From the NCBI GenBank assembly GCA_017539645.1, contig JAFYCM010000038.1:1-61151 (forward strand): a DNA stretch of 61,151 bases. Reading direction: 5' to 3'. A program made the translations under genes and the position numbers. This DNA is from Bacteroidales bacterium. GTDB taxonomy: Bacteria > Bacteroidota > Bacteroidia > Bacteroidales > Marinilabiliaceae. The notes below the pieces were generated by a model. The model worked only from the letters and a program-made list of their open reading frames with translations, was not told the origin of the DNA and did not search any database. This document shows, piece after piece, positions 1-61,151 of this stretch. Every line of letters begins with the position of its first letter. Position 1 is the stretch's first letter.

Positions 1-778
1 AATCTATGCTCACGAAGTTGCAGATGTCGGGCGTTATGCTTTTTAGCCCAGCTCCAAGTCCTTTCGGAAAGAAGATTACGGGAACGCCCATCTCTCTGAC
101 CGCCATACTTATTCGTGCAACTGCGGGTAGGAAATATTCTACATAAATATCGGCAGGCAGCAGTCCGGCATGACTTTCGAATATCTGAAAGGCATCCACT
201 CCGTGCTCAACCTGCTTCTTGGCATACTCTATTGTGAGCGATGTCACTGCATCCGTGAGCCTCATCATCTCCGCGCGGTTGGCATAGAAGAATTGCTTCA
301 CTTTGGGGAATGTAGCCTGAGTGCTCGCACCCTGAAGCATGTAGCACAAGGTTGTGAGCGGTGCTCCGCAGAAGCCTATGAGCGGCGTGTCTTGGTGCTG
401 CTCCTTGAAGATGTCTATGGCGCCGTAGACGTGATTCAGCTTCTCGGGCTGTATATTGAGCATCTGCGACGGCTTCTCAGCTGTGCAGAGTGGTGAGGTG
501 AACACCGGACCTCGGTCGGTCCAATCGATGTTCATGCCCATTGCCACAGGTATAGTAAGTATGTCGCTGAACAAGATGGCTGCGTCTACTCCGAGGTCGG
601 CAACGGGCAAGAATGTCACCTTGGCTGCCAATTCGGGCGTAGACATCAACTCTTGGAACGAATGTGTCTGCCGCATCTGCATGTAACTTGGCAGAACGCG
701 GCCTGCCTGCCTCATGAGCCACACGGGCGGCCTGTCGCATCTCTTTCCGTTCAGTGTATCTATAAAAGTATTAGTCAT
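1..778 (-). CDS. hemE: Uroporphyrinogen decarboxylase HemE (C-terminus cut by window edge)
   Basis: Converts uroporphyrinogen III to coproporphyrinogen III by removing four carboxylates, in the cytosol. About 259 codons are present, out of roughly 340 usual for the family; the C-terminus lies before base 1. The N-terminus carries the family signature RPPVWLMRQAGR (substrate-binding Arg and the MRQAGR loop), followed by a region reading ILFSDILTIPVAMG and later GFCGAPLTTLCYML, both typical of HemE. The ATG at 778 overlaps the hemG stop by 8 nt (ATGACTAA), so translation is probably coupled. It is the last visible gene of a hemN-hemG-hemE run. The frame was translated by hand because the ORF is open at the edge. 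Confidence 0.95.
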   Translation of the reverse strand, partial: MTNTFIDTLNGKRCDRPPVWLMRQAGRVLPSYMQMRQTHSFQELMSTPELAAKVTFLPVADLGVDAAILFSDILTIPVAMGMNIDWTDRGPVFTSPLCTAEKPSQMLNIQPEKLNHVYGAIDIFKEQHQDTPLIGFCGAPLTTLCYMLQGASTQATFPKVKQFFYANRAEMMRLTDAVTSLTIEYAKKQVEHGVDAFQIFESHAGLLPADIYVEYFLPAVARISMAVREMGVPVIFFPKGLGAGLKSITPDICNFVSID

Positions 779-2153
779 CTGATAGAATGTTTTGCGCCAC
801 GTCTGTTGCCTGCTTTATTCGGTGTGCCATACCTATTCCGTCGCGCAAGTTTCCGGCTATTATCAGTCCCTTGTAGCGTTTCTGAAGTTGCTCTATCGCC
901 TCGAATCGCTCGCCCGATGTTATCTCGTACTGCGGAATGGCTTTGCGATGGCGGAATATGCGTATGAAGTCGGGCTTCACAGATGCTGAAAATTTCAGCA
1001 TAGTATGGAAGTATTCCTCTACGAGATCCGTAAGCTGTTCGTCCGTATAGTCGAGCAACTCAGCGTGCTTCATTCCGCCGATAAAATAGCTGAAGAGTGC
1101 GCCGCCTTCTGGTGCTCTACCTTCGAAGCAAGCCGACGGGAACAGAATGCCGAGAACCTTCTTGTTCTCGCGCGATGGAACGAGTCCGCCGAAAGCCTGG
1201 AACGTCAGACCTTTTGTATCCTTCACTCCAACGCTAACCTCTACAACGGGCGAATATCTGAGGTTGTTCACTTTGCTCATAATCTCGTCATCGACGAACG
1301 GCAGTAATTCGGGCAGAGAGTATGCGCCGCAGGTTGTAACAACCTTGTTGCATTTTATCTGCTGCTGATTTCCGTCGGCATCGCTAAACGAGATGCACCA
1401 ACCGTCACCATCGGGCATCACCTTTATATCCTTCAGTCCGAGCAGAATACGATCACCGAGATAGTCTGCCATTGCCTCGGTAATCTTTCCCAAACCGCCG
1501 ACGGCAGAGAATACTTTCTTTGTAGCCAATTTATCGCGGTCGGTCTTAGGGATGCGCGCCTTTGCCATTGCTCCGCGGATGAAACTGCCGTAGTTCTGCT
1601 CCAAATTGTACAACTTAGGCAAGGCGAAACGCGTTACGAGCGCATCGGGATTGCCGGCATAGACACCCGAGAGAAAAGGATCTACAGCATAGTCGACAAA
1701 CGATTTGCCAAGTCTTCGGCGAGCCAGCGAGCCAACCGATTCGTCGGGGTTAGTGCCCTTCTTTCGCCAAGGCTCGCCAAGGATTCTGAACTTGTCGGCT
1801 ATGGTGAAGAGCGGTGTTGTAATAGCACTTAACGGACCTGATGGCAACGCGTGAAATTTCTTTCCCTTCCATATCAGACGACGTTTCGACGATGCCGGAG
1901 CCTCCTCCAAACGGCACTTACCGCCCGACACCACTTGCAAGTCCTGCATCAGTTCTGCCACTTCGGGTACCGACACAACACCTGTATTTGGTCCGCTCTC
2001 AAACACGAAACCATCTTCCGAATGAGTCTGAATTTGTCCGCCGGCTTTGTTCATGCGTTCAAGCACCATCACCTTGCGTTCTTTTCGAGCAAGGGTGTAG
2101 GCTGTTGTCAATCCTGTAAGTCCAGCACCAATTACTACAATGTCGGTTGTCAT
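771..2153 (-). CDS. hemG: Protoporphyrinogen/coproporphyrinogen oxidase (HemG/HemY type, FAD-dependent)
   Basis: 460 aa flavoprotein that aromatises the porphyrinogen ring late in heme synthesis. The N-terminal FAD-binding Rossmann motif is GAGLTG at residues 9-14, followed by an acidic residue region and the VLERMNKAGGQIQT stretch seen in amine-oxidase/PPOX enzymes; the C-terminal AGNLRDGIGMAHRI segment is the second FAD contact. ATG start, 3 nt after the hemN stop. Whether it acts on coproporphyrinogen or protoporphyrinogen cannot be decided from motifs. The neighbours hemN and hemE make the heme assignment firm. Confidence 0.93.
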   Translation of the reverse strand: MTTDIVVIGAGLTGLTTAYTLARKERKVMVLERMNKAGGQIQTHSEDGFVFESGPNTGVVSVPEVAELMQDLQVVSGGKCRLEEAPASSKRRLIWKGKKFHALPSGPLSAITTPLFTIADKFRILGEPWRKKGTNPDESVGSLARRRLGKSFVDYAVDPFLSGVYAGNPDALVTRFALPKLYNLEQNYGSFIRGAMAKARIPKTDRDKLATKKVFSAVGGLGKITEAMADYLGDRILLGLKDIKVMPDGDGWCISFSDADGNQQQIKCNKVVTTCGAYSLPELLPFVDDEIMSKVNNLRYSPVVEVSVGVKDTKGLTFQAFGGLVPSRENKKVLGILFPSACFEGRAPEGGALFSYFIGGMKHAELLDYTDEQLTDLVEEYFHTMLKFSASVKPDFIRIFRHRKAIPQYEITSGERFEAIEQLQKRYKGLIIAGNLRDGIGMAHRIKQATDVAQNILSDD

Positions 2154-2156
2154 GTT

Positions 2157-3491
2157 TTATATCGGTTTTGAGAATGTTTTGCTTGTATTCTGCATCAGAG
2201 GATCGAGAAGCGCGGCCACGTTGCGCACGAGCGGCGAACTCGGTTCTGTCATACTTATTGTGTCGTTTTCTATAGTTATTATTCTGTCGTTCTGCATCTC
2301 CATCAGCCGCGCTGTATCGTAGTTTACGGCTGTCTTCTGTTCAGGGCTGAGCGTCACGGCATAGTTACACATCAAATCATCGATGACGGTGCGTATATGT
2401 TGCTGATCGGATGTGAGCGTATAGCCTTTTCTTATTGGCAAACGGCCATCGTTCACACTCGATATATATTCATCTATATCTTTGGTATTCTGAGCATAAG
2501 CTGTACTCAACTGACTAATACCTGTAACACCGAAGGCATATACCTGAGCCGTGGTGCGCAACGTACAGTAACCCTGAAAATTGCGATGCAACTTGTGCTC
2601 TGCCAGAGCGGTATAAAGTTCGTCGTGAGGGCGCACAAAGTGGTCCATTCCCACTCTTACGTATCCTGCCTTTTGCAGCAGTTGCGCTGCTGTCTCGAAC
2701 ATCGTCTCCTTGATTTGAACCGATGGCAGACCGTGCTTCTCCAAAATGAGTTGCTGCTTCTTGAGCCATGGCACATGCGCATAGCTAAATGTCACAAGTC
2801 GGTCGGGGTGGAGGGCGATGGCATGTTCTATAGTTCTGCTAAATGACTCTACAGTCTGATAAGGCAGACCATACAGGAAGTCGAGATTGATGTTCGCTTT
2901 TGCCTCACGCAGCAGAGCAAAAACGTCTTCGATAGGTTCGAGTGACGGACGGCGATTTACAGCCTTTAGCACTTTTTCGTCGAAATCCTGAATGCCAATG
3001 CTGAACCTCGTAAATCCGGCATCAACCAAATTGTTCCAGTCGTTAAGCGTCAAGTATCCTGGGTGACATTCTATGGCAATCTCTGGATTGTCTATCGTAT
3101 CGAAATGATTCAGCAGATGCTCGTTAAGCTCCTTTATTGCCTTGGCTGGCATTGCCGTTGGACTTCCGCCGCCGTAGTGAATCTGCGATATTCGGCGATC
3201 TTTGTCGATATACGGCAACAGAAGGTCTATTTCCTTATGCAGCGCGTCGATGTATTTTTCGACATTCGCCTCGTTGCCCATAGCGTACGAATTGCACGCG
3301 CAGTAGTGGCACAGATGCCTGCAAAATGGCATATGGAAGTAGAACGAAAGATTGCGATTCTCGTTTGCGTTCGAAAGTTTTACAGCATCGATATATTCTG
3401 GCTGAGCTAACGCGCCAAAATAGTTTGCAGGGGGATAACTCGTATAACGCGGTACAGGAATGTTGTACTTATCAATAATAGACTGCAACAT
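2157..3491 (-). CDS. hemN: Oxygen-independent coproporphyrinogen III oxidase HemN (radical SAM)
   Basis: 444 aa radical-SAM enzyme that decarboxylates two propionates of coproporphyrinogen III without oxygen. From the chosen ATG at 3491 the protein begins near the family signature PVPRYTSYP (residues 12-20). The 4Fe-4S motif is C57-x3-C61-x2-C64-x-C66, the CxxxCxxCxC form typical of true HemN rather than HemW. The GGGSPTAMP stretch is the SAM-binding Gly-rich motif. The open frame extends 19 codons upstream, but those codons run into the promoter, so the internal ATG is preferred. First gene of the hem run; an anaerobic lifestyle fits. Confidence 0.95.
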   Translation of the reverse strand: MLQSIIDKYNIPVPRYTSYPPANYFGALAQPEYIDAVKLSNANENRNLSFYFHMPFCRHLCHYCACNSYAMGNEANVEKYIDALHKEIDLLLPYIDKDRRISQIHYGGGSPTAMPAKAIKELNEHLLNHFDTIDNPEIAIECHPGYLTLNDWNNLVDAGFTRFSIGIQDFDEKVLKAVNRRPSLEPIEDVFALLREAKANINLDFLYGLPYQTVESFSRTIEHAIALHPDRLVTFSYAHVPWLKKQQLILEKHGLPSVQIKETMFETAAQLLQKAGYVRVGMDHFVRPHDELYTALAEHKLHRNFQGYCTLRTTAQVYAFGVTGISQLSTAYAQNTKDIDEYISSVNDGRLPIRKGYTLTSDQQHIRTVIDDLMCNYAVTLSPEQKTAVNYDTARLMEMQNDRIITIENDTISMTEPSSPLVRNVAALLDPLMQNTSKTFSKPI

Positions 3492-3517
3492 CTTTATAAA
3501 CCTCTTATTTATAGCGG

Positions 3518-3525
3518 CAAAAATA
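3518..3525 (-). promoter_or_regulatory. Bacteroidetes-type -7 element for hemN
   Basis: TATTTTTG matches TAnnTTTG on the minus strand, 26 nt before the hemN ATG. No clear -33 element was seen. Confidence 0.5.
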
Positions 3526-3678
3526 TTGCGACACCTATGCCGAGTCAATTCTTAGTTATGAGTATAAGGAGTATAGATTTATCACAAAACAATAATATTC
3601 AACCAAAAATTTAACAGACTATTTCTATAAGACTCACGGCTTCTTATTAACATTTATTTATACTTTACAACTATGCAC

Positions 3679-3686
3679 TATATTTG
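3679..3686 (+). promoter_or_regulatory. Bacteroidetes-type -7 element for the thioredoxin-fold lipoprotein
   Basis: TATATTTG fits TAnnTTTG exactly. The next start codon is 69 nt downstream, leaving a leader of about 60 nt. A weak TTTA lies 18 nt upstream. Confidence 0.5.
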
Positions 3687-3754
3687 TGGCACATATGTTC
3701 TACATCTGACAGAACCCGTGTAACCATTTTTATTATAAATAAATACCTAATCGA

Positions 3755-5734
3755 ATGAGAAATCTGATTATTACCCTTTTATTCGCAATCGTATTACTCT
3801 CTGGTTGTCAACCGAAAATCCTCACAGATACATATTGGCGCAACGATGCTACTGGCGATTGGTTCATTGGCATTGCCGAAGAGCACGTCATTTATAATAG
3901 TAATGTATACGACATCGTTTCGCAGCAAATGGTAGATAGCTGTTTAGTGTTGACCATAGATGGAGGAACGACCTTCAAGATTGGTAAAGACAATGGCGGA
4001 CAGCGCACCTTCGTCGTTAATAATACAGATACCGTTGTGTGCAGCCGCATAGCTATGAGAGCTCTGCCCGAATTTCCTACAAAAGACGAGCGCAAGGGCT
4101 TTGTAGACAATGGCTATGCCGAAGGAGATAGCGTGACTATAGCTGGTTGGATACGTAACAGACCGCTTTGGGCAAGAGCAATGAGCGATGAGATTGACAT
4201 TTCTATCAGTAACATTTTTACAAATGAAGAAGATGTTTACTCCGCCAAGATGGACAAACTTGGTCGATTCTCGCTAAAAATGCCACTACTCAACACGTCG
4301 GAGGCGTTTATTGGCTGGAAGATTATACACACCCGCAACGTGCTCGAACCTGGCAAATCGTACTTTATGCTCGTGGACTTCGATGCTGAGCTAAAGTTAT
4401 GGATGGGCGATGATGTGCGCCTCCAAAACGAACTTGAAGCCATACCATGGAATACACATTGGGACACCGACAGACTCAAAAAAGATAGTTGCAACGAGGC
4501 TGAAGCTATGGAGTACAAAGTAAGCCTCGAAAATAATCGAGAAAAAGAATTGAAAGAGCTGCAAGAACTTGTAAATAAATGGCCAAACATTTCACAGCGT
4601 TTTATCGATTTTATTACTGGCTATTTTCAGATGCAGCAAGCATACCAAATGATGCAAGCGCGTTTTCAGATGCTTAATTGGCAGCTACCGCAAGAGTATA
4701 TGGAGTACGTAGGCAAGGAGTTGTGGCAGAAAGCGCCAAAGCCCTACACGCTCTACAGAGATTTTTCGTCTTTTATGCGCGATTACCTACAACACTTAGA
4801 GCACAAAGGAAAACATATACAAGCTTCCGATGACGTTGCTGCGTTGGCTATTGCAATACAAAAAGGAGAAATTGCCGTCGATGCCGCCGATTACCCAACT
4901 ATTGTCAAATGGGCAAAGGAGAGAGCTGATATTATTGCCAAAATACGGAACTCAAAAACCGATGCTGAGCGCGACTCAATAGCCAAAACGTTCGACTCAT
5001 CAGAGTTGGTTCATACTATCGACTCGCTGATAAATATTAAGTATTCCAAAGAGATCAACACGTTTTTCTACCAATACAACGTAACTGACCTAATAGATTC
5101 GGTGGGTTACGACCAAACGCTTCGCGATATATACATAGCGCGTAGACTTATGTATGATATTAACGCCTATCGCGTACCACTAAAAGAGGTGTGGTATGAA
5201 TGCGCAATGAACGATATACAATTACCATCGGCAAAAAATTTCTTAGCAGCGCAACAAGCTAAATATGTAGCACTATCAAAGGGTGATACCAAATTAGCAT
5301 GCATCAAATCGGCTGACGATGTGGCAGATATGACCGATGGAGAAAAGATCCTGCACAAAATTATCGAACCATACAAAGGCAAACTCATTCTGCTCGATGT
5401 TTGGGGTACGTGGTGCGGCGGTTGCAAAGTGAATCTTTCGCATTCAACTGAAGAATACGAAGCGCTGAAAGATTTAGATATTATCTATTTATATCTTGCA
5501 AACAGCAGTTCCGACGAGTCGTGGAAGAACGTTATCAAGGAATACAATGTCACAGGCGACAACGTAGTGCACTACAACCTGCCAGCGAAACAGCAAAGTG
5601 CCATCGAGAACTTCTTAGGCGTAAAAAAGTTTCCGAGCTACCGCATCATCGATCGCGAAGGCAACATACTCGACGTGAATGCCTCTCCAACCGACCTTAA
5701 CACTCTGAAACGTCTGCTGCAATCTATTGAATAA
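3755..5734 (+). CDS. TlpA/ResA-like thioredoxin-fold lipoprotein
   Basis: 659 aa. The N-terminus has a lipoprotein signal (lipobox LLSGC, Cys about residue 18), so it is exported and membrane-anchored. Residues 20 to about 520 form a large helical or mixed region I do not recognise in detail; Bacteroidetes proteins of this type often carry a DUF4369-like domain before the thioredoxin fold. The C-terminal about 140 residues are a thioredoxin-like domain with W553-C554-G-G-C557, placed as in TlpA/ResA proteins. CGGC is less common than CPPC or CGPC. Probable role: thiol-disulfide exchange in the periplasm; the partner is unknown. It stands alone with its own promoter and a hairpin after the stop. 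Confidence 0.8.
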   Translation: MRNLIITLLFAIVLLSGCQPKILTDTYWRNDATGDWFIGIAEEHVIYNSNVYDIVSQQMVDSCLVLTIDGGTTFKIGKDNGGQRTFVVNNTDTVVCSRIAMRALPEFPTKDERKGFVDNGYAEGDSVTIAGWIRNRPLWARAMSDEIDISISNIFTNEEDVYSAKMDKLGRFSLKMPLLNTSEAFIGWKIIHTRNVLEPGKSYFMLVDFDAELKLWMGDDVRLQNELEAIPWNTHWDTDRLKKDSCNEAEAMEYKVSLENNREKELKELQELVNKWPNISQRFIDFITGYFQMQQAYQMMQARFQMLNWQLPQEYMEYVGKELWQKAPKPYTLYRDFSSFMRDYLQHLEHKGKHIQASDDVAALAIAIQKGEIAVDAADYPTIVKWAKERADIIAKIRNSKTDAERDSIAKTFDSSELVHTIDSLINIKYSKEINTFFYQYNVTDLIDSVGYDQTLRDIYIARRLMYDINAYRVPLKEVWYECAMNDIQLPSAKNFLAAQQAKYVALSKGDTKLACIKSADDVADMTDGEKILHKIIEPYKGKLILLDVWGTWCGGCKVNLSHSTEEYEALKDLDIIYLYLANSSSDESWKNVIKEYNVTGDNVVHYNLPAKQQSAIENFLGVKKFPSYRIIDREGNILDVNASPTDLNTLKRLLQSIE

Positions 5735-5774
5735 TAATGAGCTGCGTTATTTAGCGCATTGAAACACAAACGAA

Positions 5775-5808
5775 ACAGCCCGACAACATTTACATGCTGC
5801 CGGGCTGT
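5775..5808. terminator. Hairpin between convergent genes
   Basis: ACAGCCCG and CGGGCTGT form an 8-bp stem with an 18-nt interior. It lies between the plus-strand lipoprotein gene and the minus-strand methyltransferase gene and could stop transcription from both sides. The T-rich tail is weak on the plus side. Confidence 0.6.
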
Positions 5809-5837
5809 ATCCTATTTATACGTATGAAAAAAAATCC

Positions 5838-6953
5838 TTAGAACGGATAGAGGTTGAAGTTGCCTTCTTGACCACCATTATAGATTTCAATTTTCTTCTC
5901 GCTGCGGAATTCAATGGCACGCAATGCTTTGAGGTTGGTGCTGTAAATCCACGCATCGTGGTCGGGGAAGCGGCGCGAGAAGTAGTATGTAATCTCCTTA
6001 TACATATCGTCCAAGCCGCGGCGAGTCTCTTCTTCGCTTACTGGCGGGCAAGTGATAATCATACCATCTTCGGTGGTGCGCTCTGCATCGCGGAACGAAC
6101 GGCGAAGGGTGCGCACTTCGGTATTTATGCCGAGGTCGAGTGTCGAGAGTTTTGCCACATCGAGCGAATCAGTATCGATGTCTGAGCCAATGATGCTTAT
6201 ACGCATGTGGTTGGCTTCATCTTTAGCCTTTGTAACAATGTCGTTCCAAAGTTTCTCGTCGAAATTGAGCCAATTGGTAAAAGCAAAAGGCTCGGTGCGG
6301 TAGATGTTGGCTGCAATGTTGCGCGCCTTCATAGCCGCTTCTATACATATAGTACCACTACCGCAAAGTGGGTCGTGGAGAGTCTGCGATGGTTTCCAGC
6401 CCGAGAGTTCCACAAGAGCAGCGGCGAGCACCTCGTTAGTGGCCGTTGGCAATGTGGTGCTGCGGTATCCACGACGGTTGAGCGACGTGCCCGAAGCATC
6501 GAGCGATACGGTGATGAGATCGTCGGTAGCGTGGATGTTGAGCAGAATGTCGGGATTTTCAAAGTTTACCGACGGACGGCTGCCGCGGTGGGCACGAATC
6601 TCGTCAACAATGGCATCTTTGGCTTTCTGCGCAAGAAACTGCGAGTTGGTGAAGGCCGACGAGAATGTAATATGATCAATCATAATCGACTTCGAAGGGT
6701 CGATAATCTCGTGCCAACCAAAGTTGTAGATGTTGTCGAAGATTTCTTTGTCGTTGGTTGCTTTGAAGCTTACGCATGTAACGAGCACGCGAAGTGCAAA
6801 ACGACTTTTGAGGTTAATGGAATAAAGGGTATTCAGATCTGCGTCACATGCCACTGCGCGACGTTGCGTTGTGATATTTGTGGCTCCTAATTGCTCCAAT
6901 TCTTTGGCGAGCAAGCTTTCTACGCCATGGAGTGTCTTAACAATAAGTTTCAA
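5838..6953 (-). CDS. THUMP-domain class I SAM-dependent RNA methyltransferase (RlmL/RlmK-N family)
   Basis: 371 aa. The N-terminal about 160 residues look like the ferredoxin-like plus THUMP RNA-binding module (opening LIVKTLHGVESLLAKEL is typical). The methyltransferase domain has motif I as DPLCGSGTICIEAAM. The position of the usual catalytic NPPY reads C302-P-P-V305 here, a strong departure from the family. The start is a TTG at 6953: no in-frame ATG precedes the conserved opening, and a promoter lies 27 nt upstream. Family members methylate 23S rRNA guanine N2, but the altered motif makes the exact reaction uncertain. Confidence 0.82.
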   Translation of the reverse strand: MKLIVKTLHGVESLLAKELEQLGATNITTQRRAVACDADLNTLYSINLKSRFALRVLVTCVSFKATNDKEIFDNIYNFGWHEIIDPSKSIMIDHITFSSAFTNSQFLAQKAKDAIVDEIRAHRGSRPSVNFENPDILLNIHATDDLITVSLDASGTSLNRRGYRSTTLPTATNEVLAAALVELSGWKPSQTLHDPLCGSGTICIEAAMKARNIAANIYRTEPFAFTNWLNFDEKLWNDIVTKAKDEANHMRISIIGSDIDTDSLDVAKLSTLDLGINTEVRTLRRSFRDAERTTEDGMIITCPPVSEEETRRGLDDMYKEITYYFSRRFPDHDAWIYSTNLKALRAIEFRSEKKIEIYNGGQEGNFNLYPF

Positions 6954-6979
6954 AGTTCTCGTTCTTTGTTTTGCGGGTG

Positions 6980-6987
6980 CGAAAATA
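6980..6987 (-). promoter_or_regulatory. Probable -7 element for the RNA methyltransferase
   Basis: TATTTTCG, a one-base variant of TAnnTTTG, on the minus strand. It supports a short leader and the TTG start at 6953. Confidence 0.4.
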
Positions 6988-7069
6988 GTTATAGAACAAA
7001 CACAAAAATCGATTTTACATTATTTACACATTATTTCACTTTGCTAAATGAAAATTGATTGCGGAATTA

Positions 7070-7101
7070 TAAAAAACAAAAGAGCGACCACATGGCCGCT
7101 C
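7070..7101 (-). terminator. Intrinsic terminator after pepD
   Basis: On the minus strand GAGCGGCC-ATGT-GGTCGCTC (one internal mismatch) is followed by TTTTGTTTTTT. It lies 35 nt after the pepD stop. Confidence 0.8.
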
Positions 7102-7135
7102 CTATTTATAACTTATTATTCAAACAGTTACAACG

Positions 7136-8590
7136 TTACTTCACAACGCGTATCAACTCCGTGAGGAATGTCCAAAAGCGCTCTACCGAGGCGATGTCTA
7201 CATTCTCGTCGGGTGAATGCGGATGGCGAATGGTAGGACCAAAAGAAATCATCTCCCATTTTGGATAGATGCCGCCCATAATACCACACTCCAAGCCTGC
7301 GTGTATAGCGCGAACAGATGGCTCTTTGTCGAACAGACGTTGGTAGACAAGAGAGGCAGTTTTCAGAACTTCGGAATCAGCATTTGGTCGCCAACCCGGA
7401 TATGCGCCGCTAAGTTCTACCTCAGCTCCAGCCAATCGGAATATGCTCTCCACGCTCGATGCTATATCGTCTTTAGCCGATTCTACAAGGCTTCGCAGCA
7501 AGAAACTTACGTCGATAGTGTTATCGTCGTTGGTGCGAACGATGGCTAAGTTGAGCGAAGTCTCCACAAGATCGTCCACCGAGGTACTCATTCTAATAAC
7601 GCCGTTTATGCAACCTTGCACAGCATTTATTACGTCGTCGGCCGTCATCTCGTCTATCACCGTAGCAGGGCGCTCCACCTCTCTACAAGTGAGGCTTAGG
7701 TTCGGTTCGGCATCGGCATATTCGGTACGCAGCATCTCATCAAACTCTTCTATGGCTTCGAGGAAATCTTCGCGGTCTTCGCTATCTATGGTCAACACGG
7801 CGCTTGCCTCACGCGGAATGGCGTTGCGCATGTTGCCGCCGTTAATCTTAGCAAGCATTGCCTCATAGTTTGCTGCTGCAAATTTCAAGAAACGCACGAG
7901 CAATTTGTTTGCGTTGGCGCGTCCCATATTTATATCTATGCCCGAATGTCCGCCGCGCAATCCACCAACCACAATCTCGAACGCGATGTCCTCTTCGGCC
8001 GTCTCGACAGGCGTGTAGTGGAACTTCGCATTCACATCAAGGCCGCCAGCGCAACCGATGTAAATTTCGCCCTCTTGTTCCGAGTCGAGGTTGAGCAGAA
8101 TCTCACCATTGAGCGTATTGGGTTCAAGTTTGTTGGCGCCCGTCATACCTGTTTCCTCGTCGATAGTGAGAAGCGCTTCGAGCGGACCATGAACGAGCGA
8201 TTCGTCGGTCATCACTGCCAATGCAGCTGCCACGCCAATGCCGTCGTCAGCGCCAAGCGTAGTGCCATCTGCGTGCACACAACCATTCTCCACTATTGTA
8301 GTTATAGGGTCGGTGAGGAAATCGTGTTTCTTGTCATTATTTTTTTGCGGCACCATATCGAGGTGACCTTGCAAAATCACACCACGACGATCCTCCATGC
8401 CTTCCGACGCCGGCTTACGAATAATTACGTTGCCAGCCTTATCGCGAAATGCCTCAAGACCATGCTTCTTGGCGAAGTCCACTATGTGATTGGCCACCGC
8501 ATCTTCGTGCTTCGATGGACGTGGAATCTGCGTAAGGCTATCGAAAATGCCCCAAAGTTCGCGAGGCATAAGTTCTGTCACTTTTTTCAT
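7136..8590 (-). CDS. pepD: Aminoacyl-histidine dipeptidase PepD (M20 metallopeptidase)
   Basis: 484 aa cytosolic zinc dipeptidase that cleaves Xaa-His and other dipeptides. Opening LWGIFDSLTQIPRPSKHE is the family signature. Metal and catalytic residues are visible: H76-x-D78 (GHLDMVPQ), D115 in GADDGIG, E144/E145 in DEETGMTG, and the DSEQEGEIYIGCAGG stretch. Length matches E. coli PepD (about 485). Start is ATG at 8590, 5 nt after the DUF4831 stop, so it is the distal gene of uvrB-DUF4831-pepD and ends at a good terminator. Confidence 0.93.
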   Translation of the reverse strand: MKKVTELMPRELWGIFDSLTQIPRPSKHEDAVANHIVDFAKKHGLEAFRDKAGNVIIRKPASEGMEDRRGVILQGHLDMVPQKNNDKKHDFLTDPITTIVENGCVHADGTTLGADDGIGVAAALAVMTDESLVHGPLEALLTIDEETGMTGANKLEPNTLNGEILLNLDSEQEGEIYIGCAGGLDVNAKFHYTPVETAEEDIAFEIVVGGLRGGHSGIDINMGRANANKLLVRFLKFAAANYEAMLAKINGGNMRNAIPREASAVLTIDSEDREDFLEAIEEFDEMLRTEYADAEPNLSLTCREVERPATVIDEMTADDVINAVQGCINGVIRMSTSVDDLVETSLNLAIVRTNDDNTIDVSFLLRSLVESAKDDIASSVESIFRLAGAEVELSGAYPGWRPNADSEVLKTASLVYQRLFDKEPSVRAIHAGLECGIMGGIYPKWEMISFGPTIRHPHSPDENVDIASVERFWTFLTELIRVVK

Positions 8591-8595
8591 AATAT

Positions 8596-9675
8596 TTATT
8601 TGGTTACGATTCGCATCAGCGAACCATTTATAGTATTAATAATTATGGATTTAGTATTGTCGGTAAGTATCGACGCAGGCAACGTAGCTATCTGACCATT
8701 TTGCGCACTAAGTACGTTGACTTCGGTGAGCAAGTTGCTACGGTCGAAAATCTTCACGTTGAGGTTGCCAGGAATTATGTAGCGAAGTCCGTCAACTGGC
8801 ACTTTCTTGCGCTGCTTCGAATCCTCGGCATACGTAGGCACATTGTTGTTCGAGAATGTAAAGTCGGCATAAATAGGCTGACCTGCAATATTCATAGCAT
8901 CAACGAAGCCGTCATTATCGGTAAAACGCACTATCACAGTCGATTTTTCGCCATTTGGCGACGGCGTAAGTATGAAACTCTTCACAACATGGAAGGTTGC
9001 ACGACGACCAGCGAAGAGCGATATATAGTCGTTTTCGAGTTTGTCAAGTCGTTGCATAACAGCGTTATACGAACCTTCGTCGTGGGGAATTGTGGCATCG
9101 TCGCCACCCAAAAGCGACATACGTTTTTCGCGGAATCTGTATATGGCTTGCGCAGCCTCTTCTGCCATTGCCGCCGTCGATGTTTTTGTCAAAACAGCCT
9201 TTTCGAGCTGAATATCATCAAAATTTACATCGTATATAACATCGCTATTATCATCATTATCGACATTTTCGGTCGCACAATTGGTAATATTTATACCATT
9301 CAAAACGCCCGCACTTGTGAGCGAAACGGCAGGAAGAGTTTCGGTTGCACTTATTTTGTATCGGCGGCTATAGTCAGCCACACCAAGCGCCTCAACCTTC
9401 GCACCCGTAATACGCCAACGCTTGCTATTCTCGGTTATTACGTTGGTAAGATTCAGATAGCGATTCGAATATTTATAGTACGGTCCTACTTTTTCGATTG
9501 TTAGTTCTGCTTCGATAGTTATTCGCACTGCCGTTTTGGGCAAAGCGTAGATAATGCCACCATTAGCAGCATCGGCGTCTTCTGAAACGGGGGTTACGGA
9601 AACAATGTTTTTGTCGCGCGCAATGGCCGAAGTGGCAATCATGGCGGCGAACAGCGATAGAATGATGTATTTCAT
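8596..9675 (-). CDS. DUF4831 family exported protein
   Basis: 359 aa from the ATG at 9675. A TTG four codons upstream is open but ATG gives the better signal peptide (MKYIILSLFAAMIATSAIA, cleavage after ALA-like IA). The mature part matches my recollection of the Bacteroidetes DUF4831 family: the GIIYALPKTAVRI opening, a KVGPYYKYSNRYL stretch and a C-terminal GLRYIIPG. Function is unknown. It lies 15 nt after uvrB and 5 nt before pepD in one operon; this pairing need not be functional. Confidence 0.75.
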   Translation of the reverse strand: MKYIILSLFAAMIATSAIARDKNIVSVTPVSEDADAANGGIIYALPKTAVRITIEAELTIEKVGPYYKYSNRYLNLTNVITENSKRWRITGAKVEALGVADYSRRYKISATETLPAVSLTSAGVLNGINITNCATENVDNDDNSDVIYDVNFDDIQLEKAVLTKTSTAAMAEEAAQAIYRFREKRMSLLGGDDATIPHDEGSYNAVMQRLDKLENDYISLFAGRRATFHVVKSFILTPSPNGEKSTVIVRFTDNDGFVDAMNIAGQPIYADFTFSNNNVPTYAEDSKQRKKVPVDGLRYIIPGNLNVKIFDRSNLLTEVNVLSAQNGQIATLPASILTDNTKSIIINTINGSLMRIVTK

Positions 9676-9690
9676 GGAGATAATCAATGT

Positions 9691-11694
9691 TTATTCGTTC
9701 GATTTGATAGCGTTGAGTTGGGCTTCGAGCAGTCGCATTCTGTCGCGGTGCTGCGCAGCCTCGATAAAATTAAGCTCTTTTGCTGCTTTTTTCATCAAGT
9801 TTTGTTCGCTTGCAATCTCTTTTTCGAGTTTAGGTATGTCGTATGATGAATATTCAGCTTCGGCAGCTACCGTTGGAGCAACGTTTTCTGTCGTTTCTAT
9901 TTGCACTAAAGCGTTGTTATTCAGCTTCTTATTTATGGCCTTAGGTACAATTCCGTGCGCTTCGTTATAGGCCATCTGCTTAGCGCGGCGCTCGTTCGTA
10001 GCATCGATAGTGGCTTTCATTGAGCGAGTTATGCTGTCACCATACATAATTACACGGCCATTCAAGTGACGCGCCGCACGACCAGCCGTCTGCGTGAGCG
10101 AACGTTCCGAGCGCAAGAATCCCTCTTTGTCGGCATCGAGGATAGCCACGAGCGATACCTCGGGCAAGTCGAGACCTTCGCGCAACAAGTTCACACCCAC
10201 AAGCACATCGAAGACACCCTCGCGCAGCTGCTCCATAATCTTCACACGGTCGAGTGTGTCGACGTCGGAGTGTATGTATGCACAACTTATGCCCATGCGT
10301 GTGAGGTACTCCGAGAGTTCCTCAGCCATGCGCTTGGTGAGCGTTGTGGCAAGCACACGTTCGTGGCGCTTTATGTTTTCAGTTATCTCGTGCATCAAGT
10401 CGTCAACCTGGTTGAGTGTTGGCCGCACCTCAATGATCGGGTCGAGCAAACCCGTAGGACGCACCACTTGTTCCACTATCACGCCGCCGCTCTTTTGCAA
10501 CTCGTAGTCGGCTGGCGTTGCACTTATATATATGACTTGATTCGTCATCGACTCGAACTCCTCGAACTTCAGTGGGCGGTTGTCGCGAGCCGCTTGCAAG
10601 CGAAATCCATACTCTATGAGCGACGATTTGCGCGAACTATCGCCACCATACATAGCATGAATCTGCGGAATAGTCACGTGACTCTCGTCGATGACAAGCA
10701 AAAAATCTTTCGGGAAATAGTCGAGCAGACAGAATGGCTTACTACCTATTTCGCGGCCATCAAAATAGCGCGAATAGTTCTCTATACCAGGGCAATAACC
10801 AAGTTCCTGAATCATCTCGATATCGTACTCCACACGCTGTTCAAGGCGTTTAGCCTCAATCTCTTTCCCTGCACGCCGAAAAGCTTCCGCCTCAACAACA
10901 AGGTCATCTTGTATATGACGAATAGCAACTTGCGTGCGCTCTTTGCTCGTTATAAATATGTCGGCAGGATAAATATCAATCTCCTCGCGTCGTTCGAGCG
11001 TGTGATTATTTATCGGGTCGATAATCTCAATGGATTCGATCTCGTCACCCCAGAAAATTATGCGACAAGCGTTGTCGGCGTATGCAAGAAAAATATCTAT
11101 CGTGTCGCCCTTCACGCGGTATGTGCCACGGTCAAAACAGATCTCGTTGCGTTTGTAGAGCACTTCTCCCAAGCGGCGCATAAGATTTGTCGGCGTTATT
11201 TGCTGACCTGCCGCAAGATGTATCACACCATTGTGGAAATCGTCAGGATTGCCAATGCCATACAAACACGAAACCGACGAAACCACAATAACATCGCGAC
11301 GTCCCGAAAGCAGCGCGGCAGTAGCGCTTAATCGAAGTTTCTCAATATCACTATTTATGGCTAAGTCTTTTTCTATGTACGTATCGGTAGCAGCTATATA
11401 TGCTTCTGGCTGATAATAGTCGTAGTACGAAACGAAATACTCAACGGAATTTTCTGGGAAAAACTCTTTGAACTCGCTATAGAGCTGCGCCGCCAAAGTC
11501 TTATTATGGCTAAGGACCAACGTTGGTCGGTTCACCTCTTTTATAACATTGGCAACGGTAAAAGTCTTTCCAGAACCCGTCACACCAAGTAGCGTCTGAT
11601 GCTTAGCGCCATTGTTGATGCCTTGTACAAGTTCCTTTATGGCTTGCGGCTGATCGCCAGTAGGCTGATATTCTGAATGAATCTTGAATTCCAC
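9691..11694 (-). CDS. uvrB: UvrABC system protein B (excinuclease subunit)
   Basis: 667 aa DNA-damage recognition helicase-like ATPase that receives lesions from UvrA and recruits UvrC. Walker A is GVTGSGKT at residues 37-44. The beta-hairpin region (YYDYYQPEAYIAATDTYIEK) and the DEAD-like VIDESHVT motif are intact, as are the C-terminal helicase motifs (GVNLLREGLDLPEV, TQTAGRAAR) and the terminal UVR coiled-coil. The start is GTG at 11694, giving MEFKIHSEYQPTGDQP, the usual N-terminus. First gene of a three-gene operon. Confidence 0.97.
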   Translation of the reverse strand: MEFKIHSEYQPTGDQPQAIKELVQGINNGAKHQTLLGVTGSGKTFTVANVIKEVNRPTLVLSHNKTLAAQLYSEFKEFFPENSVEYFVSYYDYYQPEAYIAATDTYIEKDLAINSDIEKLRLSATAALLSGRRDVIVVSSVSCLYGIGNPDDFHNGVIHLAAGQQITPTNLMRRLGEVLYKRNEICFDRGTYRVKGDTIDIFLAYADNACRIIFWGDEIESIEIIDPINNHTLERREEIDIYPADIFITSKERTQVAIRHIQDDLVVEAEAFRRAGKEIEAKRLEQRVEYDIEMIQELGYCPGIENYSRYFDGREIGSKPFCLLDYFPKDFLLVIDESHVTIPQIHAMYGGDSSRKSSLIEYGFRLQAARDNRPLKFEEFESMTNQVIYISATPADYELQKSGGVIVEQVVRPTGLLDPIIEVRPTLNQVDDLMHEITENIKRHERVLATTLTKRMAEELSEYLTRMGISCAYIHSDVDTLDRVKIMEQLREGVFDVLVGVNLLREGLDLPEVSLVAILDADKEGFLRSERSLTQTAGRAARHLNGRVIMYGDSITRSMKATIDATNERRAKQMAYNEAHGIVPKAINKKLNNNALVQIETTENVAPTVAAEAEYSSYDIPKLEKEIASEQNLMKKAAKELNFIEAAQHRDRMRLLEAQLNAIKSNE

Positions 11695-11707
11695 TGTATA
11701 TACTATA

Positions 11708-11740
11708 GAAAAAAAGCTGCAATATATAAATCGCAGCTTT
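11708..11740 (-). terminator. Intrinsic terminator after the outer-membrane protein gene
   Basis: AAAGCTGC and GCAGCTTT (8 bp, 12-nt loop) are followed on the minus strand by TTTTTTTCTA. It lies 25 nt after the stop of the gene at 11765. Confidence 0.8.
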
Positions 11741-11748
11741 CAAATATA
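11741..11748 (-). promoter_or_regulatory. Possible -7 element for uvrB
   Basis: TATATTTG on the minus strand, 47 nt before the uvrB GTG. Transcription would begin inside the upstream gene's terminator hairpin, which lowers confidence. Confidence 0.35.
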
Positions 11749-11764
11749 ATTCAGATTGTCAATA

Positions 11765-12643
11765 TTAACGGAATCGAGCGCCTTGTATATATCGCTTGTA
11801 GGTTCTCTTGTTCTCGATGTAGTTACGACGATTGTACTTAGACGACATTCGCCAACCTTTGTTGTGGAATTTGTATGCCACACCAAACATCATTGTGTAG
11901 TATGCATCATTCAAACCATCGTGCCACTGACCTTTCTTATACTCCTCTTCGGTCAACTGATCGTTTGCCGGACGAGTAGCATTAACCTCTTCACGCGACA
12001 TCGTATATGCCGAACGCCAACCTGTGTGTCCGTCCATCTCATCTGAGAATACGTATACACCACGGAGTTCACCAAATATATACCAATGGCTAGTTATGCT
12101 ATGTTTTACGCCGATGCTACCATAAGCACCTGCAGTTACTTTGAAGCCTTTTTCTGCCTCCATCCATGAAACATCCTCTCCCGTTTCTTTAGCATGCTCT
12201 ATATAACCAGCTGCATTAAGCATCTTTTTGTGAACGCTATAGAATATGGCACCACCACCAACGCCAACATAAGGATTCAGAAAGCGGTTAGGATAGTAAC
12301 CCATAATAAGGTCGAGCGGATAAAAATTCACGCCAGGGAAGGCCTCTACGTATGACGTATGGAACGACAAACGACCACCTGGCTGTTTACCAGCGAAAAT
12401 ACCTCCTGATACTTCTGCAGCAACAGTAAGGAAATAAGCGAGTTCTTTTTCTGCACCCAAGCCGGCAGAAACACGGACGCTACCATTGTCAACGAGGTCA
12501 CCCATCCATTTGTTGGGTCCCAAACCTCCGTTCACCCACAAACCACGAGTAAAACTCTTGACACGAACTCTATTGTTATACTGAGCGTGTGTAGCATTTG
12601 TGATTAGTGCAAGTGCGAGTATAATTAGCAAACGTATGCGCAT
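11765..12643 (-). CDS. Outer-membrane beta-barrel-like protein (porin/OmpA-barrel type)
   Basis: 292 aa from the ATG at 12643 (an upstream in-frame start at 12658 adds five basic residues). Signal peptide MRIRLLIILALALITNATHAQ. The mature part alternates polar and hydrophobic residues with many aromatics and Gly: GLWVNGGLGPNKWMGDLVDNG, NPYVGVGGGAIFYS, GAYGSIGVKHSITSHWYIFGELRG and a last strand MFGVAYKF. This pattern fits an 8-stranded outer-membrane barrel as in PorT/OmpW-like families. No specific family is claimed. It is monocistronic, with a terminator downstream. Confidence 0.65.
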   Translation of the reverse strand: MRIRLLIILALALITNATHAQYNNRVRVKSFTRGLWVNGGLGPNKWMGDLVDNGSVRVSAGLGAEKELAYFLTVAAEVSGGIFAGKQPGGRLSFHTSYVEAFPGVNFYPLDLIMGYYPNRFLNPYVGVGGGAIFYSVHKKMLNAAGYIEHAKETGEDVSWMEAEKGFKVTAGAYGSIGVKHSITSHWYIFGELRGVYVFSDEMDGHTGWRSAYTMSREEVNATRPANDQLTEEEYKKGQWHDGLNDAYYTMMFGVAYKFHNKGWRMSSKYNRRNYIENKRTYKRYIQGARFR

Positions 12644-12784
12644 TTTCTTTCTCTTCACATATTTTAGCGCCCCAAAATTCGTAAAAAAAAATAAAATATC
12701 TGCATTATTAACTAAATAAAATGATGATTACCGCGAAGTTTCTTTTGCTACGCGCTTTGAGGCGTAATAATATTTGAACTTTTG

Positions 12785-12792
12785 TAGATTTG
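12785..12792 (+). promoter_or_regulatory. -7 element for murB
   Basis: TAGATTTG fits TAnnTTTG, 21 nt before the murB ATG, implying a short leader. This makes the upstream TTG at 12790 an unlikely start. Confidence 0.45.
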
Positions 12793-12813
12793 CAGCTGGA
12801 AAAACGAATATCA

Positions 12814-13821
12814 ATGATTGTATCTGAGAACGTATCTTTACTAAAGTTTAGCACGTTCGGAATAGACGCTAAGGCAGCACGATTGGTCGATTGCCAAGCT
12901 GCCGAAGATGTTTCTCAAGCTGCTGTGCAGTATGCAAAGCCGCCATTCTACGTTGTAGGTGGGGGCAGCAACACTGTATTTATGGGTGATTATCCCGGTA
13001 CTATTATTCGTCCGCGCAACAAAAACTTTATGATTGTGCGCGACGACAACAATACCGTTGACGTAAAAGTCGGAGCAGGAATGGCATGGGACGATTTCGT
13101 GGCAGAATGCGTGTCGAGAAGTTGGTTCGGTGTCGAAAATCTCTCTGGCATACCAGGAAATGTTGGCGCTGCACCTGTGCAAAATATTGGTGCATACGGC
13201 GCTCAAGCAGCAGATGTTATTCTTGAAGTCATTGGATTCCGCCCAGGAAGTGCAAAAGAGGTACATCTCTCCAATGAAGATTGCTGTTTTGGCTACCGCG
13301 ATAGTATTTTCAAAAACGAGTTACGTGGTCAGTTCTTGATATCTGAGGTTGTTTTCCATCTGCAGAAAGAGGGCGAATGCGACTTAAGTTACAAAGGCGT
13401 AGCCGAAGCCGTTGCTAAGATTGGGGCGCCATCGCTACGCAATGTACGTAAGGCTATCATAAATATACGTAACGAAAAGCTGCCCGATCCTAAAGTGATA
13501 GGCAATTGCGGTAGTTTCTTCAAAAATCCCGTTGTGGACAAGGCTTTTGCCGATATTCTTGCGAAAGATTATCCCGACATGCCCGCATATCCAAATGGCA
13601 ATGGCAAAGTGAAATTATCTGCAGCATGGCTTATCGATAAAGCTGGCGGACGTAAGATAAAACTCGGTGGTGTAGCTGTTTACGATAAGCAACCATTGGT
13701 ACTTATAAATAAAGGAAATGCAACAGCCGACGATTTGAGTATGGTGTCGACAGAAATTGTCGACAAGGTAGAGTCGGTATTCAGGATACATCTCGACCGC
13801 GAAGTGATATTCGTAGGTTGA
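12814..13821 (+). CDS. murB: UDP-N-acetylenolpyruvoylglucosamine reductase MurB
   Basis: 335 aa FAD enzyme that reduces enolpyruvyl-UDP-GlcNAc to UDP-MurNAc in the cytosol. The opening LLKFSTFGIDAKA is the family N-terminus; FAD-binding stretches VGGGSNTVF and GIPGNVGAAPVQNIGAYG are intact; the catalytic region NCGSFFKNP contains the Ser of type I MurB, and the sequence ends with EVIFVG as in type I enzymes. Length fits the long (type I, E. coli-like) class. ATG at 12814 is preferred to a TTG eight codons upstream. It is the only early mur gene outside the dcw cluster in this window. Confidence 0.95.
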   Translation: MIVSENVSLLKFSTFGIDAKAARLVDCQAAEDVSQAAVQYAKPPFYVVGGGSNTVFMGDYPGTIIRPRNKNFMIVRDDNNTVDVKVGAGMAWDDFVAECVSRSWFGVENLSGIPGNVGAAPVQNIGAYGAQAADVILEVIGFRPGSAKEVHLSNEDCCFGYRDSIFKNELRGQFLISEVVFHLQKEGECDLSYKGVAEAVAKIGAPSLRNVRKAIINIRNEKLPDPKVIGNCGSFFKNPVVDKAFADILAKDYPDMPAYPNGNGKVKLSAAWLIDKAGGRKIKLGGVAVYDKQPLVLINKGNATADDLSMVSTEIVDKVESVFRIHLDREVIFVG

Positions 13822-13844
13822 GCGTGCGGCCTAAGGAAAACGAA

Positions 13845-13886
13845 GAAGCGGCATTGAACACAAGTTTCAATGTCGCTTCATTTTTA
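13845..13886. terminator. Strong bidirectional terminator between murB and the SLC13 gene
   Basis: A stem of about 14 bp with one mismatch pairs GAAGCGGCATTGAA with TTTCAATGTCGCTTC, followed by ATTTTTATTA. It can serve both convergent genes. Confidence 0.85.
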
Positions 13887-13906
13887 TTACAAATAAAAAC
13901 CGCTTG

Positions 13907-15340
13907 TCAAATAATTATAGAACTGAGGTAAATGAATAGCGAGTATGTTACTGCAAGGCCAATAATACCTATGACAAAACCAAGCAGTATCATGCGGCGC
14001 TGGCGAATGTTGCCCACGCCATAGGCCAACGCATTCGAAGGCGTACTTATAGGCAGCGCCATTGCCATTGATGCTGCGAAAGCAAGACAAATAATTATGG
14101 CCGTCGCTCCGCCGTAGGGCGCTATTGAAGCCTGAACACCTTGTATAGAAGATGCTATGATAGGCAAAATGATAGCTGTGGCCGTAGTGTTGTTCATAAA
14201 CTGCGAAAGCAAGAAGCACAAGATGCCCGGACCAATGACTATCATTATAGGCGGCCAAGATGTGAATGGCATAGCTTCAACAACGTGCTGCATCAATTGC
14301 GACTCTTTCAGACCCACGCCGAGCGCAACACTGCCAGCAAAAAGCCAGATAATATGCCACTGAATCTCGCCAAGTTCCTTCTTCGTTACGATGCCCGTGA
14401 GACAGAAAATACCTATCGGCAATATACCTACAACGAAACTATTCAACCCCAATTGGTCGCCACAAACGAGCAAGGTCAGCGTAACTATAATCGTAGCTAT
14501 AAATATGTACGACTGCGTTTTGTTGTAGTTACGTTCAGACAAATCAATATTTATGCGGCTCTTGTGGAATGGCAAAATCCAGATGAGCAGTAGCCACGAA
14601 ATAAGTATAAGTAGCGCTACGATAGGGAACATATAGAATGTCCAATCGCCGAAACTGAGCGAATTGATAGGATCGACCATCTCGCTGAGGTAGCGGAATG
14701 CAATGATGTTTGGCGGCGAACCAATTGGCGTGCCCATACCACCGATATTAGCCGCGATGGCTATGCCGAATGCTACGGCTGCACTGCCATTTCGGTCTTG
14801 GTTGAGCGAACGTATTATTGGCATTGCTATGGCGAGCATCATTGCTGTGGTAGCTATGTTGCTTACGAACATAGATATTATGGCGGTAATGGTCATGAAG
14901 CCCAAGAGAACCATTTCGGCACGATAGCCAAATGGACGTAGAATTATGCGGACAAAACGTGCGTCCAAGCCGCACTGCTTAGCGCCTATAGCTATGAAAA
15001 ATGCACCCATGATGAGTATCACCGACGGATCGCCTATGGAAGCTAAAATCTTTTCATACGGTATGGTATGCCCCAACGCCTCGGTGGTGTAGCCCTCGTT
15101 GAGAAAGAGAAAACTGCTGTCGCTCACCAATAAAAGCATAAGCATAATCACACTTACGGAAGTAACCCAAAGCGGAAAAGCCTCTGTAATCCAAAGTATT
15201 ATACTGAAGGCTGTTATGGCTATCATGCGGCGCTCGATGAGCGATAAGTCAGGCAGACCAATAATTGTGGGCGATATACTCCAACACACTACAGCAACGA
15301 TGGCTGCAATGACAAATTTTATAATGCGCGCAGTTTTCAT
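13907..15340 (-). CDS. SLC13/DASS family anion:sodium symporter
   Basis: 477 aa membrane protein with about 11-12 hydrophobic segments. Both halves carry the substrate/Na-binding signatures of the divalent-anion symporters: GMGTPIGSPPNIIAF near residues 202-216 and SQFMNNTTATAIILP near residues 380-394 (SNT-like motifs). An ITEAFPLWVTS stretch early on is also typical. Likely substrates are C4-dicarboxylates, citrate or sulfate; motifs do not separate them. It has its own promoter at 15366 and a terminator downstream. Confidence 0.88.
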   Translation of the reverse strand: MKTARIIKFVIAAIVAVVCWSISPTIIGLPDLSLIERRMIAITAFSIILWITEAFPLWVTSVSVIMLMLLLVSDSSFLFLNEGYTTEALGHTIPYEKILASIGDPSVILIMGAFFIAIGAKQCGLDARFVRIILRPFGYRAEMVLLGFMTITAIISMFVSNIATTAMMLAIAMPIIRSLNQDRNGSAAVAFGIAIAANIGGMGTPIGSPPNIIAFRYLSEMVDPINSLSFGDWTFYMFPIVALLILISWLLLIWILPFHKSRINIDLSERNYNKTQSYIFIATIIVTLTLLVCGDQLGLNSFVVGILPIGIFCLTGIVTKKELGEIQWHIIWLFAGSVALGVGLKESQLMQHVVEAMPFTSWPPIMIVIGPGILCFLLSQFMNNTTATAIILPIIASSIQGVQASIAPYGGATAIIICLAFAASMAMALPISTPSNALAYGVGNIRQRRMILLGFVIGIIGLAVTYSLFIYLSSIII

Positions 15341-15365
15341 AGAATGTTTTTCTCAAGATGTTAGG

Positions 15366-15373
15366 CAAATATA
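15366..15373 (-). promoter_or_regulatory. -7 element for the SLC13 gene
   Basis: TATATTTG on the minus strand, 26 nt before the ATG at 15340. Confidence 0.5.
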
Positions 15374-15439
15374 TTATTAACTATTAACCTTTCTATACGT
15401 CTTTTTGCACAAAACGTTTCAAAACGCGCATAATAACTT

Positions 15440-15745
15440 CTAATACTTACGTTTAGGATTCTTGGGGAACCAGCCTTTCTGCACTCTTTTGCGCTGTTGG
15501 AAAATTTCCAATATCGACCAAAAACTCGAGAATGCCACAACTCCTAATACTGTAGAAATCAGCCAATTCTCTGTAAGTACGGAAAGTGCGCAGAAAATCA
15601 AACCCAGAATCAAGAACCACCACCAACAGCCAACGCCAAAATGGTATTCGCATTTTATTACTATTGGGTGAAAAATTCCGATAGTTAGAAATGTTGCGAT
15701 GCCTAATGCTAAACCGCCAAGATTCAGTGATTCAATAAATTCCAT
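15440..15745 (-). CDS. DUF4491 family small membrane protein
   Basis: 101 aa with about three hydrophobic segments (residues 10-28, 40-58, 62-80) and a basic C-terminus (KRVQKGWFPKNPKRKY). The GIFHPIVIKCEYHFG stretch matches what I know of the DUF4491 family in Bacteroidetes. Function is unknown. It starts 27 nt after the queE stop, so it is probably the last gene of the queC-queE transcript. Confidence 0.75.
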   Translation of the reverse strand: MEFIESLNLGGLALGIATFLTIGIFHPIVIKCEYHFGVGCWWWFLILGLIFCALSVLTENWLISTVLGVVAFSSFWSILEIFQQRKRVQKGWFPKNPKRKY

Positions 15746-15772
15746 TGTAGATTATTGGTTGTGTATTAATAT

Positions 15773-16633
15773 TTATACTCCTTCTTTGTTGCCGAAAATA
15801 TCTATATGCAGTCGCGGAGAATAGCGCCAACCGTTACGAATAGCCATTTCGGTGGCTGCGAGTGCCGCAGCGTGCATTTCGTGTGCGTCGGTACCCATAG
15901 GCATAACCACAACGTGCTGCTCACTTTCGAGCGGAAGCGAGCCAAGAATATTATGTATGTCGGACTCATCGTTCGGCGTGGAGACGACAAACTTTAGTTG
16001 GTAGTTGGTGTCATGCGTATGAGCAGCACGAACTATATTCTTCAGCGGCTCGACATCGCTAATTATGCTGCTGTGTCTGCGTGTAGCTTCGGTCGGTTCG
16101 ATGCCAAGTTGCTCCAATTTCTCAATCGTCGGTGTGGACGATGGAAGTTTGGGCGAGATGCTCAGCAGTGCAATTTTCGGTATTATCTGCACCACTTGCT
16201 CGTTCCAAACGGTGCCATTGGTCTCTATAGTTATGAGCCAATTGTCACTTTGCAATTTATCGACAAGCGTCAGCAGCGATGCACTCTGCAACAGCGGTTC
16301 GCCGCCCGTAATTACAACGTGGTTTATCTTGCCGCGATTGATTTTCAGCGTTTTATATATATACTCAACCGAAACTTGTTTTGCCTCTGTTGGGAATAGC
16401 GATGTATATGCCGTGTCGCATGTTTGGGCATGTTGTTTACTATCGGCCCAAATACAGCGCAGGTTGCACCCCTGCAAGCGCACGAAGAGCGACGGTACAC
16501 CCGCATAAATACCCTCACCTTGAATAGTGCCTGCAACAGAGAGTCCAGAAACGGGCATAACAACTTCGTCATCAGCGCTTTGCGTGATGGGGAAGATACC
16601 GTCGCGGGCAAGGGTGAGAGTGGCGGTTGTCAT
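15773..16633 (-). CDS. queE: 7-carboxy-7-deazaguanine synthase QueE (radical SAM), unusual Cys spacing
   Basis: 286 aa enzyme that converts 6-carboxy-tetrahydropterin to 7-carboxy-7-deazaguanine in queuosine synthesis. The family signatures [22 protein letters not shown] and [11 protein letters not shown] are clear. The 4Fe-4S motif is C56-x3-C60-x11-C72 followed by DT: an 11-residue stretch ([11 protein letters not shown]) sits where CxxxCxxC would have two residues. The DNA reads cleanly, so this is not a frame error. An ATGA overlap with queC (4 nt) supports coupled translation and the pathway assignment. Confidence 0.9.
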
Positions 16634-17301
16634 TTTGCTATTGCTGTGTCTATTACGCCAGCTTCGGCAAAAGCTTTAGCTCTGAGCAAGCAGCTGTCGC
16701 ACGTGCAGCAAGGTTTTAGTCCGCCGCGATAGCAACTCCATGTGAGCGAATAGTCGACACCAAGTTCTGCACCAAGTTTTATCTCCTCGGCCTTAGTCAT
16801 ATTTATGAATGGTGTATGTAGTTCAATCTTCTTGCCCTTCTCGGCGCTCATCACAGTGCCCAAATTTATGGCACGTTCCATAGCGTCGATGAAACTCTTG
16901 CGGCAGTCTACATATCCAGAATAATCGACTTGACTTACACCAATGTAAATATGCTGAGCATCAACAGCTTCGGCGAGTGACGCTGCAACTGAGAGGAACA
17001 CCATATTGCGCGCAGGCACGTAAGTATCTGGAATATCGGTGCGGTCGACGTTGCCATCATCAACCTTCATATTCATATCGGTGAGCGACGAACCGCCCCA
17101 CGCAGCAAGGTTGAGCGCAACAACGTAGTGCTTAACCACGCCGACCTTTTCAGCTACAGCGCGAGCCGAATCGAGTTCGCGTTTGTGGCGCTGACCATAG
17201 TCGAACGAGAGCGCATAGAGTTCGTGACCTTCTTTTTTTGCCAAATAGAGAGCGGTAGTCGAATCGAGACCGCCCGAGAGTAGTACTATTGCTTTAGACA
17301 T
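16630..17301 (-). CDS. queC: 7-cyano-7-deazaguanine synthase QueC
   Basis: 223 aa ATP-dependent enzyme that makes preQ0 from carboxy-deazaguanine and ammonia. The N-type ATP-pyrophosphatase motif SGGLDST is at residues 9-15. A C-terminal zinc site is visible as C190, C198/C199, C201 and C204 (SCYRGG...CCTCDSC). The [10 protein letters not shown] and [14 protein letters not shown] stretches are typical of QueC. Its TGA overlaps the queE ATG. QueD is not in the window; QueF, which uses the product, is at 33497. Confidence 0.95.
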
Positions 17302-17326
17302 CTGTTGCTTATAAAACTTATGGGGA

Positions 17327-17851
17327 TTAATGTGAGTCGACGATAGTTAGAACGTCGGCTTTTATTTTTTGATTGAAGAGCACCTTGCGAGCAGCCTTGA
17401 AACCAATGTTATAGAAGGCGTCGAGTGTAGCTTCAACGATGTTTCTTGAGTGACCTTTTGCGCTGAAATCATCATGGAAAAGGCTCATATTGTATTTTCT
17501 GTCGAATATGATGAACTCGACATCCGTCTCGCTATCATCGTCCATATCGGAGATATTGAGCGTGGCATAATAGCGATACGTATTGGCTTCATCAGCGCTG
17601 ATGGACTTCACATCCGATGCGTCTTTCGCTTGTTTTACGTATGAATTGAAACCATGCACAAAACTTACGAGCAAGTCGCGGCGGAATGCCTCGTTGGTGC
17701 GCTCAACACCTTCGGCAATCGTAATATTTATAGGCAAAACATTTACGTCGGCAAGTTTTTCGTTGGTGTAGACGATGTTTTGTTCACCTTCGTTTTGCGC
17801 GAATGCTTGCAACGAAAATATAACAGCGAAGAATGTAATAATCAGTTTCAT
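17327..17851 (-). CDS. Exported protein of unknown function
   Basis: 174 aa with a signal peptide ([18 protein letters not shown], then Q). The mature protein is small, acidic and without motifs I recognise; it contains [26 protein letters not shown], cut here at the family-neutral level, and an alternating C-terminus suggestive of a mixed alpha/beta fold. No cysteine pair. It lies 25 nt upstream of queC and may be co-transcribed with it. I do not assign a function. Confidence 0.65.
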
Positions 17852-17871
17852 ATCAATCTGTATTTAGACTG

Positions 17872-17879
17872 CGAAATTA
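17872..17879 (-). promoter_or_regulatory. Possible -7 element for the 174-aa gene and queCE
   Basis: TAATTTCG, a one-base variant of TAnnTTTG, on the minus strand 21 nt before the ATG at 17851, in the 69-nt gap after the esterase gene. Confidence 0.35.
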
Positions 17880-17920
17880 GTATATGTATACTTAGTAAAT
17901 CTGTTATAAGAGTATAAAAA

Positions 17921-19402
17921 TTAGAATGCCGAGAGCCAGCGGAGCATTTCGCTTTGCCACTGTTTCTTGTAATAGAATCCGTCGGAGAAGCCCCAGCCGT
18001 GGCCTCCAACAGGATATGCATGAATAGTGGTAGACACGCCATTTTTGATGAGCGCCTCAGCATACGACATTGCATTCACGGGCGGCACAAGGCCGTCGTT
18101 GGTAGAGAAGAATATGAACGCACGCGAGGTCTGTGGCGTCACACGAAGTTGGTTACTGAACGCTGCAACTTGCTCATCTGTAGGATTTTTACCAAGAAGA
18201 TTTTCGCGCGAACCTTTATGCGTATTAGCCAAATCCATAGTTATGACAGGATATAGCAGAATGTGGAAGTCGGGCGCATCGGTGGTGAGGTGCGTGGCTG
18301 CCGTAGAAGCTAAATGTCCGCCAGCCGAACTGCCCATAATGCCAACTTTGGTATAACCGCCCCACTCCTGCGCATGTTCACGCATGAACTGAAGCGCCTC
18401 ACGAGCGTCGTTGAGCGGAACGTTGGAATTGCCTGCTGGCATGTGATATAGAAGTACAGCCGTCGTCAAGCCATTTTCGCTAAGCCAATGCGCTGGCTGA
18501 GTGCCTTCGTGCTCCGACGCCAAGAATCGGTAGCCACCGCCAGGACAGATGACGAGCGCTTTGTCGACCTTCTCTTGCGTAGCGCGATAGACCAAAAGTG
18601 TAGCGCCACTCTTGAGCGTATATTTAGCTGGCGTCAGATAACGCCAAAGGTTGTAGATAGGCGCTTCCCAAAGACGTGCAAGACGAGCGATGCCAGCTTT
18701 GTTTGGGTGCAGATAGAACACGCCAGCGCGACCATTCTCTGGCACAAAATAGGTGGCTGCATTGTCCTTGAAGATGTCCCAGCCTTGCGTGTCGCCAAGC
18801 ACAACACGTTTTTTGTCGTGAGCGCGATAATGACGCTCTACCACGTTTTCTACAGAAGTTCTATACGTATTCAATCTGCGCTGACCTTCAACGAGATAAC
18901 GCGCGCCAGAATTATTCGTATTTGCTGAATACCAAATTGGTTCATTCACAATTACATACGCCTTGTCGTAGCGAGCAAGCAGCGTATCTATAATGGTAAT
19001 GAGGTTTGCTTCGTATTGCTCGGTGGTTAGCGGCGCACCATTCGGTCCTTCGATGGCGCTGTCGTTGGTGCCGAGCGTAATTACAAACAGCAGTTGCGCG
19101 TCTTTATTACTGAAATTGTCGGCTGCATCAATGGCTTTTTTGAAGTACTTATTCGTTGCAGGCAGCCAATCCACTGTGGTAGCGCCACTTACACCAACAT
19201 TTTTTATATCTACGCTGCCCATGTCAGAATGTGCGCGAAGCAACTCACCAACCTTGATGGGAGGCGCGTCTGTCTTAGGATTTTCGGAACAAGCGCCATA
19301 GGTGATGCTGTTACCTATAAATACGATGTTGAGCCCCGAGGGCTGAGCCATAAGTGTGGTTGCCGTCAAAATGAGAGCGGCAATGAGAGCAATTATTCGC
19401 AT
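17921..19402 (-). CDS. Two-domain secreted esterase: SGNH hydrolase plus alpha/beta-hydrolase
   Basis: 493 aa with a signal peptide ending at MAQ (residue 20). Residues 21 to about 255 are an SGNH/GDSL domain: block I GNSITYG (30-36, Ser32), block III GTNDS (111-115) and the terminal YLHPN (His232). Residues about 262-493 are an alpha/beta-hydrolase: oxyanion region CPGGGY (286-291), nucleophile elbow GSSAGG (Ser359), and candidates Asp436 and His468 for the triad. Both active sites look intact. Such double-esterase proteins in Bacteroidetes act on acylated glycans, so polysaccharide deacylation is the likely role. The ATG overlaps the mfd stop by 10 nt. Confidence 0.85.
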   Translation of the reverse strand: MRIIALIAALILTATTLMAQPSGLNIVFIGNSITYGACSENPKTDAPPIKVGELLRAHSDMGSVDIKNVGVSGATTVDWLPATNKYFKKAIDAADNFSNKDAQLLFVITLGTNDSAIEGPNGAPLTTEQYEANLITIIDTLLARYDKAYVIVNEPIWYSANTNNSGARYLVEGQRRLNTYRTSVENVVERHYRAHDKKRVVLGDTQGWDIFKDNAATYFVPENGRAGVFYLHPNKAGIARLARLWEAPIYNLWRYLTPAKYTLKSGATLLVYRATQEKVDKALVICPGGGYRFLASEHEGTQPAHWLSENGLTTAVLLYHMPAGNSNVPLNDAREALQFMREHAQEWGGYTKVGIMGSSAGGHLASTAATHLTTDAPDFHILLYPVITMDLANTHKGSRENLLGKNPTDEQVAAFSNQLRVTPQTSRAFIFFSTNDGLVPPVNAMSYAEALIKNGVSTTIHAYPVGGHGWGFSDGFYYKKQWQSEMLRWLSAF

Positions 19403-22400
19403 GTTTCTAACTGTTTGTTTTCCATATTATTAAGCAATGCAGCCACCTCGCTCATCGATTGCAATGTGGCGGTGAGGCAGAGTTTGCCTTTCAGCTCTTT
19501 GAGTTTCACGCTGCGCGGATTCTGCTGAATCCAATTAATTATGCTGCTAAACGTAGCCGACTGGTAGAATGCCGAATTTTGGTCGGCAACGAAGTAGAGC
19601 AGCAGATGCTTGTTTTTGAACACAAGTTTCTCTATTCCAAGTCGTTCTGCCGTTTTACGTATACCTACAATGTGCAACAGCTGTTCGCTCACCTCTGGCA
19701 GCGGTCCGAAGCGGTCGACAAGTTGCGCGCGGAATTTCTCAATCTCTTCGTTGTTATTGAGGCTGTCTAACACTTTGTAGAGTTTCATGCGCTCCGAGAT
19801 GCTACTTATGTACGACTCGGGGAAGAGAAGTTCCTCATCGGTATCTATCTGGCAATCAGCAACGTACTGCAGATTAGCATCGTTAGTACCACCAGCGCCA
19901 TCGGCAAATATTTGCTGCGGGTCGTTCTGGCGTAGCTCTATAAGCGCCTCATTCAGAATCTTTTGGTAGGTCTCGAAACCAATATCGCTAATGAATCCCG
20001 ACTGCTCAGCGCCAAGCACATCGCCAGCACCGCGCACATCGAGGTCTTGCATAGCTATGTTGAAACCGCTGCCAAGGTCCGAAAAGTCCTCGATAACCTT
20101 CAGTCGACGGCGTGCCTCCTGAGTGAGCGTGGCAAGTGGCGGCGCAAAAAGGTAGCAATATGCCTTCACGTTGCTACGGCCCACGCGTCCGCGCAGCTGA
20201 TGTAGCTCGCTGAGGCCAAACTGGTGCGCGTTATTTATAATTATGGTATTGGCATTAGGTATGTCGAGTCCCGACTCGATGATGGTCGTCGCAAGCAGCA
20301 CGTCGTATTGCCCATCGATGAAGTCGAGCATGATACTTTCGAGTTCTGTGCCGTCCATCTGACCATGCGCCACAACAGTGCGAACATCGGGCAGCAGATT
20401 GTTTACAATGCGCTGAAGTTCATACAGATGCGACACACGATTATTTATAATAAAGACCTGACCGCCGCGGTCAATCTCGTTTTGAATGGCAAATCGAATG
20501 GAATCTTCGCTAAACGCCTCAATGTGCGTTTCTATTGGCTGACGATTGGCTGGAGGCGTGGTAAGTACGCTGAGGTCGCGTGCTCCCATGAGCGAAAATT
20601 GCAGCGTACGCGGAATCGGAGTTGCGGTAAGTGTCAGAGTATCAACGTTGAGTTTGAGCGAACGAAGTTTCTCCTTCACGCCTACACCAAATCGCTGCTC
20701 CTCGTCGACTATAAGCAGACCTAAATCTTTGAATTTTACGTCCTTACCTATGATTCTATGCGTACCTATAATTATGTCTACTTCACCCGATTCGAGTTTT
20801 TTCAGCACGGCGCGAACCTCGCTTGCCTTGCGCATTCGGCTTATGTACTCTACTCTACACGGCAAACCTTTCAAACGCGCCGAGAAGGTGTTGTAGTGCT
20901 GGAATGCGAGCACCGTTGTAGGTACAAGCACTGCTACTTGTTTGCTGTCGCATACGGCTTTGAACGCCGCGCGAATGGCGAGTTCCGTCTTGCCGAAACC
21001 CACGTCGCCACAGACGAGACGATCCATAGGTACGTCGCGCTCCATATCGGCTTTTATCATCTGCGTAGCCTTCTCTTGATCGGGCGTATCCTCGTAGAAG
21101 AACGACGCCTCGAGCTCGTTTTGCAGATAACTATCTGGCGAGAATGCGTAGCCTTTTTCGTCTTGACGTTGAGCGTAGAGCGCAATGAGCTCACGCGCAA
21201 TATCTTTCACGCGGCTCTTGGCACGATCCTTCAGTTTGCTCCAATGCGCCGAACCGAGTTTGTCTATCTTGGGTTCAACGCCATCTTTACCACGATACTT
21301 ACTAATCTTATGCAGCGACTGAACGTTCACAAAGAGCGTGTCGCCCTCGCGGAATGTTAGTCGAATGGCTTCGAACTTGTGACCATTAGCTTCCATTGCC
21401 ACCAAGCCGTTGAATACGCCAATACCGTGGTCGACGTGCACCACATAATCGCCAACGTTGAGCTGGCTCAGTTCGCGAAGCGTAATCTGCTGTTGCGCAC
21501 CACGCGTATTCTCGTTGCGTAATGTATACTTATGAAAACGCTCAAATATCTGATGATCGGTATAGAAACAGCGCCGTGCCTCACGGTCGACAAAGCCTTG
21601 ATGCAGAATGGTGCGCAGCTCTTTGTAGCGTATTTTTCGTTTTCGCTGCGACAGAATATCACGCAAGCGCTCCACTTGGCGGCTGTTGTCCGAGAGTATA
21701 TATACGTCGTAGCCATCGGTATTTTTATAGTAAATATCGTCTTCAAGCATGTCGAAGTTCTTCTTGAAGAGCGGCTGCGGCACAGTATCAAAGTTGATGG
21801 TAGGAGTGTCGGCGCTACGGTTGGTGAAATTTATCATCTTGGCACTAAGAAGCGCGTTCCACTCGTCGCCGCTGCAAAACTGACTGCGAAGAACCTTCTG
21901 GTCGTTATCCGACTTTAGGTCGACAATGGGTTCTACGTATTCATTCATCAAGTCGGTGGTGAGGTGATGGGCAACAGACCAAACCATGCAATCGTCAGCT
22001 ATTACTTGCGAAAGCGGCATCATCTCACCCGTGTCATCATTATGCTCAATATCGGGCACTATGGTTATCTTGTCGTGCGTGCCAGTCGACAGTTGACTCT
22101 CGAGTTCGAACGAGCGAATGGAGTCGACCTCATCACCAAAGAAATCGATGCGTTGCGGCTCATCGTCGGCATAAGAAAAGACATCGACAATAGAGCCTCG
22201 CACGGAGTACTGACCGGGTTCGTATACAAAATCTACACGGTTGAAGCCATACTCCATAAGTACTTCGCAAAGGAACGAGATGCTGAGTTTGGCGCCCTTC
22301 TCTACCTCGAAAATGTGCTGCGAGAATCGTTGCGCCGACATCACCTTTTCGCACAATGCCGAGGGGTATGTAACTACGTACACACTATCGTCGCTAAGTA

Positions 22401-22734
22401 GGTGGCTAAGCGATTCAATGCGTAGTTGGATATTCTGCGCATCATAGTTGTCGGGCGTAGGTTGATGTTTGAACGACGACGGCAAGAAAAATACGTGCTC
22501 AGTGCCAAGCAACCGCGTGAGGTCATGGTATATGTATGGCGCGTCGTCTTTCTCGGGACAGACAATGAGATTGCGTTTGAAGCCCGCAGCGGCAATAGCT
22601 ACGGCCGTCATAGAGGCTTGCACGCCGCCCACGTTAAGCCGACGCACGTTGCTCTGTGCAAATTGTCGAAGTTTCTCTATGCGCTGGTCGCCAGCGTATA
22701 GTTTTAGAATGTCATCTGTTTGTGTCGTTCCCAT
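19393..22734 (-). CDS. mfd: Transcription-repair coupling factor Mfd
   Basis: 1113 aa ATP-dependent translocase that removes stalled RNA polymerase and recruits UvrA. N-terminal UvrB-like region, then the RNA-polymerase-interacting CarD-like domain (LNVGDYVVHVDHGIGVFNG), the helicase core with Walker A GDVGFGKTE and DEEQRFGV box, motif VI region HQLRGRVGRS, and the C-terminal TRCF domain. Length is normal (about 1100-1150). ATG at 22734. Together with UvrB this window carries two excision-repair genes. The stop lies inside the start of the esterase gene, an odd pairing. Confidence 0.97.
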   Translation of the reverse strand: MGTTQTDDILKLYAGDQRIEKLRQFAQSNVRRLNVGGVQASMTAVAIAAAGFKRNLIVCPEKDDAPYIYHDLTRLLGTEHVFFLPSSFKHQPTPDNYDAQNIQLRIESLSHLLSDDSVYVVTYPSALCEKVMSAQRFSQHIFEVEKGAKLSISFLCEVLMEYGFNRVDFVYEPGQYSVRGSIVDVFSYADDEPQRIDFFGDEVDSIRSFELESQLSTGTHDKITIVPDIEHNDDTGEMMPLSQVIADDCMVWSVAHHLTTDLMNEYVEPIVDLKSDNDQKVLRSQFCSGDEWNALLSAKMINFTNRSADTPTINFDTVPQPLFKKNFDMLEDDIYYKNTDGYDVYILSDNSRQVERLRDILSQRKRKIRYKELRTILHQGFVDREARRCFYTDHQIFERFHKYTLRNENTRGAQQQITLRELSQLNVGDYVVHVDHGIGVFNGLVAMEANGHKFEAIRLTFREGDTLFVNVQSLHKISKYRGKDGVEPKIDKLGSAHWSKLKDRAKSRVKDIARELIALYAQRQDEKGYAFSPDSYLQNELEASFFYEDTPDQEKATQMIKADMERDVPMDRLVCGDVGFGKTELAIRAAFKAVCDSKQVAVLVPTTVLAFQHYNTFSARLKGLPCRVEYISRMRKASEVRAVLKKLESGEVDIIIGTHRIIGKDVKFKDLGLLIVDEEQRFGVGVKEKLRSLKLNVDTLTLTATPIPRTLQFSLMGARDLSVLTTPPANRQPIETHIEAFSEDSIRFAIQNEIDRGGQVFIINNRVSHLYELQRIVNNLLPDVRTVVAHGQMDGTELESIMLDFIDGQYDVLLATTIIESGLDIPNANTIIINNAHQFGLSELHQLRGRVGRSNVKAYCYLFAPPLATLTQEARRRLKVIEDFSDLGSGFNIAMQDLDVRGAGDVLGAEQSGFISDIGFETYQKILNEALIELRQNDPQQIFADGAGGTNDANLQYVADCQIDTDEELLFPESYISSISERMKLYKVLDSLNNNEEIEKFRAQLVDRFGPLPEVSEQLLHIVGIRKTAERLGIEKLVFKNKHLLLYFVADQNSAFYQSATFSSIINWIQQNPRSVKLKELKGKLCLTATLQSMSEVAALLNNMENKQLETCE

Positions 22735-22760
22735 CGACTTCTGATTCCCTTTGTAAATAC

Positions 22761-22795
22761 AAAAAGTCAGAGACTACCATGCAGCAGCCTCTGAC
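22761..22795 (-). terminator. Intrinsic terminator after the PpiD-like gene
   Basis: GTCAGAG and CTCTGAC form a 7-bp stem with a 16-nt interior; the minus strand continues with TTTTTGTATTT. It separates the PpiD-like gene from mfd. Confidence 0.75.
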
Positions 22796-22819
22796 GTATC
22801 TTATAAGTATTTTATCTCT

Positions 22820-24871
22820 TTAGTAGAAGAGAATTCTGTTATCCTCAACATTTGCGTTTTCGGTAACAACCATCTCATTGAGGTTGAAAATGTAGCTGAA
22901 TGACTGTGCATAGCTATTGCGAATTGCAGCAGCGTTAGCAGGAACTGCCTCCTGACCAACAACGCTGTATACGTATACTGCATTGTTGCCTTTCACAGCA
23001 CCAACTTTGCCATTCTCTGCCGAAACAAGGCTACCAATCAAAGCAGGCTCAACACCAGCGCCAGCTACGTTGTACGAAGCGAAGCTTACATTCTTAACCG
23101 AGTCAACTTTTGAGTTGTATTTAGCAGCTACGTCAGCAAGCGAGAGGTTTGCAACAGAGCCCTCAATCTGAGCAGCTTTCTTGTCGTTGATGATTTCGTT
23201 GTTGAGTGCTACGCTAACCTCTTCGATAGGAGCGAAGCCCTTCTCTTGAGCCTTGGTAAGCACTGCTACGATAAACTGATCGTTAGCTTCGAAGATGTCC
23301 GAAACTTCATTTACGTCAGCTTTGTAAGCCCATTTTACAATTTCGCGAGCCGAAGAAATGGCGTTTACATTGTGCTGATTAGCACGGATGCCATTGCCGA
23401 AGCGCTTGATAAGGTTGAAAGTATCAACGGCTGCCTCGAATTTCTCACGATTCTTAGCTACGTTCAAGAATTGGTATGCTTGATCGTAAACACTCTGGTG
23501 AGTCTTAGCGCTGTAGTTGATTGTCTTCTCGATAGTAGCAATGCTGTATTTAGTACCAGCTACACCCTTGTCGTCTATTTTGATGATGTGAGTACCATAT
23601 TGAGATTTAACCATCACAACGGCACCTTTAGCGTTGTTGAAGCAAGCCTCGTTGAACTCAGGAACCATGCGGCCATCTTCGAACCAATCGAGGTCGCCAC
23701 CATTGATTGCAGAGCCTTGGTCTTCGCTATATTTACGAGCAAGTTCTTCGAAGTTTGAGCTATTCTTAGAAAGAACATTGTAGAGGCTGTCGGCCAACTG
23801 CTCGTTATTCGTAATAAGTATGTGACGAGCTTTCACTGAGTCTGGACGAGAAACTATCTCTACGAGGCGGCTCATCTTGAACTCATTACCATCGCGATAA
23901 GGACCGTATACATCGTTGATCTTAGCGGTCTTTACAAATTCTGCAAGAGCCGAAGGCAACTGAGAATCTTTTTGGTAAGTCTTGTAAGATTCAACGTCTG
24001 AGTTCATGTGAGCGTAGTCGAACGCGTCGGTCTCAGGATTTTCGAAATCAGCCTTCATCGATTCGAGATTCTTCTCAACCTCTTCGATGTCTTCTTGCGA
24101 AGCTCTGATTGGGAAAGCTACATATTCGATGTCGCGAGTAGCGTCAACTTTGTAGAGATCCTTCTTCTTGTTGTAGAGGTTATTGAGTTCCGATTTCGAC
24201 ACGCTGATGGTGCTATCAGGAATAGCGTTGTAGCGGATGCTTACAAATTCAGCAGCTACGCTCTTTGCGCGAAGTGCGCTGTCTTGCTGAGCCTCTGCGT
24301 TAGTGCAGTAGATGCCGGCATAAAGCAAACCGTTATATTTATCTGAAAGACGAGCGCGGCGAAGTTCGGTCTCAACATTCTGCCAGTAGAACATTGCCTG
24401 TGCGTCTTTATTTTTATGTGTGAGGAAGTTCTCTGCAAGAGCTCTGTCGTATGCACCAGTTTGTGGGTTAGTGAAGAGGTTGCGGAGAATTGGAGCGATG
24501 TGGTTACCAGTAGCCATATCGAGAATTTCGGCTGAGGTCACGTCGACACCGGCACCTTCGTAGACATTCTCGAAAGCCATATCGTGAACGAGGGTCTGCC
24601 AAACGCGCTCGCGAAGCTGGTTCTGCTGCTCCTCGCCAAGAGACATACTGCGCGAGTTGAGTTTGTAGAACTCTTCCTGTATATCTACTAAGTTTTGATA
24701 ATCTTGAACTTTGATTTTCTCTCCGGCTACTTCGCCGAGTTTATCTCCATTAGAGAAGATGTTGTTTCCGTTACCAATAAAGTCGGTCAGAATAAATGCT
24801 AAGAGTGCTAAAGCTATAAGTATCGTAATGAACACTCCGGCCTTATTTCTAAGGGTTTGTAATGCTGCCAT
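22820..24871 (-). CDS. PpiD-like membrane-anchored peptidyl-prolyl isomerase/chaperone (SurA-N domain)
   Basis: 683 aa. The ATG at 24871 gives MAALQTLRNKAGVFITILIALALLAF, a short cytoplasmic tail and one transmembrane anchor as in PpiD; the longer open frame upstream runs through the promoter. After the anchor comes a SurA-N-like chaperone region, then one parvulin domain at about residues 335-430 (KARHILI, FEELARKYSEDQGSAINGGDLDWF, YGTHIIKI), then a long C-terminal region. Likely periplasmic folding helper for exported proteins. It is monocistronic, with a good promoter and terminator. Confidence 0.88.
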   Translation of the reverse strand: MAALQTLRNKAGVFITILIALALLAFILTDFIGNGNNIFSNGDKLGEVAGEKIKVQDYQNLVDIQEEFYKLNSRSMSLGEEQQNQLRERVWQTLVHDMAFENVYEGAGVDVTSAEILDMATGNHIAPILRNLFTNPQTGAYDRALAENFLTHKNKDAQAMFYWQNVETELRRARLSDKYNGLLYAGIYCTNAEAQQDSALRAKSVAAEFVSIRYNAIPDSTISVSKSELNNLYNKKKDLYKVDATRDIEYVAFPIRASQEDIEEVEKNLESMKADFENPETDAFDYAHMNSDVESYKTYQKDSQLPSALAEFVKTAKINDVYGPYRDGNEFKMSRLVEIVSRPDSVKARHILITNNEQLADSLYNVLSKNSSNFEELARKYSEDQGSAINGGDLDWFEDGRMVPEFNEACFNNAKGAVVMVKSQYGTHIIKIDDKGVAGTKYSIATIEKTINYSAKTHQSVYDQAYQFLNVAKNREKFEAAVDTFNLIKRFGNGIRANQHNVNAISSAREIVKWAYKADVNEVSDIFEANDQFIVAVLTKAQEKGFAPIEEVSVALNNEIINDKKAAQIEGSVANLSLADVAAKYNSKVDSVKNVSFASYNVAGAGVEPALIGSLVSAENGKVGAVKGNNAVYVYSVVGQEAVPANAAAIRNSYAQSFSYIFNLNEMVVTENANVEDNRILFY

Positions 24872-24913
24872 TTTTATATTATAGAATTTTATTTGTTTTC
24901 TAAAATCGAGCCG

Positions 24914-24944
24914 CAAATATACGTTCTTATTGTCTTTTCCAAAA
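24914..24944 (-). promoter_or_regulatory. Promoter of the PpiD-like gene
   Basis: On the minus strand TTTTG (24944-24940) is followed after 18 nt by TATATTTG (24921-24914), close to the Bacteroides -33/-7 consensus and spacing. The ATG is 42 nt downstream of the -7 element. Confidence 0.7.
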
Positions 24945-25221
24945 TAGAGATTTTACATTTTTTCAGAATTGACAAAAGTCTCTGTTTTGCACATACGTAT
25001 GCGACCATGCTTAGCTTCCCAAGCCATACTTTTACAAATAGTAACAAATTGTAATAGGCCCTAACTTGATGAAAGCCACACCGAATACATATTATATCAA
25101 CACAACTAAGCAATAAGATTTGAAGTGATGATATGCTTGAATTTATTTACCAATATGTGGTTGCTTACACCTAAATCGTATTTCGTAACTCTTTTTAGCA
25201 CTTCGTATTGAAAATGATGCA
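24945..25221. other. Divergent intergenic region, no gene seen
   Basis: AT-rich spacer between the divergent PpiD-like and panC promoters. Short ORFs on the minus strand here have no start context or family resemblance. I see no RNA gene, clear hairpin or repeat. Confidence 0.5.
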
Positions 25222-25229
25222 TACCTTTG
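25222..25229 (+). promoter_or_regulatory. -7 element for panC-panD
   Basis: TACCTTTG fits TAnnTTTG exactly, 64 nt before the chosen panC ATG. Confidence 0.55.
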
Positions 25230-25293
25230 CAAACATTTTTACGGCACCAGTTACTTCGCGTAATTGTCTGTATGTAAGGAGAATATAACAGAA

Positions 25294-26154
25294 ATGGAAT
25301 TAGTAAAAACCATTGAAGCATTACAAAATGCAGTAAAAACGGCACGTGCTGCTGGCAAACAGATAGCTCTTGTGCCAACGATGGGAGCCCTACACAAAGG
25401 ACATCTGTCACTCGTAAAGAAAGCTTGCGAAGAAGGTAGATTCGTGGTGGTTAGCATTTTCGTAAACCCCACACAATTCAACAATCCAGAAGATTTGCGC
25501 ACATATCCGCGCACGCTCGATGCCGACATTGCTCTGCTTAGCGGCAACACCTCGGCAGCCGTTGCTTTTGCGCCTTCGGTTGAGGAAATTTATCCCGAAC
25601 CCGACACGCGTCAATTCGATTTCGGCGCGCTCAGCCAAGTGATGGAGGGCAAATATCGCCCAGGTCACTTCAACGGTGTGGCGCAGATTGTCAGCAAACT
25701 ATTTATGATTGTTGAGCCAGATGTGGCATTCTTCGGCGAGAAGGATTTTCAGCAACTTGCTATTATCCGCCAAATGGTGAAAGACCTCGGCATGAAACTT
25801 CGCATTGTGGGCTGCCCTATCGTCCGCGACGACGACGGCTTGGCTACAAGTTCGCGCAACGCTCTGCTTACGCCCGAAGGTCGCGCTATAGCTCCTAAGA
25901 TTCACGCTATTCTGCAACAGTCGGTTGAGGAATATAAAAATTATACCCCTGCTCAGTTGATAGAGCGCGTAACCAAACAGATAAACGCCGTTGGCGGTCT
26001 CGAGGTAGAATACTATAGCATTGTAGATGGTCTCACTCTTCAAGACCTCAACGCATGGAACGACACCAACTACGCTGTTGGCTGTGTTACTGTTTATTGC
26101 GGCAAAGTCCGTCTTATTGATAACATAACATACTTCAAACCCAAAGAGTTATAG
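25294..26154 (+). CDS. panC: Pantothenate synthetase (pantoate-beta-alanine ligase) PanC
   Basis: 286 aa cytosolic enzyme that joins pantoate and beta-alanine with ATP. The nucleotide-binding [10 protein letters not shown] (HIGH-like) motif is at residues 28-37; [19 protein letters not shown] and the [11 protein letters not shown] loop are intact. A TTG ten codons upstream is open, but the ATG at 25294 has an AAGGAG ribosome site at 25276-25281 and gives the usual N-terminus. panD follows after 2 nt, so the beta-alanine supply is encoded next door. Confidence 0.96.
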
Positions 26155-26156
26155 TT

Positions 26157-26510
26157 ATGATGATTCATGTAGTAAAATCGAAACTCCACAACGTACACGT
26201 AACCGAATCTGACCTTAATTACATAGGTAGCATCACCATCGATGAAGATCTTATGGATGCTGCTAACATCATCGAAAATGAGAAGGTTCAGATTGTAAAT
26301 AATAATAATGGCGAACGCTTCGAAACGTACGTAATAAAAGGCGAACGTGGTTCGGGCGTCATCTGTCTCAACGGTGCTGCTGCGCGCAAAGTAGCTGTGG
26401 GCGACGTAGTTATAATTATTGCCTACGCTATGATGGATATGGAAGAGGCTCGCACATTCAAGCCTCGCTTCGTATTCCCCGACACGGCAACCAACAAACT
26501 TGTGAAATAA
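26157..26510 (+). CDS. panD: Aspartate 1-decarboxylase proenzyme PanD
   Basis: 117 aa pyruvoyl enzyme that makes beta-alanine from aspartate. The self-cleavage site is G24-S25 (YIGSITID), at the same position as in E. coli PanD when the first ATG is used; the [18 protein letters not shown] stretch and [11 protein letters not shown] are typical. Two nt after panC, so co-translated. The pantothenate branch from aspartate is therefore complete for the final steps; panB is not in the window. Confidence 0.96.
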
Positions 26511-26546
26511 AAAGCCTCTCTTACTCACGCAACCTACAAGCAGCTG

Positions 26547-27068
26547 ATGCCATTGCGTAAGCGTCATATATACAGAGCGTTATCGTTCATTCCTGCACTA
26601 CTGATACTCTGTTTCATCTATACGATGTCGGATAGCGAAGGCGATGAGTCGGGCTCTATGTCGCAATGCATATCGCAACATTTGATGGCCTTTTTTGTGC
26701 CTATGTTTCAAGTTGATGCGACTGATGCCGACATACTCAACTATGCTCAACAAGCAGAATGGTACGTACGCAAACTCGCCCACATGACGGAGTTCTTCTG
26801 TCTAACGGCGGCATTGCTTCTGCCCGTGGAGGTGTACGAAGGTCGACTATCGCGACGCGCGTTCGTTGCTGTATATATAATAGCACTATCGATGGCGGCT
26901 CTCGACGAGTATCACCAAACGTTCATCGCAGGACGTGTAGGTACGCCATACGACATACTTATCGATGGCATTGGCGTATCCTTTGCGATGCTCGTAGCCG
27001 TAGTGCTGCACATCATAAGTAGCCGACGCAAACGGAAGATGCAACTCGCGAAGGTTGCCTCAGAGTAG
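26547..27068 (+). CDS. VanZ-like family membrane protein
   Basis: 173 aa with about four hydrophobic segments (residues 9-26, 74-92, 98-116, 135-154). VanZ-family features are present: YTMSDSEG after the first helix, KLAHMTEFFCLTAALL, and LDEYHQTFIAGRVGTPYDILIDGIG, in which the conserved D-E-x-x-Q and D-x-x-x-D-x-x-G are visible. Function of the family is poorly known (glycopeptide resistance in the name-giving member). It starts 37 nt after panD, probably in the same transcript. Confidence 0.85.
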   Translation: MPLRKRHIYRALSFIPALLILCFIYTMSDSEGDESGSMSQCISQHLMAFFVPMFQVDATDADILNYAQQAEWYVRKLAHMTEFFCLTAALLLPVEVYEGRLSRRAFVAVYIIALSMAALDEYHQTFIAGRVGTPYDILIDGIGVSFAMLVAVVLHIISSRRKRKMQLAKVASE

Positions 27069-27178
27069 AAGTTGGGCATATAAAATCACCGGATATAGGC
27101 GCCGAAACAGATGCGTTTCTGTCGAACACGATAGATTTTGTATCGATTAGCCGAATTCGGTGATATGATTATTCTAAC

Positions 27179-27186
27179 TACATTTG
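27179..27186 (+). promoter_or_regulatory. -7 element for the acyltransferase gene
   Basis: TACATTTG fits TAnnTTTG, 46 nt before the ATG at 27232. The 110 nt before it hold a 10-bp palindrome at 27151-27160 (CCGAATTCGG) and a long-range 7-bp pair ATCACCG/CGGTGAT (27085-27091 with 27158-27164); a role in ending the vanZ transcript is possible but unproven. Confidence 0.55.
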
Positions 27187-27231
27187 CGAAGTCTGAATGC
27201 AACAGATGCGTTCAACAAAATAAATATTGAC

Positions 27232-28380
27232 ATGTCAGAGCAAAAGGATTTTGATAAAATACGCCCGTTCGACGACAACGAGGTGCACGATGTAATTAAG
27301 CAATTGGTTACGGTTCCGTACTTTCTTCACATCTTGCCACGCATTTTCCCTAATGTGCCAGTAGATGTTATGGTGGAGAAACTGAAGGAAATCCGCTCGA
27401 TAGCCGAGTTCCAAGACAAATGCGTGATTCCTTTCATCAAGGAACTGCTGAAACATACTTCTCAGGGACTTACCGTTTCAGGTATCGAGAATGTTAAGCG
27501 TAATCACTTGTTCATCTCGAACCACCGCGACATTGTTCTCGACTCTGCTCTTATCAACACTTCGCTCCGCGACCATGGGCTAAGCACCTCACAAATTGCC
27601 ATCGGCGACAATCTGCTTATTTATGAGTGGATTACCGACCTTGTGAAGCTCAACAAATCTTTCCTCGTACTGCGTAACCTTTCGTCGGTACGCCAACAGA
27701 TGGAGGCTTCGGCTACGCTTTCGGCATACATACGTACGTCGATAACCGAGAATAGTCAAAATATCTGGCTCGCTCAGCGCGAAGGTCGTTCTAAAGATGG
27801 CAACGACGAGACACAAAACAGCGTACTCAAAATGCTGAATCTCAGCGGTCAAGAAGATTTCGTTAGCAATTTTGCAAAACTTCAGATTGCACCAGTGAGC
27901 GTTAGCTACGAATACGACCCTTGCGACTACTTGAAGGCATTTCAATTCCAGCTCAAACGCGATAATCCTGCATACAAAAAGAGCCAAAACGACGACCTCG
28001 AGCACATGTCCATTGGCATACGCGGACAGAAGGGTCGCATACATATAGCATTCAACGACGAGATTACCGCCGACGATTTGAATAATCTGCACGCAGATAA
28101 TAAGAATGCACAAATTCAGGAACTTGCGAAACTCATCGACCACAAGATTCACTCAAGCTATCGTTTGTGGCCAAGCAACTACGTAGCTTTCGACGAGTTG
28201 AACAATACAACGCGTTTTGCCGACAAATATACCACCGAAGACAAGGCTGCATTCGACAATCGCAACGAAGAGAACATCGCTAAACTTGGTGAATGCGACA
28301 AGGAATACGTGCTCAATTCTATCCGTTCTATGTACGCCAATCCGCTCATCAATAAACTGAAGGATAGCGGCGAATTGTAG
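27232..28380 (+). CDS. PlsC/PlsB-like glycerophosphate acyltransferase family protein
   Basis: 382 aa without an evident transmembrane segment. The acyltransferase motif I reads SNHRDIVLDSALI (about residues 95-107), with the His-Arg-Asp of PlsB-like enzymes; a second motif reads LAQREGRSKDG (EGxxR-type), and IAPVSVSYEYDP fits motif IV. Likely transfers acyl chains to glycerol phosphate or a related lipid; the substrate cannot be set from motifs. ATG at 27232 is preferred over an in-frame upstream start that overlaps the -7 element. Own promoter, strong terminator. Confidence 0.8.
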   Translation: MSEQKDFDKIRPFDDNEVHDVIKQLVTVPYFLHILPRIFPNVPVDVMVEKLKEIRSIAEFQDKCVIPFIKELLKHTSQGLTVSGIENVKRNHLFISNHRDIVLDSALINTSLRDHGLSTSQIAIGDNLLIYEWITDLVKLNKSFLVLRNLSSVRQQMEASATLSAYIRTSITENSQNIWLAQREGRSKDGNDETQNSVLKMLNLSGQEDFVSNFAKLQIAPVSVSYEYDPCDYLKAFQFQLKRDNPAYKKSQNDDLEHMSIGIRGQKGRIHIAFNDEITADDLNNLHADNKNAQIQELAKLIDHKIHSSYRLWPSNYVAFDELNNTTRFADKYTTEDKAAFDNRNEENIAKLGECDKEYVLNSIRSMYANPLINKLKDSGEL

Positions 28381-28404
28381 TGAATTATAAGTTTTGATAT
28401 ATGT

Positions 28405-28434
28405 AAAGACTGCTCTTCGGGGCGGTCTTTTTTA
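28405..28434 (+). terminator. Strong intrinsic terminator after the acyltransferase gene
   Basis: An 11-bp stem (including G-T pairs) AAAGACTGCTC/GGGCGGTCTTT closes a TTCG tetraloop and is followed by TTTTTATT. Confidence 0.92.
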
Positions 28435-28538
28435 TTCTCGCACAGAGAAGACAGATAAATCTGGAAAATTGGTTCAATACTTTTTACCGGCACTCAGTTC
28501 GGATTCGTATCGGTTTGAAATAGGCGTTGTAATTATGC

Positions 28539-28853
28539 TTATTTCTTCGATTTTGCAGCGAGTTCATCATACATAGCTACGACCAACTTGGCGAGCAATT
28601 TTCGGTCGCAAACATCATCAATACGAATCATCTTTTTTGCGCCTTCGTATGGAATATCCATCTCAGCATCGGGCAGCAGTGCTACAGCCGATTTTAGCGG
28701 TTTTATAAGGAATCTATCATCATAGACGCCACCTATCACCACACCACGATAATAGAGTATGTATTCGCCCATCATTTTACGATAGGTTACGTCGTCGTGC
28801 AAATCGGCAAGGCTATCTAGCACATAGAAAAGAAAATCTTGAGTAGAAGGCAT
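28539..28853 (-). CDS. TfoX N-terminal domain protein
   Basis: 104 aa from the ATG at 28853. The sequence YRKMMGEYILYYRGVVIGGVYDDRFLIKP is the core of the TfoX-N domain (the N-terminal half of the Sxy/TfoX competence regulators), here as a stand-alone protein. In Bacteroidetes such single-domain proteins are common and not shown to control competence. Upstream in-frame codons to 28916 overlap the probable promoter and are not used. It faces the acyltransferase gene. Confidence 0.8.
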   Translation of the reverse strand: MPSTQDFLFYVLDSLADLHDDVTYRKMMGEYILYYRGVVIGGVYDDRFLIKPLKSAVALLPDAEMDIPYEGAKKMIRIDDVCDRKLLAKLVVAMYDELAAKSKK

Positions 28854-28873
28854 ACGATATGTTTTAGCTGTGG

Positions 28874-28881
28874 CGAATATA
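28874..28881 (-). promoter_or_regulatory. Possible -7 element for the TfoX-N gene
   Basis: TATATTCG on the minus strand, one base off TAnnTTTG, 20 nt before the ATG. Confidence 0.35.
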
Positions 28882-28936
28882 CCTCTTTTGTGATTAGATA
28901 TAGATATAGACGACACTACCCTACCGCCTAAAAACA

Positions 28937-28965
28937 GAAAAGCCCTCTCGAAATGAGAAGGCTTT
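28937..28965 (-). terminator. Terminator of the tRNA transcript
   Basis: On the minus strand AAAGCCTTCTC and GAGAGGGCTTT form an 11-bp stem with a mismatch and a 5-nt loop, then TTCTGTTTTT. It lies 5 nt after the last tRNA. Confidence 0.82.
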
Positions 28966-28969
28966 CAAG

Positions 28970-29041
<72 letters not shown>

Positions 29042-29050
29042 AACGTTAAG

Positions 29051-29123
<73 letters not shown>

Positions 29124-29130
29124 ATTTTTG

Positions 29131-29205
29131 TCGGGGTACCAGGATTCGAACCTGGGACCCTCTGCTCCCAAAGCAGATGCGCTAACCGGACTGCGCTACA
29201 CCCCG
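29131..29205 (-). tRNA. tRNA-Pro (anticodon TGG)
   Basis: 75 nt. The acceptor CGGGGTG pairs with TACCCCG (one G-U), discriminator A. The anticodon loop TTTGGGA within TCTGC/GCAGA gives TGG. The T loop TTCGAAT is closed by CCAGG/CCTGG. Confidence 0.96.
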
Positions 29206-29213
29206 AAATACTC

Positions 29214-29302
<89 letters not shown>

Positions 29303-29344
29303 TGATGGCTTTGTCAAACGTCTTATCTCTCTCGTTTGCGGTTG

Positions 29345-29375
29345 CAAATGTAGACACTTTTCTTTTCTCCACAAG
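29345..29375 (-). promoter_or_regulatory. Promoter of the Ser-Pro-Gly-Thr tRNA operon
   Basis: On the minus strand CTTG (29375-29372) is followed after 19 nt by TACATTTG (29352-29345), an almost ideal Bacteroides promoter. tRNA-Ser begins 42 nt downstream. Confidence 0.75.
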
Positions 29376-29603
29376 GGCTCCAAGCAACTTTTTTCAAAGT
29401 TTTTTTGCCTCAAAAAACCGCGTTTATAACCAGCTAAAAATCAATATTATACAAAAGCACAAAATCGCACTCATTATTCTCGACACCATTTTTCTCGTTC
29501 AAAACACCCCAAAAAAGACTCAAAAAAGAGCAGAAAAATCATTTTCGGGTGCAAATTGGACTATCAAAAGACGAGAATAAACGTTCAAATAGGCATAAAA
29601 AAC
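29376..29603. other. AT-rich spacer, no gene seen
   Basis: Between the tRNA promoter and the DUF2795 gene's terminator. Runs of A and T only; the open frame across it on the plus strand is a by-product of the antisense tRNA genes. No hairpin or repeat of note. Confidence 0.5.
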
Positions 29604-29637
29604 ATCGGCGAGACAAACTTTTGTTCATCTCGCCGAT
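29604..29637 (-). terminator. Terminator after the DUF2795 gene
   Basis: A 10-bp perfect stem ATCGGCGAGA/TCTCGCCGAT with a 14-nt loop; the minus strand continues GTTTTTTATG, and the plus strand ATTTTT. Confidence 0.88.
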
Positions 29638-29660
29638 ATTTTTCCAGCAGTATTTAGCTG

Positions 29661-29882
29661 TTAATACTCATCTTCGTTGAAAAAGAAGTCATCTTTTGTA
29701 GGGTAGTCGGGCCAAATATCCTCGATACTCTCATAAACATCTCCTTCGTCTTCCAACTCCTGAAGGTTTTCGATTACTTCAAGCGGAGCTCCAGAACGAG
29801 AGGCGAAATCTATCAACTCCTCTTTTGTAGCTGGCCACGGTGCATCTTCAAGTTTCGACGCTAATTCCAAAGTCCAATACAT
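29661..29882 (-). CDS. DUF2795 family small acidic protein
   Basis: 73 aa, very acidic. The opening MYWTLELASKLEDAPWPATK and the core GAPLEVIENLQELEDEG, IWPDYPTKDDF closely match my recollection of a highly conserved Bacteroidetes DUF2795 protein. Function is unknown. It is monocistronic, with its own promoter (29925) and strong terminator, and its strong conservation hints at a housekeeping role. Confidence 0.88.
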   Translation of the reverse strand: MYWTLELASKLEDAPWPATKEELIDFASRSGAPLEVIENLQELEDEGDVYESIEDIWPDYPTKDDFFFNEDEY

Positions 29883-29924
29883 AGTAATTATTATTTTGTT
29901 TTGTTACACACTTCAAATTTGCCG

Positions 29925-29932
29925 CAAAAGTA
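29925..29932 (-). promoter_or_regulatory. -7 element for the DUF2795 gene
   Basis: TACTTTTG fits TAnnTTTG on the minus strand, 43 nt before the ATG. Confidence 0.55.
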
Positions 29933-29944
29933 GAAAAAAAGAAT

Positions 29945-30186
29945 TACGTTGTACCATAAATACAAAAAAAAGTTAATGCCGCAACTATTGCATTGACAAT
30001 CAGTATTTTACAACAAAGAAAAGTCGATATTTATACAGTTCTATAAGTTTTCTACTGGCTATGCCGAGGTGTATTTTCTGAGTGTTTACAACACCTCTCC
30101 AAGGATCTCTTTTTGCTCTTCGCGAAAGGGTTCAATCTCGTTTTACATGGGTGTTTTTTTCGATTATTTGTAGCTATAAATAAAGA
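29945..30186. other. 242-nt spacer with one hairpin, no gene seen
   Basis: Between the YqeY terminator and the DUF2795 promoter. Contains the inverted repeat GAGGTGT/ACACCTC (30066-30072 with 30091-30097) and the 8-bp palindrome TTCGCGAA. No ORF, tRNA or known RNA fold was recognised; a small RNA cannot be excluded. Confidence 0.4.
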
Positions 30187-30214
30187 TAGGGCTGCCACGA
30201 TTGCGGCAGCCCTA
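30187..30214 (-). terminator. Terminator after the YqeY gene
   Basis: A 10-bp perfect stem TAGGGCTGCC/GGCAGCCCTA with an 8-nt loop; the minus strand continues TCTTTATTTAT. It ends the isomerase-YqeY transcript. Confidence 0.85.
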
Positions 30215-30238
30215 TTTCTTTATAATTACAATACGCTG

Positions 30239-30691
30239 CTAATTATTTAGCAATTTCTTTACGGTATCGGAGATGGCTTTGCCATCGGCTTGACCGGCGA
30301 GTTTTTTGCTGGCTACGCCCATCACTTTGCCCATCTCTTTGATGCTGGTAGCACCAACTTCGGCAATGATAGCTTTTACGGCAGCCTCAATCTCTTCGGC
30401 GGTGAGTTCCTTAGGTAGATAAGCAGCTATGACGTCGGCTTGTTCGTCTTCGGCAGCAGCGAGTTCGGGGCGACCTTGCTCTTTGTAGATTGCCGATGTT
30501 TCGCGACGCTGCTTCACCATCTTTTGGAGAATCTTCATTGCGTCGGCATCCGAAACTTCCTCGCCACCTGCTTTGGCAGTGCGAGCCTCAATAAGTTCTT
30601 TCTTGATACCGCGGAGAGCTTCGAGTTTCACAGCCTCGCGGGCCTTCATGGCTTGCTTAATATCCTCTGTAATTCGTTCTGTAAATGTCAT
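30239..30691 (-). CDS. GatB/YqeY domain protein
   Basis: 150 aa. The opening RITEDIKQAMKAREAVKLEALRGI, the middle KQRRETSAIYKEQGRPELA and the end LNN match the YqeY family, which shares a domain with the GatB tail that contacts tRNA in Glu/Asp-tRNA amidotransferase. Stand-alone YqeY proteins have no settled function. It starts 33 nt after the parvulin gene's stop and probably shares its transcript. Confidence 0.92.
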   Translation of the reverse strand: MTFTERITEDIKQAMKAREAVKLEALRGIKKELIEARTAKAGGEEVSDADAMKILQKMVKQRRETSAIYKEQGRPELAAAEDEQADVIAAYLPKELTAEEIEAAVKAIIAEVGATSIKEMGKVMGVASKKLAGQADGKAISDTVKKLLNN

Positions 30692-30724
30692 AACAGTAAT
30701 ATTAATTAGTTGATTATAAATATT

Positions 30725-32557
30725 TTATAGTTTATGCAACATAGTTACTTTATACTTCTTGGAGAGTTCTTCGAGCCACTTGTCTTCGGCAATTTGCTGA
30801 CAGTCGGACGAAAGCAATGCTCGCACCGCTTCGATGGATTGCGCTTCGCCGTCGGTAAACACACCATCGATGACAACGTTTGGCTGCGGTCTATTTGGCC
30901 ATAAATAGTCGTCGTAGGTTCCACCTTGTACTTGCTCACCCGAAACTATCTTATATGCATACTTAGCGGCTTTCTTCGATTTGCGAGGGCTCACTGGCAC
31001 CATAGCGCGAATTTTGGCAGCGTCGGCAGCGGTTGAGCAGAAGTAAATATTGCCCTTGAATGTAGCACCTTTGGTGTAGCGCTTAGGATTAGCGGCGTAG
31101 CGCTGCTGCATAGCGGTCGAGTCGGGTTGCACACTCCAGACGTTGCGCTGCGTAATTTCGAACACGAGCAGACCATCTTTATACTCCTCGTATGCATAAT
31201 GGAATTTAGCATCGATTTTCTCGAGATTCTCCATACAATAGGTCAGCAAAATATTACGCGCAAGGCTTTTTTTGTTCTCTTCGACGGTTTTGTCGGCATC
31301 CCAGATATGGAAAATTTCAGCACCATTTGATGCAGCATAGGCGCCGCCATCGTACGTTAGCAAATTGCCCTTCAACTCTTTTATTTTGGCTACAATGGCG
31401 CTACTGTTCTTCTCATTGGCAAATATCTTCTCCAACTCGGCAACATTCTCTTCGTTGAATCTCAGATTGAGCTCTTTGGCTTTTCTATCTATATATGCTT
31501 CTCGGCCAAGCGTTCTAAGCCAATTAGGGCCATGAATACGGGCTATCATATTATCGACAACGGCGGCTTCGCGACCTTCACGGAAATCGAGGCGCTTAGC
31601 GATGTGCCAACCGAAAGGCGTTTCGAACGGCAACGTAATATCACCATTGTTTGCCAATCCGCGACAAGGCTCGGCAAACTGCGGAATGAGCACACCGAGT
31701 GGTATCCAACCCATCTCGCCTCCTCGATTGGCAGTCTGTTGGTCATCGGAGTGTTTCATTGCCATGGCTGGGAAATCGACGTTACTTTTCAGCAACGTAT
31801 ATAGGCTATCCATAAACGCTTTTGCGTCCACCGTGCGGTTGTTTTTAGCCTTCATGATGTGCGCAAGACGCATCTCGCCGCTCCACTTACGTTTGTCAAT
31901 CACGTGAACGAAGTGGTAGCCGTAGCTTGTACGGAACACCTTGGAGCATTCGCCGATGGGCGTATTGTATGCAGCATCCTCAAATGGTTCCACCATCTGC
32001 AACGCTGTGAAATAGCCAAGTTTGCCACCATTTTGCTTAGCCGATGGATCTTGAGAATATACACGCGCGATGGAATCGAACGGCAAACCCTGCAAGACGA
32101 GTTCGCGAGCTTCGTTGCATTTGTTATAAGCCGCAAGTGTATCGGCTGGCGATGCATCTTCGCGCGCGAGAATAAGTACGTGTTCTGCATTTATCTCCAT
32201 CTTGAGGCGCTCTTCTATGGCAGCGCGTTTCTCCTTGATGATGGTGCTGTCGCACATATATAGCTGTATCAGTTCGCTACGGTAGTCGCCAAGTTCGCGG
32301 CGATAGTCGGGAAGCGTGTCGTAGCCAAGGCTTCGAGCCTCTTGAACTTTCATCTTATAGCGAATAAAAAGGTTCAGATACTCTTCGCGCGAAATTGGGA
32401 ATTGCGCCACGGAATTGTTTTTCTCGTAGATAGTATTGAATTCCTCGAGCGAATAGGTCTCGTTGCCAATTTTTACAAGGGGAGTCTCGGTATGCTGTGC
32501 CATGCAGCAAACGGCGGAAAGCGCCATTACCGAAGCAGCTATGGTTGTTTTTATCAT
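30725..32557 (-). CDS. Periplasmic peptidyl-prolyl isomerase with two parvulin domains (SurA-like)
   Basis: 610 aa with a signal peptide ending MAQ (residue 21). The N-terminal helical region is SurA-like (EEYLNLFIRYKMKVQEA). Two parvulin (PpiC) domains follow: about 120-215 (AEHVLILAR, PSAKQNGGKLGYF, YGYHFVHVID) and about 225-325 (LAHIMKAK, NRGGEMGWIP, FGWHIAKRLD). The C-terminal about 270 residues are unrecognised. SurA proteins escort outer-membrane proteins across the periplasm; the double-parvulin layout fits that role. Confidence 0.88.
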   Translation of the reverse strand: MIKTTIAASVMALSAVCCMAQHTETPLVKIGNETYSLEEFNTIYEKNNSVAQFPISREEYLNLFIRYKMKVQEARSLGYDTLPDYRRELGDYRSELIQLYMCDSTIIKEKRAAIEERLKMEINAEHVLILAREDASPADTLAAYNKCNEARELVLQGLPFDSIARVYSQDPSAKQNGGKLGYFTALQMVEPFEDAAYNTPIGECSKVFRTSYGYHFVHVIDKRKWSGEMRLAHIMKAKNNRTVDAKAFMDSLYTLLKSNVDFPAMAMKHSDDQQTANRGGEMGWIPLGVLIPQFAEPCRGLANNGDITLPFETPFGWHIAKRLDFREGREAAVVDNMIARIHGPNWLRTLGREAYIDRKAKELNLRFNEENVAELEKIFANEKNSSAIVAKIKELKGNLLTYDGGAYAASNGAEIFHIWDADKTVEENKKSLARNILLTYCMENLEKIDAKFHYAYEEYKDGLLVFEITQRNVWSVQPDSTAMQQRYAANPKRYTKGATFKGNIYFCSTAADAAKIRAMVPVSPRKSKKAAKYAYKIVSGEQVQGGTYDDYLWPNRPQPNVVIDGVFTDGEAQSIEAVRALLSSDCQQIAEDKWLEELSKKYKVTMLHKL

Positions 32558-32585
32558 CGATATAGTATTTCTAATTATTCTGGCG

Positions 32586-32593
32586 CGAATTTA
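32586..32593 (-). promoter_or_regulatory. Possible -7 element for the double-parvulin gene
   Basis: TAAATTCG on the minus strand, one base off TAnnTTTG, 29 nt before the ATG. Confidence 0.35.
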
Positions 32594-32729
32594 GAATTAT
32601 TTACAATTAGAGTGTCTGCGAATATTTAGCAGACTACCACAATAGGGATTTTTCACCCATAGAACACTGATGACGAAAAAGTTCAGCCACGTTGGACGCC
32701 GTTCGAGGAAATTTGCCCCACTCTGGTTT

Positions 32730-32746
32730 GCGGATTTCTAATTCGC
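32730..32746. repeat. Short palindromic repeat, GCGGATT...AATTCGC
   Basis: A near-palindrome with a TCT loop, a degraded form of the perfect one at 33338-33356. It lies in a 377-nt gap (32558-32934) that holds only repeats and no convincing gene. Confidence 0.5.
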
Positions 32747-32767
32747 CTAAACAAATGGCATTGGATT

Positions 32768-32795
32768 GTAGAGACATAGCGCGCCGCGTTTCTAC
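32768..32795. repeat. 28-bp imperfect palindrome, GTAGAGAC...GTTTCTAC
   Basis: Arms GTAGAGAC and GTTTCTAC enclose a CG-rich centre. It resembles the GTAGAGACGCG-type dispersed palindromes known from many Bacteroidetes and cyanobacterial genomes. It creates the spurious peptide seen in the short ORF here. Confidence 0.65.
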
Positions 32796-32837
32796 ATGTA
32801 ACGTACACAAAATACTATCGCTCTGTGCAAACATTTC

Positions 32838-32888
32838 GCTCGCACAGATTACACTGATAACGCTGATTTATAGTATTTTATAGAGTAG
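32838..32888 (-). repeat. Repeat B, copy at locus 1
   Basis: 51 bp that match 58273-58323 at 49 of 51 positions in opposite orientation. The shared block extends weakly to an AAAAAATAGCC box at 32896-32906. It begins soon after the stop of the orphan gene at 32935, in the same direction relative to the gene as at the second locus. Confidence 0.85.
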
Positions 32889-32934
32889 TGGCATTGGCTA
32901 TTTTTTGAGACTGGTGTGGAATGCCGAACAATGA

Positions 32935-33306
32935 CTATTCATCCCATACGAAAGTATCAAACCGCTCTTTTAGAAAGTTGATGTAAAAATCAACAAGTTC
33001 ATAGCATGGCGTACAATACCATTCAGGATCAATATCAGGAATAGTTTTGATTATCCCTTGATGAACGTCTTTTTCCCATGATAAATTCAAAGGTTGTTTA
33101 TGGTTCTTATAGACGGAGAAGTCTAAACAACCTCTATCTTGTTGAAATTGAATAATTATATTATCGCATCTATAGTCAACTTCCATAATTCCATTCGGTA
33201 AGCCTTCATATTCAAACAACACTTCTTGCCATAAAGGGAAAAACATATTTACTTGCTTTCTAATGTACAAAGCACACTCTAACTTAGTTTTGAATTTTGT
33301 TACCAT
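32935..33306 (-). CDS. Orphan protein of unknown function in a repeat-flanked islet
   Basis: 123 aa from the ATG at 33306, which has GGAGA seven nt upstream; a TTG four codons earlier overlaps that site and is rejected. No signal peptide or transmembrane segment. The protein is rich in Phe, Tyr and Trp (FFPLWQEVLFEYEGLPNG, CLDFSVYKNH, EWYCTPCYELVDFYINF) with a predicted mixed fold; I do not recognise a family. The DNA is visibly more AT-rich than the neighbours. Repeat A lies upstream and repeat B downstream. Small size, aromatic content and context recall orphan immunity genes, but this is only a guess. Confidence 0.6.
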   Translation of the reverse strand: MVTKFKTKLECALYIRKQVNMFFPLWQEVLFEYEGLPNGIMEVDYRCDNIIIQFQQDRGCLDFSVYKNHKQPLNLSWEKDVHQGIIKTIPDIDPEWYCTPCYELVDFYINFLKERFDTFVWDE

Positions 33307-33337
33307 GATAATCTCCAATAATCACCATACCAGTTCA

Positions 33338-33356
33338 GGCGGATTTGCAATCCGCC
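33338..33356. repeat. Perfect palindrome GGCGGATT-TGC-AATCCGCC
   Basis: An 8-bp perfect stem with a 3-nt loop, 31 nt before the orphan gene. Similar GGATTTGCAATCC palindromes are scattered in Bacteroidetes intergenic DNA; a degraded copy is at 32730. Confidence 0.7.
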
Positions 33357-33395
33357 AATTTGACTGTTTGAAATTGCAAATTGCCTCTCGTTTAT

Positions 33396-33444
33396 CGTAG
33401 GCTGTGCCTACGTCCTGTCTAAAAGCAAGGCTCCTGCCTTGCAC
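33396..33444 (-). repeat. Repeat A, copy at locus 1 (double hairpin)
   Basis: Two perfect 7-bp hairpins in tandem: CGTAGGC-TGT-GCCTACG and GCAAGGC-TCCT-GCCTTGC, joined by about 15 nt. The other copies are at 57732-57779 and 58333-58381 on the opposite strand. An ACGAGAG extension (33384-33391) is shared with the copy at 58333. Confidence 0.85.
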
Positions 33445-33496
33445 ATAATTACGCATCCCATTCGATGGGGATTTGCAATACAGATAAAACAGATTT

Positions 33497-34363
33497 TTAT
33501 TGGCGAAGAAGTTTCGCAGTGAGCACTTTTTCGTTTAGCAGATCCGACGGCAACAGGTGCGCAGCCGATGCTCGCATTGGACAAATATCTATGCCGCCAC
33601 GACGCGTATATATGCAGCCCACAAAAAGTTCTTCGGGCGCAAAACGGCGTTGCAGACGTACGTATATCATCTCGCAAATTTCCTCATGGAAATGGTTCTC
33701 GCCTCGAATACTTACGAGGTAGCTCATGAGCGATGTGTACGTAGGCAACTGCTTGCCTTTCATACGTATGAAACATGTGCCCCAGTCGGGTTGATGGGTG
33801 ATTTTGCAATTGCTACGCAAGAGATTGGTTTTCACCATCATCTCGCCCGATTCGCCAGCAGTTTCGAGAAGTTCGGGAGCTTCGGTGTATTTATCTATAT
33901 GCAAATTGCGCATCTCGGGCAGAGTCTCGAGCAATATGTATTTATCTATATCACAACCCGTTGCATACGTATTTTTATCATCGTCGGCGAAAATATGCAC
34001 ACCAACCTGCGCACCAACAAGTTTGCTCAAGTCGGCCGCAACGATGCGCTCAACCTCATCTTTCGACTGGTATTTATCCATATTGAAAGAGTTGAGATAG
34101 AGCTTGAGCGACTTGCTTTCTACAAGGAATTCGCTATCGGCAGGATAGACAAGTTTTAGCAAACCAGAGAATGGCAAACCGTTGGGATACAAGAAACTCA
34201 GTTCGTAGGCGTGCCACGCGTCAGCACCCACGAAGGGCAGATGTGCATCATCGATGTCGTAGATACTACGATTCAGTCGGCGCGGCACCTGCACGAGCAT
34301 TTCTGGCGCATAGTGCTGCGGATAATCGACACGCTTTCCAAGTACGGTTGCTTCTGGTTGCAT
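33497..34363 (-). CDS. queF: NADPH-dependent 7-cyano-7-deazaguanine reductase QueF (type II)
   Basis: 288 aa enzyme that reduces the nitrile preQ0 to the amine preQ1 for queuosine. Type II (E. coli-like, two T-fold halves) by length. The motif ESKSLKLYLNSFN (Glu82) and the catalytic C186 and D193 in SNCKITHQPDWGT are intact, as is FHEEICE (225-231). ATG at 34363. It is unlinked to queC-queE but in the same window, so preQ0-to-preQ1 steps are covered. It lies 222 nt after ftsZ on the same strand. Confidence 0.95.
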   Translation of the reverse strand: MQPEATVLGKRVDYPQHYAPEMLVQVPRRLNRSIYDIDDAHLPFVGADAWHAYELSFLYPNGLPFSGLLKLVYPADSEFLVESKSLKLYLNSFNMDKYQSKDEVERIVAADLSKLVGAQVGVHIFADDDKNTYATGCDIDKYILLETLPEMRNLHIDKYTEAPELLETAGESGEMMVKTNLLRSNCKITHQPDWGTCFIRMKGKQLPTYTSLMSYLVSIRGENHFHEEICEMIYVRLQRRFAPEELFVGCIYTRRGGIDICPMRASAAHLLPSDLLNEKVLTAKLLRQ

Positions 34364-34370
34364 CTTTATT

Positions 34371-34400
34371 AATTACGAATTATGAATTACGAGTTATGAG
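34371..34400. repeat. AATTACGAATTATGAATTACGAG-type repeat
   Basis: Two and a half copies of a degenerate AATTAYGA unit. The same sequence type makes up the inverted repeat at 53150-53220. It is a common sort of intergenic repeat in Bacteroidetes. Confidence 0.6.
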
Positions 34401-34406
34401 TTTTGA

Positions 34407-34450
34407 GGAACACAGATGACTCTGATTGAACGGATTTGCACAGATTTTTC
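34407..34450. repeat. Dispersed repeat E (ACGGATT...CAGATTTTT)
   Basis: About 44 bp that match the reverse complement of 58513-58557, sharing AACGGATT and CAGATTTTT blocks. This is a degenerate member of the ATCTGCG/ATCCG repeats found in many Bacteroidetes spacers. Confidence 0.6.
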
Positions 34451-34516
34451 CTAGCGTATGGCTGTCATATTATGGTAGCCCTACACCGTAAATCGTTATA
34501 AATCTGCGTTCACAAC

Positions 34517-34587
34517 AACTTTCAACTCTAAACTTTCAACTCTAAACTTTCAACTTTGACCCCTCTACGCTCTCCCCTCTACGCTCT
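34517..34587. repeat. Two 14-bp tandem repeats abutting the end of ftsZ
   Basis: First AACTTTCAACTCTA repeated about 2.9 times (34517-34557), then CCCCTCTACGCTCT twice (34560-34587). The second overlaps the ftsZ stop codon (34586-34588). The two units share length 14 but not sequence. Confidence 0.8.
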
Positions 34588-35911
34588 ACTCTTTCCTACT
34601 CATACGTAGGTATGCTGGCTCATCTTCGAGTTTTTTGAGGTTGAGTTCGGAGTTGAGGTCGTTGCGAGGCATGACTTTAGCGTCGATGAGGTTGTCGATA
34701 GAATAGTCGTCGGCATTGTCGTCATCGCGGTTAGCACCGAAGAGCGCGTTTATCTTGCTATCGATATTATCCACTTGAAACGTCACTGTGCGCGCTGAGC
34801 CTTCTTCGACGTCGCTAAAATCTTCATCATCGTCGGAGCATTCGAGCTCGGTAACCAAGCCTGTTTCGGGGTCGAGACTCAACTCTACGCGGCGACCTTT
34901 GTTGTTATTCAAGTCGCTCCAGTCGGCTGCGAAACCAGTGGCAATAACCGTCACGCGGAGTGCTTCACCAAGAGTATCGTCGAAAGCGTTACCCCAGATG
35001 ATTGTACCATCTTCGGGGTTGCTCATCTCTTCGTAGAGCATATTGTGCAGAATCTTATCCTCGCTACCGCGAATCTCGTATTCGTGCGAGGTGTAGGTCA
35101 TCACCAATATATATTTAGCGCCATGAATATCTCTATTGTTCAGAAGCGGAGAGGTAAGCGCCTTGCGTACAGCCTCAGCAGCGCGGTCGGTACCAGAAGC
35201 CTCGCCTGAACCCATCAGCGTAACACCGCTCTCGAACATGGCAGTGCGCACATCGGCGTAGTCGACATTCACCAAGGCTTTGCGGCTAATCATCTCGGCA
35301 AGACCTTTGGCAGCCACAGCCATTATCTCGTCGCCTTTATGTAGCATCTCGCTCTTTTTCAGGTCGCCATACATCTCTTCTATGGCATCGTTGCGGATAA
35401 TCATTATGGCGTCGACATTCTTATATAGTTCATCGAGACCATGCACGGCTTGCTTTATGCGCGGGCGACCTTCGTAGAGGAACGGCACGTTGACTATACC
35501 TATGGTAAGTATGCCCTTCTCTTTCGACTTCTTAGCCACCACAGGAGCTGCGCCAGTGCCAGTGCCGCCACCCATACCTGCACAAATGATGGCTATTTTG
35601 GTGTCGTCGAGCATTTTATCTATTTCGTCGAGCACCTCTTCGGCACTCTCGCGACCTTGATCGGGGTTATTTCCTGCACCAAGGCCTTCTGTGAGACGCG
35701 GACCGAGCTGTATCTTTATTTCTACATCGCTGTCTTCGAGCGCCTGTTTGTCGGTGTTGCATACTATATAATTAACACCACTAATGCCTATGCGATGAGC
35801 GCAATTGACGGCATTGCCGCCTGCTCCACCAACGCCAATAAGCTTGATAATTTCATTCTTCACGGACGGAGTTTCAAAATCGAACTCCAATGGACTTGAT
35901 TCGTTTTCCAT
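34586..35911 (-). CDS. ftsZ: Cell division protein FtsZ
   Basis: 441 aa tubulin-like GTPase that forms the Z ring. The tubulin signature GGGTGTG is at residues 114-120; [11 protein letters not shown] (26-36) and the T7-loop region [12 protein letters not shown] are intact. The GTPase core ends near residue 330; an acidic, low-complexity linker follows, then the C-terminal peptide [11 protein letters not shown], which should bind FtsA. Last gene of the dcw run. No terminator hairpin was seen before queF. Confidence 0.98.
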
Positions 35912-35941
35912 ATTTATAATTATTACGCGTTGGTATCTCTA

Positions 35942-37273
35942 TTATTGCATATCCTCGCCCTCAGAGCCGAACATATTATTGGCCAAATTTGAGAATCTGT
36001 CGGTCCAAGATTTTTTCTCCTTCTTGGGTTTCTCTTTTTTAGTCTCCTCCTTCGACTCGGAATCAGTCTCAGCCTCTTCTGGCTCGACAGGTTGCTCATC
36101 GCCGAAGTTGAGGGTGTTGTCGGTCTGCATCTCGTTGTTTTTGCGGATAATATCCGAAGCCAAGCCAATGGCAGCCGAGTAGCGCAAGAAATCATCGCTA
36201 TTCATGCCTTCTACTTCGGGGCGAATGATAGTAGTATCTTTGGTAAGTTGCATACGGAAAATGTCGCAGATGCCAGGCATCTTAGCACCACCACCCGTAA
36301 GTTTCACGCTGCGTATCATGTTGAATTTATTGGCATTCACCAGCTCAGCGCCTACGTATGCAGCAATCTCGCGAAGACGAGCAACAATGACGAAGTTGAG
36401 TTTAGCAGCGTTATCAATATCGTCGTAGATCTCTTCGCCAACCGTTATGCACAGCGGGCCAGATGATGCATTTTTGCGATAGCCGATGCGCTTAATCATC
36501 TCGGCGCGTTCGGCAGATATTTTCCAGCAATTAGAGATGTCGTCGGTAATGGTTTGGCAACCGAATGGCAGCGACGACTCGTAGCACAATTGACCATGCT
36601 CATAAATAGCCACACCAATATTCTGCGCACCCAAATCGACAAGCGCCATACAATTCTCCTTGTCTAAACTATTGAGCAACACAATACCTTTCATAGAGGT
36701 AGACGGGCGATAGGCTTCGGGACGCGGAAGTGGGTTTACAAACGACTGACTTATCGCATTGAGCACGTTGCGGTTAATTATAGTGCATATAGCCGTAGCC
36801 TCAATCTTTTGGCATAAGCCCGATGGTCGTTTGTACGAAGTGGAAACTTGGTCGAGTACGTACTGAATAAACTCAGTATTTATAATCTGCATATCCTCGC
36901 CAATGGTGTTGCGGACATCGTTTTCCACCTTGTCTTTGAGACTATCGAGCATCTGCTGAGTGACACTGACCTTACCCGTTTTGGCATCCTGTTGCTTAAC
37001 GTTGCGTATGGTTTTGAGGCTCATGCCACCCACGGTAACGCAATAAGCCATATCGCGCTTGACGTTTTTGATGTATTTCTTTGTCAGCTCCGACACAGCA
37101 TACGACACCATAGAAACGTCGTACACTTCGCCCCTTCGCATACCCGAGAGAGGCACACAACCATAGTTCAACAACTTTATGCCATACTTGCTGTTGGACA
37201 AATTTTGCGCCACCACCATGCGAGCTTCGGTGCTGCCAAGGTCAATTGCAACTATTACAGTCTCTCTATTCAT
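35942..37273 (-). CDS. ftsA: Cell division protein FtsA
   Basis: 443 aa actin-like ATPase that ties FtsZ to the membrane. The phosphate-1 motif IDLGSTEARMVVA is at residues 11-23, and LVDLGAQNIGVAIYEHG and KLTGGGAKMPGI are the other ATP-binding motifs. After the core come an acidic then lysine-rich linker (about residues 385-420) and a terminal amphipathic helix SWTDRFSNLANNMFG, the membrane-targeting sequence. Position 30 nt before ftsZ is standard. Confidence 0.96.
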   Translation of the reverse strand: MNRETVIVAIDLGSTEARMVVAQNLSNSKYGIKLLNYGCVPLSGMRRGEVYDVSMVSYAVSELTKKYIKNVKRDMAYCVTVGGMSLKTIRNVKQQDAKTGKVSVTQQMLDSLKDKVENDVRNTIGEDMQIINTEFIQYVLDQVSTSYKRPSGLCQKIEATAICTIINRNVLNAISQSFVNPLPRPEAYRPSTSMKGIVLLNSLDKENCMALVDLGAQNIGVAIYEHGQLCYESSLPFGCQTITDDISNCWKISAERAEMIKRIGYRKNASSGPLCITVGEEIYDDIDNAAKLNFVIVARLREIAAYVGAELVNANKFNMIRSVKLTGGGAKMPGICDIFRMQLTKDTTIIRPEVEGMNSDDFLRYSAAIGLASDIIRKNNEMQTDNTLNFGDEQPVEPEEAETDSESKEETKKEKPKKEKKSWTDRFSNLANNMFGSEGEDMQ

Positions 37274-37283
37274 AATTGTGCTG

Positions 37284-38048
37284 CTATCTTTTTGTGCAGA
37301 TTATCTGCCCGTTATACTTCAAATTTACCTTCTTATAGACATTCCATTCTTTTGGTTTCCAGCCTTTTGTATATAGTGCATATAGATGATCGAACTTCTC
37401 CTCCATACGCTCTATTGTGCCAAACTCCACCACATGGTCGCCAACGCGCGGAATAAGTACAAACTCGTGTTTTTCAGTTATATACACTTGTTCTATCTGC
37501 GACTTCCAGAATTTATTGCTATCAATATACTTACAAAGCTCGAGCACATCGCCACCATCGAGCATCGAGCCTACGTAGCCCGACACCACCACCGTGCGAG
37601 CACTCATTTCTGGCTCGGCGGCTATGCGAAACGACTCCTCGTCCATATAATACGACGTGTGCTGTGTAAATACGCGCATGATTGGTTCGCGCTGAACGAT
37701 GCTAACATGCAGCACACCGCCCGGCGTATAGTAAATATCGCAGCGCTTCACCACAGGTGTCTGCTCTACGCGCTGCTCCATCTCCACAAGGTTAAGGTCG
37801 CGCACAAGCGAGCCTTTGAGCGCTGGGTATGCGCGATCGACAATGTGCTGCAAACCCGTCTCGGTGATGAGTTTGCTGTGGTCGTTGTCCACCACGTGCG
37901 ACACCACACGAGTGCACTCCACCGTAGCTTTCTCGGCATTCACAAACGACATGGCCACAGGGAAATAGAGAATCATAACCACCCAACAAGCGGCTATCCC
38001 AACGCGATGCACCACGCGCCCAATCTTCTGTTTTCCAGCGTCTGCCAT
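37284..38048 (-). CDS. ftsQ: Cell division protein FtsQ
   Basis: 254 aa bitopic division protein linking early and late divisome parts. One transmembrane segment (about residues 15-33, IAACWVVMILYFPVAMSFV) follows a short basic cytoplasmic tail; the rest is periplasmic with a POTRA-like start and the PGGVLHVSIVQREPIMRVF stretch characteristic of FtsQ. Sequence is weakly conserved, so the assignment also rests on its place between murC and ftsA. Confidence 0.9.
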   Translation of the reverse strand: MADAGKQKIGRVVHRVGIAACWVVMILYFPVAMSFVNAEKATVECTRVVSHVVDNDHSKLITETGLQHIVDRAYPALKGSLVRDLNLVEMEQRVEQTPVVKRCDIYYTPGGVLHVSIVQREPIMRVFTQHTSYYMDEESFRIAAEPEMSARTVVVSGYVGSMLDGGDVLELCKYIDSNKFWKSQIEQVYITEKHEFVLIPRVGDHVVEFGTIERMEEKFDHLYALYTKGWKPKEWNVYKKVNLKYNGQIICTKR

Positions 38049-38060
38049 ACGTATATATAA

Positions 38061-39446
38061 TTACAGCGTCTCTTTCAATTTTGCTTCTACTTCGGGCACA
38101 AGCGCATCAATATTGCCAGCACCCATAATGAGCACAAGTTCGTGATTGCCATCGGCTATAGCTTGCGCAAGTTGCTCTTTCTGAACCAACTGCACATTGG
38201 CATCGGGGCGAATCTTCTTTATTTTATCGATGAGCATCTGCGTAGTTACGCCCTCGATAGGCAACTCGCGAGCCGGATAAATATCGAGCATAAGCAAACG
38301 GTCGGCAGTGGCGAGCACCTTAGCAAAATCGTCGGCGAAGTCGCGCGTGCGAGTGTAGAGGTGTGGCTGGAACGCCACGGTGAGCGTACGTTTGCCATAA
38401 ATATCGCGAACAGAATTGAGCGTCGTAGCAATCTCTTGTGGGTGATGCGCGTAGTCATCGATAAGTACGCACTTTTCTGTATCGATATGATACTCGAAGC
38501 GGCGGCGGTTTCCACGGAACGAAGCCAAGGCGTCACGAATTTCGTCGTCGGTAGCGCCGCAGAGCTGAGCCGAAGCCACAGCAGCCACAGCATTCTCCAC
38601 GTTGTGAAGTCCGGGCAAGCCGAGCGTCAGGTTTTCTATGTCGCCAAGAGGAGAACTTACCGAGAAGTTGTATTTATTACCAACGCGTTTCACTCTATAA
38701 GCATGAAAATCAGTCTCTTTATTCTCGCGAGCATAAGTAAAGAACTCGGCATCTTCGCTAACAATCTCGTCGCTTATTGGCAGACCATACTTTAGCAAGA
38801 GCGCGCCACCGCTACGAATCTGCGAAGCGAATTGGCGGAAAGCCTTCTGCATCTCGGCTTTAGTGCCATAAATATCAAGATGGTCGGCATCCATAGCCGT
38901 AATTACAGCCACATGCGGATGAAGCGTAAGGAACGAGCGGTCGTATTCGTCGGCTTCGGTAACTACGAAAGACGATTCGGTATTGCTCCAGTAATTAGTA
39001 TTGTAATTGACTGAAATGCCGCCAAGAAAAGCTGAGCAACCCACTTGCGACGTGCGTAGAATGTGCGCAGCAAGTGTCGACGTGGTGGTCTTGCCATGCG
39101 TGCCAGCCACACAAACGGCGTCGGCAGCATCGGTGAGATGACCAAGCACAACGGAGCGCTTCACAACCTCGAAACCTTCGTTGCGGAAATATGTAAGAAT
39201 AGCATTATTGGCTGGTATGGCGGGCGTAGCTACCACGAGCGTGTCGCTTTTTGAGCGAAACGGCGCAGGAATGGCGTTTACATCGTCGTCGAAGGCGATA
39301 GATATGCCGTCGGCTATGATTTCATCGGTGAGGCGCGTCTGCGTGCGGTCGTAGCCCGACACATTGCAACCTATGGCGTGAAAATGGCGAGCGAGTGCGC
39401 TCATACCTATGCCACCAATACCTACGAAATAATAATTCTTCTTCAT
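38061..39446 (-). CDS. murC: UDP-N-acetylmuramate-L-alanine ligase MurC
   Basis: 461 aa ATP-dependent ligase that adds L-Ala to UDP-MurNAc. N-terminal GIGGIGMSALARHF binds UDP; the ATP P-loop is GTHGKTTTS (about residues 114-122); EADEYDRSFL and LIDDYAHHPQEI are Mur-ligase signatures, the last being the His-rich loop of MurC. Length normal. ATG at 39446; 12 nt before ftsQ. Confidence 0.97.
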   Translation of the reverse strand: MKKNYYFVGIGGIGMSALARHFHAIGCNVSGYDRTQTRLTDEIIADGISIAFDDDVNAIPAPFRSKSDTLVVATPAIPANNAILTYFRNEGFEVVKRSVVLGHLTDAADAVCVAGTHGKTTTSTLAAHILRTSQVGCSAFLGGISVNYNTNYWSNTESSFVVTEADEYDRSFLTLHPHVAVITAMDADHLDIYGTKAEMQKAFRQFASQIRSGGALLLKYGLPISDEIVSEDAEFFTYARENKETDFHAYRVKRVGNKYNFSVSSPLGDIENLTLGLPGLHNVENAVAAVASAQLCGATDDEIRDALASFRGNRRRFEYHIDTEKCVLIDDYAHHPQEIATTLNSVRDIYGKRTLTVAFQPHLYTRTRDFADDFAKVLATADRLLMLDIYPARELPIEGVTTQMLIDKIKKIRPDANVQLVQKEQLAQAIADGNHELVLIMGAGNIDALVPEVEAKLKETL

Positions 39447-39516
39447 TTGACTATTTGACTATTTACAATTTACATCACCGAATTCAACTAATTAATTCCC
39501 TTCGGTGACTTCTATT

Positions 39517-40617
39517 TTACTTTTTGCCGCCGAGTTCGAATACGTATTTAGCAATGTCGGCAGCGGCGTTTGGCTTAGCAAACTGGCGGATGTTGGTAGC
39601 AAGTTTTTCGAGCTGCTCCTTGTCCGATACCGTAAGCTGGGCCTCAGCAAGGAGCGTGCGAGTCTCGCTGTCGCGAACCAAACGGGCAGCCTCGCGCGAA
39701 ACGAGCGCCATAGCATTCTTCGTCTGATGATCCTCAGCCACGTTGGGCGACGGCACAAAGATGCATGGTTTGCCGAGCAGCGCAAGTTCGGAAATGCTAC
39801 TTGCTCCAGCACGCGAAATTACAACATCGGCAATTGCATACGCATAATCCATACGTTTTATGAAGTCGTATGCATGAACGTTTGCACGCGGTTGTTCTTT
39901 GAGTTTTTGCTGAATATCAGCATAATACATTTTACCCGTTTGCCACAAGAGTTGCACGCCAGGCTGCAAATCGTCGAGCGTAGCGCTGATGCCGTTGTTT
40001 ATAGAGCGCGCACCAAGGCTGCCGCCTATCACCAATATTATGGACTGATTTGGGTCGAGGCCGAAGAATTTGGCAGCCTCCTCGCGGTCTATAGCGCCTT
40101 GCAACGACTGGCGCACCGGATTGCCCGTGAAGGTGATTTTCTCCTTCGGAAAGAAGCGTTCCATGTCGGGGTAAGCTACGCAGATGCGCTTTGCCTTAGC
40201 TGCGAGTATTTTATTAGTTACGCCCGGATAGCTATTCTGCTCCTGAAGCAAGCACGGAATACCCTTTTGCGATGCGCAACGAAGCACCGGACCGCTGGCA
40301 TAGCCGCCCACACCCACACACACATCGGGATTGAAGCGCTTTAGCACGCGGCGAGCCGTAATCATGCTACCAAGCAAGCGGAAGGGAAAGAGCATATTGC
40401 GGCAAATGTTGCGGAGGTTTATTTTTCGATGGAATCCAGCCACCGGCAAGCCAACAATTTCGTAGCCTGCAGCGGGCACCTTCTCCATCTCCATCTTGCC
40501 CTTCGCACCAACAAATAGAATCTCCGTAGATGGATCTATTTCGCGCAACGCGTTTGCTATCGATATGGCTGGGAAGATGTGACCTCCCGTTCCGCCTCCA
40601 CTTATAATTACTTTCAT
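39517..40617 (-). CDS. murG: UDP-GlcNAc:lipid I transferase MurG
   Basis: 366 aa glycosyltransferase (GT28) that turns lipid I into lipid II at the inner face of the membrane. The N-terminal G-loop is GGGTGGHIFPA (residues 7-17), a second G-loop GGSLGARSINN lies mid-protein, and the C-terminal donor site reads RAGASSISELALLGKPCIFVP. ATG at 40617, 46 nt after ftsW. Confidence 0.97.
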   Translation of the reverse strand: MKVIISGGGTGGHIFPAISIANALREIDPSTEILFVGAKGKMEMEKVPAAGYEIVGLPVAGFHRKINLRNICRNMLFPFRLLGSMITARRVLKRFNPDVCVGVGGYASGPVLRCASQKGIPCLLQEQNSYPGVTNKILAAKAKRICVAYPDMERFFPKEKITFTGNPVRQSLQGAIDREEAAKFFGLDPNQSIILVIGGSLGARSINNGISATLDDLQPGVQLLWQTGKMYYADIQQKLKEQPRANVHAYDFIKRMDYAYAIADVVISRAGASSISELALLGKPCIFVPSPNVAEDHQTKNAMALVSREAARLVRDSETRTLLAEAQLTVSDKEQLEKLATNIRQFAKPNAAADIAKYVFELGGKK

Positions 40618-40663
40618 GTCTGTCTATTATTTTTTATACGTTGTTGTGTATGTATATACTTAG

Positions 40664-41917
40664 TTATCCAAAAGTTACAGCTTCTGCTTCCTCGTAATAT
40701 TCGCCATCGCCGTCCATAGTCGATGGTTTTTCTTCGTCGGTAGACTCATCGTCGGTATGGACTGGAGCAGGTTTTGCAACTGCAGGCGCCGGATTGACGT
40801 GGCTCACCGAGAGTATTATGCCGAAAGCAAAGCCCATAAATATGTCCGACGAACCACCTTGACTGACTAACGGCAAAGTCTGTCCTGTGACTGGCATTAT
40901 ACCTACGCCTACCATCATATTTATGAGCGCCTGAATCTCTATAATTATAGTTATGCCTATAATGACAAAGGCGTGAAATGGTTTCTGACATCGCTTCATC
41001 ACCAATATGGCTCTATACATAAGCATAAGAAACGCCAGCAGCACCAATGCTCCACCCCACGCGCCGTACTCCTCCAAGATGATGGCGAAGATGAAGTCGG
41101 AGAAGGCCATCGGCAGGAAGTTTTTCATGTAGCTATGCCCAGGTCCACGACCAGTGATGCCGCCAATGGCAACCGCCGTGAGGGCCTGTCGTCTCTGATA
41201 GTCGCCGTCTTTTGAACCTTGAGCTGCGGCTTCGTCGCTACCTATGAAGCGTTCTATGCGCGCACGCCATGTGTTGGCTCGTGGGAAAACTTTGCTTGCG
41301 TATGGCGCAAAAAGCACCACTATAAATAGGAATGCTATCACTACGCCAGCCGTGCCAAACAAATAGCGCCAAGGCACACCGCCAATAGCCATCAACGCGA
41401 AAACCGAAAAGCCCACCAAAAGGCAGGTAGAGAGGTTTTCGAGCATAATAGGTATGCATATTATTGCCGATCCTATAAGTATGGGCCAGAATGCATCTTT
41501 GGGCTCGTTGGCAAGGGCTAACTTCTTGGCTGTAAATATTATAAGTGCAAACTTGGCAAACTCCGATGGTTGCACCGTGAAGCCGCCAATATTTATCCAA
41601 CGCGATGAACCATTGATGGCACTGCCAAGCACCAACGCCATGACAAGCCCGATGAAGCCAAAAAAGACCATCACCTCGGCCAATCCTGAAAAATATTTTG
41701 GATGTATGCGGCTGGTGAGCACAGCTACCACGATGCCCGCAACGAGCATCACCACGTGCTTAATTATGTAGTGCGACATGTCGCCGTTGTTCTTCACGTA
41801 CGCCAACACACTCGCAGCACTATAGACCGAGAATACCGAGAGTATAGATAGAAATGCTATCACTATCCATATCCAGCGGTCGCCAATGAAGTATCTTTTT
41901 ATGCTATCGAACGACAT
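40664..41917 (-). CDS. ftsW: Peptidoglycan glycosyltransferase FtsW (SEDS)
   Basis: 417 aa from the ATG at 41917; a TTG three codons upstream is open but not needed. About ten transmembrane segments. SEDS signatures are present: GSSRWINIGGFTVQPSEFAK with the family Pro-Ser-Glu, GPGHSYMKNFLPMAFSDFIFA and LPLVSQGGSSDIFMG near the end. An acidic C-terminal tail of about 45 residues follows the last helix. It polymerises lipid II together with the adjacent PBP. Confidence 0.96.
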   Translation of the reverse strand: MSFDSIKRYFIGDRWIWIVIAFLSILSVFSVYSAASVLAYVKNNGDMSHYIIKHVVMLVAGIVVAVLTSRIHPKYFSGLAEVMVFFGFIGLVMALVLGSAINGSSRWINIGGFTVQPSEFAKFALIIFTAKKLALANEPKDAFWPILIGSAIICIPIMLENLSTCLLVGFSVFALMAIGGVPWRYLFGTAGVVIAFLFIVVLFAPYASKVFPRANTWRARIERFIGSDEAAAQGSKDGDYQRRQALTAVAIGGITGRGPGHSYMKNFLPMAFSDFIFAIILEEYGAWGGALVLLAFLMLMYRAILVMKRCQKPFHAFVIIGITIIIEIQALINMMVGVGIMPVTGQTLPLVSQGGSSDIFMGFAFGIILSVSHVNPAPAVAKPAPVHTDDESTDEEKPSTMDGDGEYYEEAEAVTFG

Positions 41918-41932
41918 ATCTGCCAACTATTT

Positions 41933-43270
41933 TTATTTCAACTTATTAACCTCTTCTTTGAAGAGATTTCCACGGTGCACATAGCTATTGAAGAGGTCGA
42001 AACTTGCGCAGCATGGCGAGAGCAAAACCACATCGCCACTTTGAGCCAATCGGTGACATTCGCGCACGCAATCGGCCATCGATTTCGTCTCTACTATCGT
42101 AGGTATGATGCCAGCAAAACTGGTAATAAGCTTCTCATTATCAACACCAAGGCAAACGAGCGCGCGCACCTTCTGACGAGCAAAGTCGTTGAGCACCGAG
42201 TAGTCGTTGCCTTTGTCTGTTCCGCCGGCAATCCACACCACAGGGCGCGTTTGACATTCGAGCGCATACCACGCCGAATCGACATTCGTAGCCTTCGAGT
42301 CGTCGATATACTCCACGCCATCTATTGTGGCTACGCTCTGCAAGCGATGTTCGGCGTTCACAAACGTGGTCAAACCTTTACGCAGTGCCTCGCCATCAAC
42401 GCCAACGAGTTGAGCCGCAAGAATAGCTTGCATAGCATTGTAAGTATTATGCAAACCTTTGATTGTCAAATCGTTCACATTTATAGCGAAGTCGCCATTA
42501 TTTATTTGGCTATATATGACACCCTCGCGACACACAGCGCCATTCACCTCGCTCTTGGTAGACACAAATATGGTCTTACGTGGCAACTCCACGCGCGGCA
42601 ACCATTCCGACGTAACAGGGTCATCGGCATTGGCAATGAAAGTGCCGTCGGGGTTGAGATTCTGCATGATGCGGAACTTCGAGCGTATGTAGTTTTCAAA
42701 CTTATACTCATACCTATCCAAGTGGTCAGGAGTGATGTTGGTAAGTATGGATATTTGCGGTTTGAAGTCGTACATACCATCGAGCTGAAAACTGCTGAGC
42801 TCAATTACGTACCACTCTGGTTCGTCGCCCTCTGCCACACGACGTGCAAGGCTAGTGCCAACGTTGCCAGCGAGTTTTGCACTCACGCCAGCCGTTGTCA
42901 GCAAGTGATGAATGAGCAGCGTGGTGGTCGTCTTGCCGTTAGCGCCCGTAATGCCAATAGACTTCGATTTGGTGAAGTAGCCGGCAAACTCAATTTCGCT
43001 AATTATATGTACGCCCCAACTGCGAAGCGTCTTCACAACCTCGGCCTTCTCTGGCACGCCAGGGCTCTTGACGTAGTAGTCGGCATCGCGCATGAGGTCG
43101 AACGAGTGGCCGCCCTCTTCGTAGCGAATATTATTAGCATCGAGTTCGGCTTTGTTTTGTGGTTTCAGAGCACCGGCATCGCTAAGAAGCACGTCCATAC
43201 CGAGTTTCTTGCCAAGCAGAGCTGCACCAACGCCGCTCTCGCCGCCGCCTATGATTATAAGTTTTTTCAT
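41933..43270 (-). CDS. murD: UDP-MurNAc-L-Ala:D-Glu ligase MurD
   Basis: 445 aa. UDP-binding start IIGGGESGVGAALLG; ATP P-loop GITGANGKTTTT (about residues 108-119); LTNITPDHLDRYE and GVEYIDDSKATN are Mur-ligase signatures, the last typical of MurD. ATG at 43270, 2 nt after the mraY stop, so coupled. Confidence 0.97.
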   Translation of the reverse strand: MKKLIIIGGGESGVGAALLGKKLGMDVLLSDAGALKPQNKAELDANNIRYEEGGHSFDLMRDADYYVKSPGVPEKAEVVKTLRSWGVHIISEIEFAGYFTKSKSIGITGANGKTTTTLLIHHLLTTAGVSAKLAGNVGTSLARRVAEGDEPEWYVIELSSFQLDGMYDFKPQISILTNITPDHLDRYEYKFENYIRSKFRIMQNLNPDGTFIANADDPVTSEWLPRVELPRKTIFVSTKSEVNGAVCREGVIYSQINNGDFAINVNDLTIKGLHNTYNAMQAILAAQLVGVDGEALRKGLTTFVNAEHRLQSVATIDGVEYIDDSKATNVDSAWYALECQTRPVVWIAGGTDKGNDYSVLNDFARQKVRALVCLGVDNEKLITSFAGIIPTIVETKSMADCVRECHRLAQSGDVVLLSPCCASFDLFNSYVHRGNLFKEEVNKLK

Positions 43271-43272
43271 AA

Positions 43273-44424
43273 CTATCTAATTTTCAATGTAACAACCGTT
43301 ACTACAGCCAATATTATACCTATGAGCCAGAAGCGTAGCACAATCTTAGGTTCTGGATAGCCTTTCTTCTGAAAATGGTGATGTATAGGCGCCATAAGGA
43401 AAACGCGTCTGCCTTCACCATATTTTCGTTTGGTATATTTGAAATAGCTCACCTGAATCATAACCGACAGATTCTCAACGAAGAATATGCCGCAGAGAAT
43501 TGGCAAAAGCAGTTCGGCGTGAATAATTATAGCCAAAATAGCTATTATACCGCCGAGCGTGAGGCTGCCAGTATCGCCCATAAATACTTGAGCCGGGAAG
43601 GCGTTGTACCACAAGAAACCTATTGTTGCACCAATGAAGGCAGCAATGTAAACAACCAACTCACCAGAATTTTGCAAGAACATAATATGCAGATAGCCAG
43701 CATATTCGTGGTGGCCAGAAAGGTATGCCAATATGCCAAGCGTAGTACCTATGATGGCCGAAGTGCCAGTAGCCAAGCCGTCGAGACCATCGGTCATGTT
43801 GGCACCGTTGCTCGTAGCCGTAATTATAAATATGGTGACGATGGCAAACACAACCCAACCAAGTTGCGTGAGCAGCTCGCCCTCGGCAAACGGCACAAGC
43901 CAACGATAGTCGAAGGTGTAGCCTTTGAAGAATGGTATGGTGGTTACGGGAATGTCGTCGGTGTCGTGGCTAAAGTAGAGCACGCCAGCTACGATGAGTC
44001 CGAGGCTCACTTGTCCGGCAATCTTCTTCCAACCCGAAAGTCCCTCTTTGTTCTTCTTGAACACTTTGATGTAGTCATCTATGAAGCCAAGCATACCAAG
44101 CCAAAGCGTCGAGAAAATCATCAATAATACGTATACATTGCTGAGTTTGCAGAAGAGTGCAACGGGCAACAATATCGATAGAATAATGATGATGCCGCCC
44201 ATGGTAGGCGTGCCTTTTTTCTGCATCTGACCTTCGAGGCCAAGGTTGCGGATGGTTTCACCAACTTGCAAAAGTTGCAGTCGGTCAATGATTTTGCGAC
44301 CTACGATGGTGGCAAACACAAGCGATGTCACAAGTGCCAAACCTGCACGGAACGAGATGTACTGCATCACGCCAGCACCGGGCATGCCCAACTCGTGCAA
44401 GTATTGAAATAGAGTATATAACAT
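43273..44424 (-). CDS. mraY: Phospho-MurNAc-pentapeptide transferase MraY
   Basis: 383 aa integral membrane enzyme with about ten helices that makes lipid I. The aspartate-rich motif LGFIDDYIKV, the NGANMTDGLDGLATG signature and MAPIHHHFQKKG (HHH motif) are intact. A longer N-terminal part than in E. coli (360 aa) matches Bacteroidetes. ATG at 44424; 21 nt after murE. Confidence 0.98.
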   Translation of the reverse strand: MLYTLFQYLHELGMPGAGVMQYISFRAGLALVTSLVFATIVGRKIIDRLQLLQVGETIRNLGLEGQMQKKGTPTMGGIIIILSILLPVALFCKLSNVYVLLMIFSTLWLGMLGFIDDYIKVFKKNKEGLSGWKKIAGQVSLGLIVAGVLYFSHDTDDIPVTTIPFFKGYTFDYRWLVPFAEGELLTQLGWVVFAIVTIFIITATSNGANMTDGLDGLATGTSAIIGTTLGILAYLSGHHEYAGYLHIMFLQNSGELVVYIAAFIGATIGFLWYNAFPAQVFMGDTGSLTLGGIIAILAIIIHAELLLPILCGIFFVENLSVMIQVSYFKYTKRKYGEGRRVFLMAPIHHHFQKKGYPEPKIVLRFWLIGIILAVVTVVTLKIR

Positions 44425-44445
44425 ATTTATTAGAGATTTTTATGC

Positions 44446-45927
44446 TTACATATTGAACGCTTCGCGCACCACCTCATGGTCGTCGAAATGGTGTTTCACG
44501 CCATTTATTTCTTGATAATTCTCGTGTCCTTTGCCGGCAATGAGCACAATGTCGCCTGGCTGAGCGAGTGTGAGCGCCGTACGTATGGCCTCTTTGCGGT
44601 CGACAATGGAGAGCGTGCGCTTAGCATCGTCGTCGGTGAGACCGGTCTTCATCTCTTCGATGATAGCTGCAGGATCTTCGGTGCGTGGGTTGTCCGAAGT
44701 GAGTATCACGCGGTCCGAAAGGCGCGCTGCTTCGTGAGCCATCTCGGGGCGTTTGGTGCGGTCGCGGTCGCCACCACAACCTACTACGCTGATGAGTTGC
44801 ACGCTCTTGGCATTCGACTTGCGCACTTCGTTGATGGTAGATATTACGTTGGTGAGCGCGTCGGGCGTATGGGCGTAGTCGACAATAGCCATGCGACCAT
44901 CTTTACTACGTATAACCTCAAAACGACCGTTCACCGCTTTGAGCGCCGACAAATGCGTCAAAACCTCCTGACCATCGATGCCGAGAGCCGTTGCCGCGCC
45001 ATAAATGCCCATAAGATTATAAGCATTGAAGCGACCCACAAACGGCATATACACCTCTTGATTATTTATGTTGAGCTGCATACCCTCGAAAGTCATCTCC
45101 TCTATCTTGCCCTTGATGTCCGCCATCTTGAGCAGCGAATAGGTACGCACTTTAGCCTTGGTGTTTTGCACCATATACATACCATTCTTATCGTCGATAT
45201 TTACAACCGCCGTAGCGCCCTCGCTCAGATTGTCGAAGAGCATCTTTTTGGCGTCGCGGTAATTTTCGAATGTCTTGTGATAGTCGAGGTGATCGTGTGT
45301 GAGGTTAGTAAAAATAGCAACCTCGAAGTCCAAGCCGACAACGCGGTGCTGCACAAGGCTGTGCGAACTAACCTCCATGAAGCAATATTCGCAACCTGCG
45401 TCAACCATCTGGCGCATAAGGCTTTGAATGGTTACTGCGTCGGGTGTGGTGTGCGTAGCTGCAAACTCCTCATCTCCGATGAAGTTGGCAACCGTAGAGA
45501 GCAGACCAGCCTTAGCACCACGGCGCATCATTAGGTGATGGAGCAACGTAGCCGTTGAGGTCTTACCATTTGTGCCCGTTACGCCAACAAGTTTCAACTG
45601 ACGCGATGGATGTCCGTAGAGCGTTGCGGCAGCCAGTCCGAGCGCTTTGTGCGTAGAGTCGACTACTATTACGCTGCCACCTTCGGGCATTGCCACATCT
45701 GCTGGGACCTCCTCGCAGAGCACCGCACGACAGCCTTGCGCTATGGCTTGCGATATATATTTATGTCCATCGACCTTTTCGCCTTTCTGCGCCACGAAGA
45801 GCGTGTCCTGCTTAGCCTTGCGACTGTCAAACACCACCTCATCTATCTGCTGCGTAGCGTTTATTGTGCCGTCCACAGAAAGCCCAGCAGCTTTCAAATC
45901 GGCTATTATGTCTGCTATCTGTATCAT
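44446..45927 (-). CDS. murE: UDP-MurNAc-tripeptide ligase MurE (meso-DAP type)
   Basis: 493 aa. ATP P-loop GTNGKTS at residues 118-124; LTHDHLDYHKTFENY and VDYAHTPDAL are family signatures. The amino-acid selectivity motif is DNPR at 412-415, which marks meso-diaminopimelate rather than lysine enzymes, so the peptidoglycan should be of the DAP type. ATG at 45927; 42 nt after ftsI. Confidence 0.97.
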   Translation of the reverse strand: MIQIADIIADLKAAGLSVDGTINATQQIDEVVFDSRKAKQDTLFVAQKGEKVDGHKYISQAIAQGCRAVLCEEVPADVAMPEGGSVIVVDSTHKALGLAAATLYGHPSRQLKLVGVTGTNGKTSTATLLHHLMMRRGAKAGLLSTVANFIGDEEFAATHTTPDAVTIQSLMRQMVDAGCEYCFMEVSSHSLVQHRVVGLDFEVAIFTNLTHDHLDYHKTFENYRDAKKMLFDNLSEGATAVVNIDDKNGMYMVQNTKAKVRTYSLLKMADIKGKIEEMTFEGMQLNINNQEVYMPFVGRFNAYNLMGIYGAATALGIDGQEVLTHLSALKAVNGRFEVIRSKDGRMAIVDYAHTPDALTNVISTINEVRKSNAKSVQLISVVGCGGDRDRTKRPEMAHEAARLSDRVILTSDNPRTEDPAAIIEEMKTGLTDDDAKRTLSIVDRKEAIRTALTLAQPGDIVLIAGKGHENYQEINGVKHHFDDHEVVREAFNM

Positions 45928-45969
45928 GCTATTGTTTTTTTAGGTTATATATACGTATATACTTATAAA

Positions 45970-48087
45970 TTAATTAGTTAGTTGTATCTGAGCCACCGAA
46001 CCGCGCACGAAACTCGTTCCGCTCGCTGGCGACTGCGACGACACTCTTCCGTAGCCGCTAATATTTACACGCAAACCCATGCTCTCGAGTAGCGACACGG
46101 CATCTGCAGCGCCCATACCACGTACATCGGGCATGATATTCTTCACAAAATGGCGCGGACGAAGTGCCACCATATCGCCTTGCGCCGTTGCCGATACCCA
46201 ACTCTTAGGACTTATGTCGAGCGTATGAGGCATACGTAATGCACCAAAGACAATGTTCACATCTTTTGTTTGACCACCTTTTGAGTATGGGTATACCTCG
46301 CTCTCGGCAATTTTTGGCGACACACTGACGTTGCCTTTGCGATATTCGGCAGCATAGACGCGGTCGGCAATGGCTTTCACCACCGAACCAGCAACCACGT
46401 TACCATAATATACATTGTTGTTCGGGCCATAAACCATAACTATGCAGCTATACATAGGATTGTCGGCAGGGAAATAGCCAGCAAACGATGCAAGATATTT
46501 CTTCGAACCTTGACCGCCATATCCACCTTTATTGGCTATCTGCGCCGTACCCGTCTTACCCGCTATCTTGTATGGCGTGCCACTGATATTCTTTGCAGTA
46601 CCATGCTCCACAACGCCCTTCAGAAGCGACTGCACCGTACGTATGGTAGAGTGCGATGCGATGGAACTGCGCAACACCTTGGGGCGGAACGTCTTCACTT
46701 CGCGACCGTGGTCCATTAGTGCTTCCACAAACATTGGGCGCATCATCTGTCCGTTGTTTGCCACGGCATTGTAGAGAGTCAGTAGGTGGAGCGGTGTTAT
46801 TTGTAGCTCGTAACCTATCGACATCCATGGCAATGACGTACCCGACCACGTTGGGTCCGACACATCTTTGATGTGCGTAGCGCCTTCGCCTTTTATATCT
46901 ATGCCAAGCGAATCGCAGAGGCCCAAGTCGCGCAAACCCTCGATGAATTTCTTCGGGTCGCTGGCGTAATGCTTCTGCACAAGTCGCGAAAATGCCACAT
47001 TCGACGATGCTTCAAACGCCTTTCGAATACTCATTATTCCGCCATCTTTGTGCGAGTCGTGCATCACGGCGTCGTAGAATTTGTATTCGCCATTGAAAGT
47101 ATTTATGGTGTCTTCCACATCAAACATGTCGTCTTCGAGGCAAGCCATCACCGTGGCAAGTTTGAACGTAGAGCCCGGCTCGGCCAACTCGCCTATAGCA
47201 TAGTTGAAATTATCTTCGGTGTAAGTACCATTCTCGCGTCGATAGAGATTAACCATAGCTCGCACAGCGCCAGTTTTTACCTCCATAAGTATGGCTACTC
47301 CGTGCTCCGCGTTGTGCTTTTCGAGTTGGCGCATGAGCGAAAGCTCAGCCACATCCTGAAAATCGACATCTATAGTGGTACGTACGTCCAAACCGGGCGT
47401 CGGTGCAACAATCTCCTTATTTATCCAGCGACCCGTGATACGCATCTTGCTCACACGACCTGGAACGCCACAAAGCTCTTTATTGTAAGCCTGTTCAATG
47501 CCGTTTATACCGCCCTTAGCTTCGTCTTGATAGAGCTTGCCAATGGTACGCGACGCCAAAATGCCAAACGGACGCGCACGCTGACCGCTCTCCTCAATGT
47601 TGAGACCGCCCTTGTTGCGACCAAGGTTGAAAATTGGGAACTGGCGCACCTCAAGCAGTTCGTTGTACGATATACGGCGATTGTTGATTATAAGGTATCT
47701 GCGCCCCATGAGACGAGCGCGCGAGATGAGACTTTTATATTCCGAAATAGATTTGTCGCGAAAGAACGATGAGAGTTTTGCCGCCAACGCATCGATATTG
47801 CTATTGAAAATTTCGTCGGTGAGGCCGTCGGCGTTGGGGTCCATACATACGCGGTAGTTAGGCAGCGAGCATGCCATCGTTCGTCCGTCGACAGCCAAAA
47901 TGCTACCTCGCGTGGCTGGAGCCTCCTCTTCACGCGAGAGCGTCTCCACATCTTTCACGTATTTAGCACCCTCTACCACCTTCAGTTCTATTATACGTAT
48001 AAAGATGAACGCCATCGCAATGAACAAAACTATCATTGCAATGGTGGCTGCTATCAATAATCGATGTCTACTTATTTTGGATGCCAT
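45970..48087 (-). CDS. ftsI: Division-specific penicillin-binding protein FtsI/PBP3 with PASTA domain
   Basis: 705 aa. A single N-terminal transmembrane anchor (residues 11-31), a pedestal region, and a transpeptidase domain with S306-TFK309, SSN (361-363) and KTGT (511-514). A PASTA domain ends the protein (about 645-705: MPDVRGMGAADAVSLL onwards), as usual for Bacteroidetes FtsI and unlike E. coli. It cross-links septal peptidoglycan with FtsW. The target of beta-lactams. Confidence 0.95.
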   Translation of the reverse strand: MASKISRHRLLIAATIAMIVLFIAMAFIFIRIIELKVVEGAKYVKDVETLSREEEAPATRGSILAVDGRTMACSLPNYRVCMDPNADGLTDEIFNSNIDALAAKLSSFFRDKSISEYKSLISRARLMGRRYLIINNRRISYNELLEVRQFPIFNLGRNKGGLNIEESGQRARPFGILASRTIGKLYQDEAKGGINGIEQAYNKELCGVPGRVSKMRITGRWINKEIVAPTPGLDVRTTIDVDFQDVAELSLMRQLEKHNAEHGVAILMEVKTGAVRAMVNLYRRENGTYTEDNFNYAIGELAEPGSTFKLATVMACLEDDMFDVEDTINTFNGEYKFYDAVMHDSHKDGGIMSIRKAFEASSNVAFSRLVQKHYASDPKKFIEGLRDLGLCDSLGIDIKGEGATHIKDVSDPTWSGTSLPWMSIGYELQITPLHLLTLYNAVANNGQMMRPMFVEALMDHGREVKTFRPKVLRSSIASHSTIRTVQSLLKGVVEHGTAKNISGTPYKIAGKTGTAQIANKGGYGGQGSKKYLASFAGYFPADNPMYSCIVMVYGPNNNVYYGNVVAGSVVKAIADRVYAAEYRKGNVSVSPKIAESEVYPYSKGGQTKDVNIVFGALRMPHTLDISPKSWVSATAQGDMVALRPRHFVKNIMPDVRGMGAADAVSLLESMGLRVNISGYGRVSSQSPASGTSFVRGSVAQIQLTN

Positions 48088-48102
48088 GGCTACCGTGTTT
48101 TT

Positions 48103-48423
48103 CTATTTCTCTATAATACGCGGTGGCTCAGTAAGCTCGTGGAGTCCAAGTTCTTCGGCTTCTACGCGACGAATCACTTCGCTCTGCTTGCTCATATTCA
48201 TCAGTTCGGCCGATGTGGTTATCTGCTCGTAGCGCAGTTCCTTTATCTCTTTCGAGAGGTCGGCTACTTTGCGCAAGTCTCGCTCTACCCATAGGTGGTT
48301 CGTTATATATATAAATACGAAAAACACCAACATGCCAAACACCTTTACGGCGTTGTCGATAGGCAGATTGAGGTTGCTCGTGAAGAGCATCTTCAGACTT
48401 GCTAATGTATTCTTTATGCTCAT
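48103..48423 (-). CDS. ftsL: FtsL-like cell division protein
   Basis: 106 aa from the ATG at 48423, which overlaps the rsmH stop as ATGA; a TTG two codons earlier is unlikely. One transmembrane segment (about residues 26-42, FGMLVFFVFIYITNHLW), then a coiled-coil-like stretch (ERDLRKVADLSKEIKELRYEQ). Sequence conservation is low; identity rests on topology and on the place between rsmH and ftsI. It should pair with the FtsB-like partner (not in the window) and FtsQ. Confidence 0.85.
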   Translation of the reverse strand: MSIKNTLASLKMLFTSNLNLPIDNAVKVFGMLVFFVFIYITNHLWVERDLRKVADLSKEIKELRYEQITTSAELMNMSKQSEVIRRVEAEELGLHELTEPPRIIEK

Positions 48424-49355
48424 TGCCAATCCTCCCCGTTGCGCTCGGCAACTCTAAGTTTCGCACTTCTGGCGCGCGGATTGGCTTCTATCTCGTCGGC
48501 ATCGGGCACAATGGGTTTGCGTGTCACACTGTCGAACGGCACATGCGCATGGCCGTAGATGGCATCGGTTGGGGCATCGCTAAGTGCTACGTTGCCACTA
48601 CGTATGAGGTTCTTAGCCATACGATCTTCAAGACTATGGTATGCAATAACTACCAACCTTCCGCCCTCGCGAAGCACGTGCGGCGTGGCGCTAAGCATCT
48701 CGCTCAGTGCATCCATCTCGCCATTCACCTGAATGCGAAGCGCCTGAAAAACTTGCGCGAGCACCTTCGCTTGCACATCGCGAGCGGTACACGCCGTAAC
48801 AATGTCGCGCAACTGTGTGGTGGTAGTTATGGGCTGTTGCGCACGATTCTTAACTATATTATTAGCTATCTGACGCGCAAAACGCACCTCGCCATAGAGC
48901 GACAAGATGTTGGCAATCTCTTCGGCTGAAGCTTCGGCTACGTAGTCGGCTGCCGACTTTGCCATGGCAGGATTCATACGCATATCGAGTGGGCCGTCGG
49001 CACGGAACGAGAAACCTCGCTCGGCATCATCGAAATGGTGCGATGACACGCCCAAGTCCGCCAAGATGCCATCTACCTTCTCTATACCTAAATATGTAAG
49101 AAAATGCTGCAGATAGCGAAAGTTGTGGCGCACAAACGTCAAACGCTCATCGTCGGGGCGACGAGCGTAGGCATCGGGGTCTTGGTCGAAGGCTATCAAT
49201 CGACCATGAGCGCCCAATCGGCTAAGTATTTCGCGGCTATGACCGCCGCCGCCAAACGTGACATCTACATACACACCATCGGGGTTGATATTGAGTGCAT
49301 CAACCGAAGGATGCAGAAGCACTGGCGTATGATAAAAAGATAAATCGGTGTTCAT
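48420..49355 (-). CDS. rsmH: 16S rRNA (cytosine-1402-N4)-methyltransferase RsmH
   Basis: 311 aa from the ATG at 49355 (MNTDLSFYHTPVLLHPSVDAL); an upstream in-frame start at 49382 overlaps mraZ and is rejected. SAM-binding motif VDVTFGGGGHSREIL; GILADLGVSSHHFDDAERGFSF and VIAYHSLEDRMAKN are family signatures. It modifies C1402 in the ribosomal P site. Its stop overlaps the ftsL start by 4 nt. Confidence 0.96.
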   Translation of the reverse strand: MNTDLSFYHTPVLLHPSVDALNINPDGVYVDVTFGGGGHSREILSRLGAHGRLIAFDQDPDAYARRPDDERLTFVRHNFRYLQHFLTYLGIEKVDGILADLGVSSHHFDDAERGFSFRADGPLDMRMNPAMAKSAADYVAEASAEEIANILSLYGEVRFARQIANNIVKNRAQQPITTTTQLRDIVTACTARDVQAKVLAQVFQALRIQVNGEMDALSEMLSATPHVLREGGRLVVIAYHSLEDRMAKNLIRSGNVALSDAPTDAIYGHAHVPFDSVTRKPIVPDADEIEANPRARSAKLRVAERNGEDWQ

Positions 49356-49372
49356 TTCTTGAGCGCTAAAAA

Positions 49373-49834
49373 TCACAAGCAAGCGACATCATTACCAAGA
49401 ATAGATTGGGCAAGCTGCGCCAAGTTTTCTGGCTGCATAGCTGCCGAGGCATAACTATCGGCATCCCATAGTTCTATGTGAGTGCCGACGCCGAGCAGGG
49501 TTACCGTTTTGCATTCGCCAGCAAGCGCCAAGAGCCGCCGCGGAATAAGTATGCGCCCAACGGTGTCGAGGTCAACACGCGCCGTATAACGCTGATACTC
49601 ACGCAAGAGTTGCACATGCTGACGGTCGTAGAGGTTCAAGCGGCTTCGCAAATCGGAGATTATCGCTGTCCATTGCGCTTCGGTGTAGATACAAAGGCAA
49701 TGTTCGTAGAGATCTTTCGACACAATAAGCGATGCGACCTGCTCCGCCTCAAACTCGCGTTTGAAAGCAGCAGGCACGGCTATGCGCCCTTTGGCATCGG
49801 TTTTTGCCTCAAAATCACCTACAAATTGGGACAT
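49373..49834 (-). CDS. mraZ: MraZ transcriptional regulator
   Basis: 153 aa with two SpoVT/AbrB-like halves, each with its DNA-contact motif: DAKGRIAVPAAFK (residues 14-26) and LDTVGRILIPRRLL (about 94-107). MraZ proteins form rings and bind GTGG direct repeats ahead of their own operon; such repeats lie 48-76 nt upstream here. First gene of the dcw cluster. Confidence 0.95.
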   Translation of the reverse strand: MSQFVGDFEAKTDAKGRIAVPAAFKREFEAEQVASLIVSKDLYEHCLCIYTEAQWTAIISDLRSRLNLYDRQHVQLLREYQRYTARVDLDTVGRILIPRRLLALAGECKTVTLLGVGTHIELWDADSYASAAMQPENLAQLAQSILGNDVACL

Positions 49835-49868
49835 CGCGTTTTTTCAGTCTCTATTGAATATACGACGC

Positions 49869-49876
49869 CAAAATTA
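49869..49876 (-). promoter_or_regulatory. -7 element of the dcw operon promoter
   Basis: TAATTTTG fits TAnnTTTG on the minus strand, 34 nt before the mraZ ATG. GTGG repeats lie directly upstream. Confidence 0.65.
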
Positions 49877-49881
49877 TAATT

Positions 49882-49910
49882 TTTACCACCACTATTTACC
49901 ACTTTACCAC
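49882..49910 (-). promoter_or_regulatory. Probable MraZ operator: GTGGTAAA direct repeats
   Basis: On the minus strand GTGGTAAA occurs at 49910-49903, 49902-49895 and 49889-49882, with an extra GTGG at 49892. The GTGG starts are 8 and 10 nt apart, close to one helical turn, as in known MraZ boxes. The site covers the expected -33 region of the dcw promoter, so binding could block or reshape transcription. Confidence 0.65.
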
Positions 49911-50109
49911 ACTTTTTTACACAAGCAAACAGTATTCATACATATAATTGTATGTATTATAGGTATATAATCACTTCAAAAGCCCAATTACAGTTGATTT
50001 TTCATAGACACTTTCAACCACCTCGCGCATTCTATTTACCTCTCCATTTTAGAAACGATATAAAAAATGTTAAACCCGAAAACTCGAATAGTGTTTGAAG
50101 TTTTCTGAG

Positions 50110-50117
50110 TATATTTG
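50110..50117 (+). promoter_or_regulatory. -7 element of the TetR/RND efflux operon
   Basis: TATATTTG fits TAnnTTTG, 25 nt before the TetR ATG. The 307-nt gap 49835-50142 holds this, the dcw promoter and the MraZ boxes, and no gene. Confidence 0.55.
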
Positions 50118-50142
50118 CCGCGCAAAAAAGGTAAAACTATAT

Positions 50143-50772
50143 ATGTCTAACATCAATACTATAATAGAAACTGCCACAAAAATGTTTCGACAGCGTGGTA
50201 TAAAATCAGTGTCGATGGACGATTTGTCGCACGAGTTGGGCATATCAAAGCGTACGCTTTACGAAAATTTCAGCAGCAAAGATGAACTTCTTTGCGAATG
50301 CCTCAAGTACAACAGCGAAAAACGTCAAAGGGATCTCAACGAGTTGTGCGAGCGATGCAAGGACTCTATAGAGATTATCGTCAACGTGATGTATTACTTC
50401 TTGAACATCATGAAGAATATCAACCCTGTGTTTATGGAGGAGATACGTCATGTGCAGTTTCAAGGAGCGCGAGAATTTTTCGAGAAGGACGTTAAGAAGC
50501 GTCAGGAGGGACTTCGCGAACTTATGCTGCGAGGCATAGAGGAGGGTTACATCTGTAATGATATTGATGTGAACCTCGTTTCCAAAATAATCGGTAGCGA
50601 CAGCAAAGAGAACGCGATGGGCAACATCTGCCAAACGGAAGGTGTGCAACGCGTATTTGCAAGCGTCTATTTGATATTTTTCCGTGGCATGGCCACACAA
50701 AAAGGAGTTGAGCGAATCGACGAATTAATAGAGAGATACAAAAAGAGTAATAATAACATATATACATTATAG
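50143..50772 (+). CDS. TetR/AcrR family regulator of the RND efflux operon
   Basis: 209 aa from the ATG at 50143 (upstream in-frame codons overlap the -7 element). N-terminal TetR helix-turn-helix: ATKMFRQRGIKSVSMDDLSHELGISKRTLYENF is split here into its two parts, the first helices and the recognition region LGISKRTLYENF (about residues 32-43). The C-terminal ligand domain is helical. Its stop touches the tolC start with no gap, so it is co-transcribed with the pump genes and likely controls its own operon. Confidence 0.93.
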   Translation: MSNINTIIETATKMFRQRGIKSVSMDDLSHELGISKRTLYENFSSKDELLCECLKYNSEKRQRDLNELCERCKDSIEIIVNVMYYFLNIMKNINPVFMEEIRHVQFQGAREFFEKDVKKRQEGLRELMLRGIEEGYICNDIDVNLVSKIIGSDSKENAMGNICQTEGVQRVFASVYLIFFRGMATQKGVERIDELIERYKKSNNNIYTL

Positions 50773-52077
50773 ATGAAAAGGAACATAGCAACGGCAGCGT
50801 TGACGATAGTGATGTCGGCTACATCGCTATTTGCACAGAGTCAGCCGGCTGCCGACGCATCGCAGAAAGAGATGAATCTTTCGTTGAAAGATGCTGTTAG
50901 TAGCGCATTATCTTACAGTAAGCAGCTACAAACATCGCAGCAAGATGTTGAAATCTACAAAGAAAAAATCAGAGAAACTCGTGCTACAGGATTGCCACAG
51001 GCGAGTGCTTCGCTCACAGGAACAACCTATTTTGGCAAAGAGATGAATTTTGGCGGCATGCCAATAAAGATGGAAAATTCGCTCACTTTTGCTGCTACGG
51101 TGTCGTATACACTTAGTTTGCAACAATTGGCTTCGGTGAAAGTGTCGAAAATAGCTGCTTCGATATACGAGACTACCGACGAGAGCAACATACTCGATGT
51201 GAAAGCTAATGTAACCGACACCTATTATGCTTTGCTCGTATATAAGCGCACCATCGATATTCTGAATCAGAACCTTGCCGACATGGAGGATATTCAGAAA
51301 CATACACAATATGCGTTCGATGCTGGTACGTGCGAGCAGACCGACGTTGACCAAATTCGCGTGAATGTAACTCAGCTCAAGAATACCATAAACTCTACCG
51401 AGCGTAATTATGAAGTAACCAAACGTTTACTCGTGCTCCAGATGGGTTTGCCTATCTCTACTAAGATTAACCCAAGCGAGAATCTCGACGATATGATTAT
51501 CGAGGGAACTGTAGCGCAGATGGATTCGTCGAATTTCGACATAACCAAAAACCCTACTTACAAGCAAATGGCTCAGAGCCTCGAGGTGAACGAAGCAACA
51601 CTCAAGATGTACAAGCGTGCCTATCTGCCTACGCTTACTGTTCAATATCAGTATAGCCACCCTTTCAAAGGCGGCTTCATGAACTTCGACCATGTGGGAA
51701 ACTTAGTGCTTAGCATACCTATTTTCGATGGATTGGCCAAGCAGTCGCGCGTGAAACAAGCTAAACTTGAAGTGGCAAAGGGTCAAACCAATATGGATTT
51801 GCTAATGGATAACCTTATGCAAAACGAAGAGCAATATCGCTTCGAGCTCAATTCGGCTATCGATGCATATCTATTGCAGAAAGAAAACCTTGACGTGGCA
51901 AAGCGTGTGCTTGAAAACTATCGCAATAAGTATAATCAAGGAGTACTTTCGAGCCTCGATCTTACGCAAGCTAACGCTAATTATCTGCAAGCCGAAACGA
52001 GCTACGCCACGGCTAGCCTCGACCTCTTGCAAGCTCACACCAAACTGAGCAAACTTTACAACAACTTTGAATATTAA
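50773..52077 (+). CDS. TolC-family outer-membrane efflux protein
   Basis: 434 aa with a signal peptide (MKRNIATAALTIVMSATSLFAQ). The two OEP repeats are evident: long heptad-like helices (residues about 60-90, 160-220, 280-330, 360-430) with GYxY-like beta segments between, and TPxx-like SSLDLTQANANYLQAE near the end. It forms the outer-membrane channel for the adaptor and pump that follow (24 nt to the adaptor). Confidence 0.93.
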   Translation: MKRNIATAALTIVMSATSLFAQSQPAADASQKEMNLSLKDAVSSALSYSKQLQTSQQDVEIYKEKIRETRATGLPQASASLTGTTYFGKEMNFGGMPIKMENSLTFAATVSYTLSLQQLASVKVSKIAASIYETTDESNILDVKANVTDTYYALLVYKRTIDILNQNLADMEDIQKHTQYAFDAGTCEQTDVDQIRVNVTQLKNTINSTERNYEVTKRLLVLQMGLPISTKINPSENLDDMIIEGTVAQMDSSNFDITKNPTYKQMAQSLEVNEATLKMYKRAYLPTLTVQYQYSHPFKGGFMNFDHVGNLVLSIPIFDGLAKQSRVKQAKLEVAKGQTNMDLLMDNLMQNEEQYRFELNSAIDAYLLQKENLDVAKRVLENYRNKYNQGVLSSLDLTQANANYLQAETSYATASLDLLQAHTKLSKLYNNFEY

Positions 52078-52101
52078 TAACAAAAGACATATATCCACAA
52101 C

Positions 52102-53142
52102 ATGAAGAGAAGAATCTTTCTTTCGGCCATGGCAGCATTAACATTAGCAAGCTGCGGTTCAAAGGAACAGACCGAAACCGTTGACAATCGCATTCCGGTT
52201 AGAGTTGCTACGGTGGCAGAGAGTGAAGTGCAACGCACTTTGGAGTATTCGGCCAACCTCGAAGCTAACGAACAAGTTTTTTATGCGCCAACGCTTACTG
52301 GCACTCGCATAAAGAAGATTTATGTAGAAGTTGGCGATCATATCAAAAAAGGTCAGTTGCTCGTCGAAATGGACGCTTCGAGCCTTATGCAACAAGAGTT
52401 GCAATTCAAAAACGTTGAGCTGGAATACAATCGTGCTGTAAAACTTATGGAGACTGGTAGCATCTCGCAACAGAACTACGATGCGGCCGTTACGCAATAC
52501 GAAGTGGCAAAGACAGCGCTCCAGACATTGCGCGAGAACACGCGCCTTGTTGCTCCATTCAACGGCGTAGTTACGGGTAAGTATATGGAAGATGGCGAGC
52601 TCTACTCGGGTGGCGCTTTTGGTGGCGCATCTAAGCCTTCGATTATATCTATCGAGCAGACAAATCCGATGAAGGCTTACGTATCGATTGCTGAAAATTA
52701 TTACACCGAAGTGAAGAATGGCATGGCGGTAGAGCTAACGAGTGAAGTGTATAAAAACCGCACTTTCGAGGGCAAGGTCAACATCGTCTATCCTACTATC
52801 GATGCATCGAGCCGCACATTCAAATGCGAACTTCTCTTCAACAATGCCGACGAAGCTCTTAAACCTGGTATGTATGGCACTATCAAAATCAACGTTGGTC
52901 AAGCTAAGACTATCGTTATTCCTTCTATTTCAGTGCTTAAGGTGCAAGGCTCTAACGACCGCTACCTATTCGTGATTCGAGATGGCAAAGCAGTACGTAT
53001 TTCGGTTAAGGTGGTAGATCGCTACGAAGACAAAGTGGAAGTAGAAGCTCTCGATGGCAAACTTGTCGAAGGTGACAAACTTGTTGTTGTGGGTCAAGCT
53101 CGTTTGATTGATGGTAGTGAAGTAAAAATAGTTGAGAACTAA
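52102..53142 (+). CDS. RND efflux periplasmic adaptor lipoprotein (MFP/HlyD type)
   Basis: 346 aa lipoprotein (lipobox LASC, Cys about residue 18). The barrel-sandwich (lipoyl-like) half RIKKIYVEVGDHIKKGQLLVEMD, a short helical hairpin, the second half LVAPFNGVVTGKYMEDGELY, a beta-barrel, and a C-terminal membrane-proximal domain follow in the usual order. It bridges the inner-membrane pump and TolC. A 94-nt spacer with an inverted repeat separates it from the pump gene. Confidence 0.94.
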   Translation: MKRRIFLSAMAALTLASCGSKEQTETVDNRIPVRVATVAESEVQRTLEYSANLEANEQVFYAPTLTGTRIKKIYVEVGDHIKKGQLLVEMDASSLMQQELQFKNVELEYNRAVKLMETGSISQQNYDAAVTQYEVAKTALQTLRENTRLVAPFNGVVTGKYMEDGELYSGGAFGGASKPSIISIEQTNPMKAYVSIAENYYTEVKNGMAVELTSEVYKNRTFEGKVNIVYPTIDASSRTFKCELLFNNADEALKPGMYGTIKINVGQAKTIVIPSISVLKVQGSNDRYLFVIRDGKAVRISVKVVDRYEDKVEVEALDGKLVEGDKLVVVGQARLIDGSEVKIVEN

Positions 53143-53149
53143 GAGTAGT

Positions 53150-53220
53150 TACGAATTCCTAATTACGAGTTCATCGCAATTCGTAGTCAGTTATTCATAA
53201 CTCGGAATTTGTAATTCGTA
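53150..53220. repeat. Large imperfect inverted repeat between adaptor and pump genes
   Basis: 22-nt arms 53150-53171 and 53199-53220 pair at 19 of 22 positions, with a 27-nt loop. Built of AATTACGAA units like those at 34371-34400. It sits inside an operon, not at its end, and has no T-run, so an ordinary terminator is unlikely. Confidence 0.75.
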
Positions 53221-53236
53221 ATTCATAATTATAACA

Positions 53237-56200
53237 ATGAATATTTTCGAAAGTGCAGTAGAGAAGCCGATTTCGACCTTGATGATATTCTTGGCCGTAG
53301 TGGTTATCGGCGTTTTCTCATACATACAGCTGCCTGTCGACCAGTACCCAAAGATGGATCCGCCATACATCACTGTGATGACGACCTATCCGGGTGCAAA
53401 CGCGACAGATATAGAACAAAATATCACCAAGATTCTTGAGAATCAGCTCAACTCGGTAGACGACCTAAAGGAGATGACTTCAGTGTCGTACGATAACCTT
53501 TCTGTTGTCACACTTGAATTTGAGTGGGGTATAAACCTCGATAATGCATCGAACGATGTGCGCGATGCCGTTGATAAGTCGATGTCGTCGTTGCCTGACG
53601 ATATTGACCGACCTACCATCATGCGTATGTCGACGTCAATGATGCCTATCCTTGTGTATGCCGTTACTGCCGACCAGTCGTTTGGCGGTTTGTATAAAAT
53701 ATTGGACGACAAGGTCATCATGCGACTCAACCGTGTTGATGGTGTAGCTGCTGCCTACGTTGCAGGTTTGCCAGAGCGCGTTGTGTATGTCGACCTCGAT
53801 CCAAACAAACTTGATGCTTATGGGCTTTCAATTGAGAGCATAGGCAACAAGGTGTTGGCAGAAAACATGGACGTTTCGGCTGGTACAGTTAAGGTTGGTA
53901 TAGATGAATACACACTCCGCGTCGAAGGCGAATTCGACGAATCGGAGCAGATAAAGAACATTTCTATTCCGCTCGCTGGTGGCAAGACGGTCAAACTTAG
54001 CGATATTGCCAATGTCCGCGATACGTTGAAAGATATTACCCTTGAACAGAAAGTGCAACGTGGTAAGGGTGGCATATTGCTCGTTACTAAGCAGAGCGAT
54101 GCCAATGCCGTAGCCGTAGCTACCGAAGCCAAAGAGATGCTCGAATTGGCTAAGTCGGAGATGCCTGCCGATATTGAGTTTACCATGATTAACGACTCAT
54201 CGGACTTCATCACCAAAGCTATTCGCAACCTTGAGAGCACACTTATGTATGCACTCATATCGGTTGTTGTGGTTGTGTTTATATTCCTTGGTCGTTGGCG
54301 TTCTACGTTCATCATTGCCATGACCATACCTATCTCGCTCATCGTAGCATTCATATATCTCTTGGTGACCGACGGTTCGCTCAATACCATTACTCTCATG
54401 TCGCTCTCTATAGCCATAGGTATGGTGGTGGACGATGCCATTGTGGTGCTCGAGAACATCACCAAGCACGTAGAGCGTGGCTCACGTCCGAAAGAGGCTG
54501 CTAAATATGGTACCAACGAGGTGTGGACTTCGGTTATCGTAACCACTCTTGTAACTATTGCCGTATTCTTCCCACTTACGCTCATTCCGGGCATCATGGG
54601 TATATTCTTCAAGCCTCTTGGCTGGATTATATGTATATCGGTAACTACGTCAACGCTTACTGCTATCTCGTTCACGCCAATGCTTAGCTCTAAGTTCCTC
54701 ACCATGCGCAATGCTGCCGAGGAGGAGAAACAGGGTTTCAGCTTCTATGCATGGAGTAACCGCACATTTGGCAAACTCGATGCTTGGTATGAGAACCTCA
54801 TCCGCTGGGTGCTTGGACGAAAGAAAATTGTTATCGCTTCGATGACGTTGCTCTTCATTGCATCGCTCTTGTTAATGCGATTTGTATCTACAGAGTTCTT
54901 CCCACAGAACGACCAGAACGCGCTCAGTGTCTATGCTAAGATGCAGCAAGGTCAGCGCGTTGAAGTTACTCGCGAGATAGCATTGAAAGTCGATTCGATG
55001 ATACGCGAAGTGGTTGGTGAAGACCTCAAGACTCTCACCGTTTCGTACGGTTCGGAAGAGACAGCCTCGTTTGCTTCAATGATGTCGACAACGGGTAGCA
55101 ACGTTATGAATATGCGTATGCGTGCCGTAGATGTGAAAGACCGTAAGAATGGCGAATCGATATTCCAAATAGGTGATAAGATTCGTGCCATATTGAAAGA
55201 GGTGCCCGAAGTGCTCGAATACACAGTTTCGTTCGGTAACTCAGGTACAACTGGCAACTCTGTTGATATAGAAATTATTGGTCACGACTTTGAGACTACA
55301 ACAAACTTTGCACTCGAAGTAGCACGCGACATGAAGCAAGTGCCAGGTGCTGAGGATATTCAGATAAGTCGTGGTGATGACAAGACTGAGCTCCAGATAT
55401 ATCTCGACTCGGAGAAACTTGCACGCCATGGCCTTACCACATCGGGCGTAGGTGCTACATTGCGTAACAAGATTTATGGTTATCGTCAGAGCAAGTTCAA
55501 AGAGGAGGGCGAAGAGTATGACATCATCGTGCGCCTCGACGAGCAGTTCCGTTCATCGATAACCGACGTAGAAAACTTCATCATCACCGATGGTTACGGA
55601 CAAAATGTACGTGCCAAAGAGCTTGGCGACATTCGTGAAGGCTTCTCACCTCCATCAATTCAGCGTAAGAGCAAACAGCGTTACTTGACGGTGAGCGTCA
55701 CTCCAGCCGATGGCTATGCTCTTGGCGATATGGCCGAGGCAGCCAAAGAGGTGCTTAGCCAGAAAGAATTGCCTCAAGGCGTTACTACCTACGTGGGTGG
55801 TGCCTACGAAGACCAGCAAGACTCATTCAAAGCTCTGCTCCTATTGATGGCGTTGGCATTGCTACTTGTATACATAGTTATGGCAGCCGAATTTGAATCG
55901 TTCATAAGCCCATTCATCATCATGCTTGCCATACCATTCGCCTTCACAGGTGTAATCTTAGCACTGCTTCTCACTGGCTCAACACTCTCTGTAGTGGCAG
56001 CTCTTGGTGCCGTGATGCTTATCGGTATCGTTACAAAGAATGGTATCGTGCTCATCGACTATATCAACCTTATGCGTGAGCGTGGTTATGAACTCACCGA
56101 AGCCATAGCACTTTCGTGCCGTAGCCGTTTGCGTCCTGTGCTCATGACCTCGTTCACCACCATCTTGGGTATGCTTCCTATGGCTATCGACCACAGCGAA

Positions 56201-56407
56201 GGTGCAGAAACGTGGCGACCAATGGGTATCTCGGTCATTGGCGGTATGGTATTCTCTACCATCATCACCATGATTATAGTGCCTGCGGCCTATGCAGCAT
56301 CTAACAAGCGTGGCAACCGCAAGAAAGACGTAGAAGAGAAGAAGTCGTACCACTTCATGGACGATTTTGATGCTGAACGCGACCTCCCAGCTTGCCAGAA
56401 AAATTGA
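53237..56407 (+). CDS. RND family efflux pump permease (HAE1/AcrB type)
   Basis: 1056 aa with the two-fold RND layout: helix 1 at about 10-28, a large periplasmic loop, helices 2-6 (about 330-500), helix 7 near 535, a second loop and helices 8-12 (about 860-1020). The proton-relay motif GMVVDDAIVVLEN is in helix 4. Opening FESAVEKPISTLMIFLAVVVIG and the VTKNGIVLIDYINLMRERG stretch are typical of HAE1 pumps. Export of hydrophobic toxic compounds is likely; the substrate is unknown. Confidence 0.96.
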   Translation: MNIFESAVEKPISTLMIFLAVVVIGVFSYIQLPVDQYPKMDPPYITVMTTYPGANATDIEQNITKILENQLNSVDDLKEMTSVSYDNLSVVTLEFEWGINLDNASNDVRDAVDKSMSSLPDDIDRPTIMRMSTSMMPILVYAVTADQSFGGLYKILDDKVIMRLNRVDGVAAAYVAGLPERVVYVDLDPNKLDAYGLSIESIGNKVLAENMDVSAGTVKVGIDEYTLRVEGEFDESEQIKNISIPLAGGKTVKLSDIANVRDTLKDITLEQKVQRGKGGILLVTKQSDANAVAVATEAKEMLELAKSEMPADIEFTMINDSSDFITKAIRNLESTLMYALISVVVVVFIFLGRWRSTFIIAMTIPISLIVAFIYLLVTDGSLNTITLMSLSIAIGMVVDDAIVVLENITKHVERGSRPKEAAKYGTNEVWTSVIVTTLVTIAVFFPLTLIPGIMGIFFKPLGWIICISVTTSTLTAISFTPMLSSKFLTMRNAAEEEKQGFSFYAWSNRTFGKLDAWYENLIRWVLGRKKIVIASMTLLFIASLLLMRFVSTEFFPQNDQNALSVYAKMQQGQRVEVTREIALKVDSMIREVVGEDLKTLTVSYGSEETASFASMMSTTGSNVMNMRMRAVDVKDRKNGESIFQIGDKIRAILKEVPEVLEYTVSFGNSGTTGNSVDIEIIGHDFETTTNFALEVARDMKQVPGAEDIQISRGDDKTELQIYLDSEKLARHGLTTSGVGATLRNKIYGYRQSKFKEEGEEYDIIVRLDEQFRSSITDVENFIITDGYGQNVRAKELGDIREGFSPPSIQRKSKQRYLTVSVTPADGYALGDMAEAAKEVLSQKELPQGVTTYVGGAYEDQQDSFKALLLLMALALLLVYIVMAAEFESFISPFIIMLAIPFAFTGVILALLLTGSTLSVVAALGAVMLIGIVTKNGIVLIDYINLMRERGYELTEAIALSCRSRLRPVLMTSFTTILGMLPMAIDHSEGAETWRPMGISVIGGMVFSTIITMIIVPAAYAASNKRGNRKKDVEEKKSYHFMDDFDAERDLPACQKN

Positions 56408-56426
56408 TATTCAACCAATAACAAGA

Positions 56427-56726
56427 ATGAATATGAAAGCAGTTTTCATTACATACAACCAAGCTCTCACCGACCGTGTGAACTTCATCTTTGAGCAACT
56501 TCGCATCAAAGGCTTCACGCAGTTCCCGCTTACATACGGACGCGGCACCAACGGCGGCGAACCTCGCATGGGCTCTCACGCTTGGCCTGAGATGAATACA
56601 TCGATACTTACTATGGTTGAAGACGAAATGGTTCCGTTGATATTGAAATACGTTGAAAAACTCGACAACGTCAACAAAGAGAACGGCATCCGCGCCTTCG
56701 TCTGGAATATCGAGCAGATGTATTAG
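56427..56726 (+). CDS. PG0541-type RND transporter-associated small protein
   Basis: 99 aa from ATG 56427 (56433 is an equal alternative, MKAVFITYNQALTDRV). No signal or membrane segment. It matches what I know of the PG0541 family found downstream of RND pumps in Bacteroidetes; the fold may be ferredoxin-like (P-II-like), with AVFITYNQ, GTNGGEPRMGSHAWPEMN and a C-terminal IRAFVWNIEQMY. A regulatory or sensing role at the pump is an inference. It lies 19 nt after the pump gene and before a strong terminator. Confidence 0.8.
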   Translation: MNMKAVFITYNQALTDRVNFIFEQLRIKGFTQFPLTYGRGTNGGEPRMGSHAWPEMNTSILTMVEDEMVPLILKYVEKLDNVNKENGIRAFVWNIEQMY

Positions 56727-56765
56727 TAAATCTGATAAGTATATTAATAGACAACAACACACGCC

Positions 56766-56804
56766 ACACCATCGGGAAGAATACTTTCCGATGGTGTTTT
56801 TTTT
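56766..56804 (+). terminator. Terminator of the RND operon
   Basis: ACACCATCGG and CCGATGGTGT form a 10-bp perfect stem, extended by GA/TT pairs, then eight T residues. Confidence 0.92.
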
Positions 56805-56957
56805 ATTCTCGCCCAAGCGCTAATACTTCTTATGCTTAAGTTATTTCAAATATTTAGGCGAACACATTAATCCACAAAAACACTCAGATTAGGAAAGACT
56901 TGAGTGCTCATAAAGGATGGAAAGGTTATTTTAGACCAAAAATTAATACTAAATAAT

Positions 56958-57623
56958 ATGAATAAGATTCTTTTTGTAATTATGCTCGGATTGACATTTT
57001 GTCACTCTAATCGACAAGAATCATTGTCATCAAATTCTATGATTTTAACTGACAGTCTTAGTGTTCATTTCGATGTTAGTTATAAAACTATAACAAAGAG
57101 TAAAAGGTTTAGACCCGAAGTTATGCACTTGTCAGATTCTTTGGAAATAATGTATCTGTCAAAAGGTTACAATGCAGAATATGAAGGTGGAGGATGGGGA
57201 TTTATGATAGCTATACCCAAAGACACAACAGTTTCAAAAATATGTAACACTAAAAGATTCAGTGAAAAGCAATGGAAGCTTCGTAATGAATTTGTTCAAG
57301 AGATAAAAAATAAAATGGTAGAAAAGGCATTAAGCGATGAAGTAGAAAGCTATTTTGATGTGTTCTTTTATTATACCAGACAAGAGTATTTATATGTAAA
57401 TGGCGGCGCTGTAACCGATGATGGAAGAGAAGTGCCAGATTATAGTTTTCGTGATAACACCCCTATTGAGGAGTATCAATTGGGAAACGGCCAATGGGAA
57501 TTGACAAACTATATTTCTGATAGAGGTACGCGCGCAGACCATTCTTTTGGCAGGGAGAAAGCTTCACGGATTCTCAAAGAACGTTTTGGACAAATGGCAG
57601 AGGAAATGGAACGTAAAAAATAA
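56958..57623 (+). CDS. Orphan lipoprotein in the repeat islet (cassette ORF 1)
   Basis: 221 aa from the ATG at 56958; the open frame 18 codons upstream has no start context. Signal peptide with a possible lipobox (MLGLTFC, Cys about 15). The body is AT-rich in DNA and has no motif I know: GGGWGFMIAIPKDTTV, YFDVFFYYTRQEYLYVNGGAVTDDG, YQLGNGQWELTNY. A heat-rich mix of aromatics and charged residues suggests a small globular domain. The downstream repeat B' starts about 37 nt after the stop. No upstream repeat A. Confidence 0.6.
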   Translation: MNKILFVIMLGLTFCHSNRQESLSSNSMILTDSLSVHFDVSYKTITKSKRFRPEVMHLSDSLEIMYLSKGYNAEYEGGGWGFMIAIPKDTTVSKICNTKRFSEKQWKLRNEFVQEIKNKMVEKALSDEVESYFDVFFYYTRQEYLYVNGGAVTDDGREVPDYSFRDNTPIEEYQLGNGQWELTNYISDRGTRADHSFGREKASRILKERFGQMAEEMERKK

Positions 57624-57654
57624 TTTCTCCTCGCTCGGCATTTCGCCTTCTCGT

Positions 57655-57731
57655 AAAAAATAGCCTATGAACCCACCGCTGCAGAAACAAAACAGAAAAG
57701 AATGAAAGTGCAACAAAACGATATAGTGAAC
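57655..57731 (+). repeat. Diverged repeat B (B') after cassette ORF 1
   Basis: The box AAAAAATAGCCTATGAACCCAC corresponds to AAAAAATAACCAATGAGCCTAC at 58255, shown here by its first 11 nt only. The distance from this box to the next repeat A core is 73 nt, against 74 nt at 58261-58335, so the two spacers are homologous though diverged. Confidence 0.65.
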
Positions 57732-57779
57732 GTGCAAGGCAGGAGCCTTACTTTTAGCTCGGACGTAGGCACAGCCTAT
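57732..57779 (+). repeat. Repeat A, copy between cassette ORFs 1 and 2
   Basis: GCAAGGC-AGGA-GCCTTAC then GGACGTAGGC-ACA-GCCTATG: the same two hairpins as at 33396, each with one changed base. Followed by GCCCAACGGGGGC. Confidence 0.85.
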
Positions 57780-57841
57780 GCCCAACGGGGGCAAAGGATT
57801 GTATTCAAATTGAAAATTGATACTAATAAATTATACAAGCA

Positions 57842-58219
57842 ATGAATAAGTTAATATTAGTAATATTTGTAGCCATGACTATTAGTTGTTGTCGCATCGA
57901 TGATAATATCATTGGTAAATACAATTCATATCTACATGAAAAAGGTGTTATTCACTATGTAGAATTATTTCCCGATAGTACATATGAGCATGTTTATGTT
58001 CAAAATGGAGAAAAGATGGTGAATAAAGGGGGGTGGACTATATATAAAAAGGATTATTCGATTTTTTATGTAAATTTTTATAATTGGGAAAACTTTGGCT
58101 ATGCAAAAGATTTTTGTAAAACACATAGTTTTCAGATTAATGGCTATGGTGTGTTTATAAAAAATAAAAGAATGTTTTTTCATGTAGATGATTACGATTT
58201 GAATTTCAAGAAAGAATAG
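57842..58219 (+). CDS. Orphan lipoprotein in the repeat islet (cassette ORF 2)
   Basis: 125 aa. Signal peptide with lipobox TISC (Cys about 16; a second Cys follows). The body reads GKYNSYLHEKGVIHYVELFPDSTYEHVYVQNGEK, given here only as the two parts around HYVELF, and GGWTIYKKDYSIFYVNFYNWENFGY; a small beta-rich, lipocalin-like fold is conceivable. Strongly AT-rich DNA. The leader AAAATTGATACTAA resembles that before ORF 1 (AAAATTAATACTAA), so both may share a start context. Repeat A precedes it by 62 nt and repeat B follows. Confidence 0.6.
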   Translation: MNKLILVIFVAMTISCCRIDDNIIGKYNSYLHEKGVIHYVELFPDSTYEHVYVQNGEKMVNKGGWTIYKKDYSIFYVNFYNWENFGYAKDFCKTHSFQINGYGVFIKNKRMFFHVDDYDLNFKKE

Positions 58220-58254
58220 TTCTCTCTGTTCATCATAACGTCTCGCCACTTCGC

Positions 58255-58323
58255 AAAAAATAACCAATGAGCCTACTCTACAAAATACTATCAATCAGCG
58301 TTATCAGTGTAATCTGTGCGAGC
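58255..58323 (+). repeat. Repeat B, copy after cassette ORF 2
   Basis: Bases 58273-58323 match 32838-32888 (reverse strand) at 49 of 51 positions; the upstream box AAAAAATAACC begins 36 nt after the ORF 2 stop. The copy is followed at 10 nt by repeat A. Confidence 0.85.
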
Positions 58324-58332
58324 AATGTGTGC

Positions 58333-58381
58333 GCGCAAGGCAAGAGCCTTGCTTTTAACTCAGACGTAGGCACAGCCCACG
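58333..58381 (+). repeat. Repeat A, copy after repeat B
   Basis: GCAAGGC-AAGA-GCCTTGC and CGTAGGC-ACA-GCCCACG, the second hairpin with one changed base. Followed by GCCCAACGAGAG, where AACGAGAG is shared with the copy at locus 1. Confidence 0.85.
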
Positions 58382-58394
58382 CCCAACGAGAGAG

Positions 58395-58419
58395 ATCCTT
58401 CGCTACGCTCAGGATGACA
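58395..58419. repeat. Dispersed palindromic repeat ATCCTTCGCTACGCTCAGGAT
   Basis: A 25-bp copy of the well-known ATCCTTCGC-TACGCTCAGGAT repeat found in many bacterial genomes. On the minus strand it makes a spurious VILSVAKDLS peptide. Confidence 0.75.
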
Positions 58420-58512
58420 ACGTAAGCCCACACCATTTTCATGACTCGTTGGTAGTTGCGCAACTTGCGAAACTATGTTTGCAACGGTTGCAGGAAAATT
58501 TCAACTCAAACT

Positions 58513-58557
58513 AAAAAATCTGCGAGAATCCGTTCTAATCTGCTAAATCTGCGTGCC
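58513..58557. repeat. Dispersed repeat E, second copy
   Basis: Degenerate AATCTGCG/AATCCG units; homologous in reverse to 34407-34450. With repeats A and B it fills the 418-nt gap 58220-58637, where I see no gene. Confidence 0.6.
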
Positions 58558-58605
58558 ATTGGAATGAATACCTAATAATCAACATACTTTTTGGTTCGAT
58601 AGGTT

Positions 58606-58613
58606 TATATTTG
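58606..58613 (+). promoter_or_regulatory. -7 element for the SPOR gene
   Basis: TATATTTG fits TAnnTTTG, 24 nt before the ATG at 58638. Confidence 0.55.
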
Positions 58614-58637
58614 CCACCGCAAATTGATATAAATATA

Positions 58638-59048
58638 ATGGGAAGACTATTTGCGTTAATTATGGCTGTATCAGTGCTTTCGGTAGCATACGGTCAAAAA
58701 CGAGGAACTGTGACAATAGACTATCATAGTGCGCAACTCGATTCGCTAATATCGACAAATCACAAAATAGAGAGCGATCAGCCCAACATAAACGGCTATC
58801 GCGTGCAAGTCTACAGCGGTTCGGGTGTTAAGGCAAAGGCCGAAGCAAAGGCAGCACAAGCCAAGTTGCAAACTCTGTTCCCCGACGAGAAGGTTTACAT
58901 CGTCTACAACGCTCCATTTTGGCGAGTTCGCATAGGCGATTTCCGTTACAGAAGTGAGGCCCTACCACTTCTCTCAAAAATCAAAAGTCACTTTGCGGGT
59001 AGTTATGCCGTGCGCGACTACACGGTGCGAAAACGAAGTTTTAGGTAA
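58638..59048 (+). CDS. SPOR-domain exported protein
   Basis: 136 aa from the ATG at 58638, with a signal peptide (MGRLFALIMAVSVLSVAYG). The C-terminal about 75 residues form a SPOR domain: GYRVQVYSGSGVKAKAEAKAA, LFPDEKVYIVYNAPFWRVRIGDF and the final SYAVRDYTVR. SPOR domains bind glycan strands lacking stem peptides and localise to the septum. Single-SPOR small exported proteins are common in Bacteroidetes; partners unknown. Own promoter; 45 nt before the purF-like gene. Confidence 0.88.
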   Translation: MGRLFALIMAVSVLSVAYGQKRGTVTIDYHSAQLDSLISTNHKIESDQPNINGYRVQVYSGSGVKAKAEAKAAQAKLQTLFPDEKVYIVYNAPFWRVRIGDFRYRSEALPLLSKIKSHFAGSYAVRDYTVRKRSFR

Positions 59049-59093
59049 CATTTTTATACTTATATAATTAATCAATAAAACTCAGGGATCAAG

Positions 59094-60995
59094 ATGAGTG
59101 AACAGATTAAACACGAATGCGGCATAGTACTTATCAGACTGCTCAAGCCGCTTAGCTATTATCAAGAAAAATATGGCACATGGCAGTGGGGACTCAACAA
59201 GCTCTACTTGCTTATGGAGAAACAACACAACCGCGGACAAGATGGTGCTGGTGCTGCAAGTGTAAAACTCGATTTGCAGTCGGGCAAAAAATATATCGAC
59301 CGCGTGCGCTCCAATGCTGCCAACCCAATACAAAGCGTAATCGACCAGATTCACGCCCTGCACGACAAAGCCTACGCTGTGAACGGCGAGAAGATGAAAG
59401 ATGCCGAATGGGCCAAAGAGAACGTCCCCTTTGCGAGCGAACTCTACCTCGGCCACTTGCGCTATGGTACGTTTGGTAATAATAATATCGAATACGTACA
59501 CCCCGTGATGCGCGAAAACAACTGGCGCAGCCGTAGCCTCGTTATGGCGGGCAACTTCAACCTTACCAATGTGGATGAAATTTTCCATTCGCTCGAAGAA
59601 CTCGGCCAGCATCCTAACGACTATTCCGACACCGTAACTATTCTCGAAAACGTTGGCCACTTCCTCGACGAAGAGGTGCAACTGCTTTTCCGCCAGTATA
59701 AAAACGAAGGTTACACCAATCGCGAGATAACCAACTACATTGAGAAGAATCTCGATGTGAAGAAGATTCTCGAGCGCTCGCAGCGCAAGTGGGACGGTGG
59801 CTACGTGATAGCTGGTATGATTGGCCACGGCGATGCATTCGTTACGCGCGACCCTTGGGGCATTCGTCCTGCATATTACTATTATGATGACGAGATAGCC
59901 GTTGTGGCTTCGGAGCGTCCTGTTATTCAAACGGCTATCAACGTTCGCGCATGTCAGGTGCAGGAACTTCAGCCGGGACACGCCATAATTATAAAGAAAG
60001 ATGGCACCGTCAGCGACGAACTTGTGCGCGTGCCTCAGCAGCGCCGATCGTGCTCGTTTGAGCGTATATATTTCTCTCGTGGTTCGGATCGCGATATTTA
60101 TAAAGAACGCAAGAAACTCGGCTATCTGCTTGCACCAACGCTTCTCGAAAAGGTTGGTGGCGACATAGATAACACCGTTTTCTCATACATACCAAACACC
60201 GCCGAAACGGCATTTCTCGGACTTGAGGAGGGCGTGCGCCACATTGTGAAGGAGCAGCAAGCAAAGAAGATTGTTGACGAGCTGCCTAACCTCACGCCAG
60301 AGCGCGTGCAGGAGATTTTGTCGGTCGAGCCGCGCTTCGAGAAACTCACCGTGAAGGACGTCAAAATGCGCACCTTCATTGCTGCCGACACGGGTCGCGA
60401 CAATATGGTGGGTCACGTCTACGATGTTACGTACGGCATTGTTAACAATCAGAAAGACACGCTCATCGTCATCGACGACAGCATTGTGCGCGGCACCACG
60501 TTGCGTCAGAGCATACTTAGCATCATGGACCGCTTGCATCCGAAGAAGATAATCATAGTTTCGTCGGCTCCGCAGATTCGCTACCCCGATTGTTATGGTA
60601 TAGATATGGCCAAGCTCGGCGACTTCTGTGCCTTCACCGCAGCCATCGAGCTTCTCAAAGAGCGCGGTATGACTGACGTGATAGACAATGTATACAAACA
60701 GTGCAAAGAGCAGCAGTTCCTTCCTAAAGAGGATATTGTAAACTGCGTGAAGGATATTTACCGCCCATTCACAGCCGAAGAGATTTCTGCCAAGATTGCC
60801 CAGATGCTTACGCCCGACACAATGAATGCTGAGGTCGAAATAGTGTTCCAAACCATTGAGAATTTGCACATTGCTTGTCCTAACGACACTGGCGACTGGT
60901 ACTTCACCGGTAATTATCCTACGCCGGGCGGCAATAAAGTTGTAAATACTTCGTTTATCAATTACATAGAGGGTCGTAACCAACGTGCATATTGA
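59094..60995 (+). CDS. Amidophosphoribosyltransferase-like protein, long variant (class II glutamine amidotransferase)
   Basis: 633 aa, about 150 longer than typical PurF (about 470-505). The class II amidotransferase half has a candidate nucleophile C9 (after MSEQIKHE), NRGQDGAGAAS, YLGHLRYGTFG and RDPWGIRPAYYY. The phosphoribosyltransferase half has the PRPP loop VIDDSIVRGTT at about residues 460-470 and RYPDCYGIDM. Use of C9 implies removal of an 8-residue propeptide. The reaction may be that of PurF (PRPP plus glutamine to phosphoribosylamine), but in Bacteroidetes such long forms can exist beside a normal PurF, so a paralogous role is possible. Confidence 0.82.
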   Translation: MSEQIKHECGIVLIRLLKPLSYYQEKYGTWQWGLNKLYLLMEKQHNRGQDGAGAASVKLDLQSGKKYIDRVRSNAANPIQSVIDQIHALHDKAYAVNGEKMKDAEWAKENVPFASELYLGHLRYGTFGNNNIEYVHPVMRENNWRSRSLVMAGNFNLTNVDEIFHSLEELGQHPNDYSDTVTILENVGHFLDEEVQLLFRQYKNEGYTNREITNYIEKNLDVKKILERSQRKWDGGYVIAGMIGHGDAFVTRDPWGIRPAYYYYDDEIAVVASERPVIQTAINVRACQVQELQPGHAIIIKKDGTVSDELVRVPQQRRSCSFERIYFSRGSDRDIYKERKKLGYLLAPTLLEKVGGDIDNTVFSYIPNTAETAFLGLEEGVRHIVKEQQAKKIVDELPNLTPERVQEILSVEPRFEKLTVKDVKMRTFIAADTGRDNMVGHVYDVTYGIVNNQKDTLIVIDDSIVRGTTLRQSILSIMDRLHPKKIIIVSSAPQIRYPDCYGIDMAKLGDFCAFTAAIELLKERGMTDVIDNVYKQCKEQQFLPKEDIVNCVKDIYRPFTAEEISAKIAQMLTPDTMNAEVEIVFQTIENLHIACPNDTGDWYFTGNYPTPGGNKVVNTSFINYIEGRNQRAY

Positions 60996-61008
60996 TAAAA
61001 ACAAAGAT

Positions 61009-61151
61009 ATGTGTATGCATATACGTATTGATATATATAAATATTTCAAAACAGCGCTTTTTGTTGCAGCATTGACAGTTACAGCAAGTTGCAAACGCGA
61101 AAACCCATACGATGCCCCCGTTGCTGAGGTCGACGGCGTAGTGCTGACCAA
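61009..61151 (+). CDS. Lipoprotein, N-terminus only (possible peptidyl-prolyl isomerase)
   Basis: 47 codons to the window end. From the ATG at 61009 or 61015, a signal peptide with lipobox TASC (ALFVAALTVTASC), then KRENPYDAPVAEVDGVVLT. The PVAEVDGVVLT stretch resembles the start of the SurA-N domain in Bacteroidetes PPIase lipoproteins (..VAxVGDxxL), so a foldase is a reasonable guess. The C-terminal part is needed to decide. Confidence 0.55.
   Translation, partial: MCMHIRIDIYKYFKTALFVAALTVTASCKRENPYDAPVAEVDGVVLT

What the first reader, a model, noticed from the sequence alone, without database searches (positions are those of the whole stretch)
56958..58381. Cassette-like array: ORF-B'-A-ORF-B-A with unrelated orphan lipoprotein genes
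Two unrelated AT-rich orphan lipoprotein genes in the same direction are each followed by the same composite repeat. The AAAAAATAGCC-type box begins 31-37 nt after each stop codon, and its distance to the next repeat A core is 73 nt in one copy and 74 nt in the other, although the sequence between has diverged. This is what a mobile gene cassette with a defined 3' element would look like: one ORF plus one recombination or processing site per unit. It does not match integron attC well, since no convincing paired RYYYAAC/GTTRRRY core sites were found.
Basis: partly seen in the sequence, partly recalled or inferred. Interest (0 to 1): 0.8.

Follow-up and report, generated by a model that had tools for sequence, protein, structure and literature searches.

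The report
REP repeats bordering swapped immunity cassettes
The repeat between the two small orphan genes is a hairpin element of a known self-copying family (a REP doublet), and in this bacterium and a close relative it marks many of the joints where small, probably toxin-protection, genes have been swapped in and out.

Summary
Two unrelated AT-rich genes are each followed by the same composite repeat. Repeat A is a two-hairpin unit with compensatory changes: 54 units in the window's genome, 42 in the close relative G002. The "B" box is the middle of a longer element whose left end is a decayed inverted copy of A, so B+A is a REPIN (inverted REP doublet). In two other Bacteroidales genomes, three REP-associated tyrosine transposase (RAYT) genes are flanked on both sides by inverted A-type units; the window's genome has one RAYT gene, flanked by units of the same build but other sequence. 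The cassette idea is partly right. In G002, 24 of 28 flank pieces are found but only 10 of 33 pieces of genes beside A, six of those at another locus. Aligned blocks end within 8 nt of A's 3' end 8 times of 81 (chance 0.4). The window array is wholly replaced in G002. In three distant genomes A clusters lie beside Rhs toxin genes. Most likely RAYT-made REPINs sit between displaced toxin-tail/immunity genes and serve as shared homology for swapping them. It does not look like an integron. Whether the transposase itself moves cassettes is open.

The parts
56804..58239 (.). Interval wholly replaced by 1961 bp of other sequence in sister genome G002; flanks 96.9% and 96.0% identical
56958..57623 (+). 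Orphan gene 1, 221 aa, lipoprotein-like start, immunity gene by position only
   Evidence: no Pfam family; a 100-bp piece is not found in G002
57630..57791 (+). REPIN 1: decayed left unit 57630-57654, chimeric middle 57655-57732, right unit A 57733-57791
57788..57845 (+). 18-codon open stretch read on from A, ending over the start of gene 2; may be the tail of a lost toxin (inferred)
57842..58219 (+). Orphan gene 2, 125 aa, lipoprotein-like start, immunity gene by position only
   Evidence: a 100-bp piece is not found in G002
58238..58392 (+). REPIN 2: decayed left unit 58238-58254, B middle 58255-58333, right unit A 58334-58392; also present in G002 with a different upstream part
33389..33443 (-). 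Third A unit in the window, at a separate locus
32935..33306 (-). Gene beyond the 3' end of that unit; its match in G002 lies at another locus, beside a RAYT gene
32827..32907 (-). B-type middle after the stop of that gene, without a right-hand A unit

Best explanation
The composite repeat is a REPIN: two inverted REP units around a 50-85 nt middle, made and moved (now or in the past) by a Bacteroidales RAYT. REPINs lie between displaced modules of interbacterial toxin systems, often a leftover toxin tail plus a small immunity-type gene. Because nearly the same REPIN lies at dozens of loci, it gives incoming or rearranging DNA a shared stretch in which to cross over, so that modules are added, lost or replaced with joints at REPIN units. 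Shown: the REP/REPIN structure; RAYT genes flanked by A-type units in two other genomes; cargo turnover between sister species with an excess of joints at A; clustering with Rhs toxin genes in three distant genomes. Inferred: that the window's two genes are immunity genes, that crossing over inside REPINs is the usual route, and that this benefits the cell.
For: Two hairpins with compensatory changes (96.1% of cells paired; 42 cells changed on both sides against 10.7 in shuffles). Inverted doublets. Three RAYT genes with inverted A-type units on both sides; RAYT identity by NCBIfam NF047646 over its cut-off for L019, L150 and L151. Flank pieces 24 of 28 but cargo pieces 10 of 33 found in G002. 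Block ends within 8 nt of A 3' ends: 8 of 81, random 0.44, at most 3 in 2000 draws. L092 combines the upstream side of the A at L014:5900-5953 with the downstream side (about 55 nt) of the A at L014:3814-3863, lacking what lies between. Rhs core clusters within 5 kb of A clusters: 2 of 4, 2 of 5, 2 of 6 in G020, G113, G047.
Against: The units flanking the RAYT of the window's own genome share the build but not the sequence of A. G003 (23 units) and G001 (20) have no RAYT over the Pfam cut-off, and G003's one Rhs core is not near a listed A unit. 71 of 81 block ends are not within 8 nt of an A end. Some A units sit at sites without cargo. Two joints (L025:4145, L028:3899) have A in one genome only, which crossing over between two A copies does not explain. 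Compared genomes are draft or metagenome assemblies, and loci were chosen because they hold A.
Confidence: 0.5

Rival explanations
1. Bystander: RAYT-made REPINs simply pile up in AT-rich, loosely constrained toxin/immunity islands. Cargo turns over by recombination in longer flanks or by illegitimate joining, and REPINs are passive landmarks.
For: Cargo is far more AT-rich than its flanks. The window flanks are 96-97% identical between species whose other flank pieces are 77-100% identical, so a long segment may have been exchanged through its flanks. One joint uses a GCCC microhomology (L028 against L108). Displacement without specific sites is described for Vibrio T6SS arrays (PMC5361080, passages).
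Against: Joints are enriched at A ends within the same loci. The L092/L014 arrangement looks like a crossover between A copies.
Confidence: 0.28
2. Active cassette mobilisation: the RAYT cuts single-stranded DNA at REP ends and moves the gene between two REPs, or joins REP-ended DNA next to G-rich targets, as an integron-like machine.
For: RAYT gene in G000 and G002, the two congeners with most A units. Joints at A 3' ends are 8 against 2 at 5' ends. A is usually followed by a G-run (32 to 36 of 51 units at each of five positions), and at L025 A meets a GGAGG site of the uninterrupted G002 copy. G002 carries two identical 651-bp RAYT units at two loci.
Against: A units also abound where no RAYT over the cut-off was found (G001, G003, G011). 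No cleanly filled and empty site pair with both edges of a moved cassette was found. [quoted passage not shown]
Confidence: 0.13
3. A site-specific tyrosine-recombinase cassette array (integron attC, or a recombinase-associated rAID array).
For: Co-oriented short AT-rich genes with conserved spacers resemble rAID arrays (PMC12247911, passages).
Against: Spacers are REPINs of a RAYT family. Elements are scattered over more than 20 contigs with few genes each. No integrase is among the 25 of 145 Pfam families shown for 110 neighbouring proteins, which is not proof of absence. The GTT/AAC boxes lie in the order opposite to attC (judged by eye; attC order from memory).
Confidence: 0.04
4. A and B encode a start codon and signal peptide that serve as a shared leader for the downstream proteins.
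For: One frame is open through most units and several upstream leaders read like signal peptides.
Against: The other two frames usually carry stops inside the unit, so openness of the third means little. It is broken in L013 and L015:4429, and the L025 tail is in another frame. Constraint follows the hairpins.
Confidence: 0.02

Closest known systems
REP/REPIN sequences with RAYT (TnpA-REP), nearest to subclass 2.6 (RAYT group 5) of Bacteroidetes in PMC6006769 (passages seen)
   Same: Dispersed palindromic units, inverted doublets, RAYT genes flanked by the units in G020 and G047; no GT[AG]G foot, as reported for 2.6
   Different: Two hairpins per unit with a fixed spacer; position between toxin/immunity genes and at joints of gene exchange, which I did not find described
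Immunity gene arrays by sequential effector displacement, Vibrio T6SS (PMC5361080, passages)
   Same: Orphan immunity-type genes in a row with leftover effector ends
   Different: The Vibrio model names no dispersed repeat; here a REPIN lies at many joints and the arrays are scattered over many loci
[quoted passage not shown]
   Same: Co-oriented short AT-rich genes with conserved intergenic motifs
   Different: rAID is defined by an upstream tyrosine recombinase, not seen here; here the spacers are REPINs
Integron gene cassettes with attC (from memory)
   Same: Gene plus a folding single-strand site; gene content varies
   Different: No attC core order and no integrase seen; elements scattered over the genome

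Membership tests
REP/REPIN of a RAYT | Short palindromic unit in many dispersed copies | tested here: met
   54 and 42 units in G000 and G002; covariation
REP/REPIN of a RAYT | Inverted doublets (REPIN) | tested here: met
   10 of 35 elements in G000 loci and 5 of 28 in G002 loci at 30 bits or more per unit
REP/REPIN of a RAYT | RAYT gene flanked by the same units | tested here: met
   G020 twice, G047 once, 3 of 13 PF01797 matches in G020, G113 and G047. In G000 the flanking units have the same build but other sequence
REP/REPIN of a RAYT | GT[AG]G foot of canonical REPs | tested here: not met
   The outer end reads GTT(T/C)GGC on that strand; PMC6006769 (passages) says subclass 2.6 also lacks the foot
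REP/REPIN of a RAYT | RAYT cuts and joins the unit | not testable with these tools
   Needs an assay
RAYT subclass 2.6 | Motifs NH[LIV]H, WQ, YIH[QN]NP (PMC6006769) | tested here: inconclusive
   L019 protein has NHIH and WQ but YIRMNP; L151 has NHMH, WT and YIHQNP (sequences)
Displaced polymorphic toxin/immunity array | Toxin ends or toxin genes beside the small genes | tested here: inconclusive
   Rhs core near A clusters in G020, G113, G047 and a leftover 15-codon tail at L025; none identified in the window itself, and 20 of 30 scanned proteins have no Pfam match
Displaced polymorphic toxin/immunity array | The small genes give immunity | not testable with these tools
   Only L023:4009-4479 matches an immunity family, Imm26
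rAID | Tyrosine recombinase upstream of the array | tested here: inconclusive
   Not among the 25 of 145 families shown for 110 neighbouring proteins
Integron cassette | attC core sites in RYYYAAC...GTTRRRY order | tested here: not met
   By eye and the doublets: GTT-type box on the outer left, AAC on the outer right, the reverse order (attC order from memory)
Integron cassette | Integron integrase | not tested
   No genome-wide integrase search was made

The most novel reading that the evidence does not exclude
In Bacteroidales a RAYT with two-hairpin REPs works as a gene-cassette exchange platform for interbacterial toxin/immunity genes: the enzyme cuts at REP ends and moves the gene lying between two REPs as single-stranded DNA, a functional counterpart of the integron.
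Probability: 0.13. Interest if true: 0.88.

Novelty: new variant of a known kind. Interest (0 to 1): 0.6.

Why it matters
Displaced toxin and immunity arrays are common, but what lets unrelated modules join is unclear: the Vibrio study argues for recombination without specific sites plus illegitimate joining, and how rAID arrays are built is called an area of active research (PMC5361080, PMC12247911, passages). A dispersed RAYT-made repeat at the joints would supply shared homology, would give RAYT/REP populations, whose maintenance PMC6006769 (passages) calls a question, a possible benefit to the host, and would offer a sequence marker for finding immunity genes of unknown family. Searches pairing RAYT with polymorphic toxin, Rhs or immunity gene listed no title or abstract start that describes this link; the library holds only open-licence papers and I did not open the papers listed there.

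Tried and rejected
Coding-leader reading of A: dropped, because its open frame is expected from stops in the other two and is broken in some copies. Integron attC: box order reversed (by eye). Rfam at gathering threshold: only four tRNAs in the window. Plasmids and phages: no match to a full REPIN. Structure prediction of the two window proteins from single sequences failed (mean pLDDT 38.1 and 33.5), so no fold search was run. Relatives of one cargo tail (104 aa) in 393 genomes: only itself. A strict RAYT/A co-occurrence was dropped: the RAYT protein is in G000 and G002 only (2 of 15), but 8 of 15 congeners carry A units. NCBIfam gave no hit for the TANFOR-like fragment in L081 or for the large proteins of L028 and L111; 'TANFOR' is a label from memory. 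One Neisseria paper that holds Rhs, REP and immunity terms was opened for passages; there REP appears only in a cited title.

Full report
What is there. Window 56958-58388 holds two unrelated small genes, each followed by a composite repeat. In the whole genome (G000, 101 contigs) the spacer has 34 matches. I fetched 20 stretches around them and compared the copies.

What the repeat is. Unit A is about 59 nt: hairpin 1 (GCAAGGC-loop-GCCTTGC), a 12-13 nt spacer (TTTTAGCTC..), hairpin 2 (CGTAGGC-loop-GCCTACG) and an AAC end followed by a G-run. On 81 distinct units (of 86 listed) the 14 pairs hold in 96.1% of cells; 42 cells carry changes on both sides against 10.7 in shuffles, 39 of the 42 in the two tip pairs of hairpin 2. 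Counting units of 30 bits or more, 10 of 35 elements in the G000 loci and 5 of 28 in the G002 loci are inverted pairs around a middle. One such 167-nt element folds at -37.7 kcal/mol, z -5.8. Folded alone, window unit 2 has z -4.1 but window unit 1 only -1.2. Window copy 1 joins the start of the B middle to the other middle type.

Who makes it. The genome has one PF01797 match, L019:1617-2159. It passes the NCBIfam model for REP-associated tyrosine transposase, 96.4 bits against a cut-off of 80; its only PDB match at E 0.01 is a TnpA-REP chain, 4er8, E 0.0039. Its gene lies between two inverted units of the same build (5-bp hairpin, 12-nt spacer, 10-bp hairpin, AAC end) but other sequence. The same protein, 98% identical, occurs twice in sister genome G002 and in none of the other 13 congeners searched; the two G002 copies share an identical 651-bp run. 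In G020 (two genes) and G047 (one gene), other families of the order, RAYT genes have A-type units in inverted order on both sides; these are 3 of 13 PF01797 matches in G020, G113 and G047. The covariance model finds A units in 8 of 15 congeners (54, 42, 23, 20, 9, 2, 1, 1) and, at E 1e-5, in 10 of 149 genomes of the order, own included. An exact 25-mer of A is also in MAGs labelled Spirochaetales, Dysgonamonadaceae, Prevotellaceae and Bacteroidales. So A is a patchily spread REP. G001 and G011 gave no PF01797 match and G003 only one below the cut-off.

Does gene content vary with it. G002 is the closest congener by the nucleotide search. Identity of its matches to G000 flank pieces runs from 77 to 100%. 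At the window locus, 53413-56803 and 58240-60898 are 96.9% and 96.0% identical to G002, while the 1436 bp between are replaced by 1961 bp of other genes with another A copy. REPIN 2 is present in both: the 60 nt after it are identical, the part before it differs. Over the fetched loci, 28 flank pieces of 100 bp gave hits for 24 in G002 (missed: L026:3000, L028:5600, L029:3600, L025:9400), while 33 pieces of genes beside A gave hits for 10. By comparison with the flanks, four of the ten are at the syntenic locus (L021, L023, L024, L025:3800) and six elsewhere (L017 two, L025:10500, L027, L030, window:33100); the L027 and window matches lie beside a RAYT gene.

Where the joints are. Of 81 distinct ends of aligned blocks of 400 bp or more (ends within 60 nt of a locus border and near-duplicates dropped), 8 lie within 8 nt of an A 3' end and 2 within 8 nt of a 5' end; random positions in the same loci give 0.44 at 3' ends, at most 3 in 2000 draws. 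The other 71 are elsewhere, often at gene ends of diverged flanks. Most of the 3' joints have A in both genomes and different sequence beyond it, as crossing over between A copies would leave. L092 is the clearest: upstream it matches the A at L014:5900-5953, downstream for about 55 nt the A at L014:3814-3863, without what lies between; the G002 contig ends soon after. Two joints have A in one genome only. At L025:4145 A abuts the last 15 codons of an ORF that runs 91 codons in G002, with the same 133-aa gene after it, the block being 97.2% identical. At L028 a shortened A replaces the body of a gene that is longer in L108 and L111, at a GCCC microhomology.

What the cargo is. The cargo genes have median GC 0.323 (n = 32, hand-picked) against 0.486 for flanking genes (n = 28) and a median of 183 codons. 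Of 30 proteins scanned with Pfam (cargo, toxin-like genes and the RAYT), 20 have no match at E 0.01; informative ones are Imm26, SH3, ankyrin and an Rhs protein. Rhs core domains lie within 5 kb of A clusters in G020 (2 of 4 clusters), G113 (2 of 5) and G047 (2 of 6), P 0.006, 0.003 and 0.002 under random placement on rounded genome sizes. By eye on the listed units (the list is capped) the count is 2 of 3 in G002 and 1 of 3 in G000; G003's single Rhs core is not near a listed A unit and G001 has none. In G020, G047 and G113 the five PF01797 matches below 41 bits, the RAYT-like ones, all lie within 5 kb of an Rhs core, and none of the eight higher-scoring ones does (counted by hand).

Reading. 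The element is a REPIN. It sits between pieces of toxin/immunity-like arrays and is a preferred joint of gene exchange between two sister species. I hold crossing over in REPINs as the likeliest route, passive presence as the main rival, and direct movement by the RAYT as the boldest reading not excluded. Displaced immunity arrays are known (PMC5361080, passages), rAID arrays are known (PMC12247911, passages) and RAYT/REP systems are known (PMC6006769 and PMC3733652, passages). I found no listing that joins RAYT/REP to toxin cassettes, in an open-licence library only and without opening most of the papers listed.

Limits. The compared genomes are draft or metagenome assemblies and several arrays run to contig ends. 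Gene calls were a crude longest-ORF script. Loci were chosen because they hold A. The function of the window's two proteins rests on position alone.

Noticed in passing
58393-58422: Directly after REPIN 2 lies AGATCCTTCGCTACGCTCAGGATGAC, which resembles the CGTC-tagged palindromic repeats of PMC3733652 (resemblance from memory of the motif); it is identical in G002.
   Followed up: no
L054 (G002:C5) and L057 (G002:C17): Two RAYT copies at different loci share an identical 651-bp run, suggesting recent movement or exchange of the RAYT gene itself.
   Followed up: partly
L015 (G000:C39 end) and L013 (G000:C96 start): The gene cut at the end of C39 continues at the start of C96, so the two contigs probably adjoin in one long array.
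   Followed up: no
L014:3932-4477, L015:4488-5048, L016:5063-5599: A family of about 180-aa membrane-type proteins with similar ends (KYKDGVPFEPKKQKE and alike) lies beyond an A unit at three loci.
   Followed up: no
G000 against G002: Identity of flank pieces runs from 77 to 100%, a mosaic that suggests recent exchange of some segments between the two species, the window array among them.
   Followed up: partly
L020:2923-3002, L029:4746-4826, window 32827-32907: In copies without a right-hand A the B middle runs on to GATAGTATT, the inverse of its AATACTATC, so B may itself be an older palindromic element.
   Followed up: no
L019:2367-2666 and 2980-3279: Two tandem paralogous 176-aa genes, 78% identical over 300 nt, follow the RAYT; only the first is preceded by an A unit.
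   Followed up: no
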